Assembly: GCF_001698225.1 (NCBI RefSeq)
Contig: NZ_CP016594.1
Coordinates: forward strand, 744,001-808,000
Direction of reading: 5' to 3'
DNA from: Gordonia terrae
GTDB lineage: Bacteria > Actinomycetota > Actinomycetes > Mycobacteriales > Mycobacteriaceae
Length of the DNA stretch: 64,000 nt
Part shown: in pieces, positions 1 through 64,000 of the stretch
How positions within the stretch are numbered: the stretch's first letter is position 1
How the letters are laid out: every line of letters starts with the position of its first letter
The notes under the pieces: generated by a model
Databases searched by the model: none
What the model was told of the DNA's origin: nothing
What the model saw: the letters and a program-made list of their open reading frames with translations, nothing else
Translations under genes and position numbers: made by a program

Positions 1-534
1 CGCCACCGCGTTGCCCGTGCCACCGGCGTACTCGAACGCGGTCGACAGGGCGAGGTCGGAAGGGGCGTCGACGTCGAGCGCGGCGACGACCGGACCGCCG
101 GTTGCGAGGTTGCCGTACGGGACGGTCACGACGGTGCAGTGCGAGCGCCCCGAGAGCGCGGAGCTGATGCTTCCGGTGGTGAGACGCTCGATCAGTCCGG
201 GCCGGTGATGACCCACGACCATCAGATCGACCTGGCTCGACAAGCGCGTGAGGAGCGGGATCGCGAAGTCGTGCTCGACGACGGTGTCGATGCGCAGGCC
301 GGGATGGTGTGCGCCGAGGCGGCTGGCCACCGCGGACAGGTGGTCGACCGCTGCCCGCCGCGTGGCGGTCACGTCGAAGTCGAGCTCGAACTCGCTGAGA
401 GGTTGCAGCGCCCCGGCGGCCGCGAATCCGTGGATCAACACCAAGCGGTCCCCGATGCGGGCCGAGGCGGCCGCCCAGCGGGCGGCCGCCTCGGATTCGG
501 GACTCAGGTCCACCCCGACGGCGATGGTGTTCAT
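1..534 (-). CDS. Universal stress protein (UspA family), cut by the left edge
   Basis: The visible 178 codons start with MNTIAVGVDLSPESEAAARW, the beta1-alpha1 entry of the Usp fold, and carry an ATP-binding-like loop near residues 107-124 (VVGHHRPGLIERLTTGSIS). Reading continues past the first ~140-residue domain, so the full protein is probably a tandem two-Usp protein of about 290 residues, as is common in actinobacteria. The ATG overlaps the TGA of the upstream exporter gene (ATGA), so translation is probably coupled to it. Usp proteins are cytoplasmic nucleotide-binding stress proteins; the link to the exporter is inferred from overlap only. The C-terminus lies outside the window. Confidence 0.85.
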   Translation of the reverse strand, partial: MNTIAVGVDLSPESEAAARWAAASARIGDRLVLIHGFAAAGALQPLSEFELDFDVTATRRAAVDHLSAVASRLGAHHPGLRIDTVVEHDFAIPLLTRLSSQVDLMVVGHHRPGLIERLTTGSISSALSGRSHCTVVTVPYGNLATGGPVVAALDVDAPSDLALSTAFEYAGGTGNAVA

Positions 535-2207
535 CGCGTGCGGGTGGGGTCGCCCGTTCGCGTGTCGGCGACGGACCCGGTGACGTCTTCCTGCGGTCCC
601 TCGGCGGGGGCGAAAGCCTGCGGCGCCGATGCGGCGATGGCTGCCTCCTCCGCGCGCCGTTCCTCGTCGCTGCTCATCGTCTTGAGGGCGACCTCCTTGA
701 TGAGCGTGATGGCGATGAAGCTCAGCGCCGCCATGACTGCCGCGACCAGGAAGATCCGGGCCGTTCCGTCGCCGTACGCACCGCGGACGATGGCCGCGAT
801 CGGAGCCGGCAGCTCGTTCAGATTGGCCAGGCCGGCCGCGCCGCCACCGGTCTGTCCGGACCCGATGCCCAGGGCCCCGAGACCCTTGGCGATGAGATCG
901 GTGACGTGGTTGGACAGGATCGCACCGAGCACCGACACACCTGCGGCGCCGCCGAGTGAGCGGAAGAAGGTGACCGTCGAGGTCGCCGCGCCGAGGTTGT
1001 CCGGGCTGACGTTGTTCTGCACCGCGAGAACCAGGTTCTGCATCGTCATGCCCATGCCGCAGCCGAGAACGAACAGGAATGCACCGACCAGGACCATGTC
1101 CGTGTGCGCGTCGATCGTCGCGAGCAGGCCGAAGCCGATCGTCATCATCGCGGCACCGGCGACGAGGAATCGCTTCCACCGTCCGTACCGGGTGATCAGG
1201 TTGCCGGAGACGGTCGCCGACAGCATCGAACCGATGACCATCGGGAGGGTCAGCAGGCCGGCCGCGGTGGGCGAGTACCCGCGGGCGATCTGGAAGTACT
1301 GGCCGAGGAAGACCGCGCCGCCGAAGAGAGCGACACCGACGCCGATGCTGGCGAGGGTCGCCAGGGCGGTGGTGCGATCCCGGAAGATGTGCAGCGGGAT
1401 GATCGGGCTGGACACCTTCGACTCGACGACGACCGCGGCGACGAGCAGCGCCACACCGAGCGCGACGAGCCCGTACGAGGTCAGCGACGCCCAGTCGAAG
1501 TTCTTACCGGCCAGCGTGACCCAGATCAGCAGGGTGCTGACACCGGAGGCGATGAGCGCGGCGCCGAGGTAGTCGATGCTGACCTTCTTGCGCACGACCG
1601 GAACATTCAGCGTGCGCTGGATGACGACGAGGGCGAGGACGGCGAGCGGGACGCAGACGTAGAACGTCCAGCGCCAGCCGAGCCAACTGGTGTCGACGAC
1701 GACGCCGCCGATGAGCGGACCGGCAACGGTCGCAACCGACATCACCGCGGCCATCGGGCCCTGGTACCGGCCGCGTTCGCGCGGGCTGAACATCGTCGCG
1801 ACGACGATGACGACCAGCGCCTGCAGACCGCCGAGGCCCAGACCCTGGATGACGCGGAAGCCGATCAGCATGTCGACCGAGGTGGAGAGTCCGGCGAGGA
1901 CCGAACCCAGGGTGAACAGGAACAGGGCGCCCTGCACCAGCAGCTTCTTGCTGACCAGGTCGGCGAACTTGCCCCAGATGGGCGTGGTCGCGGTCGACGC
2001 GAGCAGTGTCGCGGTGATGACCCAGGTGTACTGGTCCTGGGTGCCGTGCAGATCGGTGATGATCGTCGGCAGGGCGTTGGACACCACGGTCGAGGACAGG
2101 AACGCGACGAACATGCCGAGCAGGAGGCCGATGAGGGCCTCGATCTTCTGGCGATGGGTCATCGGCACGTCTTCGACCGGCGCCACCGCGGATGCGGGTG
2201 CACTCAT
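531..2207 (-). CDS. MFS multidrug exporter, DHA2 (EmrB/QacA) family
   Basis: A 558-residue polytopic membrane protein with about 14 hydrophobic segments, the size and topology of DHA2 drug:H+ antiporters. Family motifs are visible: a motif-A-like loop after TM2 (WGKFADLVSKK), a motif-C-like GPLIGGVVVD in TM5, and a charged C-terminal tail. The ATG at 2207 is chosen over the longer upstream frame because GGAGG lies 8 nt before it and the upstream residues are Arg-rich and non-hydrophobic. Two matching palindromic half-site pairs lie 85-132 nt upstream. The substrate cannot be told from sequence. Translation is coupled to the Usp gene by an ATGA overlap. Confidence 0.9.
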   Translation of the reverse strand: MSAPASAVAPVEDVPMTHRQKIEALIGLLLGMFVAFLSSTVVSNALPTIITDLHGTQDQYTWVITATLLASTATTPIWGKFADLVSKKLLVQGALFLFTLGSVLAGLSTSVDMLIGFRVIQGLGLGGLQALVVIVVATMFSPRERGRYQGPMAAVMSVATVAGPLIGGVVVDTSWLGWRWTFYVCVPLAVLALVVIQRTLNVPVVRKKVSIDYLGAALIASGVSTLLIWVTLAGKNFDWASLTSYGLVALGVALLVAAVVVESKVSSPIIPLHIFRDRTTALATLASIGVGVALFGGAVFLGQYFQIARGYSPTAAGLLTLPMVIGSMLSATVSGNLITRYGRWKRFLVAGAAMMTIGFGLLATIDAHTDMVLVGAFLFVLGCGMGMTMQNLVLAVQNNVSPDNLGAATSTVTFFRSLGGAAGVSVLGAILSNHVTDLIAKGLGALGIGSGQTGGGAAGLANLNELPAPIAAIVRGAYGDGTARIFLVAAVMAALSFIAITLIKEVALKTMSSDEERRAEEAAIAASAPQAFAPAEGPQEDVTGSVADTRTGDPTRTR

Positions 2208-2291
2208 AGAACAAACCTCCGAGAAAGAAAGCTGCCCGCGACGAGGAGACGAGCGGGCTGCGAATCGGCGCGCACGGCGGCGCACCCGATT

Positions 2292-2339
2292 GGTTGATTG
2301 ATGCAACTATAAAGCGTGATGGTTGCAACCAACAACTAT
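2292..2339. promoter_or_regulatory. Tandem operator upstream of the MFS exporter
   Basis: Two 19-bp copies of GGTTG-N7-CAACTAT lie at 2292-2310 and 2321-2339, offset by 29 bp (nearly three helical turns). Each pairs GTTG with CAAC, and the second contains the perfect palindrome GGTTGCAACC (2321-2330). They sit in the AT-richest part of the leader of the exporter gene. A MarR- or TetR-type repressor is the likely binder, but none is encoded next to it in the window. Confidence 0.55.
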
Positions 2340-2350
2340 CGGAGGTTATT

Positions 2351-2395
2351 CCGGGTGTGTTCCGGGACTCACCCGGCAGCCGAGGGGACTTCGGC
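2351..2395 (-). terminator. Possible terminator of the moeA-psd-pssA-ATPase operon
   Basis: Two short hairpins follow the ATPase stop codon: GCCGA/TCGGC at 2379-2395 and CCGGGTG/CACCCGG at 2351-2376. There is no U-run, as is usual in high-GC actinobacteria, so the call rests on position and pairing only. Confidence 0.35.
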
Positions 2396-2400
2396 AGTGG

Positions 2401-4695
2401 TCACTCGAGCCGACGCTCGGCGTAGGCCTTGAGGTCGGCGACCTGCGCGGGATCGAGCGACGGCCGAACCCGCTTGCGGGCCTCCTCGACGTCGGCCACG
2501 GTCACCGCGGCGGCGTCGATGTCCCGGCGCATCGCCGACAGGGCGGCCTCGCGCAGCAGGGCCGAACAGTCGGCCGCCGAGTAGCCGTCGAGGTCGCCGG
2601 CCAGCTCATCGAGGTCGACGCCGTCGAGCGGGACGTCGCGCCCGGTGGCGCGCAGGATGTCCCCGCGGGCGTCGGCGTCCGGCGGCGGCACGAAGACGAG
2701 CCGTTCCAGCCGCCCGGGCCGCAGCAGCGCCGGGTCGATGAGGTCGGGTCGGTTCGTCGCACCGAGCACGACCACGTCCTGGAGCGGTTCGACGCCGTCC
2801 AGTTCGGTGAGCAGCGCGGCGACCACCCGATCGCCGACACCGGAGTCGGTGGACTGACCGCGGCGCGGTGCCAGCGCGTCGACCTCGTCGAGGAAGATCA
2901 GCGAGGGCGCCGACTCGCGGGCACGGGCGAACAGATCCCGCACCGCCTTCTCCGACGACCCGACCCACTTGTCCATCAGCTCGGCGCCCTTGACCGTGTG
3001 CACCGACAGCTGACCCGACGCCGCGAGCGCGCGGACGACGAACGTCTTGCCGCAGCCCGGCGGGCCGAACAGCAGCACCCCACGCGGCGGGTCGACGCCG
3101 AGCCGGGCGAAGGTGTCGGGGTGTTGCAGCGGCCACAGGACCGCTTCGGTCAGAGCCTGTTTCGTCTCGACCATGTCGCCGACGTCGGCGAGGGTGATCG
3201 AGCCAAGCGCGACTTCGGGGGAATCCGAGCGGGACACCGGCCGGATGACGTCGAGGGCGCCGACGAGATCCTCGGTGCGCAGCGACGGCGCGGACTTCTC
3301 GGCACTCGCACGCGTCGCGGCGCGCAGCGCGGCCTCGCGGGCCAGCGCGGCGAGATCCCCGGCGACGAAACCGGGGGTGCGCGAGGCGACCGACGTGAGG
3401 TCGAGGTCACCGTCGGTCGGGACGTTCGACAGGATCGCCGAGAGCAACCGCGCCCGGGTCGCGGCGTCAGGGAGGCCGATGACCAGTTCCCGGTCGCAGA
3501 GCGACGGGTCGCGCAACCGGGCGTCGAGGCGTACCGGTTCGGCGGTGGTCGCGATGAGTGCGATGCGGCCGTCGGCGATTCCGGAACGCAGTTCGTCGAG
3601 GATCAGTGCGGCGACGGGCTCGGGTTCGGCGGGTAACAGCGCATCGACGTCGGTGATCAGCAGGACCCCGGCGGCCGCCCGGGTGCGGGCCACCGCGTCG
3701 GCGACCGTCCGCAGGCGGGTGTTGGCCTCCGTCGCACCGACCGTCGGGCCGTCGATGGTCACCAGCGTGCGCGACGCGCACACCGAACGGACGAAGGTCG
3801 CCTTGCCGCCGCCGGCCGGGCCGGTGACCAGGACGCCGAGACGCGGTGTCGCACCGAGGGTGCGCAGCACCTCCGGCTCGTCGAGGGTGATGGTGAGCCA
3901 TTCGGTGAGCTTGGTGACCTGGGAGTCGACGCCGACCAGCTCCGACACCGGCCGGACCGGGATCTCGGGCTCCCGGGCGGGCTCGCGGACCGGGCTGGGC
4001 GCGGCGACCGTCCGCGGGCGGGAGTCGGACTCCGACACCATGCCGAGGGCGCCGGGGATCCGGGGTGACCCCGGGCCGGTTCGGTCGACGAGGGGCGGCA
4101 CCTCGCCCGCGGTCGTCGACCACAGCACAGCGGTGTTGGTCTGCACGCTGACCGGTGCCGACACCTGGTCGCCCGTGGGCGGGCCCGGCTCGGTCGCGGT
4201 GACGGTCAGCAACTCGGTGGTCCAGGTGATCCCGACCGAGCGGGCCAGCGCGCGCGTGGCCTCGGTGGCGGCGAGTTCGGGACCGAGGTCGCGGGGGAGC
4301 AGCGAGACGGCGTCGCCGACGGACAGGACCTTGCCCAGCAGCGCGCGGCGCAGCGTCGACTCGGTGATCGACTGGGTGGCCAGCACCGAACCGCTCACCA
4401 CCACGCGGCTTGCGCCCTGCACCTCGACAGGTGCGAGAACGACCGGCGAGTTCTCCCGGACACCGGCATTGGAGAAGGCGATCTCGTCGAGGAGGGCCAC
4501 CCCGGTCGGCGCGGTGGGCTCGGTCGCGGCCACCACGGCAGCCGTGACGCGTGCGCCGGTGATCGACACCGCGTCCCATTCACGCAGCGACAACGCGGTC
4601 AGCACCTCGGGGTGCACCCGGATGATGCCGCGCCGGGCCTCGGCCGCCGAGGGATTGTGGCGCGCCGTCAGGGTGAGGGAGGCGGGCGTGCTCAT
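2401..4695 (-). CDS. CDC48/p97-like tandem AAA+ ATPase (Rv0435c homologue)
   Basis: 764 residues: an N-terminal double-psi-barrel-like region (1-170), a linker, then two AAA modules. The second is canonical: Walker A GPPGCGKT (~544-551), Walker B LIFLDEVDAL (~599-608), sensor GATNRPD and an arginine-finger segment ALLRPGRLERL. The first is degenerate: Walker A reads GPAGGGKAT (~292-300) and Walker B ITDVD, without the second acidic residue, so only D2 may hydrolyse ATP. It is the last gene of an operon whose order matches Rv0438c-Rv0435c of M. tuberculosis. CDC48-type ATPases remodel or unfold protein substrates; the substrate here is unknown. Its ATG overlaps the pssA TGA. Confidence 0.9.
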   Translation of the reverse strand: MSTPASLTLTARHNPSAAEARRGIIRVHPEVLTALSLREWDAVSITGARVTAAVVAATEPTAPTGVALLDEIAFSNAGVRENSPVVLAPVEVQGASRVVVSGSVLATQSITESTLRRALLGKVLSVGDAVSLLPRDLGPELAATEATRALARSVGITWTTELLTVTATEPGPPTGDQVSAPVSVQTNTAVLWSTTAGEVPPLVDRTGPGSPRIPGALGMVSESDSRPRTVAAPSPVREPAREPEIPVRPVSELVGVDSQVTKLTEWLTITLDEPEVLRTLGATPRLGVLVTGPAGGGKATFVRSVCASRTLVTIDGPTVGATEANTRLRTVADAVARTRAAAGVLLITDVDALLPAEPEPVAALILDELRSGIADGRIALIATTAEPVRLDARLRDPSLCDRELVIGLPDAATRARLLSAILSNVPTDGDLDLTSVASRTPGFVAGDLAALAREAALRAATRASAEKSAPSLRTEDLVGALDVIRPVSRSDSPEVALGSITLADVGDMVETKQALTEAVLWPLQHPDTFARLGVDPPRGVLLFGPPGCGKTFVVRALAASGQLSVHTVKGAELMDKWVGSSEKAVRDLFARARESAPSLIFLDEVDALAPRRGQSTDSGVGDRVVAALLTELDGVEPLQDVVVLGATNRPDLIDPALLRPGRLERLVFVPPPDADARGDILRATGRDVPLDGVDLDELAGDLDGYSAADCSALLREAALSAMRRDIDAAAVTVADVEEARKRVRPSLDPAQVADLKAYAERRLE

Positions 4696-5741
4696 TCGGG
4701 CTCGCTTTCGGTCGTCCCGCCGGTCGTGCTGGGCGCGGTGACGCCGGGGCCGGTGGGGCGGTTCAGGCCCAGGCGGCCGAGTGAGTTGATGACCGGCCGC
4801 CGGCGCCGTCCACCGGGAGACGCGGTGCGCAGGGCCCGACGCTGGGCACGACGTTCGGCCGGTTTGTCATCCCAGTGCTCGGGACGGGAGGCGACCCAGC
4901 GACGTGCGCGCCACGCGAACGGGATGTGCACTGCGTACCCGGCGATCGCGATCATCATCAGCACGTAGGGGAAGGTCACCAGCAGTGCCGCGGCCGCGGC
5001 GACGAGCACCAGCAGGCCGGCCACCGCGCCGGGCGGGATCGAGGCGGTCTTGAGCGAGGAGGTCGGGATTCGGCTCACGGCCATGAACGCGACGAGAATC
5101 AACCACCCGCCCACGGCCGGCAGCGAGGTCCACCACCCGTCACCGAACTGTTGTTCCAGCCCGATCGGCAGGAGTGCGCAGATCGCCGCGGCGGGCGCGG
5201 GGACACCGGCGAAGAAATCCTTTGTGTACGCCGGTGCCTCGTCGTCGTCGAGCAGGGTGTTGAATCTCGCGAGCCGCAGCACGATGGCGCAGCAGTAGAT
5301 CAGGGCGAGCACCCAGCCGAGGTCGTGCCCGTCGATGAAGTGGAAGTAGATGATCATCGCCGGGACCACACCGAAGTTGATCGCGTCGGCCAGTGAGTCG
5401 ATCTCGGCGCCGATGCGGCTCGTCGCTCCCATCAGGCGTGCGACCCGGCCGTCGATACCGTCGAGGAACGCCGCCGCGACCAGGAGCGCCATCGCGGTGT
5501 CGACGTCGCCGTTGATGGCCGACCGCATGGCGGTGAGGCCCGCGCAGATCGCGAGGATCGTCAGCGAGGACGGGATGACGATGCGGCTGGCCTGTGCCTG
5601 GCGGCGCAGACGACGGCGCTCCGGCTCCTTTCGCGGAACCGGGTGCGCCTGTGCGTGTCGGCTGGCCGAGCGTGCTGTCGGGGTCCGGGCGGTGCGCGAG
5701 CCGGGTCGTCGACGCCCGGGGGTCGTGCCGGATGAGGTCAT
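4692..5741 (-). CDS. pssA: CDP-diacylglycerol--serine O-phosphatidyltransferase
   Basis: Integral-membrane enzyme that makes phosphatidylserine from CDP-diacylglycerol and L-serine. The CDP-alcohol phosphotransferase signature DG-x2-AR-x8-G-x3-D-x3-D is intact in DGRVARLMGATSRIGAEID followed by SLAD, about residues 90-112, with about six to eight hydrophobic segments around it. The basic N-terminus (~45 residues) and Arg-rich C-terminal tail look cytosolic and are longer than in minimal PssA proteins. The ATG at 5741 has AGGTGA 11 nt upstream; an alternative GTG at 5771 overlaps the psd stop as GTGA and would add ten residues. It follows psd and precedes the AAA+ ATPase with a 4-nt overlap, as Rv0436c does in M. 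tuberculosis. Confidence 0.93.
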   Translation of the reverse strand: MTSSGTTPGRRRPGSRTARTPTARSASRHAQAHPVPRKEPERRRLRRQAQASRIVIPSSLTILAICAGLTAMRSAINGDVDTAMALLVAAAFLDGIDGRVARLMGATSRIGAEIDSLADAINFGVVPAMIIYFHFIDGHDLGWVLALIYCCAIVLRLARFNTLLDDDEAPAYTKDFFAGVPAPAAAICALLPIGLEQQFGDGWWTSLPAVGGWLILVAFMAVSRIPTSSLKTASIPPGAVAGLLVLVAAAAALLVTFPYVLMMIAIAGYAVHIPFAWRARRWVASRPEHWDDKPAERRAQRRALRTASPGGRRRRPVINSLGRLGLNRPTGPGVTAPSTTGGTTESEPE

Positions 5742-5767
5742 GTCGGTCGCGTTCACCTGGCCGGAGT

Positions 5768-6499
5768 TCACTGATCCAGGTACGCGAACGGGGTCTCGCC
5801 GCCCACCGCGCGCTGGCCGACCGAGACGCGGGGCCGGGTGCCGGCCGGGAAATAGACGTCGACCCGCGAGCCGAATCGGATCAGCCCGTAGGTCTCACCG
5901 AGCGCCAGCGAGTCCCCGATCGTCGGCTCGCACACGATCCGCCGCGCGATGAGACCGGCGATCTGCACGACCGCCAGCTCGGGGCCGGGCGCGCCGCCCG
6001 CGGCGGTGGTGCGGATGGTCATCGTGGTGCGCTCGTTGTCGCGACTGGCCTCGGGGAGGTCGGCGGAGACGAACGCGCCCGGCGTGTGGGTCACGGCGGT
6101 CACCGTGCCCGCGATCGGCACGCGCTGCACGTGGACGTCGAAGATCGACAGGAACGTCGAGACCCGGGGCAGCGGCTGCGTGCCCAGGCCGGACTCGGCG
6201 GGCGGGACGGCCTCGTCGACCAGAGCGATGGTGCCGTCCGCGGGCGCGACCACCACCCCGGGCTCGGTGGGCGGAACCCGCTTCGGATGCCGGAAGAAGG
6301 CCGCGCACGCCCCGGCGGTCAGAGCGGCCGGCCGGGCGATCCAGCGGTGCCTGCGACCCAGCAGGGCAACGGCGGCCGGAGCGGCGACGAACGGCACACC
6401 GGCTGGATGGATCGGGGGGATGGTCTCTCGGGCCAGATCGAGAAAATGGGCGACACGGCCGGTGTCACCGGAGCCGTCCGGACGCGGACGTCGGGCCAC
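5768..6499 (-). CDS. psd: Phosphatidylserine decarboxylase proenzyme
   Basis: Converts phosphatidylserine to phosphatidylethanolamine, the step after PssA. The C-terminal [13 protein letters not shown] block holds the Gly-Ser pair that self-cleaves to give the pyruvoyl group; here it is FGS. Other family blocks seen are [15 protein letters not shown] and the NERTTM segment. At 243 residues it is a short archaetidylserine/PSD-A-type enzyme, like mycobacterial Psd. GTG at 6499 is preferred because GGAGG is 6 nt upstream; a TTG at 6505 would leave no spacer. The stop overlaps or abuts pssA, so the two phospholipid steps are co-translated. Confidence 0.93.
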
Positions 6500-6603
6500 G
6501 ATCAACCTCCTCTGGCCTGTGTCCAGGCCGGGTACTCGGTGCGCACCGCATCGCCGGGTGCCTCGGCGTCCACTCTAGAGCGCTGCCCCCGCGGGCCTCG
6601 TCG

Positions 6604-7845
6604 TCAGCGCAGGACCAGCACTTCCACCAGCGTTCCGGCCTCGACTGCCTCGACGTCGGCGGGGATGTCGATCAATGCGTCGGCCTCGGCCAGGTAGCGC
6701 AGGTGATGGGAGGCGGGTGGGCCGATCGGATCGACCCCGACGGCTCCGTCGAGGTGCCCCGCGTCGAGTACGCCGCGCAGGAACTGTCGTTTGCCGCGGG
6801 GTGAGCGGATGTCGGCGCCGAGGCGGGCCTCGACCCGCTCCCGGTCGGCCGGCAGGGCCATCGCGGCGCGCAGGGCCGGCCGGATGAAGACCTCGAACGA
6901 CACGAGCGCACTGACGGGGTTGCCCGGCAGGGTGATGATCGGTACCCGCGTCCCACGCGTCGAGGGGAAGTGGCCGCAGCCCTGGGGCATTCCCGGCTGC
7001 ATCGCCACCTTCACGAACTCGACGGTCCCCGTCGCCGACAGTGCGTCTTTGACCACCTCGAAGGCGCCGGCGCTGACGCCGCCGGAGGTGATGATCAGAT
7101 CGGCGTCGTCGGCGACCTCGTCGAGCCGCGCGGCGAAGTCCGCGGTGTTGTCGGGAACGAAGTGCAGGTGACGACCGATCGCGCCGGCCTCGGTGACCGC
7201 GGCGGTCAACATGGCGCCGTTGGACTCGTAGATCTGACCGTGGCGCAACGGTTTTCCGGGCTCCACGAGTTCGGAACCGGTGGACAGCACGACGACGCGC
7301 AATCGTCGGGTGACGGTGACCTCGGCGATACCCAGTGCCGCCAGCAAGCCGATCTGCGGCGCGCCGATCACCGTGCCGGCCGGCAGTGCGCGGGTGCCGA
7401 ACTCGATGTCGGAGCCCCCGCGCCGGATGTGCTTGCCCCGCTCGGGCGCCGCGGTGAAGGTGACCGTCGGCGCGGCGGCCACCGGCCCGACCACGGCGTC
7501 GGTCAGTTCGACCGGGACGACCGCATCGGCGCCCGCGGGCATCGGGGCGCCGGTCATGATGCGGTGTGCGGTCCCCGGTTCGAGCGTCAGGTCGTCGGTG
7601 CGGCCGGCGGGGATGTCCGCGGCGACCGGCAAGGTGACCGGTGAATCGGTGCTCGCGTCCGCGAGATCGGCGGCGCGCACGGCGAATCCGTCCATCGCGG
7701 AGTTGTCGAAGCCGGGCAGGGGCAGCGGAGCGTCGACATCGGTGAATGTGGCGAGACCCAGCGATTGCGGCACTGCGACCCTCGACGGTTCGGGCGCGCC
7801 GAACAAGGCCGCGACGACGCGCTGATGCTCTACGACGGTACGCAT
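6604..7845 (-). CDS. moeA: Molybdopterin molybdenumtransferase MoeA
   Basis: 413 residues, the full length for MoeA, which inserts molybdate into adenylylated molybdopterin. Conserved blocks are visible: PLPGFDNSAMDGFAVRAADL near residues 42-61, the MTGAPMPAGADAVVPVE loop (~92-108), the MoCF-type domain segment STGSELVEPG and ITSGGVSAG, and LPGNPVSALVSFEVF near residue 300. It heads the operon (moeA2/Rv0438c position) and is separated from psd by about 100 bp with no clear terminator. Its start region faces the divergent HAD gene. Other Mo-cofactor genes are not in the window. Confidence 0.92.
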   Translation of the reverse strand: MRTVVEHQRVVAALFGAPEPSRVAVPQSLGLATFTDVDAPLPLPGFDNSAMDGFAVRAADLADASTDSPVTLPVAADIPAGRTDDLTLEPGTAHRIMTGAPMPAGADAVVPVELTDAVVGPVAAAPTVTFTAAPERGKHIRRGGSDIEFGTRALPAGTVIGAPQIGLLAALGIAEVTVTRRLRVVVLSTGSELVEPGKPLRHGQIYESNGAMLTAAVTEAGAIGRHLHFVPDNTADFAARLDEVADDADLIITSGGVSAGAFEVVKDALSATGTVEFVKVAMQPGMPQGCGHFPSTRGTRVPIITLPGNPVSALVSFEVFIRPALRAAMALPADRERVEARLGADIRSPRGKRQFLRGVLDAGHLDGAVGVDPIGPPASHHLRYLAEADALIDIPADVEAVEAGTLVEVLVLR

Positions 7846-7940
7846 GGGCTCAGCATGCCAGGTGCCGCCGTGGGCGCCGCCGCGGTCCCGGCCAGGTGGC
7901 CGGGCCTGCCCTGCGACGCAGCTGCCCGAGGACTACATTC

Positions 7941-8747
7941 GTGCGCATGGCGCTGGGTCTGCTGCTCGACATCGACGGGGTGATGGTCACCTCGTGGCGG
8001 GCGCTGCCGGGCGCGGTGGAGGCGATCGCCGAACTCGCCGATCAGGGCATCCCACGGATGTTCCTGACCAACACGACGTCCCGGTCGCGCGGGGAGATCG
8101 CCGAGGCGCTGAACGAATGCGGTTTCGAGGTGGAGTCGGACGAGATCCTGTCGGCGGCCAAGCTGACCGCCGAACACGTCGCCGCCACGTATCCGGGCAA
8201 GCGCGTATGGGTGCTCAACGAGGGGCCGATCGCCGAGGACATGACCGGCGTGGAGCTGACCGACGATCCGGCGTCGGCCGAGGTGGTGGTACTCGGCGGC
8301 GCCGGTTCGGTGTTCACCCACGCGGCATTGTCGAAGGTCCTGGAGATGCTGCTCGACGGCATCCCGGTGATCGCGATGCACCGGTCGATGACCTGGTCGA
8401 CGTCGGCCGGTCTGAGCATTGACACCGGGGTGTACCTCGAGGGCCTCGAAAAGGCCTCGGGCGCAAAGATCAAGGCGATCGGCAAGCCCTCGCCGGTCGG
8501 TTTCCGGGCGGCCACCGAGATCCTGGGTCTCGAGCCGACGCAGGTGGTCATGGTCGGCGACGACATGCACAACGACGTCCTGGGAGCCCAGGCCGCGGCG
8601 CTGATCGGGGTGCTGGTGCGCACCGGCAAGTTCCGCGAGGAGGCGCTGCATGCGTTGCAGCGTGACGAGTTCGGGCCCTACCCCGACCACATCATCGACT
8701 CGGTGGCCGACCTCCCCGAGCTCATCAACAAGCTCAGCGGAACCTGA
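7941..8747 (+). CDS. HAD-superfamily subclass IIA hydrolase
   Basis: 268 residues. HAD motif I is LLLDIDGVMV, motif II FLTNTTSRS, and motif III/IV lie in KPSPVGF and MVGDDMHNDVLGAQAA; the cap is the C2a type of the NagD/AraL group. These are cytoplasmic phosphatases of sugar phosphates and similar metabolites, and the substrate is not predictable here. GTG at 7941 is chosen because GAGG lies 9 nt upstream; ATG at 7947 (two codons in) is the alternative. It is divergent from moeA with about 95 bp between start codons. Confidence 0.85.
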   Translation: MRMALGLLLDIDGVMVTSWRALPGAVEAIAELADQGIPRMFLTNTTSRSRGEIAEALNECGFEVESDEILSAAKLTAEHVAATYPGKRVWVLNEGPIAEDMTGVELTDDPASAEVVVLGGAGSVFTHAALSKVLEMLLDGIPVIAMHRSMTWSTSAGLSIDTGVYLEGLEKASGAKIKAIGKPSPVGFRAATEILGLEPTQVVMVGDDMHNDVLGAQAAALIGVLVRTGKFREEALHALQRDEFGPYPDHIIDSVADLPELINKLSGT

Positions 8748-8756
8748 TCCCCGCGC

Positions 8757-8820
8757 CCTGAGGAGCGAGCTTGCGAGCGTCCCCCGCCCCCTGAGGAGCG
8801 AGCTTGCGAGCGTCTCGAAG
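8757..8820. repeat. Tandem copies of a GAGGAGCGAGCTTGCGAGCG-type intergenic repeat
   Basis: A 24-bp unit beginning CTGAGGAGCGAGC and ending TTGCGAGCGTC occurs at 8758-8781 and 8791-8814, 33 bp apart, the second followed by TCGAAGGGTC. The unit contains complementary halves (GAGCG / CGCTC-type pairing through the GCGAGC-TT-GCGAGC core). It separates the HAD gene from the convergent SRPBCC gene. A relative lies at 49121-49170. Confidence 0.7.
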
Positions 8821-8822
8821 GG

Positions 8823-9281
8823 TCAGTTGGACTCGGCGGCGCGCTTGATCTTGCCGAGCGTCTCGGCCATCCCGAGCTTGAGTTCCTCTTCGAACGAGTC
8901 GGCCCCACCGAAGAGCTTGTCCACGAGCACCGACGAGACCTTGGTGGTCGATCCGTTGACCTCGCGGCGCTCGGTGACCGTGACGCCGGCGTCCTTCGGG
9001 GTGATGGTGTAGCTCCAGATGGTGTGGTTCTCGGCGACCCGGAAACCGAGTTCCTGGTTGGGGGTGAAGCGCACGACCTTGGAGGTGGTCGGCCACACCA
9101 GCGGGCCCCGGCGGTTGATGTTGATGGTCTTGGTCCCCAACCCGACGGTGCCGCCGCGGATGATCATCTTCTTGCACTGGGGGCTCCACTCGCCCATGCG
9201 CTTGAGATCGGAGATCACCGACCACACCTGCTCGGGGGTGGCGTCGATGTCGATGGATTCCTCGATGAGTGCTGCGGTCAT
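8823..9281 (-). CDS. SRPBCC (START/Bet v1-like) ligand-binding protein
   Basis: 152 residues with the polyketide-cyclase/SRPBCC pattern: N-terminal strand IEESIDIDATPEQVWSVISD, the W-x-P turn MGEWSPQ, central strands with TININRRGP, and an amphipathic C-terminal helix from about residue 125. Such proteins bind hydrophobic ligands in a helix-grip cavity; many mycobacterial members are uncharacterised. No catalytic residues can be assigned. It stands alone on the minus strand, converging on the HAD gene across the repeats at 8757-8820. A distant second member of the fold lies at 44728-45168. Confidence 0.75.
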   Translation of the reverse strand: MTAALIEESIDIDATPEQVWSVISDLKRMGEWSPQCKKMIIRGGTVGLGTKTININRRGPLVWPTTSKVVRFTPNQELGFRVAENHTIWSYTITPKDAGVTVTERREVNGSTTKVSSVLVDKLFGGADSFEEELKLGMAETLGKIKRAAESN

Positions 9282-9382
9282 GGTGGCTCACCCTATGGGC
9301 TTGTTGGCCGAGGGTCAATAAGCATGTTCGGGTGCCTGAGTCAACCCCGGAAAACGCGTGGACCAGCGGTGTCGCCCCGAAC

Positions 9383-9865
9383 TCAGACCAGCAGGGTCAT
9401 CCCGATGACGGCGCCCACGGCGACGAACACCGCGGCCGTGATCCACCCCGCGGGATGCTCGTCGGCGGTCCTCCGGCCGGTGTCGAGGGAGTCGGGAGCG
9501 TCGTCGGCGCCCGGCGCCCCGTCGAACAGCAGCGTTCCCAGCTTCCCGGGCGTGAGCCAGTCGATCAGCACGAACGACCACATCATCACCGCGATCGTGA
9601 GCACCGAGTACGCCGCGGTGTAGAGCAGCGCGCGCCACAGCTCCAGGAGTTCGGTGTCGATCACCGAACAGACCAGCACGATCGCGAGACCGATGACCAT
9701 CGACGTGGTCAGCAGCACCGCGTTGCGATTGTGTTCGATCCACACCAGCTGCCGCAGCCGGCCGGGCGTCACCAGGTCGAGTGCCGCGAATCCCAGGATG
9801 AGCAAGGCGATGCCGACCAGGCTGAACGACGCGCCCGCGGCCAGATTGTCCCGCAGCAGTTCCAT
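9383..9865 (-). CDS. DUF350 membrane protein
   Basis: 160 residues with four hydrophobic segments. The same LDLVTPGRLRQL / IDWLTPGKLGTLL motif occurs twice, after TM1 and TM3, which is the internal duplication typical of DUF350. A polar, acidic linker (ADDAPDSLDTGRRTADEHP) precedes the last segment. The function of the family is unknown; another member in this window (25473-25898) sits in the speE block, in the position of Rv2600. This copy is separate, with only a hairpin-bearing spacer upstream. Confidence 0.8.
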   Translation of the reverse strand: MELLRDNLAAGASFSLVGIALLILGFAALDLVTPGRLRQLVWIEHNRNAVLLTTSMVIGLAIVLVCSVIDTELLELWRALLYTAAYSVLTIAVMMWSFVLIDWLTPGKLGTLLFDGAPGADDAPDSLDTGRRTADEHPAGWITAAVFVAVGAVIGMTLLV

Positions 9866-9917
9866 CCGGATCCCTCTCGCCTCACGACACCGTCAGCGGG
9901 CGGCCGCCCGACAACGA

Positions 9918-9966
9918 CTTCAGCGAAGGTCCGCGCGCGAGAAGCGCACAAGGACCTTCGCTGAAG
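9918..9966. repeat. Perfect 15-bp inverted repeat between two minus-strand genes
   Basis: CTTCAGCGAAGGTCC (9918-9932) pairs perfectly with GGACCTTCGCTGAAG (9952-9966) around a 19-nt loop that has its own GCGC/GCGC pairing. It lies 65 bp after the acyl-CoA dehydrogenase stop in transcription order and 52 bp before the DUF350 start. It may act as a bidirectional terminator or be a dispersed palindromic repeat; there is no T-run. Confidence 0.7.
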
Positions 9967-10030
9967 GACAGTAGCCGGGGCACAGCCCCCGCAGCACCCC
10001 TCCGGAGCGTGTCCGGGGGAGATCGGCGTG

Positions 10031-11143
10031 TCAGCCGACGCTGAGCATGTCGTAGGAGTCGACGTTCTCCGCCAGGCGGGTCACATGGTCCGACGCGTCG
10101 CCGAGGGTGTGGCTGATCGCGGTCAGTCGGCTCACGTAGTGGGCGATGGGGTACTCGGCGGTCATGCCGATACCGCCGTGCATCTGGATCGCTTCCTGGC
10201 CGACCAGACGCGCGGACCGGCAGATCTGCAGCTTCGCCCGCGACGCGATGATCGGGTCGGCGATGCCGTCGGCCAGCGCCGAGGTCGCATACAGGCTCAG
10301 GCTGCGCGCCAGTTCGAGCTGGACGTACATGTCGGCGGCCCGGTGGGTGAGCGCCTGAAACGACGACAGTGTGACGCCGAACTGCTTGCGCGACTTGAGG
10401 TATTCGACGGTGAGATCGAGGCTGCGCTCCATCGCGCCGACGGCCTCGGCGCACAGCGCCGTCTGGATGCCGACCTCCGCATCGGCGATCGTCTGCGAGG
10501 CGTCGCCGTCGCCGAGGCGCGTGGCCTTGGCATCGGTGAACTCGATCTGCGCACCGCGCCGACGATCGTGGGTCCGGTAGGGGGTGCGGGTGACGCCCTC
10601 GGCGTCGGCGTCGATGAGGTAGAGGCCGACGCCCTTGTCGTCGCGGGCCGACACGATCAGCTTGGCTGCGCAATCGCCGTGTCCGACAAGGCTCTTGGTT
10701 CCGTTCAGGACGCCGTCGGCCGACGCGGTGGTCTCGACCCGGGCCTCCGGCCACCGGTCACCCGGCTCGGTGTGGGCGAAAGCCATCAGGAGTTCGCCGG
10801 ATGCCAGTGCGGTCCGCAGCTCGGCGCGGGTCGCGTCGTCGGCGAGGCCGAGGAGCGAGCCGGGGACGAGGACCGAGTCGAGGTAGGGCTCCGGAGCCAG
10901 TGCGCGGCCGAGTTCGGTCATCACACTGGTGAATTCGACGGGCCCGGCATCCATGCCGCCCTCGTTCTCCGGGAAGGTGAGGCCGAGGATGCCGATCTCG
11001 GCCAGCGACTTCCACACCTTCTCGCTCCAGCCGAGGTCGGTGTCGGTGACCTTGCGCAGCGTCTCGACGTCGTAGGTCTTGGTGAGGACTTCGCGAACGG
11101 TGTCGCGCAGCATCCCCTGCTCTTCGGAAAGCTCGAAATCCAT
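10031..11143 (-). CDS. Acyl-CoA dehydrogenase, subunit of a probable heteromeric enzyme
   Basis: 370 residues with the ACAD fold: N-terminal helical domain, middle beta domain with LNGTKSLVGHGD, and C-terminal helices with LKSRKQFG and the FAD/CoA-side signature QMHGGIGMTAEYPI near residue 325. The base expected in the C-terminal helix is not obvious. It directly follows a second ACAD gene (42 bp gap). Adjacent dissimilar ACAD genes in Mycobacteriales often encode alpha2-beta2 heterotetramers used in steroid or branched acyl-CoA oxidation; that assembly is inferred here. The substrate is unknown. It is probably controlled with its partner by the TetR gene at 12595. Confidence 0.88.
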   Translation of the reverse strand: MDFELSEEQGMLRDTVREVLTKTYDVETLRKVTDTDLGWSEKVWKSLAEIGILGLTFPENEGGMDAGPVEFTSVMTELGRALAPEPYLDSVLVPGSLLGLADDATRAELRTALASGELLMAFAHTEPGDRWPEARVETTASADGVLNGTKSLVGHGDCAAKLIVSARDDKGVGLYLIDADAEGVTRTPYRTHDRRRGAQIEFTDAKATRLGDGDASQTIADAEVGIQTALCAEAVGAMERSLDLTVEYLKSRKQFGVTLSSFQALTHRAADMYVQLELARSLSLYATSALADGIADPIIASRAKLQICRSARLVGQEAIQMHGGIGMTAEYPIAHYVSRLTAISHTLGDASDHVTRLAENVDSYDMLSVG

Positions 11144-11185
11144 GGTGTTCCTTAGGTGAAGGTCGGTAAGAGTCGTGGCCGGGGC

Positions 11186-12379
11186 TCAGAGGCCCAGGAC
11201 GGCCTTGTCGATGATCTGGCGCTGCACTTCCGACGAGCCGCCGTAGATCGTGACCTTGCGGTAGTTGAGGTAGGTCGGTGCGGCGAGCTGGGCCCACTCG
11301 GGGGCGCTCACCTCCGCACTGCCGTTGGGTGCCGACGCGTCGAGCTGGGCGACCGGGAGCGAATCCGGGCCGGCGATGTCGGCGAGCAGCTCCATCGCGG
11401 CCTGCTGCAGCTGGCTGCCGGTGAGCTTCAGCAGCGACGACGCCGGGTTCGGCTTGCCGTCGGCCGACGACGCGGCGACACGCAGCTGGGTCAGCTCGAG
11501 CGCGAGCAGTTCGTTCTCGACCTCGGCCAGGCGGGCGGCGAACAGCGGGTCGTCGAGCAGGGTGCCCTTCGCTGTCCGGGTCTGCTTGGCGAGTTCCTTG
11601 GCGCGGGCCAGCTTCGCCTTGGTGTAGCCGACGCGGGCGATGCCGTTGCGCTCGTTGCCGAGCAGGAACTTGGCCTGCGTCCAGCCGCTGTTCTCCTCGC
11701 CGACCATGTTCTCGGCGGGTACGCGGACGTCGTTGAAGAAGACTTCGTTGACCTCGTAGCTGCCGTCGATGAGCTGGATCGGCCGGATCTCGACGCCCGG
11801 GGTGTCCATCGGGAACAGGAACATGCTGATGCCGGCCTGCTTCTTGACATCGGGGTTCGTGCGCGCGAGGCAGAAGATCCAGTCCGCGAACTGGCCGAGC
11901 GTGGTCCACGTCTTCTGTCCGTTGATGACGTACTCGTCGCCATCGCGAACCGCGCGGGTCTTGAGCGAGGCCAGGTCCGAACCGGCCTCGGGCTCGGAGA
12001 AGCCCTGGCACCACCAGATGTCGAGGTTCGCGGTCTTGGCGAGGAAGCGTTCCTTCATCTCGTCGGACCCGAACTGGGCGATGACCGGACCGATCATGCC
12101 GACGTTGAAGGGGAGCATGTCGGGGACGAACGCGAGGCTCATCTCCTCGCGGTAGATGTGGTGCTGGATCGGGGTCCAGTCCTTGCCGCCGTACTCCGCG
12201 GGCCAGCTCGGGGTGGCCACACCGTGCTCGTTGAGGATGCGCGTCGTGGTGACGAGGTCCTCCGGGTAGTTGAGTTTGCCCTCTTCGCACCGCTTGCGAA
12301 CGTCTTCGGGGACCTTGGCGAAGATTCCGCGCAACTCCTCGCGGAAGGCCTCTTCTTCAGGACTGAATGTCAGCTGCAT
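11186..12379 (-). CDS. Acyl-CoA dehydrogenase, partner subunit
   Basis: 397 residues. Visible ACAD features are the N-terminal PSWPAEYGGKDWTPIQHHI block, the FAD-binding WWCQGFSEPEAGSDLASL segment (~residues 118-135), INGQKTWTT in the beta domain, and the C-terminal TIYGGSSEVQRQII signature. It starts at ATG 12379; the longer frame upstream overlaps the operator and is not protein-like. It is first of the two-gene operon and divergent from a TetR regulator, with a palindrome in the intervening 215 bp. Confidence 0.88.
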   Translation of the reverse strand: MQLTFSPEEEAFREELRGIFAKVPEDVRKRCEEGKLNYPEDLVTTTRILNEHGVATPSWPAEYGGKDWTPIQHHIYREEMSLAFVPDMLPFNVGMIGPVIAQFGSDEMKERFLAKTANLDIWWCQGFSEPEAGSDLASLKTRAVRDGDEYVINGQKTWTTLGQFADWIFCLARTNPDVKKQAGISMFLFPMDTPGVEIRPIQLIDGSYEVNEVFFNDVRVPAENMVGEENSGWTQAKFLLGNERNGIARVGYTKAKLARAKELAKQTRTAKGTLLDDPLFAARLAEVENELLALELTQLRVAASSADGKPNPASSLLKLTGSQLQQAAMELLADIAGPDSLPVAQLDASAPNGSAEVSAPEWAQLAAPTYLNYRKVTIYGGSSEVQRQIIDKAVLGL

Positions 12380-12490
12380 GGGTTCTTCTCTACTCCTGTC
12401 GAGGGTGTCCGTACTCCGGGCGGTGTGGCCGAACTGGGGACCTCTGCCGTGTGCCTCCCGGCTGGGGAGACCCAGCCGGTTCACGAATGA

Positions 12491-12508
12491 CTAAGCGCTT
12501 GCTTAGTG
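12491..12508. promoter_or_regulatory. TetR-type operator between the ACAD operon and its regulator gene
   Basis: Perfect inverted repeat ACTAAGC-GCTT-GCTTAGT in the divergent promoter region, 112 bp from the ACAD start and 87 bp from the TetR start. Similar TAAGC/GCTTA palindromes are known targets of TetR regulators of fatty-acid or sterol genes. Binding by the product of 12595-13215 is inferred from position. Confidence 0.6.
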
Positions 12509-12594
12509 ATAGGTTGCACTATGCCGCGCGGGCCGGAGGCTGTCAATCACGGGTCCGTTGCGATGACCAGTCCGACCGTTTCGAGAGGGTGACG

Positions 12595-13215
12595 ATGGGC
12601 CCGTCCGCCGATCCGGCGTCGCAAACGCGGCCGATGGCCGCTCGGGCCCGGCTCCTGCGTGCCGCCGTCGAGGCGTTCGCCGCGAAGGGGTTCAACGGCA
12701 CCACCACGAGGGACATCGCCAACGGTGCGCAGATGAGCTCAGCAGCGGTCTACGTGCACTTCCGCTCCAAGGAGGAGCTGCTGTTCGAGATCTCCGACGC
12801 GGGGCACCGTGCCATTCTCGCGGCGATCGACGACGCCGACGATCCGTCGGCGTCACCCGGTGACCGGTTGCGGGCGATCGTCCACGCGTTCACCGAGCAC
12901 CACGCGCGCGAACACGTGGGCGGTCGGGTGGTGAACTACGAGCTGAACGCGCTCGCGCCCGACCATCTCGGCACCGTGATGGCCATGCGCCGCGAGATCA
13001 CCCGGCGGGTGCGCGCGATCGTCGACGCCGGCATCGGCAACGGGGACTTCGCCGTTGCCGATTCGCTCGCCACCACCAACGCGATGCTGTCCATGGGTAT
13101 CGACGTCGCGCGGTGGTATCGCGACGGGGGTTCGCTCTCGCCCGAGGAGATGGGGGACTTCTACGCGGAGCTGGCCACTCGGATGGTCGGGTGGCGACCG
13201 ACCGTCGCGGAGTGA
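12595..13215 (+). CDS. TetR-family repressor, probably of the ACAD pair
   Basis: 206 residues. The N-terminal HTH covers about residues 20-65 (AFAAKGFNGTTTRDIANGA then MSSAAVYVHFRSKEELL), followed by an all-helical ligand domain. ATG at 12595 is chosen because GAGAGG sits 6 nt upstream. Its divergent placement next to two acyl-CoA dehydrogenase genes suggests an acyl-CoA thioester as inducer, as for FadR- and KstR2-type regulators. It ends one base before the stop of the convergent MFS gene. Confidence 0.85.
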   Translation: MGPSADPASQTRPMAARARLLRAAVEAFAAKGFNGTTTRDIANGAQMSSAAVYVHFRSKEELLFEISDAGHRAILAAIDDADDPSASPGDRLRAIVHAFTEHHAREHVGGRVVNYELNALAPDHLGTVMAMRREITRRVRAIVDAGIGNGDFAVADSLATTNAMLSMGIDVARWYRDGGSLSPEEMGDFYAELATRMVGWRPTVAE

Positions 13216-13216
13216 C

Positions 13217-14470
13217 TCAGCCCTTGCGCGCTGGTTCCGGGTGCGCCGCAGCGTCTTCGACGGAATCGCGGACTGCTGTCGTCGCCCGGCGGTGCATCGT
13301 CACCGCGAATGTCGCCGCGATCATCACCATCGCGAGGACATAGCCGACGTAACCGATGATGGTGTCGCGCAAGCCGATGTGCGACACGACGATTCCGGCG
13401 ATCACGGCCGGGACGCTGAAGGCGAGGTAGCTCGCCACGAACACCGACGAGAAGACCTGACCGCGCTGGGCGGGCGGGGTCGCGGCGGTGATGTTGTCCA
13501 TCGCGGAGAGGAAGGTGGCGGCCCAGCCCGAGCCGGCCACGATCGAGCCGACGATGTAGAGCGGCAGGGATTCCGCCAGGACCCCGGCCAGTGAGATCAC
13601 CACACCGGCGGCGAGTGCGGGGAGACCGTACGCCGCCTTGATCGTCGACGGGCGATCGGTGATGAACAGGGACGTGAGGGCCGCGCAGGCGAAGAAGACG
13701 AACAGGATTGCGCCCGCCGCGCCGTGGTTGTCCACGCCGAAGACGCGGGAGACGACCGACGAGCCGAGGGAGAGATACAGGCCGCCGAGGGACCAGGTGG
13801 CGACGAGCGCGGGGACGGATGCCAGGAACACCGTGCGGACCTCGCGGGGCACGCGCACCTGCGGCGCGAGCGTGCCCGCCAGGTGCCGTCGGGAGTCGAA
13901 GCCGATCCGCTCGCGTGTCTCCGGGACGATGAGCAGGGCGATCAACAGCGCGGCGAACAGGCCGAGGATGATCTCGTAGATCAGGACGCGGGGCGCGGGT
14001 GCGTATTCGACGAGCACACCGGCCACGGCGACGCCGCTCGCCAGGCCGATCGCCGGTGCCGCGCCGACGATCGTCGATCCGATCCGAGCCGAGGGCTGCA
14101 GATCGACCGTTGTCGCGGTCAACGTGCCCATCGCCGCCCCGGTGGCCAGGCCTTGGAGGGCGCGGGCGGCAAGCAGCGTGCCGACGTCCTGGGCGACGAC
14201 GAACAGCACCATGCTCGCGATGAGCAGGACGAGCGCGACGGCGAGAACGGGCCGCCGGCCGACATGATCGGAAAGAGACCCGACCGTGAGGAGGCTCAAC
14301 AGCATGGTGAGCACGTACACCGCGAACACCAGCGTCAGCGTGAGCGCGGAGAACCCCCAGAGTTCCTGGTAGACGGGATACAGCGGTGACGGTGCCGCGG
14401 ACGCGAACAGGACCATCATGTAGGTGGCCGCGATCAGCCAGAACGCGCGATGGGGATGAAGTGGCGCCAC
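13217..14470 (-). CDS. MFS efflux transporter, 12-TMS drug-exporter type
   Basis: 417 residues with about 12 transmembrane segments. Motif A after TM2 is clear (GSLSDHVGRRPVL), and TM5 has a Gly/Ala-rich motif-C-like stretch (GLASGVAVAGVLVE), both typical of DHA1-like exporters. The GTG start at 14470 has AAGGAG 5 nt upstream. It is divergent from a TetR gene with two matching palindromes between them, so substrate-induced expression is likely. The substrate is unknown. Confidence 0.87.
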   Translation of the reverse strand: MAPLHPHRAFWLIAATYMMVLFASAAPSPLYPVYQELWGFSALTLTLVFAVYVLTMLLSLLTVGSLSDHVGRRPVLAVALVLLIASMVLFVVAQDVGTLLAARALQGLATGAAMGTLTATTVDLQPSARIGSTIVGAAPAIGLASGVAVAGVLVEYAPAPRVLIYEIILGLFAALLIALLIVPETRERIGFDSRRHLAGTLAPQVRVPREVRTVFLASVPALVATWSLGGLYLSLGSSVVSRVFGVDNHGAAGAILFVFFACAALTSLFITDRPSTIKAAYGLPALAAGVVISLAGVLAESLPLYIVGSIVAGSGWAATFLSAMDNITAATPPAQRGQVFSSVFVASYLAFSVPAVIAGIVVSHIGLRDTIIGYVGYVLAMVMIAATFAVTMHRRATTAVRDSVEDAAAHPEPARKG

Positions 14471-14481
14471 GAGGTCTCCTT

Positions 14482-14546
14482 AAAGCAAACAGAGTTGCAT
14501 TCAGAAACTAGCCCGGACTGTGTTCCAAAAGCAATCAGCTTTGCAA
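14482..14546. promoter_or_regulatory. Twin palindromic operators between MFS and TetR genes
   Basis: Two near-identical sites, 14482-14500 and 14528-14546, share AAAGCAA-N-CAG-N2-TTGCA; each has GCAA/TTGC dyad symmetry and they start 46 bp apart. The first is 12 bp from the MFS start and the second 12 bp from the TetR start, as expected if one repressor controls both directions. Confidence 0.65.
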
Positions 14547-14557
14547 TAATGGCGTCC

Positions 14558-15172
14558 ATGACGACCGCCCGCACTTCCGACAAGCCGACTCCTGGCGGCC
14601 CCGCCGCGCCGACCCGGCGTCCCGGTGGTCGCAGCGCGCGCGTGCAATCGGCGGTCTACACGGCCGTCGGTCAGCTCGTCGGCGCCGGACGCCGCGAGAC
14701 GATGACGATCCCGGAGGTCGCCGAACTCGCCGGGGTCAACCCGACCAGCATCTATCGACGGTGGCGGTCGATCGACGCACTGCTCGGCGAGGTGGCGGTC
14801 GCGGCGCTGACGCAGGGCGAACCGTTGCCCGACACCGGCACCCTCGCCGGGGATCTCGCGGAGTGGGCGCAGATCATCGCCGCCGACATCGCGCGTCCCA
14901 AGCGCCGGGCCTACCTGCGCGCCATGGTCGCGGCCCGCGAGGACATCGTCGAGGTCTGCCCCTGCTGGGAGATCAGGCGAGAGCACGCCGAGCAGATGAT
15001 CGCGCGGGCGCAGGAGCGCGGTGAACCCACGCCGTCCGTGCGCCAGGTGCTCGATCACGTGATCGCCCCGCTGTACCACCACGCGGTGTTCGGGCTCGCC
15101 TTCGACGCCGATCACGCCTCGGACCTCGTGGGTGACGTCTTGTCGATGATCGGGGTTGCGCCGAGACGGTAG
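14558..15172 (+). CDS. TetR-family repressor of the divergent MFS exporter
   Basis: 204 residues. A basic, Pro/Arg-rich N-terminal arm (TPGGPAAPTRRPGGRSARV) precedes the HTH, where PEVAELAGVNPTSIYRRWR is the recognition segment. The C-terminal domain contains a Cys-x-Cys pair (VEVCPCWEIRREH), unusual for this family and possibly redox- or metal-responsive. ATG 14558 is taken; ATG 14549 is in frame and would add three residues. No Shine-Dalgarno is seen. The amidase gene follows after nine bases. Confidence 0.85.
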   Translation: MTTARTSDKPTPGGPAAPTRRPGGRSARVQSAVYTAVGQLVGAGRRETMTIPEVAELAGVNPTSIYRRWRSIDALLGEVAVAALTQGEPLPDTGTLAGDLAEWAQIIAADIARPKRRAYLRAMVAAREDIVEVCPCWEIRREHAEQMIARAQERGEPTPSVRQVLDHVIAPLYHHAVFGLAFDADHASDLVGDVLSMIGVAPRR

Positions 15173-15181
15173 GGTCCGGGC

Positions 15182-16594
15182 ATGAAACACGTCCACGCGT
15201 TCACCGACGACGCACTCGGCGAGCACGACGCGGTCGGCATCGCCGACGCGATCTCCTCCGGCCAGATATCCGCAGCGGAAGCGGTCGAGGCCGCCATCGC
15301 CCGCATCGACGCCGTCAACCCGCACCTCAACGCGATCGCCTTCGACGATCGCGAGCGCGCTCGGAAGCGTGCCGTCGACGACGACTTCCCGCTGGGATCG
15401 TTCATCGGGGTGCCGTCGATCATCAAGAACAACACCGACTTCGCGGGACTGCCGACCCGCCATGGTTCGGCGGCGGTGCCGCCGCGGCCGGCCGAGGCCA
15501 ACGAGGCCTTCACCAATCAGTTCCTGTCCAGCGGGGTGAACGTCGTCGGGGCGTCGACGATGCCCGCCTTCGGGCTGACCTCGACGACGGAATTCGTCGA
15601 CCGCGAGCCGACGCGCAATCCGTGGGACACCGACTATTCCTCGGGTGGTTCCTCGGGTGGTTCGGCGGCGCTCGTCGCCGCCGGTGCGCTACCGATCGCG
15701 CACGCGAACGACGGTGGCGGGTCGATCCGGATCCCTGCCGCCATCTGTGGTCTGGTGGGGCTCAAGCCGAGTCGCGGGCGGGTCGAGTCGTCGAAGGAGA
15801 CGCGGGACGCTCCGATCGACCTGGTGTCCAACGGCATCGTCAGTCGCTCGGTGCGGGACACGGCGCGCTTCCTCGCCGACACACAGGGTTTCCGGCCCGC
15901 ACCCGGGATGCCGCCGATCGGTGTGGTCGACGGTCCGGGCACGAAGCGGTTGAAGATCGCGCTGATCACCGAGCCGCTGACCGGTGCGCTGCTCGACCGC
16001 GAGACCCAACGGTGCGTTGCCGAGGCCGCCGAACTCGTCGAGTCGCTGGGCCACCGCACCGAGATGGTGCCGTTGCCGGTCGATCGCGACTACGTCCGGG
16101 ACTTCATCGACTACTGGTCATTGCTGGCCCTGGCGCTGGACCGGTTCGGAAAGCGGGTCGTCGACAAGGGCTTCGACCGCTCGCAGGTCGACTCCTTCAC
16201 CCGCGGGTTGTCGCGGAGCGCCCTCCGGCACTTCTACCGGCTCCCCGGCGCGGTTCGCGGGTTGAAGAAGTCGACCGCCACGATTCGGGGTCTGCACGAC
16301 ACCTTCGACGTGATCCTCACCCCGACCGTCGTCCATACAACTCCCGAGATCGGATACCTCGATCCGGCAATCGAATTCGACGAGGCGATGGACCGGCTGA
16401 CGAAGTTCATCGCGTTCACCCCGGCCAACAACACCGCGGGCACCCCGGCGATCAGTTTGCCACTCGGACAGACGGAGTCGGGTATGCCGGTGGGCATCCA
16501 CTTCGCCGCCGACCTCGGCCAGGAGCGCACCCTCCTCGAATTGGCCTTCGAACTCGAAGCCGCCAAGCCGTTCGCGCGGATCCAGGACGCCTGA
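15182..16594 (+). CDS. Amidase-signature family hydrolase
   Basis: 470 residues with the Ser-cisSer-Lys triad of the amidase signature family: Lys in GVPSIIKNNTDF (~residue 84), cis-Ser in the SSGGSSGGSAALVAAG loop (~157-172), and the acyl-enzyme Ser in HANDGGGSIRIPAA. The C-terminus has the family's TPAISLPLG and GMPVGIHF segments. Members hydrolyse amides, from GatA to 6-aminohexanoate cyclic-dimer hydrolase-like enzymes; the lone genomic position argues against GatA. It is close behind the TetR gene (9 bp) and may be co-transcribed. Confidence 0.87.
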   Translation: MKHVHAFTDDALGEHDAVGIADAISSGQISAAEAVEAAIARIDAVNPHLNAIAFDDRERARKRAVDDDFPLGSFIGVPSIIKNNTDFAGLPTRHGSAAVPPRPAEANEAFTNQFLSSGVNVVGASTMPAFGLTSTTEFVDREPTRNPWDTDYSSGGSSGGSAALVAAGALPIAHANDGGGSIRIPAAICGLVGLKPSRGRVESSKETRDAPIDLVSNGIVSRSVRDTARFLADTQGFRPAPGMPPIGVVDGPGTKRLKIALITEPLTGALLDRETQRCVAEAAELVESLGHRTEMVPLPVDRDYVRDFIDYWSLLALALDRFGKRVVDKGFDRSQVDSFTRGLSRSALRHFYRLPGAVRGLKKSTATIRGLHDTFDVILTPTVVHTTPEIGYLDPAIEFDEAMDRLTKFIAFTPANNTAGTPAISLPLGQTESGMPVGIHFAADLGQERTLLELAFELEAAKPFARIQDA

Positions 16595-16616
16595 GTCCCG
16601 GGGTTGATTGTGTTCC

Positions 16617-16671
16617 CGCGGTTCCGTTTCCGTTCCGCTTATTGGATCCGATAAGCGCGACGGAAACCGCG
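16617..16671. repeat. Imperfect palindrome downstream of the amidase gene
   Basis: CGCTTAT (16636-16642) pairs with ATAAGCG (16651-16657) around TGGATCCG, with outer arms CGCGGTT... and ...AACCGCG extending to 16617 and 16671. It follows the amidase stop by 22 bp. It could be a second terminator hairpin or a dispersed palindrome. Confidence 0.5.
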
Positions 16672-16690
16672 CCGCGAGAAGGACCCACAC

Positions 16691-16735
16691 CAACGACGGA
16701 CGCACCACCGAAGATCGGTGGTGCGTCTGTCGTTG
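16691..16735. terminator. Strong bidirectional hairpin between convergent amidase and symporter genes
   Basis: Two 20-nt arms, 16691-16710 and 16716-16735, pair at 19 of 20 positions around a 5-nt AAGAT loop. The hairpin lies between the amidase stop and the symporter stop (16755), as expected of a bidirectional intrinsic terminator in a high-GC genome. Confidence 0.8.
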
Positions 16736-16754
16736 CGGATCGAGCGCGAGTGGC

Positions 16755-18407
16755 CTAGTGCTGCACGGCCTTCTCGGCACCGATGCCGGTGAGGGACCGA
16801 ACTTCCATCTCCGCGTTGCGTTCCGGGGTGCCGTTGTCCGACGGGGTCGTCAGCGTGCCGACGATGCCGAGGACGAAGGCCAGCGGGATCGAGATGATGC
16901 CGGGGTTGGCCAACGGGAACCAGGCGAAGTCGGCGCCGGAGATCATGGCGGTCGACGACCCGGAGACGGCGGGGGAGAAGATGATCAGCACGATCGTGGA
17001 GATCAGGCCGCCGTACATGCTCCACAGGGCGCCGCGGGTGTTGAAGCGCTTCCAGTAGAGCGAGTAGACGATCGTCGGCAGGTTCGCGGCCGCGGCGATC
17101 GCGAAGGCCAGCGCCACCAGGAAGGCGATGTTCTGACCGTTGGCGAGGATGCCGAGGACGATGCTGACGATGCCGAGGACGACGACCGTGTACCGCGAGA
17201 CGCGGACCTGGTCGGCCTCACTTGCCTTGTTGCGCTTGATCACCGAGGCGTAGATGTCGTGGGCGAAGGAGGCGGACGCCGTGATGGCGAGGCCGGCGAC
17301 CACGGCGAGGATCGTCGCGAAGGCGACCGCCGAGATGATGCCCAGGAGGACGACACCGCCGAGCTCGAACGCCAACAGAGGTGCCGCGGAGTTCTGTCCG
17401 CCCGCGGCGTCGAGGATCTTGTCCGGGCCGACCAGGGCGGCCGCTCCGTAACCGAGGACCAGGGTGAACAGGTAGAAGGCACCGATCAGGGCGATGGCCC
17501 AGACCACCGACTTGCGAGCCTCCTTGGCGGTCGGCACGGTGTAGAAGCGCATCAGCACGTGGGGCAGGCCCGCGGTGCCGAGGACGAGTGCGATGGCGAG
17601 CGAGATGAAGTTGATCTGGCTCGTCAGCGATCCGCCGTACTGGGCACCGGGTGCGAGAACGTCACGCGCGGCGACCTTTTCGCTGGTCGAGTCGGTGACC
17701 GCGTCCTGCGCCGCACCGAGGATCGACGACAGGTTCATGCCGAACTTGGCCAGGACGATGAACGTCATGATGCCGGCGCCCGCGATGAGCAGGACGGCCT
17801 TGATGATCTGCACCCAGGTGGTGCCCTTCATGCCGCCGATGAGCACGTAGACGATCATCAGCGCACCGACGACGGCGATGACGATGGACTGGCCGAGGCG
17901 TCCTTCGATGTCGAGGAGCAGCGCGACCAGGCCGCCGGCGCCGGCCATCTGGGCGAGCAGGTAGAACAGCGACACCGCGAGGGTCGAGATCGCCGCGGCC
18001 AGACGGACCGGGCGTTGCTTGAGCCGGAAGCTCAGGACGTCGGCCATCGTGAACTTGCCGGTGTTGCGCAACAATTCGGCCACCAGCAACAGGGCGACCA
18101 GCCACGCGACGAGGAATCCGATGGAGTAGAGGAAGCCGTCGTAGCCGTAGACCGCGATGGCGCCCGCGATGCCGAGGAAGCTGGCCGCCGACAGGTAGTC
18201 GCCGGCGATCGCGATGCCGTTCTGGGGTCCGGAGAAGCCGCGGCCGCCGGTGAAGAAGTCGGCGGCGGTGTTGTTGTTCTTGCTGGCCTTGATGACCACG
18301 AACATCGTGACCGCGACGAAGGCGGCGAAGATGGCGATGTTGGCGACGGGGCTGCCGACGGTCGCCGCGAGGACGGTCACATCGGAGGAGGGCACGGTGG
18401 TGTTCAC
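16755..18407 (-). CDS. Sodium:solute symporter, ActP/MctC-like (acetate or monocarboxylate)
   Basis: 550 residues with about 13 transmembrane segments. SSS-family blocks are present: GDYLSAASFLGIAG (Na+-site TM), MADVLSFRLKQRPVR, the GGMKGTTWVQIIKA segment, and LGTAGLPHVLMRFYTVPTAKEARKS, which is characteristic of ActP/MctC-type carboxylate symporters. The GTG start overlaps the stop of the DUF485 gene (GTGA), the arrangement of yjcH-actP. Acetate, propionate or pyruvate import is the likely role, inferred from family and neighbour. Confidence 0.88.
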   Translation of the reverse strand: MNTTVPSSDVTVLAATVGSPVANIAIFAAFVAVTMFVVIKASKNNNTAADFFTGGRGFSGPQNGIAIAGDYLSAASFLGIAGAIAVYGYDGFLYSIGFLVAWLVALLLVAELLRNTGKFTMADVLSFRLKQRPVRLAAAISTLAVSLFYLLAQMAGAGGLVALLLDIEGRLGQSIVIAVVGALMIVYVLIGGMKGTTWVQIIKAVLLIAGAGIMTFIVLAKFGMNLSSILGAAQDAVTDSTSEKVAARDVLAPGAQYGGSLTSQINFISLAIALVLGTAGLPHVLMRFYTVPTAKEARKSVVWAIALIGAFYLFTLVLGYGAAALVGPDKILDAAGGQNSAAPLLAFELGGVVLLGIISAVAFATILAVVAGLAITASASFAHDIYASVIKRNKASEADQVRVSRYTVVVLGIVSIVLGILANGQNIAFLVALAFAIAAAANLPTIVYSLYWKRFNTRGALWSMYGGLISTIVLIIFSPAVSGSSTAMISGADFAWFPLANPGIISIPLAFVLGIVGTLTTPSDNGTPERNAEMEVRSLTGIGAEKAVQH

Positions 18408-18760
18408 AGCGAGGGTCCGCCTTCCATCTCGTTGCGGATCGCCTCGGCCTTCGGATCGAGGTTGCGATTGGCGAAGCGTACGTACATGCCGGTGATGACG
18501 AAGGTGCTGACGAACTGCAACAGACCGAGGATCAGACCGAGGTTGATGTTGCCCCAGACCTGGGTCGCCATGAAGTCATGCGCGAAGGCGCCGAGCAGCA
18601 CGTAGAGGGCGTACCAGATCAGGAAGAACGCGGTCAGCGGGAAGACGAACTTCCGCAGCGTGCGCCGCAGCTCCTGGAACTCCGGACTGGCCTGCATCTC
18701 GATGAACTCTTCGCCGGTCGGCGCGTGTGGCGCCGGTGGTGGTTGGTCGACGGTCGACAC
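18404..18760 (-). CDS. DUF485 (YjcH-like) small membrane protein
   Basis: 118 residues with two transmembrane segments separated by a short loop, after a conserved MQASPEFQELRRTLRKFVFP region, the DUF485 pattern. Its gene precedes and overlaps the symporter, as yjcH does actP in enterobacteria, so it probably accompanies the transporter in the membrane. GTG start with GGGAGGA four nt upstream. The biochemical role of the family is not settled. Confidence 0.85.
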   Translation of the reverse strand: MSTVDQPPPAPHAPTGEEFIEMQASPEFQELRRTLRKFVFPLTAFFLIWYALYVLLGAFAHDFMATQVWGNINLGLILGLLQFVSTFVITGMYVRFANRNLDPKAEAIRNEMEGGPSL

Positions 18761-18917
18761 GGTTCCTCCCAGGGTGACGTGGCCACATGTGTGATGGCTC
18801 TGCGAGAGTCAGCCTGAATGAGGTGCAGGTCACAGGCAATCACGTGGCGTGGGTCACACGCCGAAGCCCGCGGTCTGTGCGACGGACGGTCGGTGAGATC
18901 CGACGAACGGTGAGCGG

Positions 18918-20684
18918 TCACCTGTCCGATCGGTCATCGGCCACCCGTCCGGGTGTGCGGTCCAGCCCCATCCCGACGCGCTCCGGCACGTGCATCCGTG
19001 CGAATGTCCGGGCCAGATCGGCCGGTATCCGACGGCGGGTCATCCGGCTGACCAGCACCATCGTGCCGAACGCGAGCGGCACGGTGATCGCGGCCGGATA
19101 GCCGATCACCACCGCGAGCCACCCGCCCAGCACGTCGTCGTCGACGACCCCGGCGATCGCCAGCATCGTCGCCGACCCCGACGCCGCGCCGCCGACGAGG
19201 AGTCCGGCGATGGCGCCGACGGCCGTCAGACCGCGCCACCAGATCCCCAGGACCAGCAAGGGGCACAGTGTCGATGCGGCGACCGCGAACACCAATCCGA
19301 CGGTCCGGGACAGTTCCAGGGAGGCAGCCGCCAGGGACAGGCCGATGGGGATGAGTCCCCCGATGACCGCAGCCACCCGAAAATCGCGGACGCGGCCGCG
19401 CAACAGATCGGTGGCGAGCGCACCGGCGACCGACACGAGAAGTCCCGACGACGTGGCGAGGAACGCCGCGATCGCCCCCGCCGCGACGAGCGCGGCCAGG
19501 ACCTGGCCGGCGATCCCGCCGACCGCCGCACTCGGCAACAGCAGGACCGCGGCGTCGGCGGTGCCGGTGATGAGCAACTCGGGAACGTAGAGTCGCGCGA
19601 ACACCCCCAACAGGATCGGGAACAGGTAGAACAGCGACAGCAACGCGATGACGGCCAGTGCCGTCCGCCGGGCCGACCGCCCGTCGGGATTGGTGTAGAA
19701 GCGCACCAGCACATGCGGTAGACCCATCACGCCGAGGAACGTCGCGATGATCAGCGACAGCACCTGGTAGAGGGGATGACTGCCGCCGAAACCGCCGCCC
19801 GGTGCGATCCAGTCCGCGTTCTGCGTCGGTGCGCCCGCCACGACGGGGGTGGCCGCGCCGGCGTCGAGGAAGATCGTGGAACCCGCGGAGATCACGTGCG
19901 GTCCGGTGGTGGCCACCGGCGCGTCGTCGACGACGACTCCGTCCAGCGTCCCGGTGACCCGGACTCCGGTGGTCTCGGCGACGCTGACCGACACGTCGGT
20001 GGTCACGTCGACGGCGGTCGCGGTGGTGATGCGGGGCGGCGCGGGTTCCCCGACGGGGGTGGGATCCTGGGCGAAGACGCCGATCAGGACGAGCGCGGGG
20101 ACCGCGATCGCGGTCAGTTTGAGCCAATACTGAAACGCCTGCACGAAGGTGATCGACCGCATGCCGCCGCCGACGACGTTCACGATCACGATGAGGCCGA
20201 CGCCCACCACCCCGGCCCACACGGGAGCGCCGAGCAGGATGTTGAGGGTGAGTCCCGCGCCCTGGAACTGGGGGATGAGGTAAAGGACGCAGACGACGAC
20301 CACGACCAGCATCGCGGTCTTCCGGACGGCGGTGGAGGCGAGGCGGAACTCGGCGAAGTCGGGCACGGTGTAGGCCCCGGAACGACGCAGCGGCGCAGCG
20401 ACGAACAGCAACAGCCCGAGGTACCCGGCGGTGAACCCGACCGGATACCAGAGGGCGTCGGCGCCGTACTTCGCGATGAGCCCGGCCACGCCGAGAAACG
20501 ATGCCGCTGACAGGTATTCGCCGGAGACCGCGGCGGCGTTCCAGCGCGAGCCGACGCTCCGCGAGGCGACCAGGAAGTCGGAGGTGGTGCGCGAGAACCG
20601 GCCGCCCCAGGCGCCGACCACGATCGTGGCGATGGCGGCGGCGAACAGCCCGACCGCGGTGAGGACGTGGACCTCGGTGGTCAC
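18918..20684 (-). CDS. Sodium:solute symporter with an extra extracytoplasmic segment
   Basis: 588 residues of the ActP-like SSS group: SGEYLSAASFLGVAGL, FVQAFQYWLKL and GVMGLPHVLVRFYTNPDGRSAR are the family blocks. It differs from the first symporter (16755) by about 90 additional residues (~206-298), Thr/Val-rich with little hydrophobicity, between two membrane segments; this looks like a beta-rich loop outside the membrane. GTG start overlaps the upstream small-membrane-protein gene. It sits directly downstream of a LytS/LytTR pair, which suggests that its expression responds to an external carboxylate, as in the BtsSR-BtsT and YpdAB systems of E. coli. Confidence 0.87.
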   Translation of the reverse strand: MTTEVHVLTAVGLFAAAIATIVVGAWGGRFSRTTSDFLVASRSVGSRWNAAAVSGEYLSAASFLGVAGLIAKYGADALWYPVGFTAGYLGLLLFVAAPLRRSGAYTVPDFAEFRLASTAVRKTAMLVVVVVCVLYLIPQFQGAGLTLNILLGAPVWAGVVGVGLIVIVNVVGGGMRSITFVQAFQYWLKLTAIAVPALVLIGVFAQDPTPVGEPAPPRITTATAVDVTTDVSVSVAETTGVRVTGTLDGVVVDDAPVATTGPHVISAGSTIFLDAGAATPVVAGAPTQNADWIAPGGGFGGSHPLYQVLSLIIATFLGVMGLPHVLVRFYTNPDGRSARRTALAVIALLSLFYLFPILLGVFARLYVPELLITGTADAAVLLLPSAAVGGIAGQVLAALVAAGAIAAFLATSSGLLVSVAGALATDLLRGRVRDFRVAAVIGGLIPIGLSLAAASLELSRTVGLVFAVAASTLCPLLVLGIWWRGLTAVGAIAGLLVGGAASGSATMLAIAGVVDDDVLGGWLAVVIGYPAAITVPLAFGTMVLVSRMTRRRIPADLARTFARMHVPERVGMGLDRTPGRVADDRSDR

Positions 20685-21070
20685 GGCGCGCCTTCGTCGG
20701 ACACATCGTCATCGACGAGGCCCATGAAGTCGCGTTCGGCCTGTTCGGCGAGATGGACGTAGAGCCGACCGGCGAGGTAGAGGACCGGGAAGGCGACGAG
20801 CCCCAGCACCAGCCAGATCAGACGGATACCGAAGATCTCGGCGTCGGCGATGCCCGGAAACAGCCAGGCGGCAACGGGTATGGCCATGGCGACGGCGAGC
20901 AGGGCGCCGCCGAGCCGGAGGCCGAGACCGAGCTGGGCGCGCATGAGGCCCCGGACGAGGGCGTCGCCGACCTCGGTCTGTTCCTGGACCTCGACGCGGG
21001 TGCGCACCATCCGTGCCCCGCGGCGTGAGGCGAGCACGACCCGTTCCCGCTGGGGTGGGTGTTCAGCCAT
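20681..21070 (-). CDS. Small two-TM membrane protein, functional counterpart of YjcH
   Basis: 129 residues. About 45 polar and charged N-terminal residues, then two hydrophobic segments (GGALLAVAMAIPVAAWLF and LIWLVLGLVAFPVLYLAG), and an acidic tail (GLVDDDVSDEG). No family is recognised with certainty, but size, topology and overlap with a symporter gene repeat the DUF485-ActP arrangement at 18404. It overlaps the response-regulator stop by 8 bp, so regulator, small protein and symporter form one operon. Confidence 0.7.
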   Translation of the reverse strand: MAEHPPQRERVVLASRRGARMVRTRVEVQEQTEVGDALVRGLMRAQLGLGLRLGGALLAVAMAIPVAAWLFPGIADAEIFGIRLIWLVLGLVAFPVLYLAGRLYVHLAEQAERDFMGLVDDDVSDEGAP

Positions 21071-21878
21071 CGTCGCGGCCGGCGGGGGAACGATACTGGC
21101 GCAGTGGGTCCCGGATGAGACGGTCCTTCAGTTCGCGGACCTGACGCCGGCTCACGGGTAGTTCGACGGCGTCGGAGGCGCCGTTGGCCCGCACGCACAC
21201 CACGGTGCCGCCGCCGACGCTGCGCAGGCCGGTCACCATCGGCAGCGCGACGAGGTAGGACCGATGTACGCGCGCGAAACCGGTTTCTTGCCAGCGTGAT
21301 TCGAGGGTCGACAACGGGATGCGCACGAGGTGGGCGCCCGAGTCGGCGTGCAGGCGGGCGTAGTCGCCGACGGCCTCGACCCAGGAGATCGAGTCGCGCC
21401 GGACGAGCGAGGTCACGCCGCTCATCTCCACCGGGATGACCTCGTCCGTACCGGTGCGACGCTCGGGACGAGCCGCCGGCTGGGCGGGTTCGGGCGCGCG
21501 TTCCCGACTGTCGAGGCTGGCGCGGACCCGCTCGACCGCCTGGGTGAGACGTTGTTCGCGAAGGGGTTTGAGCAGGTAGTCGACGGCACCGACCTCGAAC
21601 GCGTCGACCGCCCGGTCGTCGTGGGCGGTGACGAACACGATCGCCGGGGGCGAGGCGTATTTCGCGAGCACGCCGGCGAGTTCGAGTCCCGAGAGGCCGG
21701 GCATGTTGATGTCGAGGAAGATCGCGTCGATACGGTGCTCGTTGAGCTCGCGGAGGGCGCCGGTGGCGTCGGAGGCCGAGTGGACCTCGGCGACGTCGTC
21801 CTGCCGGTTCAACAGGTAACCGAGCTCGTCGAGAGCTGGTGGTTCGTCGTCGACCGTGAGCACCACCAGTGCGGTCAT
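21063..21878 (-). CDS. LytTR-family response regulator
   Basis: 271 residues. Receiver domain 1-120 with acidic pocket VDDEP, phospho-acceptor Asp in DAIFLDINMPGLSG (~residue 55), Thr in FVTAHD and Lys in LLKPL. After a Pro/Arg-rich linker comes a LytTR DNA-binding domain (~150-255; VEAVGDYARLHADSG, FARVHRSYLV). ATG with GGGAGG 6 nt upstream. It lies between its kinase gene and the symporter operon, so the symporter is the expected target. LytTR targets are often direct repeats; none was identified with confidence here. Confidence 0.9.
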   Translation of the reverse strand: MTALVVLTVDDEPPALDELGYLLNRQDDVAEVHSASDATGALRELNEHRIDAIFLDINMPGLSGLELAGVLAKYASPPAIVFVTAHDDRAVDAFEVGAVDYLLKPLREQRLTQAVERVRASLDSRERAPEPAQPAARPERRTGTDEVIPVEMSGVTSLVRRDSISWVEAVGDYARLHADSGAHLVRIPLSTLESRWQETGFARVHRSYLVALPMVTGLRSVGGGTVVCVRANGASDAVELPVSRRQVRELKDRLIRDPLRQYRSPAGRDDG

Positions 21879-21958
21879 GGAACACCTCCCGCCTCGACGA
21901 CAGACCGCAGTTTACCGCCCCGGTCCTCCGGCGCCCGCCGGAACCGTGCCTTGCGTTG

Positions 21959-23149
21959 TCACGCCCGGATGCCGGCGCGGAACTTCGGGACACGCATCCC
22001 GACCTTGGTGCCGGCGCCGACCGCCGTCTCGACGACGAGCCCGTAGTCGTTGCCGAACGCGGCGCGGAGCCGATGGTCGACGTTGGTCAGGCCCACGTGG
22101 GCACCCTCGCTGTGATCGAGGGCGTCCAGCGCGCCGCTGCGCAGGAGTTCGGGTTCCATTCCCACGCCGTCGTCCTCGACGGTGATGACGCAGTCGGTGC
22201 CCTCGTCGGCCGCGACGATCGTGATGGTGCCCCCGCCCTTCGACGCCAAGCCGTGTCGCACGGCGTTCTCGACGAGCGGTTGCAGGGCGAGGAACGGCAC
22301 GACGACGTTCAGGACCTCGGGCGCGACATGCAGTCTGACGTCGAGTGCGTTGCCGAAGCGCGCGCGCTCGAGCGTCAGGTAGCGGTCGATGTTGCGCAAC
22401 TCGTCGGCGAGAACCGTGTATTCACCGGCCGCGCGGAAGGAGTACCGGGTGAAGTCGGCGAAGTCGAGGACGAGTTCGCGCGCCCGGTCGGGGTCGGTCC
22501 GCACGAACGAGGCGATGGTGTTGAGCGCGTTGTAGATGAAATGCGGACTGATCTGCGCGCGGAGCGCGAGGACCTCGGCGCGGTTGAGTCGTGCGCGTGA
22601 GGCGTCGAGGTCGGCGAGTTCGATCTGGCTCGACGCGTACCGCGCGACTTCGGCGATGGCGCCGAGCATTCCGGGGCCGGGCCGTCGCGTGGTGGCGACC
22701 ACCAGGACCCCGACCCCGACGTCGTCGGCGACGAGGGGCTGGGCCACCAGCGCGCGTACCGGCGACTCGGCTCCACTGGGGTCGGTGAGCAGTACGCGCC
22801 GGAGGTCGCCGAGCGCCGAGGCTGCCGCGCGGTCGGCATGCGCGAGCATCTCGCGGTCCCAGATGTCGTCGCCCTCGGGCAGATGGGCGAGGCGGCTCGG
22901 CTCTCCGTCGTAGAGGGCGACCGCCTCGGCGGCGGTGAGTGTGTGCAGGTGGGGCAATGCCTCACGTGCGGATTCCGCCGACAGTCCGGTCCGCAGGGAG
23001 CGCGCGGCGAGGGACGCGGTGTGCAGTGCCAGGTGGACCGCCCGCTCGGCGGGGGTCCGCACGACGCGCCGGGTGCGGATCAGCACCACCGCGCCGACGC
23101 AGGCGAGCACGCCGAGCAGGACGAGCGCGATCGTCACCCCGCTAGACAT
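21959..23149 (-). CDS. LytS-type sensor histidine kinase
   Basis: 396 residues: one N-terminal transmembrane helix, a GAF-like region (~55-180), then a His_kinase domain with H-box ISPHFIYNALNTIASF and an ATPase domain with N-box LQPLVENAVRHGL, DDGVGM and GLTNVDHRL. Lacking a multi-TM 5TM-LYT module, it probably senses through the GAF-like domain. The ATG at 23149 overlaps the TetR stop by 3 codons (TetR ends ...NADV). An 80-bp gap separates it from the response-regulator gene. The start in the longer frame would lie within the TetR coding region and is rejected. Confidence 0.88.
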   Translation of the reverse strand: MSSGVTIALVLLGVLACVGAVVLIRTRRVVRTPAERAVHLALHTASLAARSLRTGLSAESAREALPHLHTLTAAEAVALYDGEPSRLAHLPEGDDIWDREMLAHADRAAASALGDLRRVLLTDPSGAESPVRALVAQPLVADDVGVGVLVVATTRRPGPGMLGAIAEVARYASSQIELADLDASRARLNRAEVLALRAQISPHFIYNALNTIASFVRTDPDRARELVLDFADFTRYSFRAAGEYTVLADELRNIDRYLTLERARFGNALDVRLHVAPEVLNVVVPFLALQPLVENAVRHGLASKGGGTITIVAADEGTDCVITVEDDGVGMEPELLRSGALDALDHSEGAHVGLTNVDHRLRAAFGNDYGLVVETAVGAGTKVGMRVPKFRAGIRA

Positions 23150-23753
23150 CGGCGTTCCCGGTAGAGCCGGCGGCGCCGTTGCCGTTGTCCCCGTGGGGCA
23201 GCGAGGAGACGGCGAGATCGATGAGGGTGTGCCGGTCGGCGTGCCACTTGTCGGGTGGCAGGTGGCCGTGGGTGTCCAGGTCGGTGAGGCCGTGGGCCGC
23301 CGCGAAGAGCAGCGCCGCATGGTGTCGTGCCGCGTCGGCGCCGACGATGCGGCCCACGAGGGACACGAGACCGTCCTGTGCACGTGCGGCCGCGGGGATC
23401 GTCGGCGCGCCCGCCGGGGTCGCAAACATGAGCCGGTAGAGATGTGGCCGGCCCAGTCCGAGGTCGGACAGTGCGTGTAGCGCCGACCGCACGGCGTCCC
23501 CGGGGGACCGTTCGGCGTCGGACGAGATGGCGTCGAGTCCATCGGCGACGACCGCCCACGCGTCGGCGGCGACCGCCGCCAGCAGTTCGTCCTTCCCCAC
23601 GAAGTGCCGGTACGCGGCGGACCGGGAAACCCCGGCGCCACTGCCGACTTCGCGCAGGGTCACCGCTTCCGGTCCGCCGTGATCGAGGAGCGCCGACGCC
23701 GCCACCAGCAGCGCCTGCCTGGTGTGCGCCGCGCTCTCGGCCCTGGTGGTCAT
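23142..23753 (-). CDS. TetR-family transcriptional regulator
   Basis: 203 residues. HTH in residues ~12-58 (TLREVGSGAGVSRSAAYRHF, then KDELL), followed by a helical domain with LYRLMFATPAG and the HGLTDLDTHGHLPP segment, the pattern of TetR_C_33/WHG-type regulators. It is first of the run TetR-LytS-LytTR and overlaps the kinase gene by 8 bp. A perfect GTTGAC-N3-GTCAAC palindrome lies just upstream of its ATG, so it probably represses itself and the signalling genes behind it. Confidence 0.85.
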   Translation of the reverse strand: MTTRAESAAHTRQALLVAASALLDHGGPEAVTLREVGSGAGVSRSAAYRHFVGKDELLAAVAADAWAVVADGLDAISSDAERSPGDAVRSALHALSDLGLGRPHLYRLMFATPAGAPTIPAAARAQDGLVSLVGRIVGADAARHHAALLFAAAHGLTDLDTHGHLPPDKWHADRHTLIDLAVSSLPHGDNGNGAAGSTGNADV

Positions 23754-23767
23754 CGCCTCACCCTACA

Positions 23768-23782
23768 GTTGACATCGTCAAC
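23768..23782. promoter_or_regulatory. Autoregulatory TetR operator
   Basis: Perfect palindrome GTTGAC-ATC-GTCAAC, 14 bp upstream of the TetR start codon. It contains TGAC-N3-GTCA, a common TetR half-site arrangement, and lies where repressor binding would block the promoter. Confidence 0.6.
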
Positions 23783-23842
23783 CGAATGCGATTCGTCGGG
23801 AGCCGCTCATGTGGAGCATGTGCATTCGCGGACGCCTCGGCG

Positions 23843-25444
23843 TCAGTAGGTCGCCCACTCGCCTTGCGCGTACCGCAGGATCCGGGGGTCCATAAGCGTG
23901 GACGGAGGCAGGTCCAGTTGCTGCCGATCGAGTGGGAAAACCGTTGCGGCAGCCAACTGCTCAGGGCTGAGGAACCGGAGCGGTCCCGGCGCCCGCACCG
24001 ACGGGGTGACCCGGCCCTCGACACCCGCGAGGTGGAAACCCCAGTCCCCGAAGGCGGGGACGTCGACGTGGTACGGGGTCGGGTCCAGTCCGGCCGCACG
24101 CATGGTCGACGCCACGCACCAGAACGATTTCGGTGCGAAGTAGGGGGAGCCGGCCTGGACGACGGTGCGGCCCGTCTCGGCGAGATGAGCGCGGACCATC
24201 GCGTAGAACTCGGTGGAATACAGCTTCGCGGTGGCCGAGTCGTCGGGGTCGGGCATGTCGACGATGATCACGTCGAACCGGCGGTCGGTGCCACGTAGCC
24301 AGGAGAAGGCGTCGGCGGCGATCACCTGGGGTCGTGGGTCGGTCATCGATCCCCGGTTCAGCCTCGTCAGACGCTCGTCGGTCCGGGCCAGTCGGATCAT
24401 CTCCGGATCGAGTTCGACGAGCGTGACGTCGCGCGCGTCGGGATAGGTGAGCACCTCGCGCAGCGCGAGTCCGTCACCGCCACCGAGGACCAGAACGGAA
24501 TCGTGCTTGCCGGACATCGCCGGATGGACCAGGGTCTCGTGGTAGCGATGCTCGTCGACCGAGGAGAACTGCAGGTCGCCGTTCAGGTACAACCGGGTGT
24601 CGGCCGCTGCCCCGAAGCGGTTCTCGGTGATGACGATGTCCTGGTACGCGCTGCGCTCGGCGGCCACGATCGGGTCTCGGTACAGCGCCTGGCGAGCGGT
24701 GACCTCGAAGCGACCGGACAGCATCAGCCCCGCGACCAGGACGGCGACGACCCCGATCGCCGACGCGGACAGGACGAGCATCTGGGCGCGCGACATCGAC
24801 TTCCGGAAGACCACGAAGACGAGGAAGCAGCCGGCCGCGGCGTTGACGAGTCCGACCACCAGTGCCCCACGCAACTGGCCGAAGAACGGCAGCAACAGGA
24901 ACGGGAAACACAGTCCGCCGACGAGTGCGCCGATGTAGTCGACGGCGAACATGTCGGCCACCGCCGAGCCGGCCTCCTGGCGTCGTATCCGTTGCAGGAG
25001 GACCATCAGCAGCGGGATCTCGGCGCCGATCAGAAGGCCGAGGACGAAGGCCACGAGAACGAGCGCGGGCGTGTACAACTCGAGGTACGCGAATGCGGCG
25101 TAGAGCGCCATCACCGACAATCCGCCGATGAGTGCGAGCAGCAGTTCGATGACCGCGAAGGCCGTGACGGATTGCGGCTGGAGCGGTTTGGCGGCGAGCG
25201 ACCCGATCCCCATCGCGAAGACCATCACCGCGAGGACGATCGACGCCTGTGTCGCGGTGTTGCCGATCAGGAACGAGCCGAGCGAGACCAGGGCCAGCTC
25301 GTACACCAGGCCGCAGGCGGCGCAGACGAAGACGACGGCGAGCAGCCCGGCGCGGGCGAACCTCGGTCGCAGCGCCAATGCGTCCGGTGCGGCGTCGGTC
25401 GCCACCGGACCGCGGCCGTCCGGAGTCGGGTCGTGGTCGATCAC
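23843..25444 (-). CDS. speE: Membrane-anchored spermidine-synthase-like protein (Rv2601 homologue)
   Basis: 533 residues: an N-terminal half with about seven hydrophobic segments, then an aminopropyltransferase/methyltransferase domain from ~270. That domain has YQDIVITE, the SAM-fold glycine loop VLVLGGGDGLALREVL, acidic LVELDPEM, and DMPDPDD near residue 410, corresponding to the spermidine-synthase catalytic Asp region. The family transfers an aminopropyl group from decarboxylated SAM to a polyamine, but for this membrane subgroup the activity is not established. GTG start at 25444; no good Shine-Dalgarno. It ends the five-gene block in Rv2597-Rv2601 order. Confidence 0.83.
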   Translation of the reverse strand: MIDHDPTPDGRGPVATDAAPDALALRPRFARAGLLAVVFVCAACGLVYELALVSLGSFLIGNTATQASIVLAVMVFAMGIGSLAAKPLQPQSVTAFAVIELLLALIGGLSVMALYAAFAYLELYTPALVLVAFVLGLLIGAEIPLLMVLLQRIRRQEAGSAVADMFAVDYIGALVGGLCFPFLLLPFFGQLRGALVVGLVNAAAGCFLVFVVFRKSMSRAQMLVLSASAIGVVAVLVAGLMLSGRFEVTARQALYRDPIVAAERSAYQDIVITENRFGAAADTRLYLNGDLQFSSVDEHRYHETLVHPAMSGKHDSVLVLGGGDGLALREVLTYPDARDVTLVELDPEMIRLARTDERLTRLNRGSMTDPRPQVIAADAFSWLRGTDRRFDVIIVDMPDPDDSATAKLYSTEFYAMVRAHLAETGRTVVQAGSPYFAPKSFWCVASTMRAAGLDPTPYHVDVPAFGDWGFHLAGVEGRVTPSVRAPGPLRFLSPEQLAAATVFPLDRQQLDLPPSTLMDPRILRYAQGEWATY

Positions 25445-25472
25445 GGACGAGCGGGGGACTGTGGTGACACGG

Positions 25473-25898
25473 TCACAGGATGGAGGCGGCGACGATGATC
25501 GACACCCCGATGTGCGCGATGCCCTGCACCCAGACCGCCGGGTGGCTCTCCGGATGGACCAGCAACTCGCCGAGATTCCCGGGGGTCAGCAGGTCGATGA
25601 CGAGGAAGGTCACCGCCATCACGATGAGGCCGATGGCCGAGTACACCGCGGTGTAGGCGAGTCCCTCGAGGAGCCGACCCTCGCTCGCGACGATGGCCGC
25701 GGTGACGATGACGGCGACGGCGAGCATGTTGGAGCCCACCAGGATTCCCGCGTTGCGGTTGCGGTCGGTCCACAGCTGCGAACGGAGCTTTCCCGGCGTG
25801 AGGAGGTCGAGGATGCCGAACGAGATGATCATCAGGATCACGCCGACACCGGCGTAAGCGCCTGCAGCGTAGGCGTTCTCAGCGATATCAGCGAGCAT
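25473..25898 (-). CDS. DUF350 membrane protein (Rv2600 position)
   Basis: 141 residues with four hydrophobic segments and the duplicated motif LDLLTPGKLRSQL / IDLLTPGNLGELL after TM1 and TM3. The ATG at 25898 has GGAGAAG upstream; the longer frame adds polar residues lying over the DUF4247 stop and is not used. It sits between DUF4247 and speE genes as in M. tuberculosis. Function unknown; coupling to the polyamine-synthase-like enzyme is suggested by conserved order. Confidence 0.83.
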   Translation of the reverse strand: MLADIAENAYAAGAYAGVGVILMIISFGILDLLTPGKLRSQLWTDRNRNAGILVGSNMLAVAVIVTAAIVASEGRLLEGLAYTAVYSAIGLIVMAVTFLVIDLLTPGNLGELLVHPESHPAVWVQGIAHIGVSIIVAASIL

Positions 25899-25955
25899 GG
25901 TCTTCTCCGTTGGTTGATCGGACGAGTTCGATGGGGAGTTCCGGACGGACAACGA

Positions 25956-26489
25956 TCATTTGCCGCCACCGCCGCTGCCGCCGCCGCGGTTCCCGCTGCC
26001 GCTACCCGCGTAGCGCGGGGTCGGTACCCAGAAGGCGCCGACGTAGGGGTGGTAGTGGTGGTAACCCGACCGGTAGTCGCGGCTGAGCATCACCCGGGTG
26101 GTCCCGGCGGCCAGCGGGAACAGACCGACGAGATAGTCGGGATACTGCAGGAATTGGGTGCCGGCGATGTTGCCCGCGCCCGAGGCGCCGCTCCGCTGGT
26201 CGCTGGGACGTTCGGCGTCGCGGATCTCGTTCGCGACCTCGGCGGGGCTTCCGTCGGCCACGTAGGCGTCGACATCGCCCTCGTCGAGGGAGGTGTCGCG
26301 CTCGTAGTTCTGCGTGATGTAGTCGCGCGCCGACCCGCCGATGCCGCCGCCGCGCGCGACTCGCGCGGTGCACGCCCCGATGAGCGCGAACACGGTGAGC
26401 ACGACGATCACGCCGATGATGATGTTGCGGGTCTTGTTGAGCCGTCGGCGCGGGTCGGGCGGCCCGCCGGGCGGGGGCGCTCCGGTCAT
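25956..26489 (-). CDS. DUF4247 protein with one membrane segment (Rv2599 position)
   Basis: 177 residues: a Pro/Arg-rich N-terminus, one transmembrane helix (NIIIGVIVVLTVFALIGACT), then an extracytoplasmic domain with YITQNYERDTSLDEGDVDAY and VMLSRDYRSGYHHYHPYVG, the DUF4247 pattern, and a Gly/Ser-rich tail. A Cys directly after the membrane helix (GACT) resembles a lipobox, so a lipoprotein is possible. ATG overlaps the DUF2617 stop (ATGA). Confidence 0.82.
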   Translation of the reverse strand: MTGAPPPGGPPDPRRRLNKTRNIIIGVIVVLTVFALIGACTARVARGGGIGGSARDYITQNYERDTSLDEGDVDAYVADGSPAEVANEIRDAERPSDQRSGASGAGNIAGTQFLQYPDYLVGLFPLAAGTTRVMLSRDYRSGYHHYHPYVGAFWVPTPRYAGSGSGNRGGGSGGGGK

Positions 26490-27034
26490 GGGCGGGCCAC
26501 CGGGCCGCGGTCGATCCTGCTGGAGGTGACGACGACCTCGGCGGCCTTCGGGTAGGTGTGCCAGGTGTGCCAGCTGATGGCGTCGTCGGTGGACTCCGAG
26601 ACGATGGCGGTGACGGCATACGGCTCGCCCGGGAAGTGACCCATCACGCACGGGTGGCCGGTCGCCGACTGCTCGGTGACGCGAGCAGCCAGTTGCTCGA
26701 CGAGGGCGGCGAGCTGGTCGGGGTTCACGGACTCCACACGGGAACTGAAGTAATAGCCGCTCTCCTGGAAACTCTCCGGGAGCGCCGAGGTCACTTCCGG
26801 CAGGCAGGCGACGGTCTCACAGATTCGTTGCACGCCGTCTTCGACGAGCACCTGATGGCTCGCGCCGAGCAGACGCACCGACACGGTGATGCCGTCGATG
26901 TCGCGGTCCTCCTGGGCCAGGGGTTCCTGCAGCGGGGCGCTCAGCGAGAATCCGAGCTGGGCCGCGCTGGTGTCGGCGTAGGCGACCGCCAGCTGGGCTG
27001 AGGGGTCGCCGGGGTGTCCGAGGTTCTCTGTCAT
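26486..27034 (-). CDS. DUF2617 protein (Rv2598 position)
   Basis: 182 residues, soluble, with no signal peptide. The central GITVSVRLLGASHQVLVE and the C-terminal ISWHTWHTYPKAAEVVVTSS blocks match the DUF2617 family, which has no known function. It overlaps the DUF4247 gene by 4 bp and lies 58 bp after the DUF4178 gene. The tight, conserved order with speE argues that these proteins work together. Confidence 0.8.
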   Translation of the reverse strand: MTENLGHPGDPSAQLAVAYADTSAAQLGFSLSAPLQEPLAQEDRDIDGITVSVRLLGASHQVLVEDGVQRICETVACLPEVTSALPESFQESGYYFSSRVESVNPDQLAALVEQLAARVTEQSATGHPCVMGHFPGEPYAVTAIVSESTDDAISWHTWHTYPKAAEVVVTSSRIDRGPVARP

Positions 27035-27092
27035 GCGTGCTTCGATCTCCGTGCTCAGGACGTCTGGGTCGGGTGGACGGCGGTGAGGGCCG

Positions 27093-27728
27093 TCAGGGCG
27101 TCTCCGGAGCCGGGTTGCTGGGATAGATGCGGTAGTCCGCGCGTGCCAGCAGTTCGCCGCGAGCGCACTCCCAGCCGCTGCCGTAGTCCTCGAACGACAG
27201 GCGGTCGGGGCCGGCCTGGTAATCGTGGTAGGCCATCCGGCCCGACGCCGCGACCCCGGTGGTGCCCGCGGAGGTGAAGCGCGCGGAACCCGCTTCCTCG
27301 GACCGGTATCGACGACCCTCGAGTTCGACGGTGTCGGCGCCCGGCGTGACGGTCGCCCCGGGCACCTCGTGCCACAGCACCACCTCGAGGTCGGGATCGT
27401 CCTCGACCGAGATCCAGGCCTTCGACCCGACCCCGGTGTCCAGGAAGTTCTCCGTCCAGGTGTACCCGTCCTGCGTCAGGCGCAGCGTGCCGCGGACCGC
27501 GTAGGTCTGACCGCGCAGCTCGACGAGGTCGCCGGGTTTCAGATCGCGGGGATCGCCGAAGACGGAATCGTCGTCGGCCGACGAGAACGGGTCGCCGGGC
27601 CGGTAGGTCCGCTCACGCAGGGCGTCCTGCTCGGCCTCGCGGGCCTTGCGATTGCCCAGGAAGTTGAAGATGACGACCACCGCGATGATCGCCAGCAGCG
27701 CCACGATGACGATCAGCAGGAATTCCAC
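27093..27728 (-). CDS. DUF4178 membrane-anchored protein (Rv2597 position)
   Basis: 211 residues: an N-terminal transmembrane helix (FLLIVIVALLAIIAVVVIF), a short basic linker, then a beta-rich DUF4178 domain (~65-200; LKPGDLVELRGQTYAVRGTL, WISVEDDPDLEVVLW, FEDYGSGWECARGELL). GTG start at 27728. It is first in the block that ends with speE. Confidence 0.82.
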   Translation of the reverse strand: MEFLLIVIVALLAIIAVVVIFNFLGNRKAREAEQDALRERTYRPGDPFSSADDDSVFGDPRDLKPGDLVELRGQTYAVRGTLRLTQDGYTWTENFLDTGVGSKAWISVEDDPDLEVVLWHEVPGATVTPGADTVELEGRRYRSEEAGSARFTSAGTTGVAASGRMAYHDYQAGPDRLSFEDYGSGWECARGELLARADYRIYPSNPAPETP

Positions 27729-27811
27729 CCGACGACCCTATCCGGATCGGTCACTCGTCGTCAGGTGGGTTCGACGATGATCGGCGGGCTGAATGATGCC
27801 GGGGCCGGCGC

Positions 27812-28708
27812 TCACGCGTCGACGGCACGCAGTTCCGAGATCACCGGGGCGAACGTCTCGAGTGCCGGTTCGAGCACGGTGAGATAGCTGATGCCGGTTC
27901 GGGCGCGGAGTTCGACGAGGCGTGCGGCGATGTCGGAGACGGATCCGATGAGCACCGACGGCAGGTCGATGAACTCCTGGGCACTCATCGACAGTTCGTG
28001 TCGTGCGATCAGCTCCTCGGCCACCGTCGTCGCGTCGTCGGTCACCTCGACGATCTGCATCAGCAGATTCCATTCGACGTCCGGGGCGCGTTCGCCTGCG
28101 GCGGCGCGGGCGAACGCCACCCGTTCGTCGAAGCCGGCTGCCGACAGCGGTTCCAGATCGCCGTCGGGACCCGTCCGGGCCGCCGTGAATCCGACGACGT
28201 CCGCGTGCTCGGCGGCCATCCGCAGCACCCGGTCGCCGTTGCCGCCGAGCAGGAGCGGTACCCGCGGCTGCACGGGACGCGGCCGGTGATCGCGGTCGGC
28301 GAGGAGTTCGGTCACCTGCGAGACGGTCACCGCCAGATGGTCGACGCGTCGTCCCGCGGACCGGAATTCGATCCCGGCTGCGTCGAACTCCGCCCGGACG
28401 TACCCGGTACCGAGGCCGACCTCCACCCGGCCGTCGGACAGTTGGTCGACGGTGGCCACGTCGCGGGCGAGCAGCGCCGGATTGGTGAACGCGGCGTTGA
28501 GGACGAACGGGCCCACGCGCAGCCGTTGGGTCGCGGTGGCCGCGACCGCCAGCGCGGGCCACGGGCTCGGGATGCCCAGATGGTCGGGGACGAGGAGGAC
28601 GTCGTATCCGAGCTCTTCGACGGAACGTGCACGAGACCGCCATGAGGCAGTGGTGTCGACGGCGAGCATGTTGACGCCGAATCGGAACGCCCTGGACGCG
28701 AGTGCCAT
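27812..28708 (-). CDS. LLM-class F420-dependent oxidoreductase
   Basis: 298 residues with the luciferase-like TIM-barrel pattern of mycobacterial F420 enzymes (TIGR03621 type): FRFGVNMLAVDTTASWRSRA at the N-terminus, LLVPDHLGIPSPWPALA, LGTGYVRAEFDAAGI and PLLLGGNGDRVLRMAAEHAD. Such enzymes use deazaflavin F420 for hydride transfer; the substrate is unknown. ATG 28708 gives the standard N-terminus; upstream in-frame codons run into the groEL promoter and are excluded. It is divergent from groEL. Confidence 0.85.
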   Translation of the reverse strand: MALASRAFRFGVNMLAVDTTASWRSRARSVEELGYDVLLVPDHLGIPSPWPALAVAATATQRLRVGPFVLNAAFTNPALLARDVATVDQLSDGRVEVGLGTGYVRAEFDAAGIEFRSAGRRVDHLAVTVSQVTELLADRDHRPRPVQPRVPLLLGGNGDRVLRMAAEHADVVGFTAARTGPDGDLEPLSAAGFDERVAFARAAAGERAPDVEWNLLMQIVEVTDDATTVAEELIARHELSMSAQEFIDLPSVLIGSVSDIAARLVELRARTGISYLTVLEPALETFAPVISELRAVDA

Positions 28709-28770
28709 GCCACCAACGTAGCCAGGGGTACCGCGCTCGACCATGCCGGCGAACGGACGCCGGCGGCAGC

Positions 28771-28797
28771 CTTGCACTCGCAGTGGTCGAGTGCTAA
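28771..28797 (+). promoter_or_regulatory. CIRCE element 1 (HrcA operator) of groEL
   Basis: CTTGCACTC-N9-GAGTGCTAA matches the CIRCE consensus TTAGCACTC-N9-GAGTGCTAA, with a perfect right arm. It overlaps a plausible promoter, TTGCAC (28772-28777) and CTAAAA (28794-28799) with a 16-bp spacer, so HrcA would block RNA polymerase. Confidence 0.88.
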
Positions 28798-28805
28798 AAA
28801 CGAGG

Positions 28806-28832
28806 TTGGCACTCACGGACTGTGAGTGCCAG
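28806..28832 (+). promoter_or_regulatory. CIRCE element 2 (HrcA operator) of groEL
   Basis: TTGGCACTC-N9-GAGTGCCAG, 35 bp downstream of the first CIRCE copy, with 8/9 and 7/9 matches to the consensus arms. It would lie in the transcribed leader, about 110 bp before the groEL start. Confidence 0.82.
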
Positions 28833-28861
28833 GTCGGGACGGTGAGGCCGGTACCGAATGA

Positions 28862-30565
<1,704 letters not shown>

Positions 30566-30576
30566 CCTGACTCCGT

Positions 30577-30612
30577 CAGGGATAGGCTTCTGATCTCCTG
30601 ATCAGATCCCTG
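30577..30612 (+). terminator. Secondary hairpin behind groEL
   Basis: CAGGGAT (30577-30583) pairs with ATCCCTG (30606-30612), with an inner CTGAT/ATCAG pairing. It begins 11 bp after the groEL stop and precedes the stronger hairpin at 30634. Confidence 0.4.
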
Positions 30613-30633
30613 CGTCTACTCACACAGCAACAA

Positions 30634-30671
30634 CCGAAGGCCGGTCACCCGCAAGGGTGGCCGGCCTTCGG
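30634..30671. terminator. Strong GCAA-tetraloop terminator between groEL and a convergent VOC gene
   Basis: 17-nt arms 30634-30650 and 30655-30671 pair at 16 of 17 positions around a GCAA loop. It overlaps the last codons of the convergent VOC gene and can serve both strands. Confidence 0.8.
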
Positions 30672-31037
30672 CGTTGTGAACACCGACTCGACGACCTCCG
30701 GCGACCACTGAACATATTCGACGACGGCGCCGTCGGGGTGGCGTAGATAGGCGAACCGTCCTGTCGCACTGCGGGAATCGCCGAGGACCTGGGCCTCATC
30801 TAGCAGCGAGATGAGTGCATCGAGTCCGTCGACGACGACCGGGCCGACGGTGTTCCGATAGGGCTCGACGTCGTCGTCGGCGCCCGCGATGAGGAGGAAG
30901 TCGCCGACCGCGGCGAGCTCGGCCTTCTCGAAGGCGAACCGTAGGTCGGCCGATGCGCCGACGAGGCGCTCGTACAGCGGCAGCGACTCGTCGAGGTCGG
31001 CGACGAATACTCTGGCGTAGGTCTTCAGCACTCGCAT
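30645..31037 (-). CDS. VOC-superfamily (glyoxalase-like) protein
   Basis: 130 residues with the paired beta-alpha-beta-beta-beta pattern of the vicinal oxygen chelate fold: VLKTYARVFVADLDESLPLY at the start, FLLIAGADDDVEPYR, and FAYLRHPDGAVVEYVQWSPE at the end. The Glu/His metal ligands are only partly evident, so catalytic activity is uncertain. ATG 31037 lies 26 bp from the divergent HxlR start. Tight divergence from an HxlR regulator is typical of a gene induced by reactive electrophiles or quinones. Its 3' end is the groEL terminator hairpin. Confidence 0.75.
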   Translation of the reverse strand: MRVLKTYARVFVADLDESLPLYERLVGASADLRFAFEKAELAAVGDFLLIAGADDDVEPYRNTVGPVVVDGLDALISLLDEAQVLGDSRSATGRFAYLRHPDGAVVEYVQWSPEVVESVFTTPKAGHPCG

Positions 31038-31063
31038 CGATCCCACGCTAGGAGCCCAGGCGA

Positions 31064-31456
31064 ATGAGCGGCAGTACGCACTTCGAGGTGAGCGGGGGCG
31101 CGGTGTCGTCTGTCGGCGTCGAGGAGCAGGCACGCCAGGTTGCGCGATCGGTGTTCGCCGTCGTGTCGACGAAGTGGGGTCTGACGGTCCTGGAGGAGGT
31201 ACGGCAGGGCCCTCGCCGGTTCCGCGAGCTGAAACGGTCGATCGGGACGATCAGCGACAAGGTGCTCACCCAGACCCTGCGCGACCTCGAGGCGCACGGA
31301 CTGATTCACCGCCACGACCATCGCAGCGCGAACCCGCGGGTGGACTACACCCTGACGGACGCCGGGCGGGACCTCGTCGCGACTGTCCACGGTCTGTGCG
31401 ACTGGTCGCGGGCGCATCTCGACGACCTGCTGGAGGCGCCGCGGTCGGCCGGCTGA
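31064..31456 (+). CDS. HxlR-family winged-helix regulator
   Basis: 130 residues. The HxlR winged helix spans ~25-115: KWGLTVLEEVRQGPRRFREL, ISDKVLTQTLRDLEAHGLI and the wing NPRVDYTLTDAGRDL. The Cys usually found before the HTH in redox-sensing HxlR/HypR proteins is absent (residues ~25-38 have none). ATG 31064 has AGGAG 9 nt upstream. It probably regulates the divergent VOC gene and perhaps the DsbA-like gene 44 bp downstream. Confidence 0.83.
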   Translation: MSGSTHFEVSGGAVSSVGVEEQARQVARSVFAVVSTKWGLTVLEEVRQGPRRFRELKRSIGTISDKVLTQTLRDLEAHGLIHRHDHRSANPRVDYTLTDAGRDLVATVHGLCDWSRAHLDDLLEAPRSAG

Positions 31457-31500
31457 GCCAACCCGGGAACGTTCTCGATCCGTGCGGTGTTGAGACGGCC

Positions 31501-32160
31501 ATGAGTGCTCCCATCACCGTCGACATCTGGTCCGACATCGCCTGCCCGTGGTGCTACATCGGCAAGCGCAAGTTCGAGGCGGGTCTCGCCGAGTTCGCCG
31601 GGCGTGACGACGTCGAGGTGACGTATCACAGCTTCGAGCTCGCGCCCGACACGCCGGTCGACTTCGACGGGTCCGAGGTCGACTTCCTGGTCCGGCACAA
31701 GGGCATGCCTGCCCAGCAGGTCGAGGGCATGCTCGAACAGGTGACCGGGATCGCCGCCGAGGTGGGTCTCGACTACGACTTCGACAGCCTCCAGCACACC
31801 AAGACCCTGAAGGCGCATGAGGCGCTGCACTTCGCGAAAGAGCGTGGCCGACAACTCGATCTGGTGGAGCGGTTGTTCAAGGCCTACTTCGAGGAGGGTC
31901 GTCACGTCGGCCGTCCCGACGAACTCGCTGATCTGGCCGCGGACATCGGCCTCGATCGCGACGAGGTCATCGCAGCGCTGGACTCGGGCGCTTACGCGCC
32001 GGCCGTCGCGGCCGACATCGACCAGGCGCGCGCGTACGGAATCAGCGGAGTGCCCTTCTTCGTGATCAGCGGCAAGTACGGAGTCTCCGGCGCGCAGGCG
32101 CCGGAGATCTTCACGCAAGCTCTCGACAAGGTTCACGCCGAGGCGGGCGATCGTGTCTGA
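31501..32160 (+). CDS. DsbA-family (FrnE-like) thiol oxidoreductase
   Basis: 219 residues, cytoplasmic (no signal peptide). The thioredoxin active site is CPWC in WSDIACPWCYIGKRKFE (~residues 15-18), and the cis-Pro loop is ISGVPFFVI (~residue 180); together with TYHSFELAPD this is the FrnE/DSBA-like isomerase group. Many actinobacterial FrnE proteins end with a short tail carrying a second Cys pair; here the protein stops first, and a CVDGVC-containing tail is encoded in an overlapping frame (32153-32272). FrnE proteins act in thiol-disulfide exchange under oxidative stress. Confidence 0.88.
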   Translation: MSAPITVDIWSDIACPWCYIGKRKFEAGLAEFAGRDDVEVTYHSFELAPDTPVDFDGSEVDFLVRHKGMPAQQVEGMLEQVTGIAAEVGLDYDFDSLQHTKTLKAHEALHFAKERGRQLDLVERLFKAYFEEGRHVGRPDELADLAADIGLDRDEVIAALDSGAYAPAVAADIDQARAYGISGVPFFVISGKYGVSGAQAPEIFTQALDKVHAEAGDRV

Positions 32161-32272
32161 ACCGCTCGTGCCTTTCGAGATGGTCGGGGACGCTGACGCG
32201 GCAGTCTGCGTCGATGGTGTGTGCGCGCTGCCGGAGGCCGAAACCGACACCTCGGAGCCAGTGCCTGAATGA
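32153..32272 (+). CDS. 39-residue Cys-pair mini-protein overlapping the DsbA-like gene
   Basis: Starts with GTG inside the last codons of the DsbA-like gene (8-nt overlap, GTGTCTGA) and reads MSEPLVPFEMVGDADAAVCV then DGVCALPEAETDTSEPVPE. The C-x4-C core followed by ALPE resembles the C-terminal tail of longer FrnE proteins. It may be a translationally coupled peptide, the product of programmed frameshifting, or the remnant of a frameshift mutation. No Shine-Dalgarno other than coupling is seen. Confidence 0.5.
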   Translation: MSEPLVPFEMVGDADAAVCVDGVCALPEAETDTSEPVPE

Positions 32273-32321
32273 GTTTCGGAACCGTCTGACGCGGTCGGGG
32301 ATTCTTGTCGGTGGGTGGTCG

Positions 32322-32333
32322 TATCTTGGTGTC
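32322..32333 (+). promoter_or_regulatory. Leaderless-type promoter of the interrupted DUF222 gene
   Basis: TATCTT (32322-32327) lies 6 nt before the ATG, with no Shine-Dalgarno. The 12-mer CTTGGTGTCATG is shared exactly with the second DUF222 gene (49355-49366). Confidence 0.5.
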
Positions 32334-32454
32334 ATGCAGTTCGGGGGTGAGGGCGCAGGTGCCTCGGGCGAAAGGCCCGAGGCCGAGTTCTCCTTTTCTG
32401 CAGCGCTTTCCGATACCGATTTGTCCGCCGGTGAACTCGTGGACGTCATCACCC
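32334..32454 (+). pseudogene. 5' fragment of a DUF222-HNH (13E12 family) gene split by an IS
   Basis: About 38 codons from ATG 32334 (MQFGGEGAGASGERPEAEF to GELVDVIT) form the N-terminus of a DUF222 protein. The frame is cut after the 8-bp CATCACCC at 32447-32454, which recurs at 33958-33965 on the far side of the IS256-family element. The C-terminal part continues in the matching frame there. Joined at one copy of the duplication the ORF has 549 residues and reads smoothly (DVITHCASITSAASYR). Confidence 0.85.
32447..32454 (+). repeat. Target-site duplication, left copy
   Basis: CATCACCC next to the left end of the IS256-family element; the identical right copy is at 33958-33965. Confidence 0.85.
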
Positions 32455-33957
32455 GAGCTTGTCAAGATGTCTGTGTAAGACCGTGACTCCTGGGTTTCCT
32501 GTAGTTGCTGGTTGGGTCTAGTTGAGGTGGGGTTCGATGCGGTCGGGGTAGGCCAGGGCGAGTTGCCCGAGGGCCTGTTTCCAGTTCGTCACGACCTGGC
32601 CCTCGACGAGTCGTCCGGGGGCTTTGCGGGTGGCGGCGGGCTTGCCGCGTTCCTTCTCGCGTTGCCGGGCCCGTTTGTCCTCGATGTCGCAGATCGCCAG
32701 CCACAGCAGTTTGCGCGCCGCGATGTCGTTGGGGAAGTGTCCCCGGTTCTTGATGACCTTGCGGAGCTGATAGTTCAGCGACTCGATCGAGTTGGTGGTG
32801 TAGATGACCTTGCGGAGCTCGGGCGGGAACGCCAAGAACGGAATGAACCGGTCCCACGCTCGATCGAAAGCTGCTGCCGCACTCGGGTATTTGAGTCCTA
32901 ACTCGGAGTCTCGGAAGGCCTCCCATTCGCGGCGGGCGGTCTCGGCGTCGGGGGCGGTGTATATCGGTTTGATCGCCCGCGCCACGTCTTTGCGGTCCTT
33001 GTAGTTCACGAACCGCATCGAGTTGCGGATCAGATGCACCACGCAGGTCTGCACCGTGGCCAGTGGCCAGGTCGTCTCGATCGCCTCGGGGAATCCGGTC
33101 AGCCCGTCGCAGCACACGATGAGCACGTCACGTACGCCGCGGTTGGCCAGATTTGCACACACCCCGGCCCAGAACTTCGCGCCTTCCTCGGCTTGTATCC
33201 AAATACCCAGGACGTGCTTGACGCCGGTCATGTCGACGCCAATAGCGATGTGGGCGTGCTTGTTTCGGACGTGAGCGCCGTCTTTGACTTTTACCACCAG
33301 GGCGTCGAGGTAGATGACGGGATACAAGGCTTCCAGCGGCCGGTTCTGCCATTCATCGACCGCGTCGAGGACCTCGTCGCAGATCTTGGAGATCGTCTCG
33401 TGGGATAGATCTGTGCCGATCGTCGAGGCTAAGTGATGCTGGATGTCGCGTAACGTCATGCCTCCGGCATAGAGCGAGATGATCATGTCATCGAGGCCGC
33501 CGAGCCGGCGCGAGCCTTTCGGGACCAGGCGTGGGGTGAAGGTGCCGGCACGGTCTCGAGGGACGTTCAGCTCGACCGGCCCGGCCTCGGACTGCACCGT
33601 TTTCGGGCTCGACCCGTTGCGGGCGTTGGGCAGTTCCCGACCGGCCGGATCGCCCTTCTCATAACCGAGGTGATCAGTCAGCTCGGCCTTCAGACCGCGT
33701 TCGAGGGCGAGTTTGATCAAACCCGGAATCAGGCCGCCGTCGCCGGTGATCTGGACCTGGCCGGTATCAATCTGGGCCAGCAACTCATCGACCATGCCCG
33801 AGGCCTGCAGCGCCTCGGCTACCTCCGCGGTCGAACGCGGCTCGGCCAGCTCAGACAGCTGCTGGTCGTCGCTCTGCTGTTTGTCGTCTAACGCCATGCT
33901 CATAGATTGTCCTCTCACTGATGAGCACTGGACTTACACAGACCATCTGACACCCCC
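32455..33957 (-). mobile_element. IS256-family insertion sequence, complete (1503 bp)
   Basis: The element carries one transposase gene on the minus strand and imperfect terminal inverted repeats of about 30 bp. The left end reads GAGCTTGTCAAGATGTCTG..., the right end on the other strand GGGGGTGTCAGATGGTCTG..., sharing TGTCA, AGATG and TCTGTGTAAG with small indels. Both ends are flanked by CATCACCC, an 8-bp duplication as expected for IS256. The interrupted DUF222 frame is otherwise intact, so insertion looks recent. The exact outer bases rest on the duplication rather than on a known reference element. Confidence 0.88.
32518..33903 (-). CDS. IS256-family transposase
   Basis: 461 residues of the mutator-type DDE family. 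Family blocks include DHLGYEKGDPAGRELPNARNG near the N-terminus, the C-terminal YTTNSIESLNYQLRKVIKNR with the catalytic Glu, and Asp-bearing VIYLDALVVKVKDG and VLIVCCDGLTGFPEAI. The C/D-x2-H region (QTCVVHLIRNSMRFV) is intact. ATG 33903 has GAGAGGA 6 nt upstream. No stop or frameshift is present, so the protein should be functional. Confidence 0.95.
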   Translation of the reverse strand: MSMALDDKQQSDDQQLSELAEPRSTAEVAEALQASGMVDELLAQIDTGQVQITGDGGLIPGLIKLALERGLKAELTDHLGYEKGDPAGRELPNARNGSSPKTVQSEAGPVELNVPRDRAGTFTPRLVPKGSRRLGGLDDMIISLYAGGMTLRDIQHHLASTIGTDLSHETISKICDEVLDAVDEWQNRPLEALYPVIYLDALVVKVKDGAHVRNKHAHIAIGVDMTGVKHVLGIWIQAEEGAKFWAGVCANLANRGVRDVLIVCCDGLTGFPEAIETTWPLATVQTCVVHLIRNSMRFVNYKDRKDVARAIKPIYTAPDAETARREWEAFRDSELGLKYPSAAAAFDRAWDRFIPFLAFPPELRKVIYTTNSIESLNYQLRKVIKNRGHFPNDIAARKLLWLAICDIEDKRARQREKERGKPAATRKAPGRLVEGQVVTNWKQALGQLALAYPDRIEPHLN

Positions 33958-35494
33958 CATCACCCACTGCGCGTCGATCACCTCCGCCGCCTCCTATCGT
34001 CTCCTGACCGCGGCAAGCTTGCTGCACGAGGAACGCGAACTCGACTACCAGCTGCGCCGCACCGAACTCCGGGACGGGCAAGCCTCGTCGGCAGACGAAC
34101 TGCATCGACGCGCCGCCGACGCCGCGGCCGGGATCGACCCCTACGTCGAGTACGGGCCCGATGGTTTCGACCAAGCCACCGCCGAACTCGGTGCGGCACT
34201 GATGATCCCCGCCGCGCAAGCCCGTGACCTCATCCGCACCGGAGACGTCCTGCGCTACCGCCTCATGCTCACCGGCAACACGCTGGCCTGCGGACGGATA
34301 GACCAACGCCGCTTCACCATCGCCATGAAACGCACCGACTACGTCTCCGACAGCGACATGCAAACCGTCGATGCCCATCTGGCCGAGGCGATCCTGGCCC
34401 GCCCCCCGATGTCGACGACCCAGTTCACCACCCTGGTCGACGCGATCGTCGCCAGACACGCCCCTGACGCGGTCCGCCGCCGCCGCGAGCGCGCCACCCG
34501 CGATCGCCACATCACCATCGCACCCGACCGATTCCAGCCCGGCCAAGCCCGCATCACCGGCAGCCTCCCGGTCACCGACGCCGCCGCGTTCAACGCCCAA
34601 CTCGACGCGATGGCCGCCTCCGTGCACCCCGACGACCCCCGCAACAAAAGGCAGCGACGCGTCGACGCGATGATCGCCCTCGCCGCCCACCTCGACACCC
34701 TGCCGTGCCGCTGCCGACACTGCGCTCCGGTGCCCAAACCGGTCGACCTCGACGACACCGTCAACGAGCCGGAGATGGAAAGGCCTTCGGCAGCAATCAA
34801 ATCCGACGACACCATTACGGAAGCGCTTGAACCGACACCCACGCCTGAACCGGCCCCGGTGACGGTCGATCCGCACGCCCCGGTGCCGACGTTCCACGTC
34901 GTGGTGAACCTGTCGACTCTGCTCGGCGTCGACGACGACCCCGGTTTCCTCGACGGCCACGGCCTCATCGACGCCGACACCATGCGCTCACTGCTCGCCG
35001 ATGCCCGTCGTTCCTTCGTCACCACCGGCATTCACGCCGATGCGGAAGCCGAATCCCGCTACACCCCGAGCCGCACACTCCAGAACCTGGTGCGCTGCGG
35101 CGAGTTGTGCTGCACCTTCCCCGGCTGTAATCAGCCGGTGTGGACCACCGATCTCGACCACACCACCCCGTTCGACCACCACTCGCCCCAGGCCGGTGGC
35201 GCGACCACCCAGCGCAACCTCAAACCGCTGTGCCGGTTCCACCACCGCATCAAGACCTTCGGCATGTGGCGGGACTACCAGGACGAGTACCTGACCGCCT
35301 GGTTCCAGTCCCCGACCGGACACACCTTCGTCGGCAACGCCTTCAACGGCCGCGACCTGTTCGGCTACCTCGTCCCCGGCCGACCCCCCGACCATCCGGC
35401 CCGCAGCAAGCTCGCCGGCCAGCGCGAAACCCGCACCACCACCCACCGCCGAGAAATCGACGCGTGGAACGCCGCCAACCCACCACCCTTCTGA
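33958..35494 (+). pseudogene. 3' fragment of the split DUF222-HNH gene
   Basis: Begins with the second CATCACCC copy and reads THCASITSAASYRLLTAASL through the DUF222 domain to an HNH nuclease motif: CGELCCTFPGCNQPVWTTDL, then DHTTPFDHH, N-L-K-P-L-C and FHHRIK. Such 13E12-type proteins are abundant in Mycobacteriales and are suspected mobile or nuclease elements, with no clear function. No internal stop occurs. A shorter internally initiated protein could still be made. Separated from its promoter and first ~38 codons by the IS. Confidence 0.85.
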
Positions 35495-35517
35495 GGGCGC
35501 AAACCAGGTCGGGGAAG

Positions 35518-36495
35518 TCAGCGCGCGTCGGTGGACCCACTGACGGTGTCGTTCTCGGCTGCCGACACGCCGATGCGTGTCGCCTCCATCCGGCGGTAGT
35601 AGCGATATGACGCGACGACAGCGAATGTGAGCACGATCGTCGTCAGTGCGCTGCCCTCGGGACCGTAGTCTCCTCCGGTCAGCACTGACGATGCCGAGGT
35701 GTCCGAGGCGAAGGTGAAGACCGTGACATCTCGGGCGCTCGAGTCGCCGAGGATGCCGAAGATGTTGCCCTGCGCCATGTTCCATGCCGCGTGGAGCTCG
35801 GCCGTCAACCAGATCGACCCCGAGCCGAGCGACAGGAACGAGAACAAGACGCCGAACAAGAAGATGTTGACCAGCACCAGCGGATGGAAATCGAGGTGGA
35901 CGACCGCGAAGAGGATCGACGGCAGGATCACCGCGGCCCATCCGTTGGTCAATCTGAGGCCGTGCCACTGCAGCAGGTAACCGCGGACGGCGATCTCCTC
36001 GGTCGAGGCCTGCACGATCCAGACCGGGATCAAGGAGAGGACGATCCCTACCGCTGCGGTGCCGGTCGTGGTGTGGCCGGCCGCCGAGTCGGCGTCGTAC
36101 CCGGCAAACACCACGAGCAGCAGCAACACGATCCCGAACAGCGCGAATCCGGATGCGGCTCCGACGAGAAATCGGATCGGACCGCGACGGTCCCGCAGTC
36201 CGACCGACAGGATCGAACGTCGTTCGTAGGCCACCACCCACGCGAAGAGGACCACCAGCGTCATGCCGTTGGTGATCACCTCGTTCCACTGGGCGGCCAC
36301 ACTGCCGTCCATTCCCGAGCCGGTGATCGCATTCGCGATCGCGGCTCCGACGACCTGGCCACCGACGATGGCGACCAGCGCCACCACCCACACCAGAATC
36401 AGGTGGGGACGGCGTCGGCCCGTCGTCGCGTCGTGGACGAGTGGCGAGGACGTCAGATTCAATCCGGGATGTCGCTGATCGACCGCTTCAACCAT
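35518..36495 (-). CDS. CPBP-family intramembrane metalloprotease (CAAX-like)
   Basis: 325 residues with about eight hydrophobic segments. The CPBP motifs are present: EExxxR in ASTEEIAVRGYLL (~residue 175), FxxxH in ILFAVVHLDFH (~205) and HxxxN in LTAELHAAWNMAQGN (~240). These enzymes cleave within or near membranes; bacterial members act in bacteriocin immunity or as uncharacterised proteases. ATG 36495 is chosen; further upstream codons belong to the divergent gene's strand. It lies 48 bp from the divergent start at 36544. Confidence 0.87.
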   Translation of the reverse strand: MVEAVDQRHPGLNLTSSPLVHDATTGRRRPHLILVWVVALVAIVGGQVVGAAIANAITGSGMDGSVAAQWNEVITNGMTLVVLFAWVVAYERRSILSVGLRDRRGPIRFLVGAASGFALFGIVLLLLVVFAGYDADSAAGHTTTGTAAVGIVLSLIPVWIVQASTEEIAVRGYLLQWHGLRLTNGWAAVILPSILFAVVHLDFHPLVLVNIFLFGVLFSFLSLGSGSIWLTAELHAAWNMAQGNIFGILGDSSARDVTVFTFASDTSASSVLTGGDYGPEGSALTTIVLTFAVVASYRYYRRMEATRIGVSAAENDTVSGSTDAR

Positions 36496-36543
36496 GAGCA
36501 GAGTTTCGGTGCGAAATCGGTAGCGGGTGGGTATGCAGCCGCC

Positions 36544-37449
36544 ATGCAGACGTTCTTGCCCTACCCGGATTTCCGGCGCTCCGCGGAGGTCCTCGACCCC
36601 GCGCGGCTCGGCAAGCAGCGGGTGGAGACGTTGCAGATCCTGCGAGCGCTCGAATTGTTCGACTACGGCTGGTCCAGCCATCCCGCGGTCACGATGTGGC
36701 GCGGGCACACCCCGGCGCTGGTCGCGTACGGGCTCGCGTTCGTCGATGTGTGGACCGGCGAAGGGCGTGCGGACAGCACCGCGCCGATGATCGCCGAGTT
36801 CGCGCCCGACGTGGTGGGCCGGGCCCAGTCCGAGCTGGCCGCGCAGGGCCTGATGCCCGCGTGGCTGGGCGACGACCGGCTCCATCGCAGCCATCGTTCC
36901 GCGCTGCTCCGCAAGGCGCCGGACTTCTACGGCTCCGTGTTCGACGACGTCGACGACGAACTGCCGTACTTCTGGCCCGATCCGCCGGTCGCCGATACCC
37001 ACGACCTGGACGAGCCGACCCGCACGGTGTGGATCGTCCGCGCCACGTCCGACGACCAGTACACCGAGTTCCGGCGGCGACGCATCGTCGGGTTCGGCAC
37101 CGAGTCCGGCATCGATGCCGACGCGTCGTCGGGCGCCGAGGCGAGCCTGCGGACGCTGCTGAAAGAGTGCAGCCCGGGGCGTCGGCGGGGGAAGGACCTG
37201 CGCGTGCTCGCGTCCTTCGTCGCCGACCTGAAGGTGGGGTACCAGGTCGCCGTGGTCGACCCGGCCGACCCGGACGTGCTGGCGCGGGGCCAGGTGGTCA
37301 GCGACTACGAGTTCTCGACGCGCGCCGCGACGCTCACCCCGCACCGCCGTCGCGTCCGATGGACCGGCACGCTCGAGCGGACGTCGGTCACCCCGCCGGC
37401 ACTGCTACAGAACCCGCGCACACTGTTTCCCGTAGCAGTGATGCAGTGA
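36544..37449 (+). CDS. Pyr_excise/MSMEG_6728-like domain fused to an Mrr-N/EVE-like domain
   Basis: 301 residues in two parts. Residues 1-150 follow the MSMEG_6728-type pattern related to pyrimidine-dimer DNA glycosylases: MQTFLPYPDFRRSAEVLDP, RLGKQRVETLQILRAL, HPAVTMWRGHTPALVAYGLA and HRSHRSALLRK. Residues ~160-301 begin TVWIVRATSDDQYTEFR and continue with a Gly-x-Gly strand, KVGYQVAVVDP, ARGQVVSDYEFS and HRRRVRW, which resembles the N-terminal PUA/EVE-like domain of Mrr-type restriction proteins. The combination suggests a DNA lesion- or modified-base-directed enzyme. No Shine-Dalgarno is obvious. The domain assignments are pattern-based. Confidence 0.7.
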   Translation: MQTFLPYPDFRRSAEVLDPARLGKQRVETLQILRALELFDYGWSSHPAVTMWRGHTPALVAYGLAFVDVWTGEGRADSTAPMIAEFAPDVVGRAQSELAAQGLMPAWLGDDRLHRSHRSALLRKAPDFYGSVFDDVDDELPYFWPDPPVADTHDLDEPTRTVWIVRATSDDQYTEFRRRRIVGFGTESGIDADASSGAEASLRTLLKECSPGRRRGKDLRVLASFVADLKVGYQVAVVDPADPDVLARGQVVSDYEFSTRAATLTPHRRRVRWTGTLERTSVTPPALLQNPRTLFPVAVMQ

Positions 37450-37821
37450 GTGATCCCGGGCTGAGCGCTGTCGTCCGATCGACCGAATCTCGGGCGGATG
37501 ATCGTGACGCCCGGCAGTGCACGAGCCGGCCGAAATGCGCGGAGTCGACATCGCGGACATCCGAAATGGGCGTCGCGGGAGCGAGAATGGCTGCTCAGAC
37601 GGGATATGTTCCCGTCACGCGAGATTTGGCATCGTGAAAATGACTCCAACCGTGGCTATACCGCGCTCGTGCTGAAGGTGAACGGCAAGTGTGCCCGACC
37701 GTGTATTCGCGGACGCATTTCCGCCCGATGCGTATGGTGAAACGTATTCGGATCGATATCTGCACGTGTGAATTCCGTTGTCGAGACGACGGCGCGGTCG
37801 TAGTGATGTGAAGGGACTGTG
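37450..37821. other. Non-coding stretch upstream of the mycolyltransferase gene
   Basis: No convincing gene is seen in these 372 bases. The right half (about 37610-37800) is clearly less GC-rich than the surroundings and probably holds the promoter and regulatory region of the secreted mycolyltransferase gene. AAGGGA (37811-37816) is the ribosome binding site of that gene. Confidence 0.5.
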
Positions 37822-38847
37822 ATGTCCGCAGCGGATGGTGCTCTCCGCCGACGCCTGGTCGCCACGACGGTCTCGATCGTTGCTCTCGTTGTCGCTCTGA
37901 CCATTCCGTCACTGGCGTCTGCGGAACCGGGAAGCGGGTCGACGCGGGCGCAGGCGTTGGCCCGGGCAGTGGCCGACGGCCGGGTGCTCGACCTGTCGGT
38001 GCATTCGCCCTCGATGAAACGAGATGTCCCGGTGCGCGTGCTCGTGCCCGCTGATCGATCGAAGCCCCGTCCGACGCTGTATCTGCTGAACGGTGCGGGT
38101 GGCGGGGAGGGTACCGGCCACTGGTTCGAGCAAACCGACATCGTCGATTTCGTCGCCGACAAGAATGTGAATGTGGTCGTGCCGATGCGCGGTGCCTACA
38201 GCTATTACACCGACTGGGTGAAAGTCGATCCGGTGCTCGGGCGAAACAAGTGGACAACCTTTCTGACCAGCGAATTACCACCGCTCATCGACGAAAAGCT
38301 GAAGACCACCGGGGTGAATGCGATCGCGGGGATCTCGATGGCGGGAACATCGTCGTTGAGTCTGGCCGAGTCCGCACCTCGGCTCTACCGGGCCGTCGCG
38401 TCCTACAGCGGATGCGCGGAGACGAGCACGAACCTGGGTCGGCTGGCCATCCGAGCGGTCGTCGAGGGCCGCGGCGGTGGCGACATCGCCAACATCTGGG
38501 GGCCGGTCGGCTCTCCGGGATGGCGTGCCCACGACCCGGTCGTCAATGCCTACAAGCTGCGCGGCAAGGCGATCTACATCAGCACCGGCACGGGTGTCCC
38601 CGGACCGCACGACCAGTTGCAGAGCCAGGGAATCGACGGCAAGACCACGATCTACATCGATCAGATCGCGGTCGGCGGCGCGATCGAGGCCGCCACCCAT
38701 CAGTGCACGCTCAATCTCGACCGCCGGCTCACCCAGCTCGGCATCCCCGCGACCGTCGACTACACGCCCGGTACGCACGCCTGGCCGTACTGGCAGGATC
38801 AGCTCGTGAAGTCGTGGCCGATGCTCGAACGCGCGCTCACCGACTGA
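37822..38847 (+). CDS. Antigen-85-like mycolyltransferase/esterase, secreted
   Basis: 341 residues with a signal peptide (basic start, LVATTVSIVALVVALTIPS core, cleavage after ASA, ~35). The alpha/beta-hydrolase core matches the Ag85 esterase family: nucleophile Ser ~172 in GISMAGTSSLSL, oxyanion-side LLNGAGG near residue 92, and catalytic His in TPGTHAWPYWQ near the C-terminus. Ag85 proteins transfer mycolic acids onto trehalose and arabinogalactan at the cell envelope. ATG 37822 is preferred to GTG 37819 for spacing from AAGGGA. Confidence 0.87.
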   Translation: MSAADGALRRRLVATTVSIVALVVALTIPSLASAEPGSGSTRAQALARAVADGRVLDLSVHSPSMKRDVPVRVLVPADRSKPRPTLYLLNGAGGGEGTGHWFEQTDIVDFVADKNVNVVVPMRGAYSYYTDWVKVDPVLGRNKWTTFLTSELPPLIDEKLKTTGVNAIAGISMAGTSSLSLAESAPRLYRAVASYSGCAETSTNLGRLAIRAVVEGRGGGDIANIWGPVGSPGWRAHDPVVNAYKLRGKAIYISTGTGVPGPHDQLQSQGIDGKTTIYIDQIAVGGAIEAATHQCTLNLDRRLTQLGIPATVDYTPGTHAWPYWQDQLVKSWPMLERALTD

Positions 38848-38869
38848 GCGGCCCGAGATCTGTCACGAT

Positions 38870-39685
38870 GTGACCGTGACTGCGACCCCCGGTGCGCCGA
38901 GCCCCATCCCGAGCCTGCCCAACCTGCGCGATCTCGGCGGCTGGCGCACCGCCGACGGCCGGACGGTCCGATCCGGCGTCCTGTTCCGTTCGACGGACTT
39001 CTCCGCCCTCGACACCGCCGACGTGCCCGCGCTGGAGGCTCTGGGTCTCTCGACCGTCTACGATCTCCGGTCGGCGCACGAGAGCGCAGCCATCCCGGAC
39101 CCGGTTCTGCCCGGCGCGTCGAACATCGCTCTCGACGTGCTCGCCGACGCACAGATGTCGATTCCGGCGAACATCGGCGCGGTGCTCGCCGACCCCGTCG
39201 TCGTCGCGGAGGCCGGCGAGATGCTGTCCGGCGGCAAGTCGCGCGAAATGATCTCCGGGACCTACCGCGAGATGATCACCCTTCCCAGCGCGACGGCCGC
39301 CTACACCGAGTTCTTCCGCGGACTGCTCGACGCGGGGTCGACGCCCGCTCTGGTGCACTGCACCACCGGCAAGGATCGAACCGGTTGGGCGGCAGCATCT
39401 CTGCTGACCCTGCTCGGGGTTCCGAGGGACGATGTCTACCGCGACTACCTCCTCACCAACGAGCGGCTGATCCCGTCGCTCGAGCACATCTTCGACGGGT
39501 TCGCCGCGGCGGGGGGCGATCCTGAACTGCTCGTCGGCGTGCTGGGCGTCGACGCCGGTTACCTCGACGCAGCGTTCGACGAGGTGGACAAGCGGTACGG
39601 CGGGATCGAGGGCTACTTCGGCGAGGCGCTCGGCCTGGATGTCCGGGACCAGCAGGCCCTCCGCGACCGCTACCTCGACGGGTGA
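38870..39685 (+). CDS. MptpB-like tyrosine/lipid phosphatase
   Basis: 271 residues. The P-loop HCTTGKDRTG (Cys ~164) matches the C-x5-R signature of the MptpB group, where the Lys and Asp are typical of triple-specificity phosphatases. Upstream blocks are SLPNLRDLGGWRT and VYDLRSAHES, and a TNERL segment follows. There is no signal peptide. In M. tuberculosis PtpB is a secreted virulence factor; in an environmental relative its substrate is unknown. GTG 38870 or GTG 38876 could be the start. Confidence 0.87.
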   Translation: MTVTATPGAPSPIPSLPNLRDLGGWRTADGRTVRSGVLFRSTDFSALDTADVPALEALGLSTVYDLRSAHESAAIPDPVLPGASNIALDVLADAQMSIPANIGAVLADPVVVAEAGEMLSGGKSREMISGTYREMITLPSATAAYTEFFRGLLDAGSTPALVHCTTGKDRTGWAAASLLTLLGVPRDDVYRDYLLTNERLIPSLEHIFDGFAAAGGDPELLVGVLGVDAGYLDAAFDEVDKRYGGIEGYFGEALGLDVRDQQALRDRYLDG

Positions 39686-39811
39686 GGCAGGCGGGTTCGA
39701 TGGGCTCGGCTGTGTCCGAGTACCGGTGGCGATTCCTCCGGTGAGGGGATACCGCCGACTCGTGCGGATCGATAGCGTCGGGCGAACCCCTCTACCGAAC
39801 TACGGAGATCC

Positions 39812-40360
39812 ATGCGCGCAGGAGTTATGGCACGGTCGTTGTTGATCCCCGTTCTGATCGTGGGAGGCGCGATCGGCGTGACGACAGGCTCCCCGGACGC
39901 ACGGGCGGAGCCGGCCGGGTCGGTCGACTCCGGAAGTCTCGAGGGTGCGGATCCCCGCGACCTCGACTACGGCAGCCTCGACGGTGTGGATCTCCGGGAT
40001 CTCGACTTCGTCGGGAGCATCGGTGGAGGCGTGCAGCCGCCGCGAGTTCAGCAGTGTGACGAGGAGACGCGATCCGGAGGCCAGGGCGTCACGGAGACGC
40101 GGTACGTGTTGGGCCGGCCGGGGCCCACCCGCTTCACGCTGCGGTACGAAACGCTCGATCAGCCCGATGAGATCCGCGTGTTCTACCAGGGCAAATTGAT
40201 TCACAACACCGGGTACGTCGGTGACAATCGCAACCAGGGCACGGGTAGCGCCCGGGTCGTCGTGCCGCGGGGCACCGAATCCTCCGTCGTCGTGCGGGTG
40301 ACCGGTCCGGAAGAGGGCACCCAGTGGGAGTACACGGTGTACTGTCCCGGGTCGAGCTGA
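39812..40360 (+). CDS. Secreted protein with a short internal repeat
   Basis: 182 residues with a signal peptide (SLLIPVLIVGGAIGVTTGS, cleavage near ARA-EP). A degenerate duplication follows (GSLEGADPRDLDYGSLDGVD then LRDLDFVGS), and the C-terminal ~100 residues look beta-rich (TRFTLRYETLDQPDEIRVFY, VVVPRGTESSVVVRVTGP) with two Cys, suggesting a disulfide-stabilised domain. No family is recognised. ATG with GGAG 5 nt upstream. Confidence 0.72.
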   Translation: MRAGVMARSLLIPVLIVGGAIGVTTGSPDARAEPAGSVDSGSLEGADPRDLDYGSLDGVDLRDLDFVGSIGGGVQPPRVQQCDEETRSGGQGVTETRYVLGRPGPTRFTLRYETLDQPDEIRVFYQGKLIHNTGYVGDNRNQGTGSARVVVPRGTESSVVVRVTGPEEGTQWEYTVYCPGSS

Positions 40361-40390
40361 GCGCCTGACGATCGTCGGTAGTGTCTTGGG

Positions 40391-42592
40391 ATGAGCGAAC
40401 TGAGCTTGTCCCAGAAGGCCGCGCTCGGCAGCGGCGCCGATTTCTGGACCACGAAAGCGGTGGGTTCGATTCCCGCGCTCACTCTCACCGACGGCCCGCA
40501 CGGGGTCCGTAAACAGACCGGCGCGACCGATCACCTCGGCCTCGCCGGCAGCGAACCCGCCACCTGCTTTCCGCCCGCAGTCGGCCTCGGCCAGAGTTGG
40601 GATGTCGGGCTGATCCGTCGTGTCGGCGAAGCGCTCGGACTGGAGGCCCGCGGTCTCGGCGTCGACGTTCTGCTCGGTCCGGGAGTGAACATCAAACGAG
40701 ATCCGCGGTGCGGCAGGAACTTCGAGTACTTTTCTGAGGACCCGTTCGTCACCGGCCGGCTCGGCGCGGCGTGGATCGAGGGTGTCCAGAGCATCGGGGT
40801 CGGGACATCGCCCAAACACTTCGCGCTGAACAATGCCGAGGACGACCGGATGCGGTCGAGTTCGGACGTCGATCCCCGGCCGATGCGCGAGATCTACCTC
40901 CGCGCCTTCGCGCACATCATCCGCTCGGCCGATCCCTGGACCGTGATGTGTTCCTACAACCGCATCAACGGCATCCCGGCATCGGAGAACCACTGGCTCC
41001 TCACCGACCTGCTGCGCGGCGAGTGGGGCTTCGACGGTGTGGTGGTCTCCGACTGGGGTGCCGTCGCCGATCGCGTCCGTGCGGTCGCGGCCGGACTCGA
41101 TCTCGAGATGCCGGGGTCCGGCGGGCGGACCGACGCGCAGATCGTCGACGCCGTCGAGGACGGGCGCCTCGACGCGGCGGCCGTGGACCGATCGGCGCGG
41201 GCGGTCCGCAAGCTCGCCGAGCGGGCCGGTGCCGGTCGCGCGGGCCGAATCGTGGTCGATCCCGATCTGCACCACCGCCTCGCCCGGGAAGCGGCGGGGC
41301 GGTCCATCGTCCTGCTGAAGAACGAGGGCGGCGTTCTCCCACTGGGTTCCGGGCAATCCGTCGCGGTCATCGGCGAGTTCGCGCGCGAACCCCGGTATCA
41401 GGGCGGGGGCAGTTCACACGTCAACCCGACGCGCCTCGATGTGCCGGTGGACGAGATCCGGGCGGCCGGTCACGCGGTGACCTACGCCCCTGGCTTCGCC
41501 ACCGACGATGCGCCGGTGGATGCGGCCGAGGCGGTCGCCGCCGCAGCCGAGGCCGATGTCGCCGTCCTGTTCCTGGGACTGGCGGCGTCGCAGGAGTCGG
41601 AGGGCTTCGACCGCGACGACATCGAACTGCCGTCGGATCAGATCGAACTGCTGACCCGAATCCTCGCGGTGCAACCCCGCACCGTGGTCGTGCTCGCCCA
41701 CGGTGGAGTCCTCCGCCTCGAAGCGATTGCCGCGGCCCCCGCGGTCCTCGACGGTGCGCTCCTCGGCCAGGCCGGGGGCGGGGCCATCGCCGACGTGCTC
41801 GTCGGCGCGGTCAACCCGTCGGGGCGGCTCACCGAGACCGTGCCGGTCAGGTTGCAGGACGCGCCGGCTTACCTCAACTTCCCGAACGAGAACTCCCACA
41901 TCCGGTACGGCGAGGGGATTCACGTCGGCTACCGCTGGTACGACGCGCGGGACCTCGAGGTGGCGTACCCGTTCGGGCACGGGTTGTCCTACACGACGTT
42001 CGAGCACTCGGATCTCTCCGTCGCAACGGAGGATTCGGTCGTCGACGGGGTGGTCGTCGAGGTGACGGTCACGAACACCGGACCCCGCGCCGGTCGCGAG
42101 GTGGTCCAGATCTACACGTCGAAGCCGGACTCCCGGGTCGGTCGTCCGCCGCGTGAGCTGGCGGGTTTCGCGGTCACCCGCGACCTCGAACCCGGTGAGT
42201 CCGAGACCGTGTCGGTCACGATCGACCGAAACGACCTCGCGTACTGGGACACCCGGGTCGATCGCTGGATCGTCGAGGCGGGTGAGTACGCGATCCAGGT
42301 CGGCGCGTCGAGCCGCGACATCCGGCTGATCACGACCGTCGAGATCAGCGGAGACGACGTGGTCCTCCCGATCGACGAGAACTCGACCCTGGGCGAGGTC
42401 CTGGCGAATCCGGCTGCGGCGCAGGCGCTCGCGGAGCTGGCCGAGAACAACCCGCTGATGAGTGCCGGGAACGACGCGCTGGGTGTCGACATGGCACGGA
42501 TGCTCGCGTCGATCCCGCTCGGTCGCCTCGCCGGCTTCGGGATGAGAGAAGAGGACATCACCGGGATCATCGCGGCTGCGCGCACGGACTGA
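40391..42592 (+). CDS. Glycoside hydrolase family 3 beta-glucosidase
   Basis: 733 residues: GH3 N-terminal TIM barrel (~25-290) with LTLTDGPHGVRK, RCGRNFEYFSEDP, KHFALNN and nucleophile Asp ~221 in VVVSDWGAVADR; GH3 C-terminal alpha/beta domain (~300-510); FnIII-like domain with the FGHGLSYTTFEHSDL junction (~530-660); and a short helical tail (ENNPLMSAGNDALG). No signal peptide, so it hydrolyses beta-glucosides inside the cell. The gene stands alone. Confidence 0.92.
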   Translation: MSELSLSQKAALGSGADFWTTKAVGSIPALTLTDGPHGVRKQTGATDHLGLAGSEPATCFPPAVGLGQSWDVGLIRRVGEALGLEARGLGVDVLLGPGVNIKRDPRCGRNFEYFSEDPFVTGRLGAAWIEGVQSIGVGTSPKHFALNNAEDDRMRSSSDVDPRPMREIYLRAFAHIIRSADPWTVMCSYNRINGIPASENHWLLTDLLRGEWGFDGVVVSDWGAVADRVRAVAAGLDLEMPGSGGRTDAQIVDAVEDGRLDAAAVDRSARAVRKLAERAGAGRAGRIVVDPDLHHRLAREAAGRSIVLLKNEGGVLPLGSGQSVAVIGEFAREPRYQGGGSSHVNPTRLDVPVDEIRAAGHAVTYAPGFATDDAPVDAAEAVAAAAEADVAVLFLGLAASQESEGFDRDDIELPSDQIELLTRILAVQPRTVVVLAHGGVLRLEAIAAAPAVLDGALLGQAGGGAIADVLVGAVNPSGRLTETVPVRLQDAPAYLNFPNENSHIRYGEGIHVGYRWYDARDLEVAYPFGHGLSYTTFEHSDLSVATEDSVVDGVVVEVTVTNTGPRAGREVVQIYTSKPDSRVGRPPRELAGFAVTRDLEPGESETVSVTIDRNDLAYWDTRVDRWIVEAGEYAIQVGASSRDIRLITTVEISGDDVVLPIDENSTLGEVLANPAAAQALAELAENNPLMSAGNDALGVDMARMLASIPLGRLAGFGMREEDITGIIAAARTD

Positions 42593-42604
42593 CCGGCCTG
42601 CGGG

Positions 42605-43066
42605 CTACCGGAACACGATGCAGGTGGTGGTTCCATGTGCCACGAGCTTGCCGTCGGCGGCGAACACCTTGCCCTCGGCGGTCGCGGTGGTGCGGCCGGC
42701 GTGGATGACGGTGCCCACGCCGGTCAGCTCCCCGGCATCGACGGCGACCGAGCGGATGTAGTTCACCTTCAGCTCCAGGGTCGTGTAGCCGACGCCGGCG
42801 GGCAGCGTGGTGTGCACGGCACACCCCATCACCGAGTCCAGCAGCGTGGCGCAGATGCCGCCGTGGACGGTGCCGAGGGGGTTGGCGAAGTCGGGCTGCG
42901 GGGTCACGGCGAAGGTGACCGCGCCCTCGTCGATCTGCTTGGGGACCATGCCCAGGAGGCGGCCGATGCTCGGACGGTCGGAGCCCGCGCCGTCGGCCTG
43001 CCAGGCGCGCAGTAGCTCGAGTCCGGACATCGCGGTGGGGTCGGTGGGTGCGTCGGTGGTCGTCAT
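42605..43066 (-). CDS. PaaI-type hotdog thioesterase
   Basis: 153 residues. The hotdog signature is DFANPLGTVHGGICATLLDS (~residues 65-84), with HGG and the following Asp as in PaaI-type acyl-CoA thioesterases, and NYIRSVAVDAGELTG later. ATG 43066. It converges on the GH3 gene and is divergent from a TetR gene, which may control it. Substrate unknown, probably an aryl- or acyl-CoA. Confidence 0.85.
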   Translation of the reverse strand: MTTTDAPTDPTAMSGLELLRAWQADGAGSDRPSIGRLLGMVPKQIDEGAVTFAVTPQPDFANPLGTVHGGICATLLDSVMGCAVHTTLPAGVGYTTLELKVNYIRSVAVDAGELTGVGTVIHAGRTTATAEGKVFAADGKLVAHGTTTCIVFR

Positions 43067-43069
43067 GAC

Positions 43070-43085
43070 TATGCATGGTTGCATA
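43070..43085. promoter_or_regulatory. Possible TetR operator upstream of the thioesterase gene
   Basis: TATGCA-TGGT-TGCATA is a perfect 6-bp inverted repeat starting 4 bp upstream of the thioesterase ATG, between that gene and the divergent TetR gene. Binding by the neighbour is inferred. Confidence 0.45.
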
Positions 43086-43213
43086 CTCGACAGTGATTAT
43101 GAAGGTGTGCATATCCGGGTGGCTCCATTGCAGGCGCGATGACCTCGGCGGATGCTCTGTATGCTGGCGCAGGACATCAGATATATGAGGGTCGGCATAG
43201 GAGTTGTTGCTGC

Positions 43214-43825
43214 ATGGCGTCACATCCCGCCGAGTCCGTGGTCACCGGCGCGGACGACCGGGGCCCGCGTGAACGCATGGTCGTGCACGCGGCCGACCTG
43301 ATCGGTCGCGACGGCGTGGCCGCCACGTCGATCGGCGACGTCATCTCCGCGAGTTCCGCACCTCGCGGGTCCATCTACCACCATTTCCCGGGCGGCAAGA
43401 CCCAGCTGATGACCGAGGCGGTCCGGTACGCCGGCGAGTTCATCGCCGAACGCATCGGGCGCCCGACCACGATGACCCCGGCCGACACGGTGCGCGAGAT
43501 CGGCGGGGTGTGGCGGCGTCTGCTGGTCAACACCGATTTCCAGTTCGGGTGTCCGGTCCTCGCCGGCGGACTCGCCCGCCGCAGCGAACCCGCGGTGGCG
43601 GACGCCTCCGCCGAGATCCTGCAGCGCTGGGCCGACCTGGTCACCGCGCGACTGGTGGTCGACGGCGTCGACAGCGACCGTGCCGACTCACTGGCCAACC
43701 TCATCATCGCGGCGGTCGAAGGAGCGGTCGGACTGTGCCAGACACGGCGCAGCGTCGAACCCCTCGATCGCGTCATCGCCGAACTGGCGAGCCTGTGTGA
43801 CGCCGCGGTCGATCGGCGCCGATAG
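43214..43825 (+). CDS. TetR-family regulator, LmrA/YxaF-like
   Basis: 203 residues. HTH with GVAATSIGDVISASSAPRGS and IYHHFPGGKTQLM; the SIYHHFPGGK turn and the C-terminal FGCPVLAGGL segment are typical of the LmrA/YxaF subgroup. ATG 43214 has AGGAG 10 nt upstream. Divergent from the thioesterase gene. Confidence 0.83.
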   Translation: MASHPAESVVTGADDRGPRERMVVHAADLIGRDGVAATSIGDVISASSAPRGSIYHHFPGGKTQLMTEAVRYAGEFIAERIGRPTTMTPADTVREIGGVWRRLLVNTDFQFGCPVLAGGLARRSEPAVADASAEILQRWADLVTARLVVDGVDSDRADSLANLIIAAVEGAVGLCQTRRSVEPLDRVIAELASLCDAAVDRRR

Positions 43826-43959
43826 GACTGAGACGTTGGACACGCGTGTGCTCCGTTAGTAGGTTCACCATGTCGTCACCGTGGGGGTGACGCCTGGCCT
43901 GCGCCCGTTCATCGTCGGCGCCGGCCCGGATGGCTGGGTGACCTCGGGAGGATGACGCC

Positions 43960-44637
43960 ATGACGCCGGTCTTCCGGCATGCGCTGGGTTCGGACTTCGA
44001 CCGTCTGCATCCCAACGTCGCATGGCGCTACGGCATCGACTCGACATCCGGTGTCGCCCAGATCTGTAGCGGGATCTACGAGTCGGTGTACATCTCCTCC
44101 GCGTTGCCGCCGCCCGCGCTGTGGCACTACGCCAAACGCAACGCGCTGCCCTCGAAGACGAGCCGGATGGTGCCGTTCACCCAGGGGTACTACTGCTACT
44201 CCGACGAGCTCGGGCGCGAGTCGCTCGCGGTGTTGCGGAACTTCCAGTACACGACCGGCCCCCGCAAGCTGAACTCACTGCTCGTCGCCGGGCGAACGGG
44301 CCTGGTCGACTACTTCGGCGACGGCCCGGAGTTCCTGTATCCCATCGAGCCGTCGGTGACGCGGTCCGGCGAGTTGCTGCTGGAGAGCGGGCCGATGCGC
44401 TGGCTCGGGCGCGGACCCAAGGTCGGGATGAAAGGGCTGTTCACCGCTCAGATGAAGTACATCGAGGGGTGGGACGAGAAACGGGATCGCTTCCGGTGCG
44501 ACGCGACCGTTCGCAACCCGGTCATCGGCGAGATCATGCACTTTCGTGGCTGGTTCACCGCGGTCGACCAGGCCTGCTCTCTACGCGACATCCCCGACGA
44601 GGCGTGGCCGGTCAACCTGGTCGACCGCGAGAGCTGA
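43960..44637 (+). CDS. DUF4166-like protein
   Basis: 225 residues beginning MTPVFRHALGSDFDRLHP, the pattern at the start of DUF4166 domains, followed by mixed strands with LWHYAKRNALPSKTSRMVPF, and near the end MHFRGWFTAV. No signal peptide or membrane segment. Function unknown. GGAGG 8 nt upstream supports the ATG. It precedes an SRPBCC gene by 90 bp with its own promoter. Confidence 0.65.
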   Translation: MTPVFRHALGSDFDRLHPNVAWRYGIDSTSGVAQICSGIYESVYISSALPPPALWHYAKRNALPSKTSRMVPFTQGYYCYSDELGRESLAVLRNFQYTTGPRKLNSLLVAGRTGLVDYFGDGPEFLYPIEPSVTRSGELLLESGPMRWLGRGPKVGMKGLFTAQMKYIEGWDEKRDRFRCDATVRNPVIGEIMHFRGWFTAVDQACSLRDIPDEAWPVNLVDRES

Positions 44638-44727
44638 TCGCTGTCATCCCAGGCGACTCCGCCGCGGGTCGACACATCGTCGACGGTTCGTTGCATCGGC
44701 GGCACGGGCGCGCGGTAGGTTCTGCGC

Positions 44728-45168
44728 ATGGCTGTCTCAGCGAACATCGAATTCGACGTCGCCGCCCCGGTCTCGGTGGTGATGGAAGTGCTCATGGACA
44801 TCGAGTCCCTGCCGGAGTGGTCGGGCCCGCACAAGGAAGCCGAGATCCTGACCAGTCACGACGACGGCACGCCCGAGAAGGTGCGAATGGTCGTCACCGC
44901 GGCGGGCATCTCCGACGAACAGACGTGCACCTACGAGTGGACTCCCAACTCGTGCGAGTGGCACCTCATCGAATCGAATCAGCTGAGCGAACAGCACGGC
45001 AAATACACGGTCACCGAGACCGACAAGGGGGCCCGGGTCCGGTTCGATCTCGCCGTCGAGCTGAAGATCAAGCTGCCCGGACTCATCGTGAAACGCGCCC
45101 AGAAGATGGCCGTGGACACCGCCCGTAAGGGGCTCACCGCCGAAGTGGAGAAGCGCGCGGCGGCCTGA
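44728..45168 (+). CDS. SRPBCC-fold protein, possibly from a leaderless mRNA
   Basis: 146 residues with the helix-grip pattern: IEFDVAAPVSVVMEVLMDIE, the LPEWSGPH turn, central strands, and a long C-terminal helix (RAQKMAVDTARKGLTAEVEK). Ligand unknown. There is no Shine-Dalgarno; a TAGGTT hexamer ends 6 nt before the ATG, the leaderless spacing seen at other genes here. Confidence 0.75.
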   Translation: MAVSANIEFDVAAPVSVVMEVLMDIESLPEWSGPHKEAEILTSHDDGTPEKVRMVVTAAGISDEQTCTYEWTPNSCEWHLIESNQLSEQHGKYTVTETDKGARVRFDLAVELKIKLPGLIVKRAQKMAVDTARKGLTAEVEKRAAA

Positions 45169-45277
45169 GGGCGATCGTGACCCGGACGTGACGGGTCGAT
45201 CGACTCCTCCCCGGCGCCGGCCCCTGTACGCTGAGGGCGTTCCCTACCGGGCGCCCGATCAATGGAGGCCAAAGCAG

Positions 45278-45799
45278 TTGAGAATCAAGAAGTTTGCCGT
45301 TCGCGGCCTGGTCCTGGCGGCGGGGCTCGCCGGATGTGTCGGTTTCGCCGGGCTGTCGGGCGAAGGGGTCTCCTCGGCGTCGACGCATTGCTCGGTGTCG
45401 AACGGTCACCAAGTCGAGCGGGTCGAGGGACGGAGCGGATGCGGCGCGAAGGCCGGCCTCGGCAGTAGCGCGACCGCCGATGAACGCAGCGGCGGCGGCA
45501 CCGCGATCTCGGTGTCGGACAACGGCGGAAACGCTGCGGCGTACAACCTGCAACCGGGTTCGACGGCCCTCGCCGGTGCCAACAGCCGGGGCAACGCCTA
45601 CTCGGTCACGACCGGGCCGAGCGCGCTGAGTGTCGCGCAGGCGCGCCGGGGCGGCACTACCGTCGCGGTCGGTGGCTGGGGCGGCGAGGCCTACGCCGGC
45701 CCCGAAGGTGCCCGGTGCAGCGGTGGTTTCGCAGCCGCGTTCGACACCAGCACCGGCAAGGCCTGCCTGCACTCCGGTTCGATCGACCTGCGGAACTGA
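45278..45799 (+). CDS. Secreted Gly/Ala/Ser-rich protein
   Basis: 173 residues from a TTG start supported by GGAGG 9 nt upstream. RIKKFAVRG and a hydrophobic core (LVLAAGLAGCVGFAGLS) form a signal peptide; cleavage is expected near SSAS. The mature part is low in charged residues, rich in Gly, Ala and Ser, and has four Cys (THCSVSNG, SGCGAKAG, RCSGGF, KACLH), so two disulfides are possible. No family is recognised with confidence. It is next to the IS110-family element. Confidence 0.72.
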   Translation: MRIKKFAVRGLVLAAGLAGCVGFAGLSGEGVSSASTHCSVSNGHQVERVEGRSGCGAKAGLGSSATADERSGGGTAISVSDNGGNAAAYNLQPGSTALAGANSRGNAYSVTTGPSALSVAQARRGGTTVAVGGWGGEAYAGPEGARCSGGFAAAFDTSTGKACLHSGSIDLRN

Positions 45800-45858
45800 C
45801 CTCAGACCGGCCGATATCGAGCTGCACCACCGCTGGTTTCAGTGTCACTGTTGTCTAG

Positions 45859-46060
45859 CCACTTCGGTGGTGGTTGGGTTCTGAGCACCAGGCATCTGGC
45901 TCTCCCGCTGGTTACCGCCCTGGCTGTATCGGGCTGGTGTTGGCTCATTGTGCCGATGCCTGGTGTGTCAGGACCGGCCGGCGTGACTTGATAGGAGCGT
46001 GGCATCGCCCCCGACTGAGATGTGTCCGCCGACCGGCCCGACTGTCGCCACTCCCTCTGA
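45859..46060 (+). ncRNA. Putative bridge RNA region of the IS110 element
   Basis: The non-coding 5' part contains a UUCG-capped hairpin (CCAC-TTCG-GTGG, 45859-45870), a perfect 11-bp stem (CACCAGGCATC 45886-45896 with GATGCCTGGTG 45955-45965) enclosing a 58-nt loop, and a looser GGCCGGCG / CGCC-GA-CCGGCC stem (~45976-46045) enclosing a second loop. The second loop contains TTGATAGGAGC, matching the right end TTGACATAGGAGC in 8 consecutive bases. A 5' hairpin and two internal loops, one matching the donor end, is the bridge-RNA layout described for IS621. Exact transcript ends are unknown. Confidence 0.5.
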
Positions 46061-46076
46061 CAGGAAGGCATCTCCC

Positions 46077-47141
46077 ATGATCGTCATCGGTGCTGATGTG
46101 CACAAGCGCACGCACACCTTCGTCGCGGTCGACGCCGTCGGCAAACAACTCGGATCCACCGTGGTGCCGGCGATCACGGCCGGGCATCGCACAGCCATGC
46201 AGTGGGCGCATACACGCTTCGGTACCGAGGTGTTGTGGGCGATCGAGGACTGTCGCAACATGTCGGCCCGGCTCGAACGCGACCTGCTAGGCGCCGATCA
46301 GAAAGTGGTGCGGGTAGCGCCGCGTCTGATGGCCGAACACCGCCGTACCGGACGTGAACGCGGCAAGTCTGATCCGATCGATGCGTTGGCGGTGGCTCGG
46401 GCCGCAGCACGTGAACCCGGCCTTCCGGTGGCGTCTCACGACGCTTTGTCCTATGAGATGAAAGCTCTCGTCGATTACCGTGATTGCCTTGTGCGCGAAC
46501 GAACCTCGAAGATCAACCGGGTGTTGTGGCGGGTGCATCAACTCGACCCCGAGCACCACATCAAAAAGGGCGGGATGAAACTCAAGAAGCATCAGAAAGC
46601 GCTGCAAACCTGGTTGACGACCCAAGGCAGCGGTGTCGATGCCCGCCTGGTCGGCAAGGAAGTCGCCGCTATTCACGACCTGACTGTGGAGATCAATGAG
46701 GTCGAACGAGAGATCACCAAGAAGGTTTCCGACGCGGTGCCCACCCTGTTGGCGATGCCCGGTTGTGGCGCGCTCAGCGCCGCGAAACTCCTCGGCGAAT
46801 CCGCCGACATCACCCGATTCCCCGGGGAGGCCCAGTTCGCCCGCCACGCCGGAATCGCCCCCGTGCCGGTGTGGTCGGCCAACCCGGGGCGTCATCGACT
46901 CACGCGGTCGGGCAACCGCCAACTCAACGCCGCGATCCACCGCATCGCGCTGACCCAGGCACGCATGCCGGACACCCTCGGCCACGCCTACTACGAGAGA
47001 AAGCAGGCAGACGGCAAGACTCCTCGCGAGGCGATGCGCTGCCTCAAACGCCGCCTCGCCCGCGTCGTCTACAACCACCTCACCACCGACCACCAGGCCC
47101 GCACCCACAAAGCCGACAACCCGACAGCCGCCGCTGCTTGA
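46077..47141 (+). CDS. IS110-family transposase (DEDD recombinase)
   Basis: 354 residues. The N-terminal RuvC-like domain has MIVIGADVHKRTHTFVAVD, AIEDCRN and KSDPIDALAVARAA (the D, E, D, D positions); a coiled middle region follows; the C-terminal Transposase_20 domain has LAMPGCGALSAAKLLGE and HAGIAPVPVWSANPGRHRL with RSGNRQLN, where the serine nucleophile of the family is expected. ATG 46077 has AGGAAGG 8 nt upstream. The frame is intact, so the element may be active. Confidence 0.93.
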   Translation: MIVIGADVHKRTHTFVAVDAVGKQLGSTVVPAITAGHRTAMQWAHTRFGTEVLWAIEDCRNMSARLERDLLGADQKVVRVAPRLMAEHRRTGRERGKSDPIDALAVARAAAREPGLPVASHDALSYEMKALVDYRDCLVRERTSKINRVLWRVHQLDPEHHIKKGGMKLKKHQKALQTWLTTQGSGVDARLVGKEVAAIHDLTVEINEVEREITKKVSDAVPTLLAMPGCGALSAAKLLGESADITRFPGEAQFARHAGIAPVPVWSANPGRHRLTRSGNRQLNAAIHRIALTQARMPDTLGHAYYERKQADGKTPREAMRCLKRRLARVVYNHLTTDHQARTHKADNPTAAAA

Positions 47142-47161
47142 CATAGGAGCTATGAGCCGAC

Positions 47162-47229
47162 ACCGAGCGCAGCGAGGAGTCGAGTCGAAGCCACCGAGCG
47201 CAGCGAGTCGAAGCCACCGAGCGTACGAC
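47162..47229. repeat. Three short copies of an ACCGAGCGCAGCGAG-type repeat
   Basis: ACCGAGCGCAGCGAG occurs at 47162-47176 and 47193-47207, and a diverged copy (ACCGAGCGTACGAC) starts at 47216; GTCGAAGCC follows the first two. The cluster separates the IS110 element from the ppk2 gene. It resembles in style the GAGCGAGC repeats at 8757 and 49121. Confidence 0.65.
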
Positions 47230-47313
47230 ACCTGAGAGACAGAACACGCCCGGCGCGACGGTAGTTCACCGGAGCGTCGGGCGTCGTTCGCCGCTTCGAC
47301 CTATCGTTGTGGA

Positions 47314-48264
47314 GTGACCGACCTCCACGATCCCGAGACCCAGATCGGCCCCGACTTCAGCGTGCTCAACGGCCGCGAAGCACTTCAGCAACTCGTCGAC
47401 CTCCACGACACCACGCACTTCACGGTCAACGACGACGATGACGACGACCCGGTCCTGCTGACCCTGCCCGAACGGAATGTCGTCGACACCTGGCGCGAGG
47501 ACTACCCGTACGAGGAGCGCATGAGCCGCCGCGAGTACGAGGTCACCAAGCGGCGGTTGCAGATCGAACTGCTGAAGCTGCAGAAGTGGTCCAAGCAGAC
47601 CGGGCAGCGGCATCTGCTGGTCTTCGAGGGCCGGGACGCGGCGGGCAAGGGCGGCACCATCAAACGATTCAACGAGCACCTCAACCCGCGCGGCGCACGC
47701 ACGATCGCCCTGGAGAAGCCCAGCGAACGCGAGGCCACCGAGTGGTACTTCCAGCGGTATGTGCAGCACCTGCCCGCCGGCGGGGAGATGGTGTTCTTCG
47801 ATCGCTCCTGGTACAACCGCGCCGGCGTCGAACGGGTCATGGGGTTCTGCAGTCCGCAGCAGTACACGCAGTTCGTCGCACAGGTCCCGGCGTTCGAGAA
47901 GATGCTCGTCGACGACGGGATCAACCTGGTCAAGTTCTGGTTCTCGGTCACCCCGCTCGAGCAGCGGACCCGGTTCGCGATCCGTCAGATCGACCCGGTG
48001 CGCCAGTGGAAGCTGTCGCCCATGGACCTGGCGTCGCTGGACAAGTGGAATGCCTACACCGAGGCGAAAGAGGCGATGTTCGCCACCACCGACACCGACC
48101 ACGCACCGTGGACGGTGGTGAAGTCCAACGACAAGAAGCGGGCGCGGATCAACGCCATGCGTCACGTGCTGAGTCTCTTCGACTACGACGGCAAGAACGA
48201 GTCCTTTGTGGGCACACCCGACCCGCTGATCGTCGGCCGTGCCGCGGATGTGATCGGGGAGTAG
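47314..48264 (+). CDS. ppk2: Polyphosphate kinase 2 (PPK2)
   Basis: 316 residues. Walker A GRDAAGKGGTIKRF (~residues 106-119) and Walker B MVFFDRSWYNRAG (~167-179) are intact, as is the lid Arg-rich segment (EQRTRFAIRQIDPVRQWKL). This is class I PPK2, which makes GTP/ATP from polyphosphate and the diphosphate. An unusual run of six Asp (VNDDDDDDPV) is in the N-terminal extension. GTG 47314 lacks a spaced Shine-Dalgarno; TATCGT lies 7 nt before it, so the mRNA may be leaderless. Confidence 0.93.
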   Translation: MTDLHDPETQIGPDFSVLNGREALQQLVDLHDTTHFTVNDDDDDDPVLLTLPERNVVDTWREDYPYEERMSRREYEVTKRRLQIELLKLQKWSKQTGQRHLLVFEGRDAAGKGGTIKRFNEHLNPRGARTIALEKPSEREATEWYFQRYVQHLPAGGEMVFFDRSWYNRAGVERVMGFCSPQQYTQFVAQVPAFEKMLVDDGINLVKFWFSVTPLEQRTRFAIRQIDPVRQWKLSPMDLASLDKWNAYTEAKEAMFATTDTDHAPWTVVKSNDKKRARINAMRHVLSLFDYDGKNESFVGTPDPLIVGRAADVIGE

Positions 48265-48290
48265 TTCCCCGGCTCGGTAGCCTCGTGGCT

Positions 48291-49100
48291 GTGCGTAGCT
48301 TCCTGAGTGCCCTGTTGACACTTGTCGCGATCGCGGCGACCGTCCTCGCCGTGCCGTCTTTCTGGCTGGATCAACGCATCGTCGACCAGGCGGGGTTCGT
48401 CGCCACGGTAGCGCCGATGGCCGAGAACCAGCAGGTCAAGGACTACCTCGCAGATGAGATCGCAGCGCAGGCGACCGCGCGGACAGACCTGCCGATCGCC
48501 GGCGTCCTGGTGCGGCCGCTGGCGGGCCGCTACACCGAGAGCGAACAGTTTCAGCAGGACTTCGCCGATGTCGTCGGCCAGCAGCACGCGTTCCTGTTCG
48601 AGGAGCCGGCGCCCGGTTCGGACACCTCGGTGATGCAACTCGACATCACGAACATGATCAACCGCTCCCTGAACCTGACTGGCGGCAACGCGATCCAGGG
48701 GCCGGTGGTCGTCGAGTTGACCAACGGCTCCTCGGGCCTCGAGGCGGGCCGGTACGCGGAGGTGGGTGGTCAGATCACGCTGCTCGCTTGGGGTTCGGCG
48801 GCGGTGGCCGTGATCGCAGCCGTGCTCGCGCTGCTGATCGCCCGACGACGCGGAACCGTCTTCGCGTGGCTCGGGCTCGGCGTACTGGCCGCCGGCGTGT
48901 CGACCTGGGCCATGGGCCTGTTCTTCGCCGACCGCGCCAAACAGGAGGTGGCCGGCGCAGAGCGCTCGGGCCGCCAGGTCGCCGAGCTCATCATCGACGG
49001 CGCCTACGACGACGTCACCCGGGTCGCACTGATCGTCGGCGGCGTGGGCGTCGCGATGTTCGCCGTCGGGATCCTGGGACGGCTGATCGGGCGGCGCTGA
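48291..49100 (+). CDS. Membrane protein with an extracytoplasmic domain
   Basis: 269 residues: N-terminal hydrophobic helix (FLSALLTLVAIAATVLAVPS), an extracytoplasmic part of ~130 residues with IVDQAGFVATVAPMAENQQV and DITNMINRSL, then three C-terminal hydrophobic segments (ITLLAWGSAAVAVIAAVLAL, GTVFAWLGLGVLAAGVSTWA, VALIVGGVGVAMFAVGILG). The GTG 48291 has TAGCCT ending 7 nt upstream and no Shine-Dalgarno; GTG 48285 is the alternative. No family name can be given safely. It starts 26 bp after ppk2. Confidence 0.72.
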   Translation: MRSFLSALLTLVAIAATVLAVPSFWLDQRIVDQAGFVATVAPMAENQQVKDYLADEIAAQATARTDLPIAGVLVRPLAGRYTESEQFQQDFADVVGQQHAFLFEEPAPGSDTSVMQLDITNMINRSLNLTGGNAIQGPVVVELTNGSSGLEAGRYAEVGGQITLLAWGSAAVAVIAAVLALLIARRRGTVFAWLGLGVLAAGVSTWAMGLFFADRAKQEVAGAERSGRQVAELIIDGAYDDVTRVALIVGGVGVAMFAVGILGRLIGRR

Positions 49101-49120
49101 GGGAGGGCGCGGCCAATCAC

Positions 49121-49170
49121 CGCTCCTGAGGAGCGTCCGGAGCTTGCGGAGGGCGCGGCTCGAAGGGTCC
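49121..49170. repeat. Diverged GAGGAGCG/GCTTGCG intergenic repeat
   Basis: Contains the palindrome CGCTCC-TGA-GGAGCG (49121-49135), then AGCTTGCGGAGG and CTCGAAGGGTCC, in the same order as the repeat at 8757-8820. It lies in the 263-bp gap between the membrane-protein gene and the second DUF222 gene; the rest of that gap holds no gene I can see. Confidence 0.6.
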
Positions 49171-49351
49171 GGCGACCGAGCCAGCGATGCCCCCCGATGC
49201 GCCCGCCCGGAATCTGTGACTGGTGGGGTTTCTGTTCACCACAGTCCACCACGGTTCACCATTGGTGCGTGAGCGACATCGACTGCAGCGCAGTAGGAAT
49301 CGAAGTTAAGCGAGGTTGTGGAGAAATCTCGTCGTCGAACGTGATTGCGAG

Positions 49352-49363
49352 TAGCTTGGTGTC
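49352..49363 (+). promoter_or_regulatory. Leaderless-type promoter of the second DUF222 gene
   Basis: TAGCTT (49352-49357) lies 6 nt before the ATG and no Shine-Dalgarno is present. CTTGGTGTCATG is identical to the start region of the first DUF222 gene (32325-32336). Confidence 0.5.
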
Positions 49364-50607
49364 ATGCCCTCGACCACCGAACTCCGCGACACCCTCACCG
49401 TGCTGCAACCACCGCCCGACGACGGAAGTGGCCGTGCTCTGCACGAGCGGCTCGACGAGCTGCGGATGTTGCGCAACGTGCTGGATCACCAGATCGCCGT
49501 ACATACAGCACTTTTCGACGTCACGGGTGCGGCAGCGCGGGCGGGGTCGACCACTCGGAACGCACTGATCGAGATGGGCATGCCGCCCGCTGTCGCGTAC
49601 CGTTATGTGCGGATCGCCAGCGGGCTGGGGTCGGTGCCGAAGGTTGCCGATTGTGCTGCCGAGGGTTATCTGTCTGCCGAGTGTGTCGACGCGGTGATCC
49701 GTGGACTGGCGCTCATCGACAAACGTTCTGCCACAGCGCTGTCCGACGACGAGCGCAGCGGATATGAGAGCGAGTTGCTTGCGCAGGCATTCTCCGGCGC
49801 CACCCCGACCGAGATCGACGACCACGCCCGCGGGATCGCCATTCGGGTCGCCGCCACCGACCCCGCCGCCGTGCCGGCGGCCGATGACGCGTCGCTGAAC
49901 ACCGTGCACACCCGCGTCACCGACGACGGCCGTGTCGCGATTACGGGAGATGTGACCGCGGTGATCGGGGAGAAGTTCGTGGCGATGATCGACGAACGGT
50001 CCTGTCCACGTCCCGAACCCGACGGCGCGACGGATCGTCGCGGTGCGGCCGAGCGGCGGGCCGATGCGCTGGAGTTGCTGTTGGATCAAGCCGCGATCGG
50101 CGCGGCGATGACCACCGCCGGCGCACCCCGCACCCAACTCCTGGTGACCACCCCGCCGACGGCGCTGACCCGGCACGCCTGCCGTGGGTCGGCGCGGTGT
50201 CGGCATCGTCGGCGCGCCGGCTGTCGTGTGATGGCGGGGTGGCCGAGATCGTCCTCGACGACGAGGGGGTGCCGTTGCGGATGGGCACCACGAAACGACT
50301 GTTCCCCCACCATCTGCGGCAGGCGATCATCGTCCGCGATCGGTGTTGTGTGAAATGCGGTGCGCCAGCACCGCATACGCAAGTTCACCATCTGGTCCAC
50401 TGGGCTGATGGTGGTCCCACAGATCTGGACAACGGGTGCCTGCTTTGTCAACGCTGTCACACCCAGGTCCATCACCACGGCTGGCAGGTCGTGATGAGAC
50501 CCGACCGGCACCCATGGCTCATCCCACCCGCCGACATCGACCCGCGGCGCCTGCCCCGACCCGCCTACAACCGGCGCACCATGCGACTCGACGACGCCCT
50601 CGTCTAG
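49364..50607 (+). pseudogene. DUF222-HNH (13E12 family) gene with a frameshift
   Basis: Frame 1 encodes the DUF222 domain from ATG 49364 (MPSTTELRDTLTVLQPPPDD) to about position 50162 (TQLLVTTPPT). The continuation lies in another frame: ADPARLPWVGAVSASSARRL, then EIVLDDEGVPL and an HNH nuclease motif (CCVKCGAPAPHTQVHHLVHW, CLLCQRCHTQVHHHGW) to 50607. A one-base loss or two-base gain near 50162 explains the break. It may be a real mutation or a sequencing error. With the other DUF222 gene split by an IS, neither copy in the window is intact. Confidence 0.82.
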
Positions 50608-50696
50608 GCGCCCCGCCCACAGGCCCTCCGGCGTCGACCCGGCGCCGCACGACCTTTGACAACTCCACAGTGTGAAACGGGCCCCGCCCGGTCGGA

Positions 50697-52367
50697 TCAG
50701 TGCCCTGCGAACGCCTCCGCGAGCCACCAGGCGCCGCCGTCGTCGGTGATCTTGGCGTCGATGACGAGGGGACCCGACGGTTGGGGTGAAGGGAGCGAGG
50801 CGACCCAGTCCCGTATCTCGTGCAGGTCGTCGAGGCCGGTGACCGTCACGCCCGTCGCGCCGTGTCCACGAGCGATCGCGGCGATGTCGACCTCGGGGAA
50901 CGTCACCGTCGTCATGTCGGCGTCGCCGAAGTGATGCACTTCGGCACCGTATGCGGAGTCGTTGTAGACGATCACGACCAGCGGCAGTGCCAGACGTACG
51001 ACGGTCTCCAATTCGGCGATGGCCATGAGGAATCCGCCATCGCCGGTTCCGAGGACCGGGACCCGGCCCGGTTGCGCGAACGCCGCGCCGATGGCCGTCC
51101 CGAGGCCCAGCCCGATCGACTGGAAGGCCTGCGTGAAACAGAAGCCGAATTCGTCTGGCACCGACAGATGCGTCGACGGATAACCCATGAAGTTGCCGGA
51201 GTCTATGGAGACGATGCGGTCAACGGGCAGGATCTCGTCGAGCGCGGTCGTCAGTGCCCGCGGGTCGACCCGACCGGGGGTCACCTCGCCGGTGACGGGG
51301 ACGTCCTGCCACCTCGATGACGCCGAGATCCGTTCCCTGACTTCGTCGGTGCGATAACCGGTGGTGCGGCCATCGGCCGCCAGGATCGTGTGCACGTCCG
51401 TCGCCGTCGCGCCGCAGTCGCCGACCACCCCGAGGTCGATCGGGCGGTGTGCACCGATGGCGTCGATCTCGACGTCGACCTGGACGACGGTCGTGTCCGT
51501 GCCGACGAGTCGGCCGTGCCGCATCGTCCACATGTTCAGGCCGCAACCCCATCCGACGATGAGATCGGCACCGGCGATCAGTTCGGCCGAGGTGGGCGAG
51601 GAGAAGCCGCCGGAGATGCCTAGAGAGAACGGGTTTCCGGTGAACAGACCGTTCGCCACCGCCGACGTCGCGACCAGCGCACCGGACGCTTCGGCCAGCG
51701 CCGCGATTTCCGGTCCGGCGGCGCGCGCACCCCGTCCCGCGACGAAGACCGGACGCCGCGCGGCGCGGATGGCATTGGCGAGGCGGGCCGCCGACCGGGT
51801 GTCGGGACGCGGCCGTGGCGGTTCGACGGAGAGCTCGACAGGTCCCTCGAAAACCGCTGCGGTGGCGGCGATGTCGATCGCGACGTGCAGAACGACCGTC
51901 CGGCGCTGGGTGACCGCGGTGCGGAAGGCGCGGGTCACGTCCGCCACCACGGTGCCCGGTCCGTAGACGCGGTCGTTCACGGCGCCGACGCTCGCGGCGA
52001 GGGCCTCCTGGTCGATACGGAAGTTCGAGCGCAGCGCCGACGCAGGCGAGTCGGCGGTCAGCACGATCATCGGTGTCCGGCTCTTGGCCGCCTCGGCGAT
52101 GCCGGTCATCGCGTTGGTCAGCCCGCAGCCCTGGTGCACCGACAGCACGCCCACGCGTCCCGACATCCGCGCGTAGGCGTCGGCCATGCTCGCCGCCCCG
52201 CCCTCGTGACGGGCGGCGGTGAACGGCACTCCACCCTCGCGCAGGGCGTTGGTGAGGACGAAGTTCCCGCTGCCGACCACACCGAACGCGTGGCCGACAC
52301 CGAGATCCGCGAGTACCCGGCCCGCCACGTCGGCGACCGTCGGGCCGTAGCGGCCGGGTGCCTCCAT
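50697..52367 (-). CDS. Thiamine-diphosphate-dependent enzyme (acetolactate-synthase-like)
   Basis: 556 residues with the three domains of the ThDP pyruvate-oxidase-type family. The Glu activating ThDP lies in FTAARHEGGAASMADAYAR near residue 50, and the GDG-x-N cofactor motif is GTGDGGFLMAIAELE ending in VIVYNDSAYG (~455-490). The middle domain has PVFVAGRGARAAG. Reaction unknown: decarboxylation or C-C ligation of a 2-oxo acid. The ATG and the upstream cyclase-family TGA share a base (TGATG), so the two are co-translated and should serve one pathway. Confidence 0.87.
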   Translation of the reverse strand: MEAPGRYGPTVADVAGRVLADLGVGHAFGVVGSGNFVLTNALREGGVPFTAARHEGGAASMADAYARMSGRVGVLSVHQGCGLTNAMTGIAEAAKSRTPMIVLTADSPASALRSNFRIDQEALAASVGAVNDRVYGPGTVVADVTRAFRTAVTQRRTVVLHVAIDIAATAAVFEGPVELSVEPPRPRPDTRSAARLANAIRAARRPVFVAGRGARAAGPEIAALAEASGALVATSAVANGLFTGNPFSLGISGGFSSPTSAELIAGADLIVGWGCGLNMWTMRHGRLVGTDTTVVQVDVEIDAIGAHRPIDLGVVGDCGATATDVHTILAADGRTTGYRTDEVRERISASSRWQDVPVTGEVTPGRVDPRALTTALDEILPVDRIVSIDSGNFMGYPSTHLSVPDEFGFCFTQAFQSIGLGLGTAIGAAFAQPGRVPVLGTGDGGFLMAIAELETVVRLALPLVVIVYNDSAYGAEVHHFGDADMTTVTFPEVDIAAIARGHGATGVTVTGLDDLHEIRDWVASLPSPQPSGPLVIDAKITDDGGAWWLAEAFAGH

Positions 52368-53146
52368 CAGCCCTCGACGATCGCCAGCACGCGCGACGGA
52401 CTGCCGGTGCCCCCGACGATCGGCAGGGGGCTCACCACGATCACCGCACCGGTGGGCGGAAGCGAACCGAGGTTGCGCAGGGAGGTGAGCCCGTACTTGT
52501 CGTTGCCCAGGAAGTGGTAGTGCACGGGGAACGCGGGATCGAAGCCACCGGCGAGACCGGCGTCGACGCCGACGGTTTCGACGCCCAGGCCGGTGATCTC
52601 GCGTTCGGTGGCCAACCATTGCGCGCACTCCACCGAGACCCCGGGAGTGTGCGACCCGGTCTCGTCGGCGTTGAGGAACTCGGCTTCGGAGCCACCGCGC
52701 GATTCCCAGCCGGTCCGGAGCAGCAGCCAGGTACCGGCGGTGAGCCGCCCGTGGTCGCCTTCCCAGGCCTCGACCTCGGCGACGGTCAACAGGTGATCCG
52801 AGTCGTCGGCGACCTCCCGGGTCAGGTCGAGGACCGCCGCGGGCCCGATGAGGCGCTGCACCGGGATCTGTGACACGTCGTCGCCGTCGCGTCCGCTGAT
52901 CCAGTGGATCGGGGCGTCGAGATGGGTGCCGATGTGCTCGCCGGTGTGGATGTTGTTGTGCCGCCAGTACGGTCCCGGCTCGTTGTAGGCGCTGACCTCT
53001 TCGAGACTGAAGTCGATCAGGTTCGCGAACGGGGCGGGGAGCCGCAGCGCCGGCGTCGAGGCGCTCAACGGGGTGGTCAGGTCGACGACGCGGAGTGATC
53101 CGTCGGCGAGGCCGGCGACGACATCGGCCAGAGTGGTTGCGGTCAT
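52367..53146 (-). CDS. Cyclase-family metal-dependent hydrolase (kynurenine-formamidase-like)
   Basis: 259 residues. The metal site HTGEHIGTHLDAPIHW (~residues 67-82) fits the H-x-G-T-H-x-D-x-P-x-H signature of the cyclase/KynB family, with ETVGVDAG and PVHYHFLG later. Members open cyclic amides, lactones or formamides. It is coupled to the ThDP-enzyme gene by a TGATG junction. No kynurenine-pathway gene is nearby, so the substrate should not be assumed. Confidence 0.87.
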   Translation of the reverse strand: MTATTLADVVAGLADGSLRVVDLTTPLSASTPALRLPAPFANLIDFSLEEVSAYNEPGPYWRHNNIHTGEHIGTHLDAPIHWISGRDGDDVSQIPVQRLIGPAAVLDLTREVADDSDHLLTVAEVEAWEGDHGRLTAGTWLLLRTGWESRGGSEAEFLNADETGSHTPGVSVECAQWLATEREITGLGVETVGVDAGLAGGFDPAFPVHYHFLGNDKYGLTSLRNLGSLPPTGAVIVVSPLPIVGGTGSPSRVLAIVEG

Positions 53147-53160
53147 GGCGAAGTCCTCGG

Positions 53161-53895
53161 CTACTTGCGTGCGCCGCGCCAGTTCATGCCCCAGCCGTAC
53201 GCCTCGTCGACCTTGTCCTGCGCCCCACGGATGTAGCGCACCTCGCGGTTGAGGACCAGTTCGCCGCCGCGGTTCTCGAACAGTGCGATCGCACAGGAGA
53301 GTGCCGACTGATCCGCCTCGTCGAGCCGGACCTCGATCTCCGGGCCGTTGGCCGGGAACAGGGTGACGACGCCGTTGGCGCCGGCCCAGTTGGGTGTGCC
53401 CTCGTAGATGTAGGCGAAGATCAGGATTCGCCGGATCCGGTTGGTCGCGGCGAGGTCGATGTACATGTTCTCGCCGCCGGAGCCCGATCGATCGTCGCCG
53501 TCGAGATAGATGATCGGCTGTCCGTCACGAGGAGCACGGAACGAGTTGCCCAGGGCCTGGACGATGCCCTTGCTGCCGTCGGTGAACTCCCAGAGGCAGG
53601 CCAGGTCCAGGTCGATGCCCTGCGCCTTGCGAAAGAGTCCGCCGCCCTTCGAATTCGAGGTCCAGCTCAGGTTGACGCGCACCTGGCCGGTGGTCGCACC
53701 CTGCTTGCTCAGCGAGATGCTCGGCGCGGACTTGGTGAGGGTGATCTTCGACAGCGAGACCGGCTGGGCGGGCGGCTGCTGGCCGTAACCCGCCGGGGCG
53801 GGGGGCTGCTGGCCGTAACCGGCGGGCGCGGAGGGGGGCTGGGCAGGCGGCTGCGGCGGCTGCGCCTTCGGACGCTTGGTGTAATCGATCCCCAT
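53161..53895 (-). CDS. TerD-family protein with a Pro/Gln-rich N-terminus
   Basis: 244 residues. The N-terminal ~48 residues are a low-complexity arm with a duplicated GYGQQPPA unit. The TerD domain (~50-240) shows VSLSKITLTKSAPSISLSKQ, LDLACLWEFTDG, the acidic, possibly Ca2+-binding YLDGDDRSGSGGENMYIDL, FAYIYEG and the GWGMNWRGARK end. TerD proteins belong to tellurite/stress-response systems thought to act at the membrane. The gene is downstream of and on the same strand as the Hsp70 and FnIII-protein genes, with a 101-bp gap. Confidence 0.82.
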   Translation of the reverse strand: MGIDYTKRPKAQPPQPPAQPPSAPAGYGQQPPAPAGYGQQPPAQPVSLSKITLTKSAPSISLSKQGATTGQVRVNLSWTSNSKGGGLFRKAQGIDLDLACLWEFTDGSKGIVQALGNSFRAPRDGQPIIYLDGDDRSGSGGENMYIDLAATNRIRRILIFAYIYEGTPNWAGANGVVTLFPANGPEIEVRLDEADQSALSCAIALFENRGGELVLNREVRYIRGAQDKVDEAYGWGMNWRGARK

Positions 53896-53996
53896 CTCGG
53901 TTCCTCATCTCGTCGTCGGTGACATCGTCTGGTCCAGTCATCGCACGGCGAAAGACACTCGCCGCAGGTGTTGGGGCCCAGCGTAGTGGACCACCG

Positions 53997-56174
53997 TCAC
54001 CGGGCGGCGCCCGTTGCCGGCGCCTGAGCCCGCGCGGACGGACCGAACACCGACGCGACGTCGAGCTTTCCCTGCGGGTTTCGGCGGCAGCTGGCCACCG
54101 CGACATGGCACGGACGTGGGACGTTCGGCGGGATCGGGTAACCGTCGTCGATCTGATAGCGGGTGTTGGTGACCTTCGACGCGACCGCCGCCGGGTCCGC
54201 GGGATGATCCGGAGCGGCATCCGGGCGAATGACGACCATCGCCTCGGTGACACCGGCCGGCCAGTCGAAGCGCACGGTGTCGCCCTCGACACGGACCGCG
54301 GTGATCGGTGGCGGATCGTCGGGCCGAGGTGTGGCCGGGTGCACCGGCGCCGCGCTCGCCGAATCGGCGGACGGGGCGGACGTGGAGTCGGTGCGGGCCG
54401 GCTCGGACCGGTGCCCGGCGTGGAGTGCGGTGACCTCGTAGACCGGTGCGACCGGGTCGGGTGCGCTGCCGTCGGACAGTTCGGTCGCCGTGGTGCGGCC
54501 GAGCGTCCGGGTCGACCCGTCGAATCCGATGCGCACCACGCGGTAGGTCACCGACTCCGTCGCGGAGGGATCCCACGAGACGGTGATCGCGCCACCCTCG
54601 GCGACGGACCGGACGTTTCGCGGCGGGTCCACGGTGACATCGGCGGCCGACCTGTTGAGCGCTCCGTGATCCACGATCTGACGCCGCATCTCGGCCGCGG
54701 CGGACAGGCTCGCCGGGTCTCCCGTCGACGCCGCCCGCACGGTCTCGTCGGCCCGGGCGACGACGTCGCGCGACTGCTCGAGCCGCTCGTCGAGACGACC
54801 GCCCGCGTCGGGGAGCAGGTCGATGTCCCGGGCCCGCCGAAGTATGTCCTCCAGCAGTTCGACTGCCGCGACATGCCGCTTCTCCTCGGCCAGGTCTCGC
54901 GCCCGGCGCGCATCCGTCACCGCCTGGCCGATGACCCGCTCGACCTCGTCGGCGACCGCGGCGATCTGCCGGAGCGCCTCGCCGTCGTCGCCGGCCGAGG
55001 CGCGCGCGTCCGCGACCAACGCACGCGCGCGGACCGGCAGACCGTCCCGCAGGGCGGCGCGGGCGGTGCGGAGATCGTTCTCCCACAGTCTCTTCGGCGG
55101 GACCTCGACAGGCTCGGCCGGCAGAGGTGGGCTGGCCGGCAGAGGTGGGCTGGCTGGCAGAGGGGGGCTGGCCGGCAGAGGGGGGTCACCCGGCGAAGTC
55201 GCGCCGAATTCGAGGGCGAGTTCGGTGATCACGGTGCGCGCGTCCCGCGAGCCCAGCCCGCGGGCTCGGGCCTCGTCGAGCAGGTACTCGTGGTCCTGCG
55301 CGCCGAGTTCGTCCTCGACCAGGACCGCAGCCCGGACCCGCGGCCGTAGGTGGTCGGTCACCGTGTCGATGACCGACTGCCGATACTCCTGCGCCAGTGC
55401 GGGATCGGCGAGCAGGACGTCGTGCACGTGGACGAGCAGTTCGTCGAGGACGCCGCGGAATCGGCCGGGGGCGAGCTCGCGGGCGCGTTCGCCCAGCGCG
55501 ACCGCCCGCGACTCGATGACACCGCGGTCGGCGGCGGCGTCGGTGTCGAGGTGCAACAGGGTCAGCAGGGTCGGGGTGGGGTCGCCGTCGCGGAGTCGGT
55601 CGAATTCGGCGAGCAGGTCGCCGATCTGGGCACGTCGCTGCGCGGTCAAGGTCACCCGCGGCGGCGTCGGGGCGGCGGGCGCGGGCGGTGCATCGTCGAC
55701 GATGCGGTGACGCCGCATCCGGGTGGCGATCTCCGCCGGATCGAGCCCGCCCATCGCGCCGATCTCGTCGAGTCCGGCGCGCTTGGATCTCGGGATCCCG
55801 CCGTACCGCTCGTTGAGTCGCGCGATCGCGTTGTCGAGGAGTTCGAACCGCTGCTGATCGCGGAATTCGCGTCGGGTGCTCACCGCCCGTGCCTCGGCGA
55901 TCCGACCGGTCTTGTGCCGCAACGGCGCCGACCGTTCGTCGTGTTCGGCCACGAGTCGCGCCACCAGGATGCGGTACTTCGGGTGGTCGCGTTGCTTCTG
56001 CCAGAACGCCCACACCTCGTCGAGTCGAACGGCGACGGCGTCGTCGTCGAGGCGCTCGGCCTCGCCGATCGGGATGTCGTACAGTTCGAACGAATCGGAT
56101 TCGCCGGGCCCCCCGCGTTTCTCGACCGCGGCGAGCACGCGCTTGCGATAGTCGTTGCCGACGAACGGCTCCAT
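53997..56174 (-). CDS. 725-residue coiled-coil/FnIII protein of the Hsp70 island
   Basis: No known full-length family is recognised. In order: an N-terminal helical domain (1-160; FVGNDYRKRVLAAVEKRGG, VWAFWQKQRDHPKYRILVAR), where a helix-HPK-helix layout faintly recalls a J domain without HPD; charged helices (~170-360); a Pro-rich linker made of four PPLPAS units; a long coiled coil (~400-530); then two FnIII-like modules (~540-610 ITVSWDPSATESVTYRVVR and ~640-715 VRFDWPAGVTEAMVVIRPDA). No signal peptide. The gene starts 28 bp after the Hsp70 stop. Role as an Hsp70 client adaptor or co-chaperone is inferred. Confidence 0.75.
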   Translation of the reverse strand: MEPFVGNDYRKRVLAAVEKRGGPGESDSFELYDIPIGEAERLDDDAVAVRLDEVWAFWQKQRDHPKYRILVARLVAEHDERSAPLRHKTGRIAEARAVSTRREFRDQQRFELLDNAIARLNERYGGIPRSKRAGLDEIGAMGGLDPAEIATRMRRHRIVDDAPPAPAAPTPPRVTLTAQRRAQIGDLLAEFDRLRDGDPTPTLLTLLHLDTDAAADRGVIESRAVALGERARELAPGRFRGVLDELLVHVHDVLLADPALAQEYRQSVIDTVTDHLRPRVRAAVLVEDELGAQDHEYLLDEARARGLGSRDARTVITELALEFGATSPGDPPLPASPPLPASPPLPASPPLPAEPVEVPPKRLWENDLRTARAALRDGLPVRARALVADARASAGDDGEALRQIAAVADEVERVIGQAVTDARRARDLAEEKRHVAAVELLEDILRRARDIDLLPDAGGRLDERLEQSRDVVARADETVRAASTGDPASLSAAAEMRRQIVDHGALNRSAADVTVDPPRNVRSVAEGGAITVSWDPSATESVTYRVVRIGFDGSTRTLGRTTATELSDGSAPDPVAPVYEVTALHAGHRSEPARTDSTSAPSADSASAAPVHPATPRPDDPPPITAVRVEGDTVRFDWPAGVTEAMVVIRPDAAPDHPADPAAVASKVTNTRYQIDDGYPIPPNVPRPCHVAVASCRRNPQGKLDVASVFGPSARAQAPATGAAR
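55116..55187. repeat. Four 18-bp tandem repeats coding PPLPAS units
   Basis: Units GGCCGGCAGAGGTGGGCT (55116-55133, 55134-55151) and two variants (55152-55169, 55170-55187) encode the Pro-rich linker of the coiled-coil/FnIII protein. The high identity between units suggests recent expansion and likely length variation between strains. Confidence 0.85.
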
Positions 56175-56202
56175 CAGATCCCCTGCCTCACCCCGAGATC
56201 GG

Positions 56203-57879
<1,677 letters not shown>

Positions 57880-57956
57880 GATCGGGGATGCTAGCAGCGC
57901 AGACGGTCTCGCCGGTGTCGGTCGAGGAGCGGGCGGGTGTTGATTACGCTGGCGGA

Positions 57957-58466
57957 ATGACGTCTCCGGAGGGCGCAGCACCCGACCGAACCGCTGGGCT
58001 CGAGCAGTTGCGGGAGCAGGTGTCCGACCTCGCACTTGTGGTGGCACGGCAGACCAGGACGATCGAACGGCTCGTCGACGCGGCCAAGCGGCCGGGTGGG
58101 TCCGCGACGGCCGACGTTGCGCTGCTGGTCGACCTGTTCGCGCTCCACACCGATGCGGCGACGTGTGTGGTCTCCGCATCGGAGGCCGACCGGCCCGCAT
58201 TCGAGTTGTTGCGCGCCGGACTGGAACGGCTCATCGTCGGCCGTGGCGGTGCCGTCGTCGCCCCGCCGCCCGGTGCCGACTTCGATGCCCGCACCATGGA
58301 AGCGGTCGATGTCCGAGCGGCGACCGACACCTTGGCGGACCGCACGGTCGCCGAGCTCCTGCGTCCGGGGCTCGTCGTCGGGGAGCGGTCGGTCCGTCCC
58401 GCAGCTGTGGTGGTCTTCCGGAGCGGTCAGTCCTCGGGAGACAGTGTCCGCCAGAGGAATTCGTAG
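57957..58466 (+). CDS. GrpE-like nucleotide exchange factor
   Basis: 169 residues. An N-terminal coiled coil (GLEQLREQVSDLALVVARQT) leads to a C-terminal beta domain with the GrpE pattern: G-x3-P-x4-FD-x3-MEAV (GADFDARTMEAVDV), then TVAELLRPGLVVGERSVRPA and AVVV. The match to GrpE beta-wing spacing is good although overall identity must be low. It is divergent from the Hsp70 gene, 77 bp apart, with TACGCT 6 nt before its ATG. Its last codons overlap the convergent oligopeptidase gene by 40 bp. Confidence 0.75.
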   Translation: MTSPEGAAPDRTAGLEQLREQVSDLALVVARQTRTIERLVDAAKRPGGSATADVALLVDLFALHTDAATCVVSASEADRPAFELLRAGLERLIVGRGGAVVAPPPGADFDARTMEAVDVRAATDTLADRTVAELLRPGLVVGERSVRPAAVVVFRSGQSSGDSVRQRNS

Positions 58467-60496
58467 GCGAGCGCCGACTTGAACGCGGACTGCTTGTTGT
58501 CCGCGGCGCCGCCGTGGCCACCCTCGATGTTCTCGTAGTACTGCACGTCGTGTCCTGTTTCCTCCAGGCGTGCAACGAGTTTGCGTGCATGGCCGGGGTG
58601 GACCCGGTCGTCGCGCGTCGAGGTGGTCACCAGGATGGGCGGATAGGTCGCCTCGGCGTCGACGTTCTGGTACGGCGAGAACGGCTTCATGAACTCCCAT
58701 TGCGCGGGATCGTCGGGGTCGCCGTACTCGGCCATCCACGACGCTCCGGCCAGCAGGAGGTGGTAGCGCTTCATGTCGATGAGCGGCACCTGGCACACCA
58801 GGGCGCCGAACAACTCGGGGTACCGGGTCAGCATCACACCCATGAGCAACCCGCCGTTGGAACCGCCCTGCGCGCCCAGCTGCGCGGGTGTCGTCAGACC
58901 GGTGTCGACGAGGGCGCGCGCCACCGCGGCGAAATCCTCGTAGACCTTGTGCCGCCCGGCTTTCTGGGCCTGGGTGTGCCACGACGGTCCGTACTCGCCG
59001 CCGCCGCGGATGTTGGCGATGACGTAGATCCCGCCGCGTTCGACCCAGCTCTGTCCGGCGATGGCGAGGTAGCTCGGAGTGAGGGCGTTCTCGAACCCGC
59101 CGTAGCCGTACAGGAGGGTCGGGCCGTGGGACACGTCGCGGCGCCGCACGACGAAGTACGGGACCTGGGTGCCGTCGTCGGAGGTCGCGAAGTGCTGCTC
59201 CGCGGTCACCGAGTCGGCGTCGAAGAATGCGGGACTGCGCTTGATCACCTCGGGTGCGTGGCCGCTGTCGCCGTGCAGAAGGCTCGGCGGATCGGTGAAC
59301 GACGTCGCCGACCAGAACACCTCGTCGCTCTCGTCGGGGTCGGTGTCGAGCACCGAGACGGTGGCGAGGTCGGGTAGTCCCGGCATGTCGACGACCCGCC
59401 ACGTCGCGAGCTCGCGGACCTCGACCCCGGTGTGCACGTCGTGAAGCTTCACGATGATGAGATGCGAACGCGTGTAGGCGTAGTCGACGAGACTCGTGTG
59501 CGCGTCGGGTGCGAACAGGACGGTCGCGTCCCGGTTGCCCGACCGGTAGGACTCGTAATCGAAGGCCAGCAGCGTGCCCGGGGCGTGGGTCGTGCCGTCC
59601 ACCTCCCACTCCGATCGCGACAGCACCAGCAGCCAGTTCATCCGCACCCCGGCGTGGGCGTCGGTGGGGACGTCGAGCAACTCGGTGGTTCCGTCGCGTA
59701 GTTCGTAGTCGAGCGAGTTGAAGAAGTCCGTGGCGCGTCCGACGAAGTGACGCTCGAATCCCGGTGTGCTGTCGTACGACGCGCGCACCGACACGTCACC
59801 GGTCTCGCCGGTGAAGACCGTCACGGCATCCGAGAGCGGGGTGCCGCGCGTCCATCGCTTGACGACGCGGGGATAGCCGGAGTCGGTCAGCGAGCCCTGC
59901 CCGTCCGGTTGCTCGCCGAAATCCGTTCCGACGTAGACGGTGTCACGGTCGATCCAATTGACATCGGACTTGTTCTCGGGCAGGACGAATCCATCGGTCA
60001 CCCAGGTGCGGGACGGGATGTCGAACTCGCGGACGACGGTGGCGTCGGCGCCACCGCGCGAGAGGGAGATCAGCGCGCGCTCGTACTCGGGACGCAGCGC
60101 GGTCGCACCGGCCCATACCCAGTTCTCGTCCTCGTCGCGGGCGAGTTGATCGACGTCGATGAGGACATCCCAGTCGGGGGCATCGGTGACATAGGAGTCG
60201 TACGTGGTGCGGCGCCAGAGTCCGCGCGGGTTGGTCGCGTCGCGCCAGAAGTTGTAGAGATACTCCCCACGCCGCCGTGCGTAGGGGATGCGGTCGTCGG
60301 TGTCGAGGGCCGCCAGCGTCGCGGCCTCCAGCTCGCGGAACCGTTCCGAGGCGGTCAGCGCCGCGACCGTGGGCTCGTTGTGCGCGCGCACCCACGACAG
60401 CGCCTCGTCGCCGGTGACCTCCTCCAGCCACAGGTACGGATCGTCGTCGGGTGTGGTGTCGGTGGACGCGGTGCCGTGGTCGCCGTGCTCGGTCAT
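58427..60496 (-). CDS. Prolyl oligopeptidase family serine peptidase (S9A)
   Basis: 689 residues: N-terminal beta-propeller (~70-400) and C-terminal alpha/beta-hydrolase domain. The start DDDPYLWLEEVTGDEALSWV is the typical N-terminal helix entry. Catalytic Ser in GAQGGSNGGLLMG (~residue 537), Asp in TSTRDDRVHPGHA and His in NIEGGHGGAADN; ANIRGGGEYG is the family block before the Ser. No signal peptide; it cleaves short peptides after proline or similar residues in the cytoplasm. TAGTTT lies 7 nt before the ATG with no Shine-Dalgarno, the leaderless layout. Confidence 0.92.
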   Translation of the reverse strand: MTEHGDHGTASTDTTPDDDPYLWLEEVTGDEALSWVRAHNEPTVAALTASERFRELEAATLAALDTDDRIPYARRRGEYLYNFWRDATNPRGLWRRTTYDSYVTDAPDWDVLIDVDQLARDEDENWVWAGATALRPEYERALISLSRGGADATVVREFDIPSRTWVTDGFVLPENKSDVNWIDRDTVYVGTDFGEQPDGQGSLTDSGYPRVVKRWTRGTPLSDAVTVFTGETGDVSVRASYDSTPGFERHFVGRATDFFNSLDYELRDGTTELLDVPTDAHAGVRMNWLLVLSRSEWEVDGTTHAPGTLLAFDYESYRSGNRDATVLFAPDAHTSLVDYAYTRSHLIIVKLHDVHTGVEVRELATWRVVDMPGLPDLATVSVLDTDPDESDEVFWSATSFTDPPSLLHGDSGHAPEVIKRSPAFFDADSVTAEQHFATSDDGTQVPYFVVRRRDVSHGPTLLYGYGGFENALTPSYLAIAGQSWVERGGIYVIANIRGGGEYGPSWHTQAQKAGRHKVYEDFAAVARALVDTGLTTPAQLGAQGGSNGGLLMGVMLTRYPELFGALVCQVPLIDMKRYHLLLAGASWMAEYGDPDDPAQWEFMKPFSPYQNVDAEATYPPILVTTSTRDDRVHPGHARKLVARLEETGHDVQYYENIEGGHGGAADNKQSAFKSALAYEFLWRTLSPED

Positions 60497-60619
60497 GGCG
60501 TCCAAACTACGCGGGCGGGCCGGACCGGTTGATCCCCGCGCGGCGCCGACCCCGGCAAAACGCCTCCTCGGGCCGTTGTCTCCGGGGTATCGTGACGCAG
60601 CGACGTCGAGGAGACCCCC

Positions 60620-62272
60620 ATGGCCACTGCCCATTCCGTTCCCGTCCGCTGTCCCGGCCACGAGCCGCCCCGGGTGTCGAGATGGGGTCGTCTCTCGATG
60701 GCCACCTGCTCCGCGGTCGCGGTGATCGCCCTCGTCGCCGCCTGCGACAGCGGGTCGTCGGGGACCGGTGCGCCACCGTCGGGCTCGTCGCCGGCCAATC
60801 CGAATTCTGTCGCCGCCGAGCCGCTGCCGGCCGATGCCGTCGACAAGGCGGTCGGACAGCTCGACGACCTCGTCAATTCGATGATGGAGTCGACGAAGAT
60901 CCCCGGGGTGGCCGTGGCCGTGGTGTCGGGTGGGGAGACGAAGTACGCCAAGGGGTTCGGCGTGAAGGACATCACCACCGGTGACGCGGTCGACGCGAAC
61001 ACCGTCTTCCAGCTCGCGTCGGTGTCGAAGTCGGTCGGATCGACGGTGGTCGCAGCAGCCGTCACCGACAAGACGGTCACCTGGGAGATGCCGATCGTGG
61101 AATCGCTGCCCTGGTTCGCGCTCGCCGAACCGTATGTCACCCGCACGGTCACGGTCGGCGACATGTACTCCCACCGGTCCGGCCTCCCGGACCATGCGGG
61201 CGACAAACTCGAGGACATGGGTTACTCGCGCGACGAGATCCTGCAGCGCATGCGCTTCATGCCACTCGATCCGTTCCGGATCAGTTACGCCTACACCAAC
61301 TTCGGGGTGACAGCCGGTGGCGAGGCGGTGGCGGTGAAGGCCGGGACGGACTGGGCGACGCTGTCTCAGGACCTCATCTACGGCCCGCTGGGCATGACCA
61401 GCACCAGCTCGCGATACGTCGACTTCGAGCGCCGGGCCGACCGCGCGGTCGGGCACATCAAGGAAGACGACAAGTGGGTCAAGACCCCGATCCCGCGTGA
61501 ACCCGACGCCCAGTCACCCGCGGGCGGCGTCAGTTCGACCGTGAACGACATGGCGATCTGGCTGAAGATGGTGCTGGCCCAGGGCAAGCACAACGGCCAG
61601 GAGGTCGTGGCACCCGACGCCCTGCTCCCGGCGGTCTCACCGCAGGTCGTGTCCAATCCGCCCCAGACGCCCGACTCCCGCGCCGGTTCGTACGGCTACG
61701 GCTTCAACGTCGGGGTCACCGAGGACGCGCGGACGCAGTTCAACCACGCCGGGGCCTTCGCCTCGGGCGCCGGAACGGTGTTCTCGATCCTGCCGTCCGG
61801 TGACACCGCCATCGTGGTCCTCTCCAACGCCGCGCCCGTCGGTGCGGTGGATGCGATCGCCGCCGAGTTCATGGACCTCGTCCAGTTCGGTGAGATCCGC
61901 AACGACTGGCGCGACCTGTACGCCAAGGCGTATGCACCGCTGAGCGTCCCGGAGGGTGAACTCGTCGGCAAAGAACAGCCGTCGAATCCCGCACCGTCGC
62001 AACCGCTGCCGTCGTACGTGGGCGCCTATGCCAACCCGGTGTACGGACCGGCGGAGGTCGTCGAACGCGACGGGAAGCTCGTCCTGGAGATGGGTCCGGG
62101 CGGGGTGCGCAAACACGAGCTCGCCCACTGGGACGGCAACACCTTCACCTTCAGGCTGCTCAACGAGAACGCCGAGCCGGGTTCGATCTCGCAGGTCACC
62201 TTCGACGGACCGCGGATGACGATCGAGTACTACGACGACGAGGAGAGCAACGGCGAGTTCATCCGCCGGTGA
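60620..62272 (+). CDS. Serine-hydrolase lipoprotein (beta-lactamase/esterase fold)
   Basis: 550 residues. A lipobox ends the signal sequence (VAVIALVAACDS, Cys ~42), so the protein should be anchored outside the membrane. The class C-like penicillin-binding fold has S-x-x-K in QLASVSKSVGST, Y-x-N in ISYAYTNFGV, and HAGAFASGAGT as the third motif; a C-terminal DUF3471-type beta domain (~450-550) follows. Members are esterases, D-aminopeptidases or carboxypeptidases. GAGGAG upstream supports the ATG. Confidence 0.88.
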   Translation: MATAHSVPVRCPGHEPPRVSRWGRLSMATCSAVAVIALVAACDSGSSGTGAPPSGSSPANPNSVAAEPLPADAVDKAVGQLDDLVNSMMESTKIPGVAVAVVSGGETKYAKGFGVKDITTGDAVDANTVFQLASVSKSVGSTVVAAAVTDKTVTWEMPIVESLPWFALAEPYVTRTVTVGDMYSHRSGLPDHAGDKLEDMGYSRDEILQRMRFMPLDPFRISYAYTNFGVTAGGEAVAVKAGTDWATLSQDLIYGPLGMTSTSSRYVDFERRADRAVGHIKEDDKWVKTPIPREPDAQSPAGGVSSTVNDMAIWLKMVLAQGKHNGQEVVAPDALLPAVSPQVVSNPPQTPDSRAGSYGYGFNVGVTEDARTQFNHAGAFASGAGTVFSILPSGDTAIVVLSNAAPVGAVDAIAAEFMDLVQFGEIRNDWRDLYAKAYAPLSVPEGELVGKEQPSNPAPSQPLPSYVGAYANPVYGPAEVVERDGKLVLEMGPGGVRKHELAHWDGNTFTFRLLNENAEPGSISQVTFDGPRMTIEYYDDEESNGEFIRR

Positions 62273-62275
62273 TGT

Positions 62276-62763
62276 TCAGCGCCCGGTCTTGCCGTCGATG
62301 CCTTCGCGGATGATGTCCAGGTGCCCCGCGTGACGAGCGGTCTCCTCGATCAGGTGGGTCAGCGCCCACCTCATCGAGGGTGACGAGCGTCGTCCGCTCG
62401 CTCGCGGCGCAGGTGCGGCGAGATCGGTGTAGGACTCGATGACGCGCCGGCCTCGGATACCGCACCTCGGTAGGCATCCTGAACCGATGCCACGGTGTCG
62501 GTGTCCGGGCAGGTGAACGTCGCCTGCCAGTCGTCGGCGTCCTCGCCGAGGAAGAAGAACCGTTCCACAAACGTCAGGTGCCGGACCAGGCCGAGGAGGC
62601 TGGTGCCCGACGGAACGGCGGGCGCACGGGCGTCGTCTTCGGCGACGCCGTCGAGTTTGGCCACCGCCGACGCCCGCAGATAGTCGAGGAAACCGACGAG
62701 CACCTCCTTCTCCGAAGCGCCGGTCGCCGGTGGCGGGGTGTCCTTGCGGCGGCGAGGAGGCAT
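62276..62763 (-). pseudogene. DinB-family (DUF664) gene with a frameshift
   Basis: From ATG 62763 the frame encodes [20 protein letters not shown] then [20 protein letters not shown], the DinB/DUF664 N-terminal helices with the first metal His. Near 62441-62450 the frame is lost; the remainder is in another frame ([10 protein letters not shown]... [20 protein letters not shown] then [12 protein letters not shown]) to 62276. All metal-binding His positions survive apart from the single shift. DinB-like proteins are metal-binding, often bacillithiol- or mycothiol-dependent enzymes. Sequencing error is possible. Confidence 0.78.
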
Positions 62764-62773
62764 GGGCACCACC

Positions 62774-64000
62774 CTAACGGCCGGCAGTCACCGGGTCGGG
62801 GACTTCGCCGGCCCGGATCGGGCATCGGGTGTGCGAGTAGATCGTCGGCATGCAGAGGTTGCAGTGGATGCACTTCGATGTCGTCGTGGGGTCGGCGGCC
62901 AGGCGCAGCGGAAGGTCGGGTTCACGCAACAGAGCGCGGCCCATGGCCACGAAATCGAAACCCTCGGCGAGAGCGAGGTCCATCGAGGCCCGGTCGGTGA
63001 CGCCGCCCAGGAGGATCAGCGGCAGATCGACGGCCTTGCGGAGCTCACGCGCAAGGGGCAGCAGGTAGGCATCGTGATAGCGGTAGTGCTTCAGGAAGAT
63101 CGGCGCGAACGCCTTGAGGCCGTACTTCATCGCGCCGGAGAAGGCGTCGGCGAACTCCTTGCGCGGCGCCTCGCCGTGGAACAGATACATCGGGTTGAGA
63201 AGTGAACTTCCGGCCGTCGGTTCGATGGCGTCGAGGTGGCCGTCGGACTCCAGCAGCTGCGCGACCCGGCACGCCTCGTCGACATTGAAACCGCTCAACC
63301 TGGACCGGCCGCGCGCCCGCGCCGCGGGAGAGCGCTCGAGGTCGACCCGGCCGACGCCGTCGAAGGTGTTCAGTTTGACCCAGATCGCCGCCTCGTCGCC
63401 GACCTCGTCGCGCACGGTCTCGACCACCTCGCGTGCGATACGTGCGCGGTTGACGAGGCTCCCGCCGTAGGCGTCGCGACGACGGTTCAGCAGGGGAGAC
63501 AGGAAGCTGGAGATGAGATAGTTGTGGCCGCAATGGATCTCGAGCCCGTCGAAGCCGGAGTCCACCGCGAGCCGGGCGGCCCGACGGAACGTGGTCCGCA
63601 GGTCGGCGATGTCGTCGACGCTGATCGCGCGGGTCACCGACATCCCCATCGGCGCGGGTATCCGTGACGGCCCGAGGGAGGGGGCCCGGTTCGACGCCGA
63701 GTTGGCGACCGCGCCCGCGTGTCCCAGTTGGGCGGCGGCGAGCGCACCCTCGGCGTGGATGGCGTCGGTGAGTCGCTGCAGACCGGGAACCGCCTCCGGG
63801 CGCATCCAGATCTGGTGGCGGTCGGTGCGGCCCTCGGGTGAGATCGCACAGTAGGCGACGGTGCTCATGGCGACACCACCGGCCGCGACCTCGCGATGGA
63901 ACTCGATGAGCTCGTCGGTCACCAGTGCGTCGGGCGTCATCCCCTCGAAGGTGGCGCACTTGATCAGCCGGTTCCGCAGCTGCAACGGGCCCAGCCGGGC
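62774..64000 (-). CDS. NADH:flavin oxidoreductase (Old Yellow Enzyme), cut by the right edge
   Basis: 409 codons are visible; the frame is open to the edge, and the first in-window residues (ARLGPLQLRNRLIKCATFEG) correspond to the usual N-terminal PLRLGNLTLRNR block, so only about 10 residues are missing. FMN/substrate residues are in LEIHCGHNYLISSFLSPLLN, with NRRRDAYGGS typical of the family, ILLGGVTD and FVAMGRALLREP. The C-terminus has the CIHCNLCMPTIYSHTRC cysteine cluster, unusual in short OYEs and resembling the [4Fe-4S] ligands of 2,4-dienoyl-CoA reductase-type proteins. Confidence 0.88.
   Translation of the reverse strand, partial: ARLGPLQLRNRLIKCATFEGMTPDALVTDELIEFHREVAAGGVAMSTVAYCAISPEGRTDRHQIWMRPEAVPGLQRLTDAIHAEGALAAAQLGHAGAVANSASNRAPSLGPSRIPAPMGMSVTRAISVDDIADLRTTFRRAARLAVDSGFDGLEIHCGHNYLISSFLSPLLNRRRDAYGGSLVNRARIAREVVETVRDEVGDEAAIWVKLNTFDGVGRVDLERSPAARARGRSRLSGFNVDEACRVAQLLESDGHLDAIEPTAGSSLLNPMYLFHGEAPRKEFADAFSGAMKYGLKAFAPIFLKHYRYHDAYLLPLARELRKAVDLPLILLGGVTDRASMDLALAEGFDFVAMGRALLREPDLPLRLAADPTTTSKCIHCNLCMPTIYSHTRCPIRAGEVPDPVTAGR

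Follow-up and report, generated by a model that had tools for sequence, protein, structure and literature searches.

The window analyzed here, a 64,000-nucleotide stretch from the genome of a Gordonia, a soil actinobacterium (C1:744001-808000), contains a cassette in which a lidless Hsp70 is encoded beside a 725-residue protein with predicted J-domain-like and FnIII domains, and in which, judging from the aligned sequences, the key contact between J-domain and Hsp70 is changed on both partners. Together with a GrpE-like gene and a TerD-variant gene, the pair may constitute a dedicated Hsp70 machine that serves the actinobacterial Ter (TerC/TerD) stress system and is insulated from the DnaK and DnaJ of the cell, a proposal that we regard as evenly balanced between true and false.

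The four genes reported by the first-pass annotation were recovered with the same open reading frames, translations and coordinates (Table 1), which also confirm that the large protein starts 28 bp past the Hsp70 stop codon. Because the grpE-like gene is divergent and terD lies 101 bp from the large-protein gene, the layout here is that of an hsp70-fnIII operon with two neighbors, rather than a single four-gene operon. The dnaK (C1:5011629-5013353) and dnaJ (C1:5010443) genes of the standard set map elsewhere in the same genome, and the cassette is thus separate from that set, as had been proposed. Pattern searches with the HAIR (HspR) and CIRCE consensus sequences, allowing up to three mismatches, returned no HAIR match across the window and no CIRCE match at the cassette.

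Table 1. Features of the cassette, in window coordinates.
Feature	Position	Strand	Size or description	Basis
TerD-variant protein gene	53161-53895	-	244 aa	ORF and translation
Presence/absence block (grpE, hsp70, fnIII)	53930..58432	.	4.5 kb	blastn
Large protein (J-like/FnIII scaffold) gene	53997-56174	-	725 aa	ORF and translation, homologues
Two predicted FnIII-like beta-sandwich domains	54009..54620	-	residues about 519-722	AlphaFold2, Foldseek
Second helical unit	55458..55571	-	residues 202-239	weak profile match, first half of DnaJ J-domains
Predicted J-domain-like fold	55863..56105	-	residues about 24-104	
HPK tripeptide, at the place of the J-domain HPD	55977..55985	-	residues 64-66, right behind predicted helix 44-63	
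Hsp70 gene	56203-57879	-	GTG start, 558 aa	ORF and translation
Hsp70 architecture	56203..57879	-	ATPase domain, altered linker region with insertion, beta substrate-binding domain, no alpha lid	
Gly143 codon of Hsp70, aligned with DnaK Arg167	57451..57453	-		alignments
Promoter region common to divergent hsp70/grpE	57880..57956	.	77 bp	coordinates
GrpE-like gene (nucleotide exchange factor)	57957-58466	+	169 aa	ORF and translation

The distribution of the cassette was assessed on loci gathered by means of the large protein, comprising 12 genome stretches and 77 named loci. Of these 89 loci, 88 contain the N-terminal region of the large protein (L040 holds a remnant only), and removal of four duplicates with identical N-terminal sequence leaves 84 distinct actinobacterial loci. 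A lidless Hsp70 gene lies directly upstream of the large-protein gene, on the same strand, in all 84, with a median spacing of 9 bp across the 88 loci, and this pairing is therefore not due to chance. Co-occurrence of all four genes, suggested as a check by the first-pass annotation, thus held for the Hsp70 and was partial for the other two. The GrpE-like gene is present in 62 of the 84 loci, divergent in 61 and co-directional in L039, where it was recovered at 42 bits by a profile built without the sequence of that locus; truncation accounts for one of the 22 absences. The TerD variant falls inside the fetched stretch in 24 of the 84, and five Gordonia keep terD and a flanking peptidase gene at the syntenic site without the three-gene block. 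In these genomes, blastn similarity breaks at 53928-53929 (four Gordonia) or 53785 (L207) and picks up again at 58427-58437; a remnant is found in G001. The four genes consequently do not form one obligate set. Among 397 sampled genomes the large protein was detected in at least 15, which may be an undercount, since scoring was limited to five first-look candidates in each genome. Housekeeping-looking flanking genes, named by eye, recur in many Nocardia and Frankia loci, suggesting stable inheritance there.

The cassette Hsp70 matches Pfam HSP70 with an E-value of 9.2e-93 and DnaK chains down to 1.7e-71, its ATPase domain aligning with DnaK throughout and its beta substrate-binding domain being kept. 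In the three DnaK alignments listed, the match runs to residues 551-553 of 558 and stops at DnaK positions 491, 526 and 494 of chains 509, 546 and 625 residues long, in line with the truncated lid originally described. The VLLLD-type linker motif of DnaK is not recognizable in the cassette proteins, being replaced in the 25 aligned strings listed, and phylogenetic inference places the cassette Hsp70s in one clade (86 sequences including duplicates, support 0.985) apart from seven DnaKs.

The contact between the J-domain Asp and an Hsp70 Arg is regarded as critical for triggering ATP hydrolysis. We take the Arg of the R-I-[IV]-N-E-P motif to be DnaK R167, the site of this contact. None of the 82 cassette Hsp70s in which the residue can be read (the 84 distinct loci minus L087 and L116, where it is missing) has Arg at this position; Gly occurs in 45, Asp in 36 and Ala in one. 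In the same genomes Arg is retained by 11 of 11 DnaK-type proteins, two of them second copies, in a count where L003, L186, L187 and L188 were unreadable by the motif filter and L005 and L006 remained unclassified. This Hsp70-side change is an addition to what the first-pass annotation had noted.

On the other side of the contact, the HPD tripeptide of J-domains occurs in none of the 84 distinct loci: HP[KR] takes its place in 83 and QPK in one, and the pairing of HPR with Asp is seen in more than one lineage, L039 included. The likeness of the first helical unit of the large protein to J-domains is structural only. Foldseek found nothing significant for the N-terminal model, and a clean 20-row J profile did not match this unit; in a structural second look (VIA, which is not a search), each of the best ten rows was a J-domain or a J-domain fusion, and HPK sits where HPD would be expected. 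These comparisons of a predicted model are consistent with the earlier suggestion that the N-terminal region could take the place of a J protein. The second helical unit has A-P-G opposite HPD and an hhalign score of 25.8 (probability 30.8%) against 16.4 for the best of 60 column shuffles; no profile match was obtained between the two units, and an internal repeat is therefore not shown.

The whole 725-residue protein has no Pfam match at E≤0.5, and neither it nor one long relative matched PDB sequences significantly. Its description as a protein of unknown family did not hold, given that its relatives bear database names including 'Ig-like domain repeat protein' and 'SaeA fourth Fn3-like domain' (Pfam PF25835); the literature on the name 'SaeA' concerned unrelated subjects among the matches listed. 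The proposed FnIII domains are backed by the predicted structure, in which the region has a mean AlphaFold2 pLDDT of 86.7 and resembles tandem FnIII domains in Foldseek (best E 5.1e-6). The GrpE-like protein likewise bears out its assignment, exceeding the Pfam GrpE cut-off (30.6 bits against 25.8, E 3.3e-7) through a match restricted to residues 79-153, with a weak match to a solved GrpE structure (E 0.0057).

The TerD assignment stood in part: the protein is alignable to canonical TerD, with conserved DLDL...GDDRSG...GE residues, but its Pfam TerD score (21.9 bits, E 1.4e-4) lies under the cut-off of 25.3. A Pro/Gln/Tyr-rich N-terminus precedes the TerD-like domain. No significant match to PDB sequences was found for this variant, and the L039 homologue has no Pfam match at E≤0.01. 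The postulated link to TerD is upheld at the genome level, with the TerD variant present in 15/15 genomes encoding the large protein versus 77/397 overall (Fisher 6e-12) and DUF475/TerC in 15/15 versus 108/397 (Fisher 1.6e-9). Counted by genus, each is found in 8/8 (1.6e-4 and 3.8e-4, respectively), and within Gordonia the Ter association of the cassette is 11/11 versus 12/26 (p 0.0016). A full Ter cluster, composed of TerD, DUF475/TerC, a C-C lyase, a PRTase (PRTase_2/TRSP) and StiP/PELOTA, lies near the cassette in 12 of the 84 loci, and in L039 the genes from terD through stiP all run in one direction. In the genome studied here, terD, terC, C-C lyase, PRTase and stiP genes lie near C1:5.52 Mb; L035 has no TerD variant in its stretch, and its genome (G020) has one about 200 kb away, within a Ter cluster.

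In the mechanism that we propose, the Hsp70 would act as motor and the 725-residue protein as its private co-chaperone and scaffold, with the predicted N-terminal J-like domain docking on the Hsp70, the predicted C-terminal FnIII domains binding a target and the GrpE-like protein resetting the nucleotide. Each partner has altered its half of the HPD-Arg167 contact found in ordinary J/Hsp70 pairs, and HPK/HPR would now face Gly/Asp; DnaJ should therefore not drive the cassette Hsp70, nor the J-like domain DnaK. Having no lid, the Hsp70 would keep a loose and reversible hold on large or folded clients, the likeliest of which would be assemblies of the TerD variant located at TerC, a membrane protein. 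The outcome may be that TerD/TerC complexes are remodeled when the cell is under envelope, metal or oxidative stress. Residue D35 of the J-domain contacts R167, and D35N suppresses R167A, according to PMC8215388 and PMC13012618; paired change at this site is therefore already known to be able to yield a functional pair.

The same components could instead form a conflict module, either anti-phage or for cell suicide, in which Hsp70 and FnIII scaffold make up a sensing or effector assembly. Kaur et al. 2020, eLife (PMC7159879) describe, as the second theme of the GTPase-centric GAP1-N2 conflict systems, an HSP70 and a GrpE combined with an FNIII protein whose typical fusion partners are a DnaJ domain or TPRs. 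Of ten GAP1-N2 places over the cut-off, eight were retrieved for comparison. In another Gordonia, a complete GAP1-N2 operon that also encodes DO-GTPases, GAP1, vWA and another Hsp70 holds a like trio; the Hsp70s of this operon also lack Arg167, having Gly and Glu, and cluster with those of the cassette (support 0.94). The patchy spread of the cassette and its presence/absence block, with the remnant in G001, would suit such a GTPase-free relative of GAP1-N2/DO-GTPase systems. Against it, phmmer searches of ORFs of at least 60 aa with two GAP1, two DO-GTPases, a tubulin and a vWA protein (E≤1e-3) matched control loci and yielded no homologue in the 89 cassette loci, and GAP1-N2 occurs in 1 of 15 cassette genomes, below the cut-off, versus 42 of 382 others, and is thus not favored. 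The defense role entertained in the first-pass annotation found no backing in PADLOC, which matched none of the four proteins; no toxin-like effector was seen in flanks that were not annotated gene by gene, and the stable inheritance suggested by common flanks in Nocardia and Frankia also speaks against this reading, which we consider unlikely.

That the protein is an ordinary accessory Hsp70 paralogue using the DnaJ and GrpE of the cell, the large protein being a client-binding adaptor with an incidentally J-like fold, appears improbable. It would accord with an ATPase domain alignable to DnaK throughout, with a purely structural J-likeness and with the 22 loci where no GrpE-like gene was found, but it leaves unaccounted for the loss of the DnaJ-contacted Arg in 82/82, the cassette's own GrpE-like gene in 62 loci, the unrecognizable linker and the unanimity of the ten structural rows. 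An actin-type switch, in which the Hsp70 would clamp or polymerize on the FnIII scaffold in an ATP-dependent manner and TerD would be an independent neighbor, is even more doubtful, since the missing lid, altered linker, assembly-module-like FnIII and helical units and persistence of terD where the block is missing are opposed by the retained beta substrate-binding domain, the exchange factor kept in most loci and the TerD and TerC association in 15/15 genomes.

Carrying the dedicated Ter-serving machine one step further, we tentatively suggest, with rather more doubt than confidence, a naturally orthogonal Hsp70-J pair, in which the near-universal HPD-Arg167 coupling is replaced by HP(K/R)-(Gly/Asp), kept across several actinobacterial genera and families. 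The lidless Hsp70 would then cooperate exclusively with its cognate FnIII scaffold, on behalf of the TerC/TerD stress machinery. If true, Ter systems would have a chaperone arm, and J-domains would trigger Hsp70 in a second way. A family present in many actinobacteria and changed at both contact residues offers a natural test both of the trigger mechanism and of how a cell avoids cross-talk between two Hsp70 systems, and the Ter field, where the role of TerD/TerC is unsettled, would gain a defined partner that is driven by ATP and open to clear in vitro assays.

Compared with DnaK-DnaJ-GrpE, the cassette has the Hsp70 ATPase domain, beta substrate domain, exchange factor and J-like partner, but no lid, Arg167, recognizable linker motif or HPD, and an FnIII scaffold replaces the DnaJ body. 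Pam16 also has a J-type fold with an altered HPD, and partners an HPD-bearing J protein; here, in contrast, no HPD protein is seen among the four genes, and the Hsp70 itself is changed at the contact. Anantharaman et al. reportedly described in 2012 Ter stress-response systems with TerC/TerD, StiP and PRTase, a like gene set being that found near the cassette in the 12 loci, where the accompanying chaperone trio is an apparent difference. CoCoNuT Type IV restriction systems carry Hsp70-like domains and TerY-P according to PMC11090510, whose main text mentions neither GrpE nor TerD; the likeness lies in the combination of an Hsp70-like ATPase with genes originally named after tellurite resistance, and the difference in that none of the four cassette genes is McrB/McrC, TerY, a kinase or a phosphatase. 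Neither TerC nor tellurium appears in the main text of PMC7159879 on GAP1-N2 systems, from which the cassette differs in having no DO-GTPase, GAP1 or vWA homologue in the 89 loci and a usually divergent grpE; the N-terminus of the FNIII protein compared (G027) is not detectably homologous by sequence to that of the cassette protein. As in the second theme, the HSP70, GrpE and FNIII trio is all present, and a GTPase-free trio means that this part of GAP1-N2 systems can stand alone.

The window spans C1:744001-808000 of its host genome, a single contig of 5.70 Mb, on which the genes of the four-gene set are separated, from the terD side to the grpE side, by 101, 28 and 77 bp, and the grpE-like gene lies tail to tail, with a 40 bp overlap, with a gene that by eye we take to encode an S9-type peptidase. 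Pfam searches on the four proteins confirmed Hsp70 and GrpE, matched TerD under its cut-off and returned no match for the large protein; NCBIfam matched DnaK models under their cut-offs and GrpE models weakly, and PADLOC returned zero matches on the same four proteins. The large protein is a 725-residue putative scaffold with a predicted N-terminal J-like fold, carrying HPK in place of HPD, and predicted C-terminal FnIII folds. Its nearest relative is labelled Gordonia terrae (98% identity), as is a second protein at 69%.

Features located in the window and in related loci
Feature	Positions	Description	Basis
Four-gene set	window 53161-58466	terD-like, 725-aa gene and hsp70 on minus; grpE-like on plus	ORFs and translations
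TerD-variant N-terminus	window 53761-53895	Pro/Gln/Tyr-rich low complexity, about 45 residues	
TerD-variant N-terminus, L039	L039:5694-6056	Pro/Gln/Tyr-rich low complexity, about 120 residues	
Short tandem repeat	window 55116-55184	encodes PPLPAS units in the large-protein linker, beyond the helical units	
Presumed IS110-like transposase ORF	window 45999-47141	3-7 kb range from cassette	by eye
Presumed DUF222/HNH-type gene	window 49364-50607	seemingly across two overlapping frames; 3-7 kb range from cassette	by eye
Two CIRCE-like inverted repeats	window 28771-28832	2 and 3 mismatches; probably a groE-type promoter	0 in 100 shuffles
Second Hsp70 of a GTPase system	L143:987-2525	Glu at the Arg167 position	
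Weakly GrpE-like ORF and Hsp70, genome G040	L209:8597-10866	GrpE-like ORF at 18.8 bits; no FnIII-sized ORF directly after	

Matches to the full-length large protein were found in 13 of 61 relatives, one of which (G001) holds a C-terminal remnant only, and an N-terminal profile matched in 12 of 61. A scan of genome contigs yielded 77 loci in Nocardia, Gordonia, Tsukamurella, Pseudonocardia, Nocardioides, Frankia and its relatives, Virgisporangium, Millisia, Geodermatophilus and a few MAGs; adding 11 further genome stretches and removing 4 duplicates gave 84 distinct loci. An hsp70 gene lies directly upstream of the large-protein gene, on the same strand, in all 84, a count that is independent of collection since loci were collected on the large protein. 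The median gap between the two genes is 9 bp (88 loci); one hsp70 is in two pieces (L116) and another is cut by a contig end (L087). GrpE-like genes occur nearby in 62 of the 84 loci, divergently in 61, and the 22 loci lacking one belong mostly to Frankia, Parafrankia, Pseudofrankia, Virgisporangium and Geodermatophilus.

Five Gordonia genomes (G018, G002, G014, G019 and G023) share the neighbourhood of the cassette, from a presumed PPK2-like to a presumed FMN-oxidoreductase-like gene (both named by eye), with terD adjoining the peptidase gene. At these syntenic sites, tblastn for grpE, hsp70 and fnIII gave no match, and DNA similarity ends at window positions 53928-53929, or at 53785 for one genome, before restarting at 58427-58437. 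Because the empty sites retain terD, the unit gained or lost comprises three genes, next to a terD that stays in place. G001 has a short piece of FnIII left at the same site, which indicates that the cassette was probably lost there.

Like the gene arrangement, co-occurrence with Ter genes was observed directly. Of the 84 loci, 24 have a TerD variant inside the fetched stretch, 14 of them at a distance of 4 kb or less, and 12 combine TerC with C-C lyase, PRTase, StiP and a TerD. At locus L039, genes for TerD, DUF475/TerC, the TerD variant, the GrpE-like protein, Hsp70, the FnIII protein (with a double zinc ribbon match slightly under cut-off), C-C lyase, PRTase_2/TRSP and StiP/PELOTA all run in one direction. 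The TerD variant and GrpE-like protein of this locus had zero Pfam matches at E ≤ 0.01 and were assigned, respectively, via 62% identity to the window's TerD and via a GrpE-like profile built without the L039 protein (42 bits). At about C1:5.52 Mb in the window's own genome, terD, terC, lyase, PRTase and stiP genes form a Ter cluster. Of 397 sampled genomes from the order, 15 encode the large protein, and all 15 also encode the TerD variant (77 of 397; Fisher 6e-12) and DUF475 (108 of 397, 95 above cut-off; Fisher 1.6e-9), in tests that leave phylogeny outside the model. By genus, both associations hold in 8 of 8 (1.6e-4 and 3.8e-4), and among 37 Gordonia the TerD variant is present in 11 of 11 genomes with the large protein versus 12 of the remaining 26 (P = 0.0016). 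The low-complexity N-terminus of the TerD variants is possibly a condensate or binding tail.

The ATPase domain of the cassette Hsp70s aligns to DnaK along its whole length and the beta substrate domain is kept; in the DnaK alignments the lid is seen to be absent, and an insertion without a VLLLD motif replaces the linker region. At the position that we take to be DnaK Arg167, within the R-I-[IV]-N-E-P motif, 82 cassette Hsp70s carry Gly (45), Asp (36) or Ala (1) and never Arg, which is present in 11 of 11 DnaK-type proteins (nine genomes; two are second copies). Arg167 is also missing from two other Hsp70s of G040 (L184, L191) and from both Hsp70s of the GTPase system of genome G027 (Gly, Glu), and the Glu in the second of these (L143) means that loss of this Arg is broader than the present cassette. 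Pairing of J-like tripeptide and Hsp70 residue gave HPK-Gly (45), HPK-Asp (21; chiefly Pseudonocardia, Nocardioides and Virgisporangium), HPR-Asp (15; 14 Frankia-group loci and L039) and QPK-Ala (1), with two loci lacking the Hsp70 residue; we do not claim independent covariation from these sequence pairings. On a FastTree phylogeny of the first 420 residues, 86 cassette Hsp70s form a single clade (support 0.985), followed outward by L191 (0.99) and the GTPase-system Hsp70s (0.94), with seven DnaKs apart. The L209 Hsp70, a sister of the cassette Hsp70s (0.99), has Asp at the Arg167 position.

Extracts of two studies (PMC8215388, PMC13012618) describe J-domain Asp35 as touching R167, a contact that matters for triggering hydrolysis, and one of them reports that D35N rescues R167A. 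The best reading of the cassette is a private Hsp70 cycle, in which the J-like scaffold, the lidless Hsp70 and a GrpE-like exchange factor would act on TerD/TerC assemblies; docking, orthogonality and the client of the cassette Hsp70 are what we infer. The chief doubt is that a J-like domain without the Asp may have no co-chaperone activity at all.

That the cassette is a fragment of a GAP1-N2 GTPase system was rejected, as a search of 89 cassette loci turned up no homologue of a GTPase, GAP1, tubulin or vWA protein. GAP1-N2 occurs in 43 of the 397 genomes and in one of the 15 with the cassette, the window's own, where the match is under cut-off and has an internal stop. Among the open-access literature matches listed (20 of 1,178 papers in one search; a 2012 Ter study lies outside this set), none describes an Hsp70-GrpE-FnIII trio with Ter genes. 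Tubulin-type GAP1-N2 loci elsewhere in Gordonia (L136-L142) have TerD-like genes in 7 of 7 and TerC (DUF475) in 3 within the 18-20 kb fetched, so that Ter genes accompany both forms; this link is absent from the main text of Kaur et al. 2020 (PMC7159879), which mentions TerD once and neither TerC nor tellurium. In G027, another Gordonia genome, a row of GrpE, Hsp70, FnIII protein, DO-GTPase, GAP1, second DO-GTPase, second Hsp70 and vWA genes (the FnIII and one DO-GTPase match being under cut-off) agrees with the second theme of GAP1-N2 systems in that paper. The same genome holds the present cassette on a different contig, and the two forms can therefore coexist.
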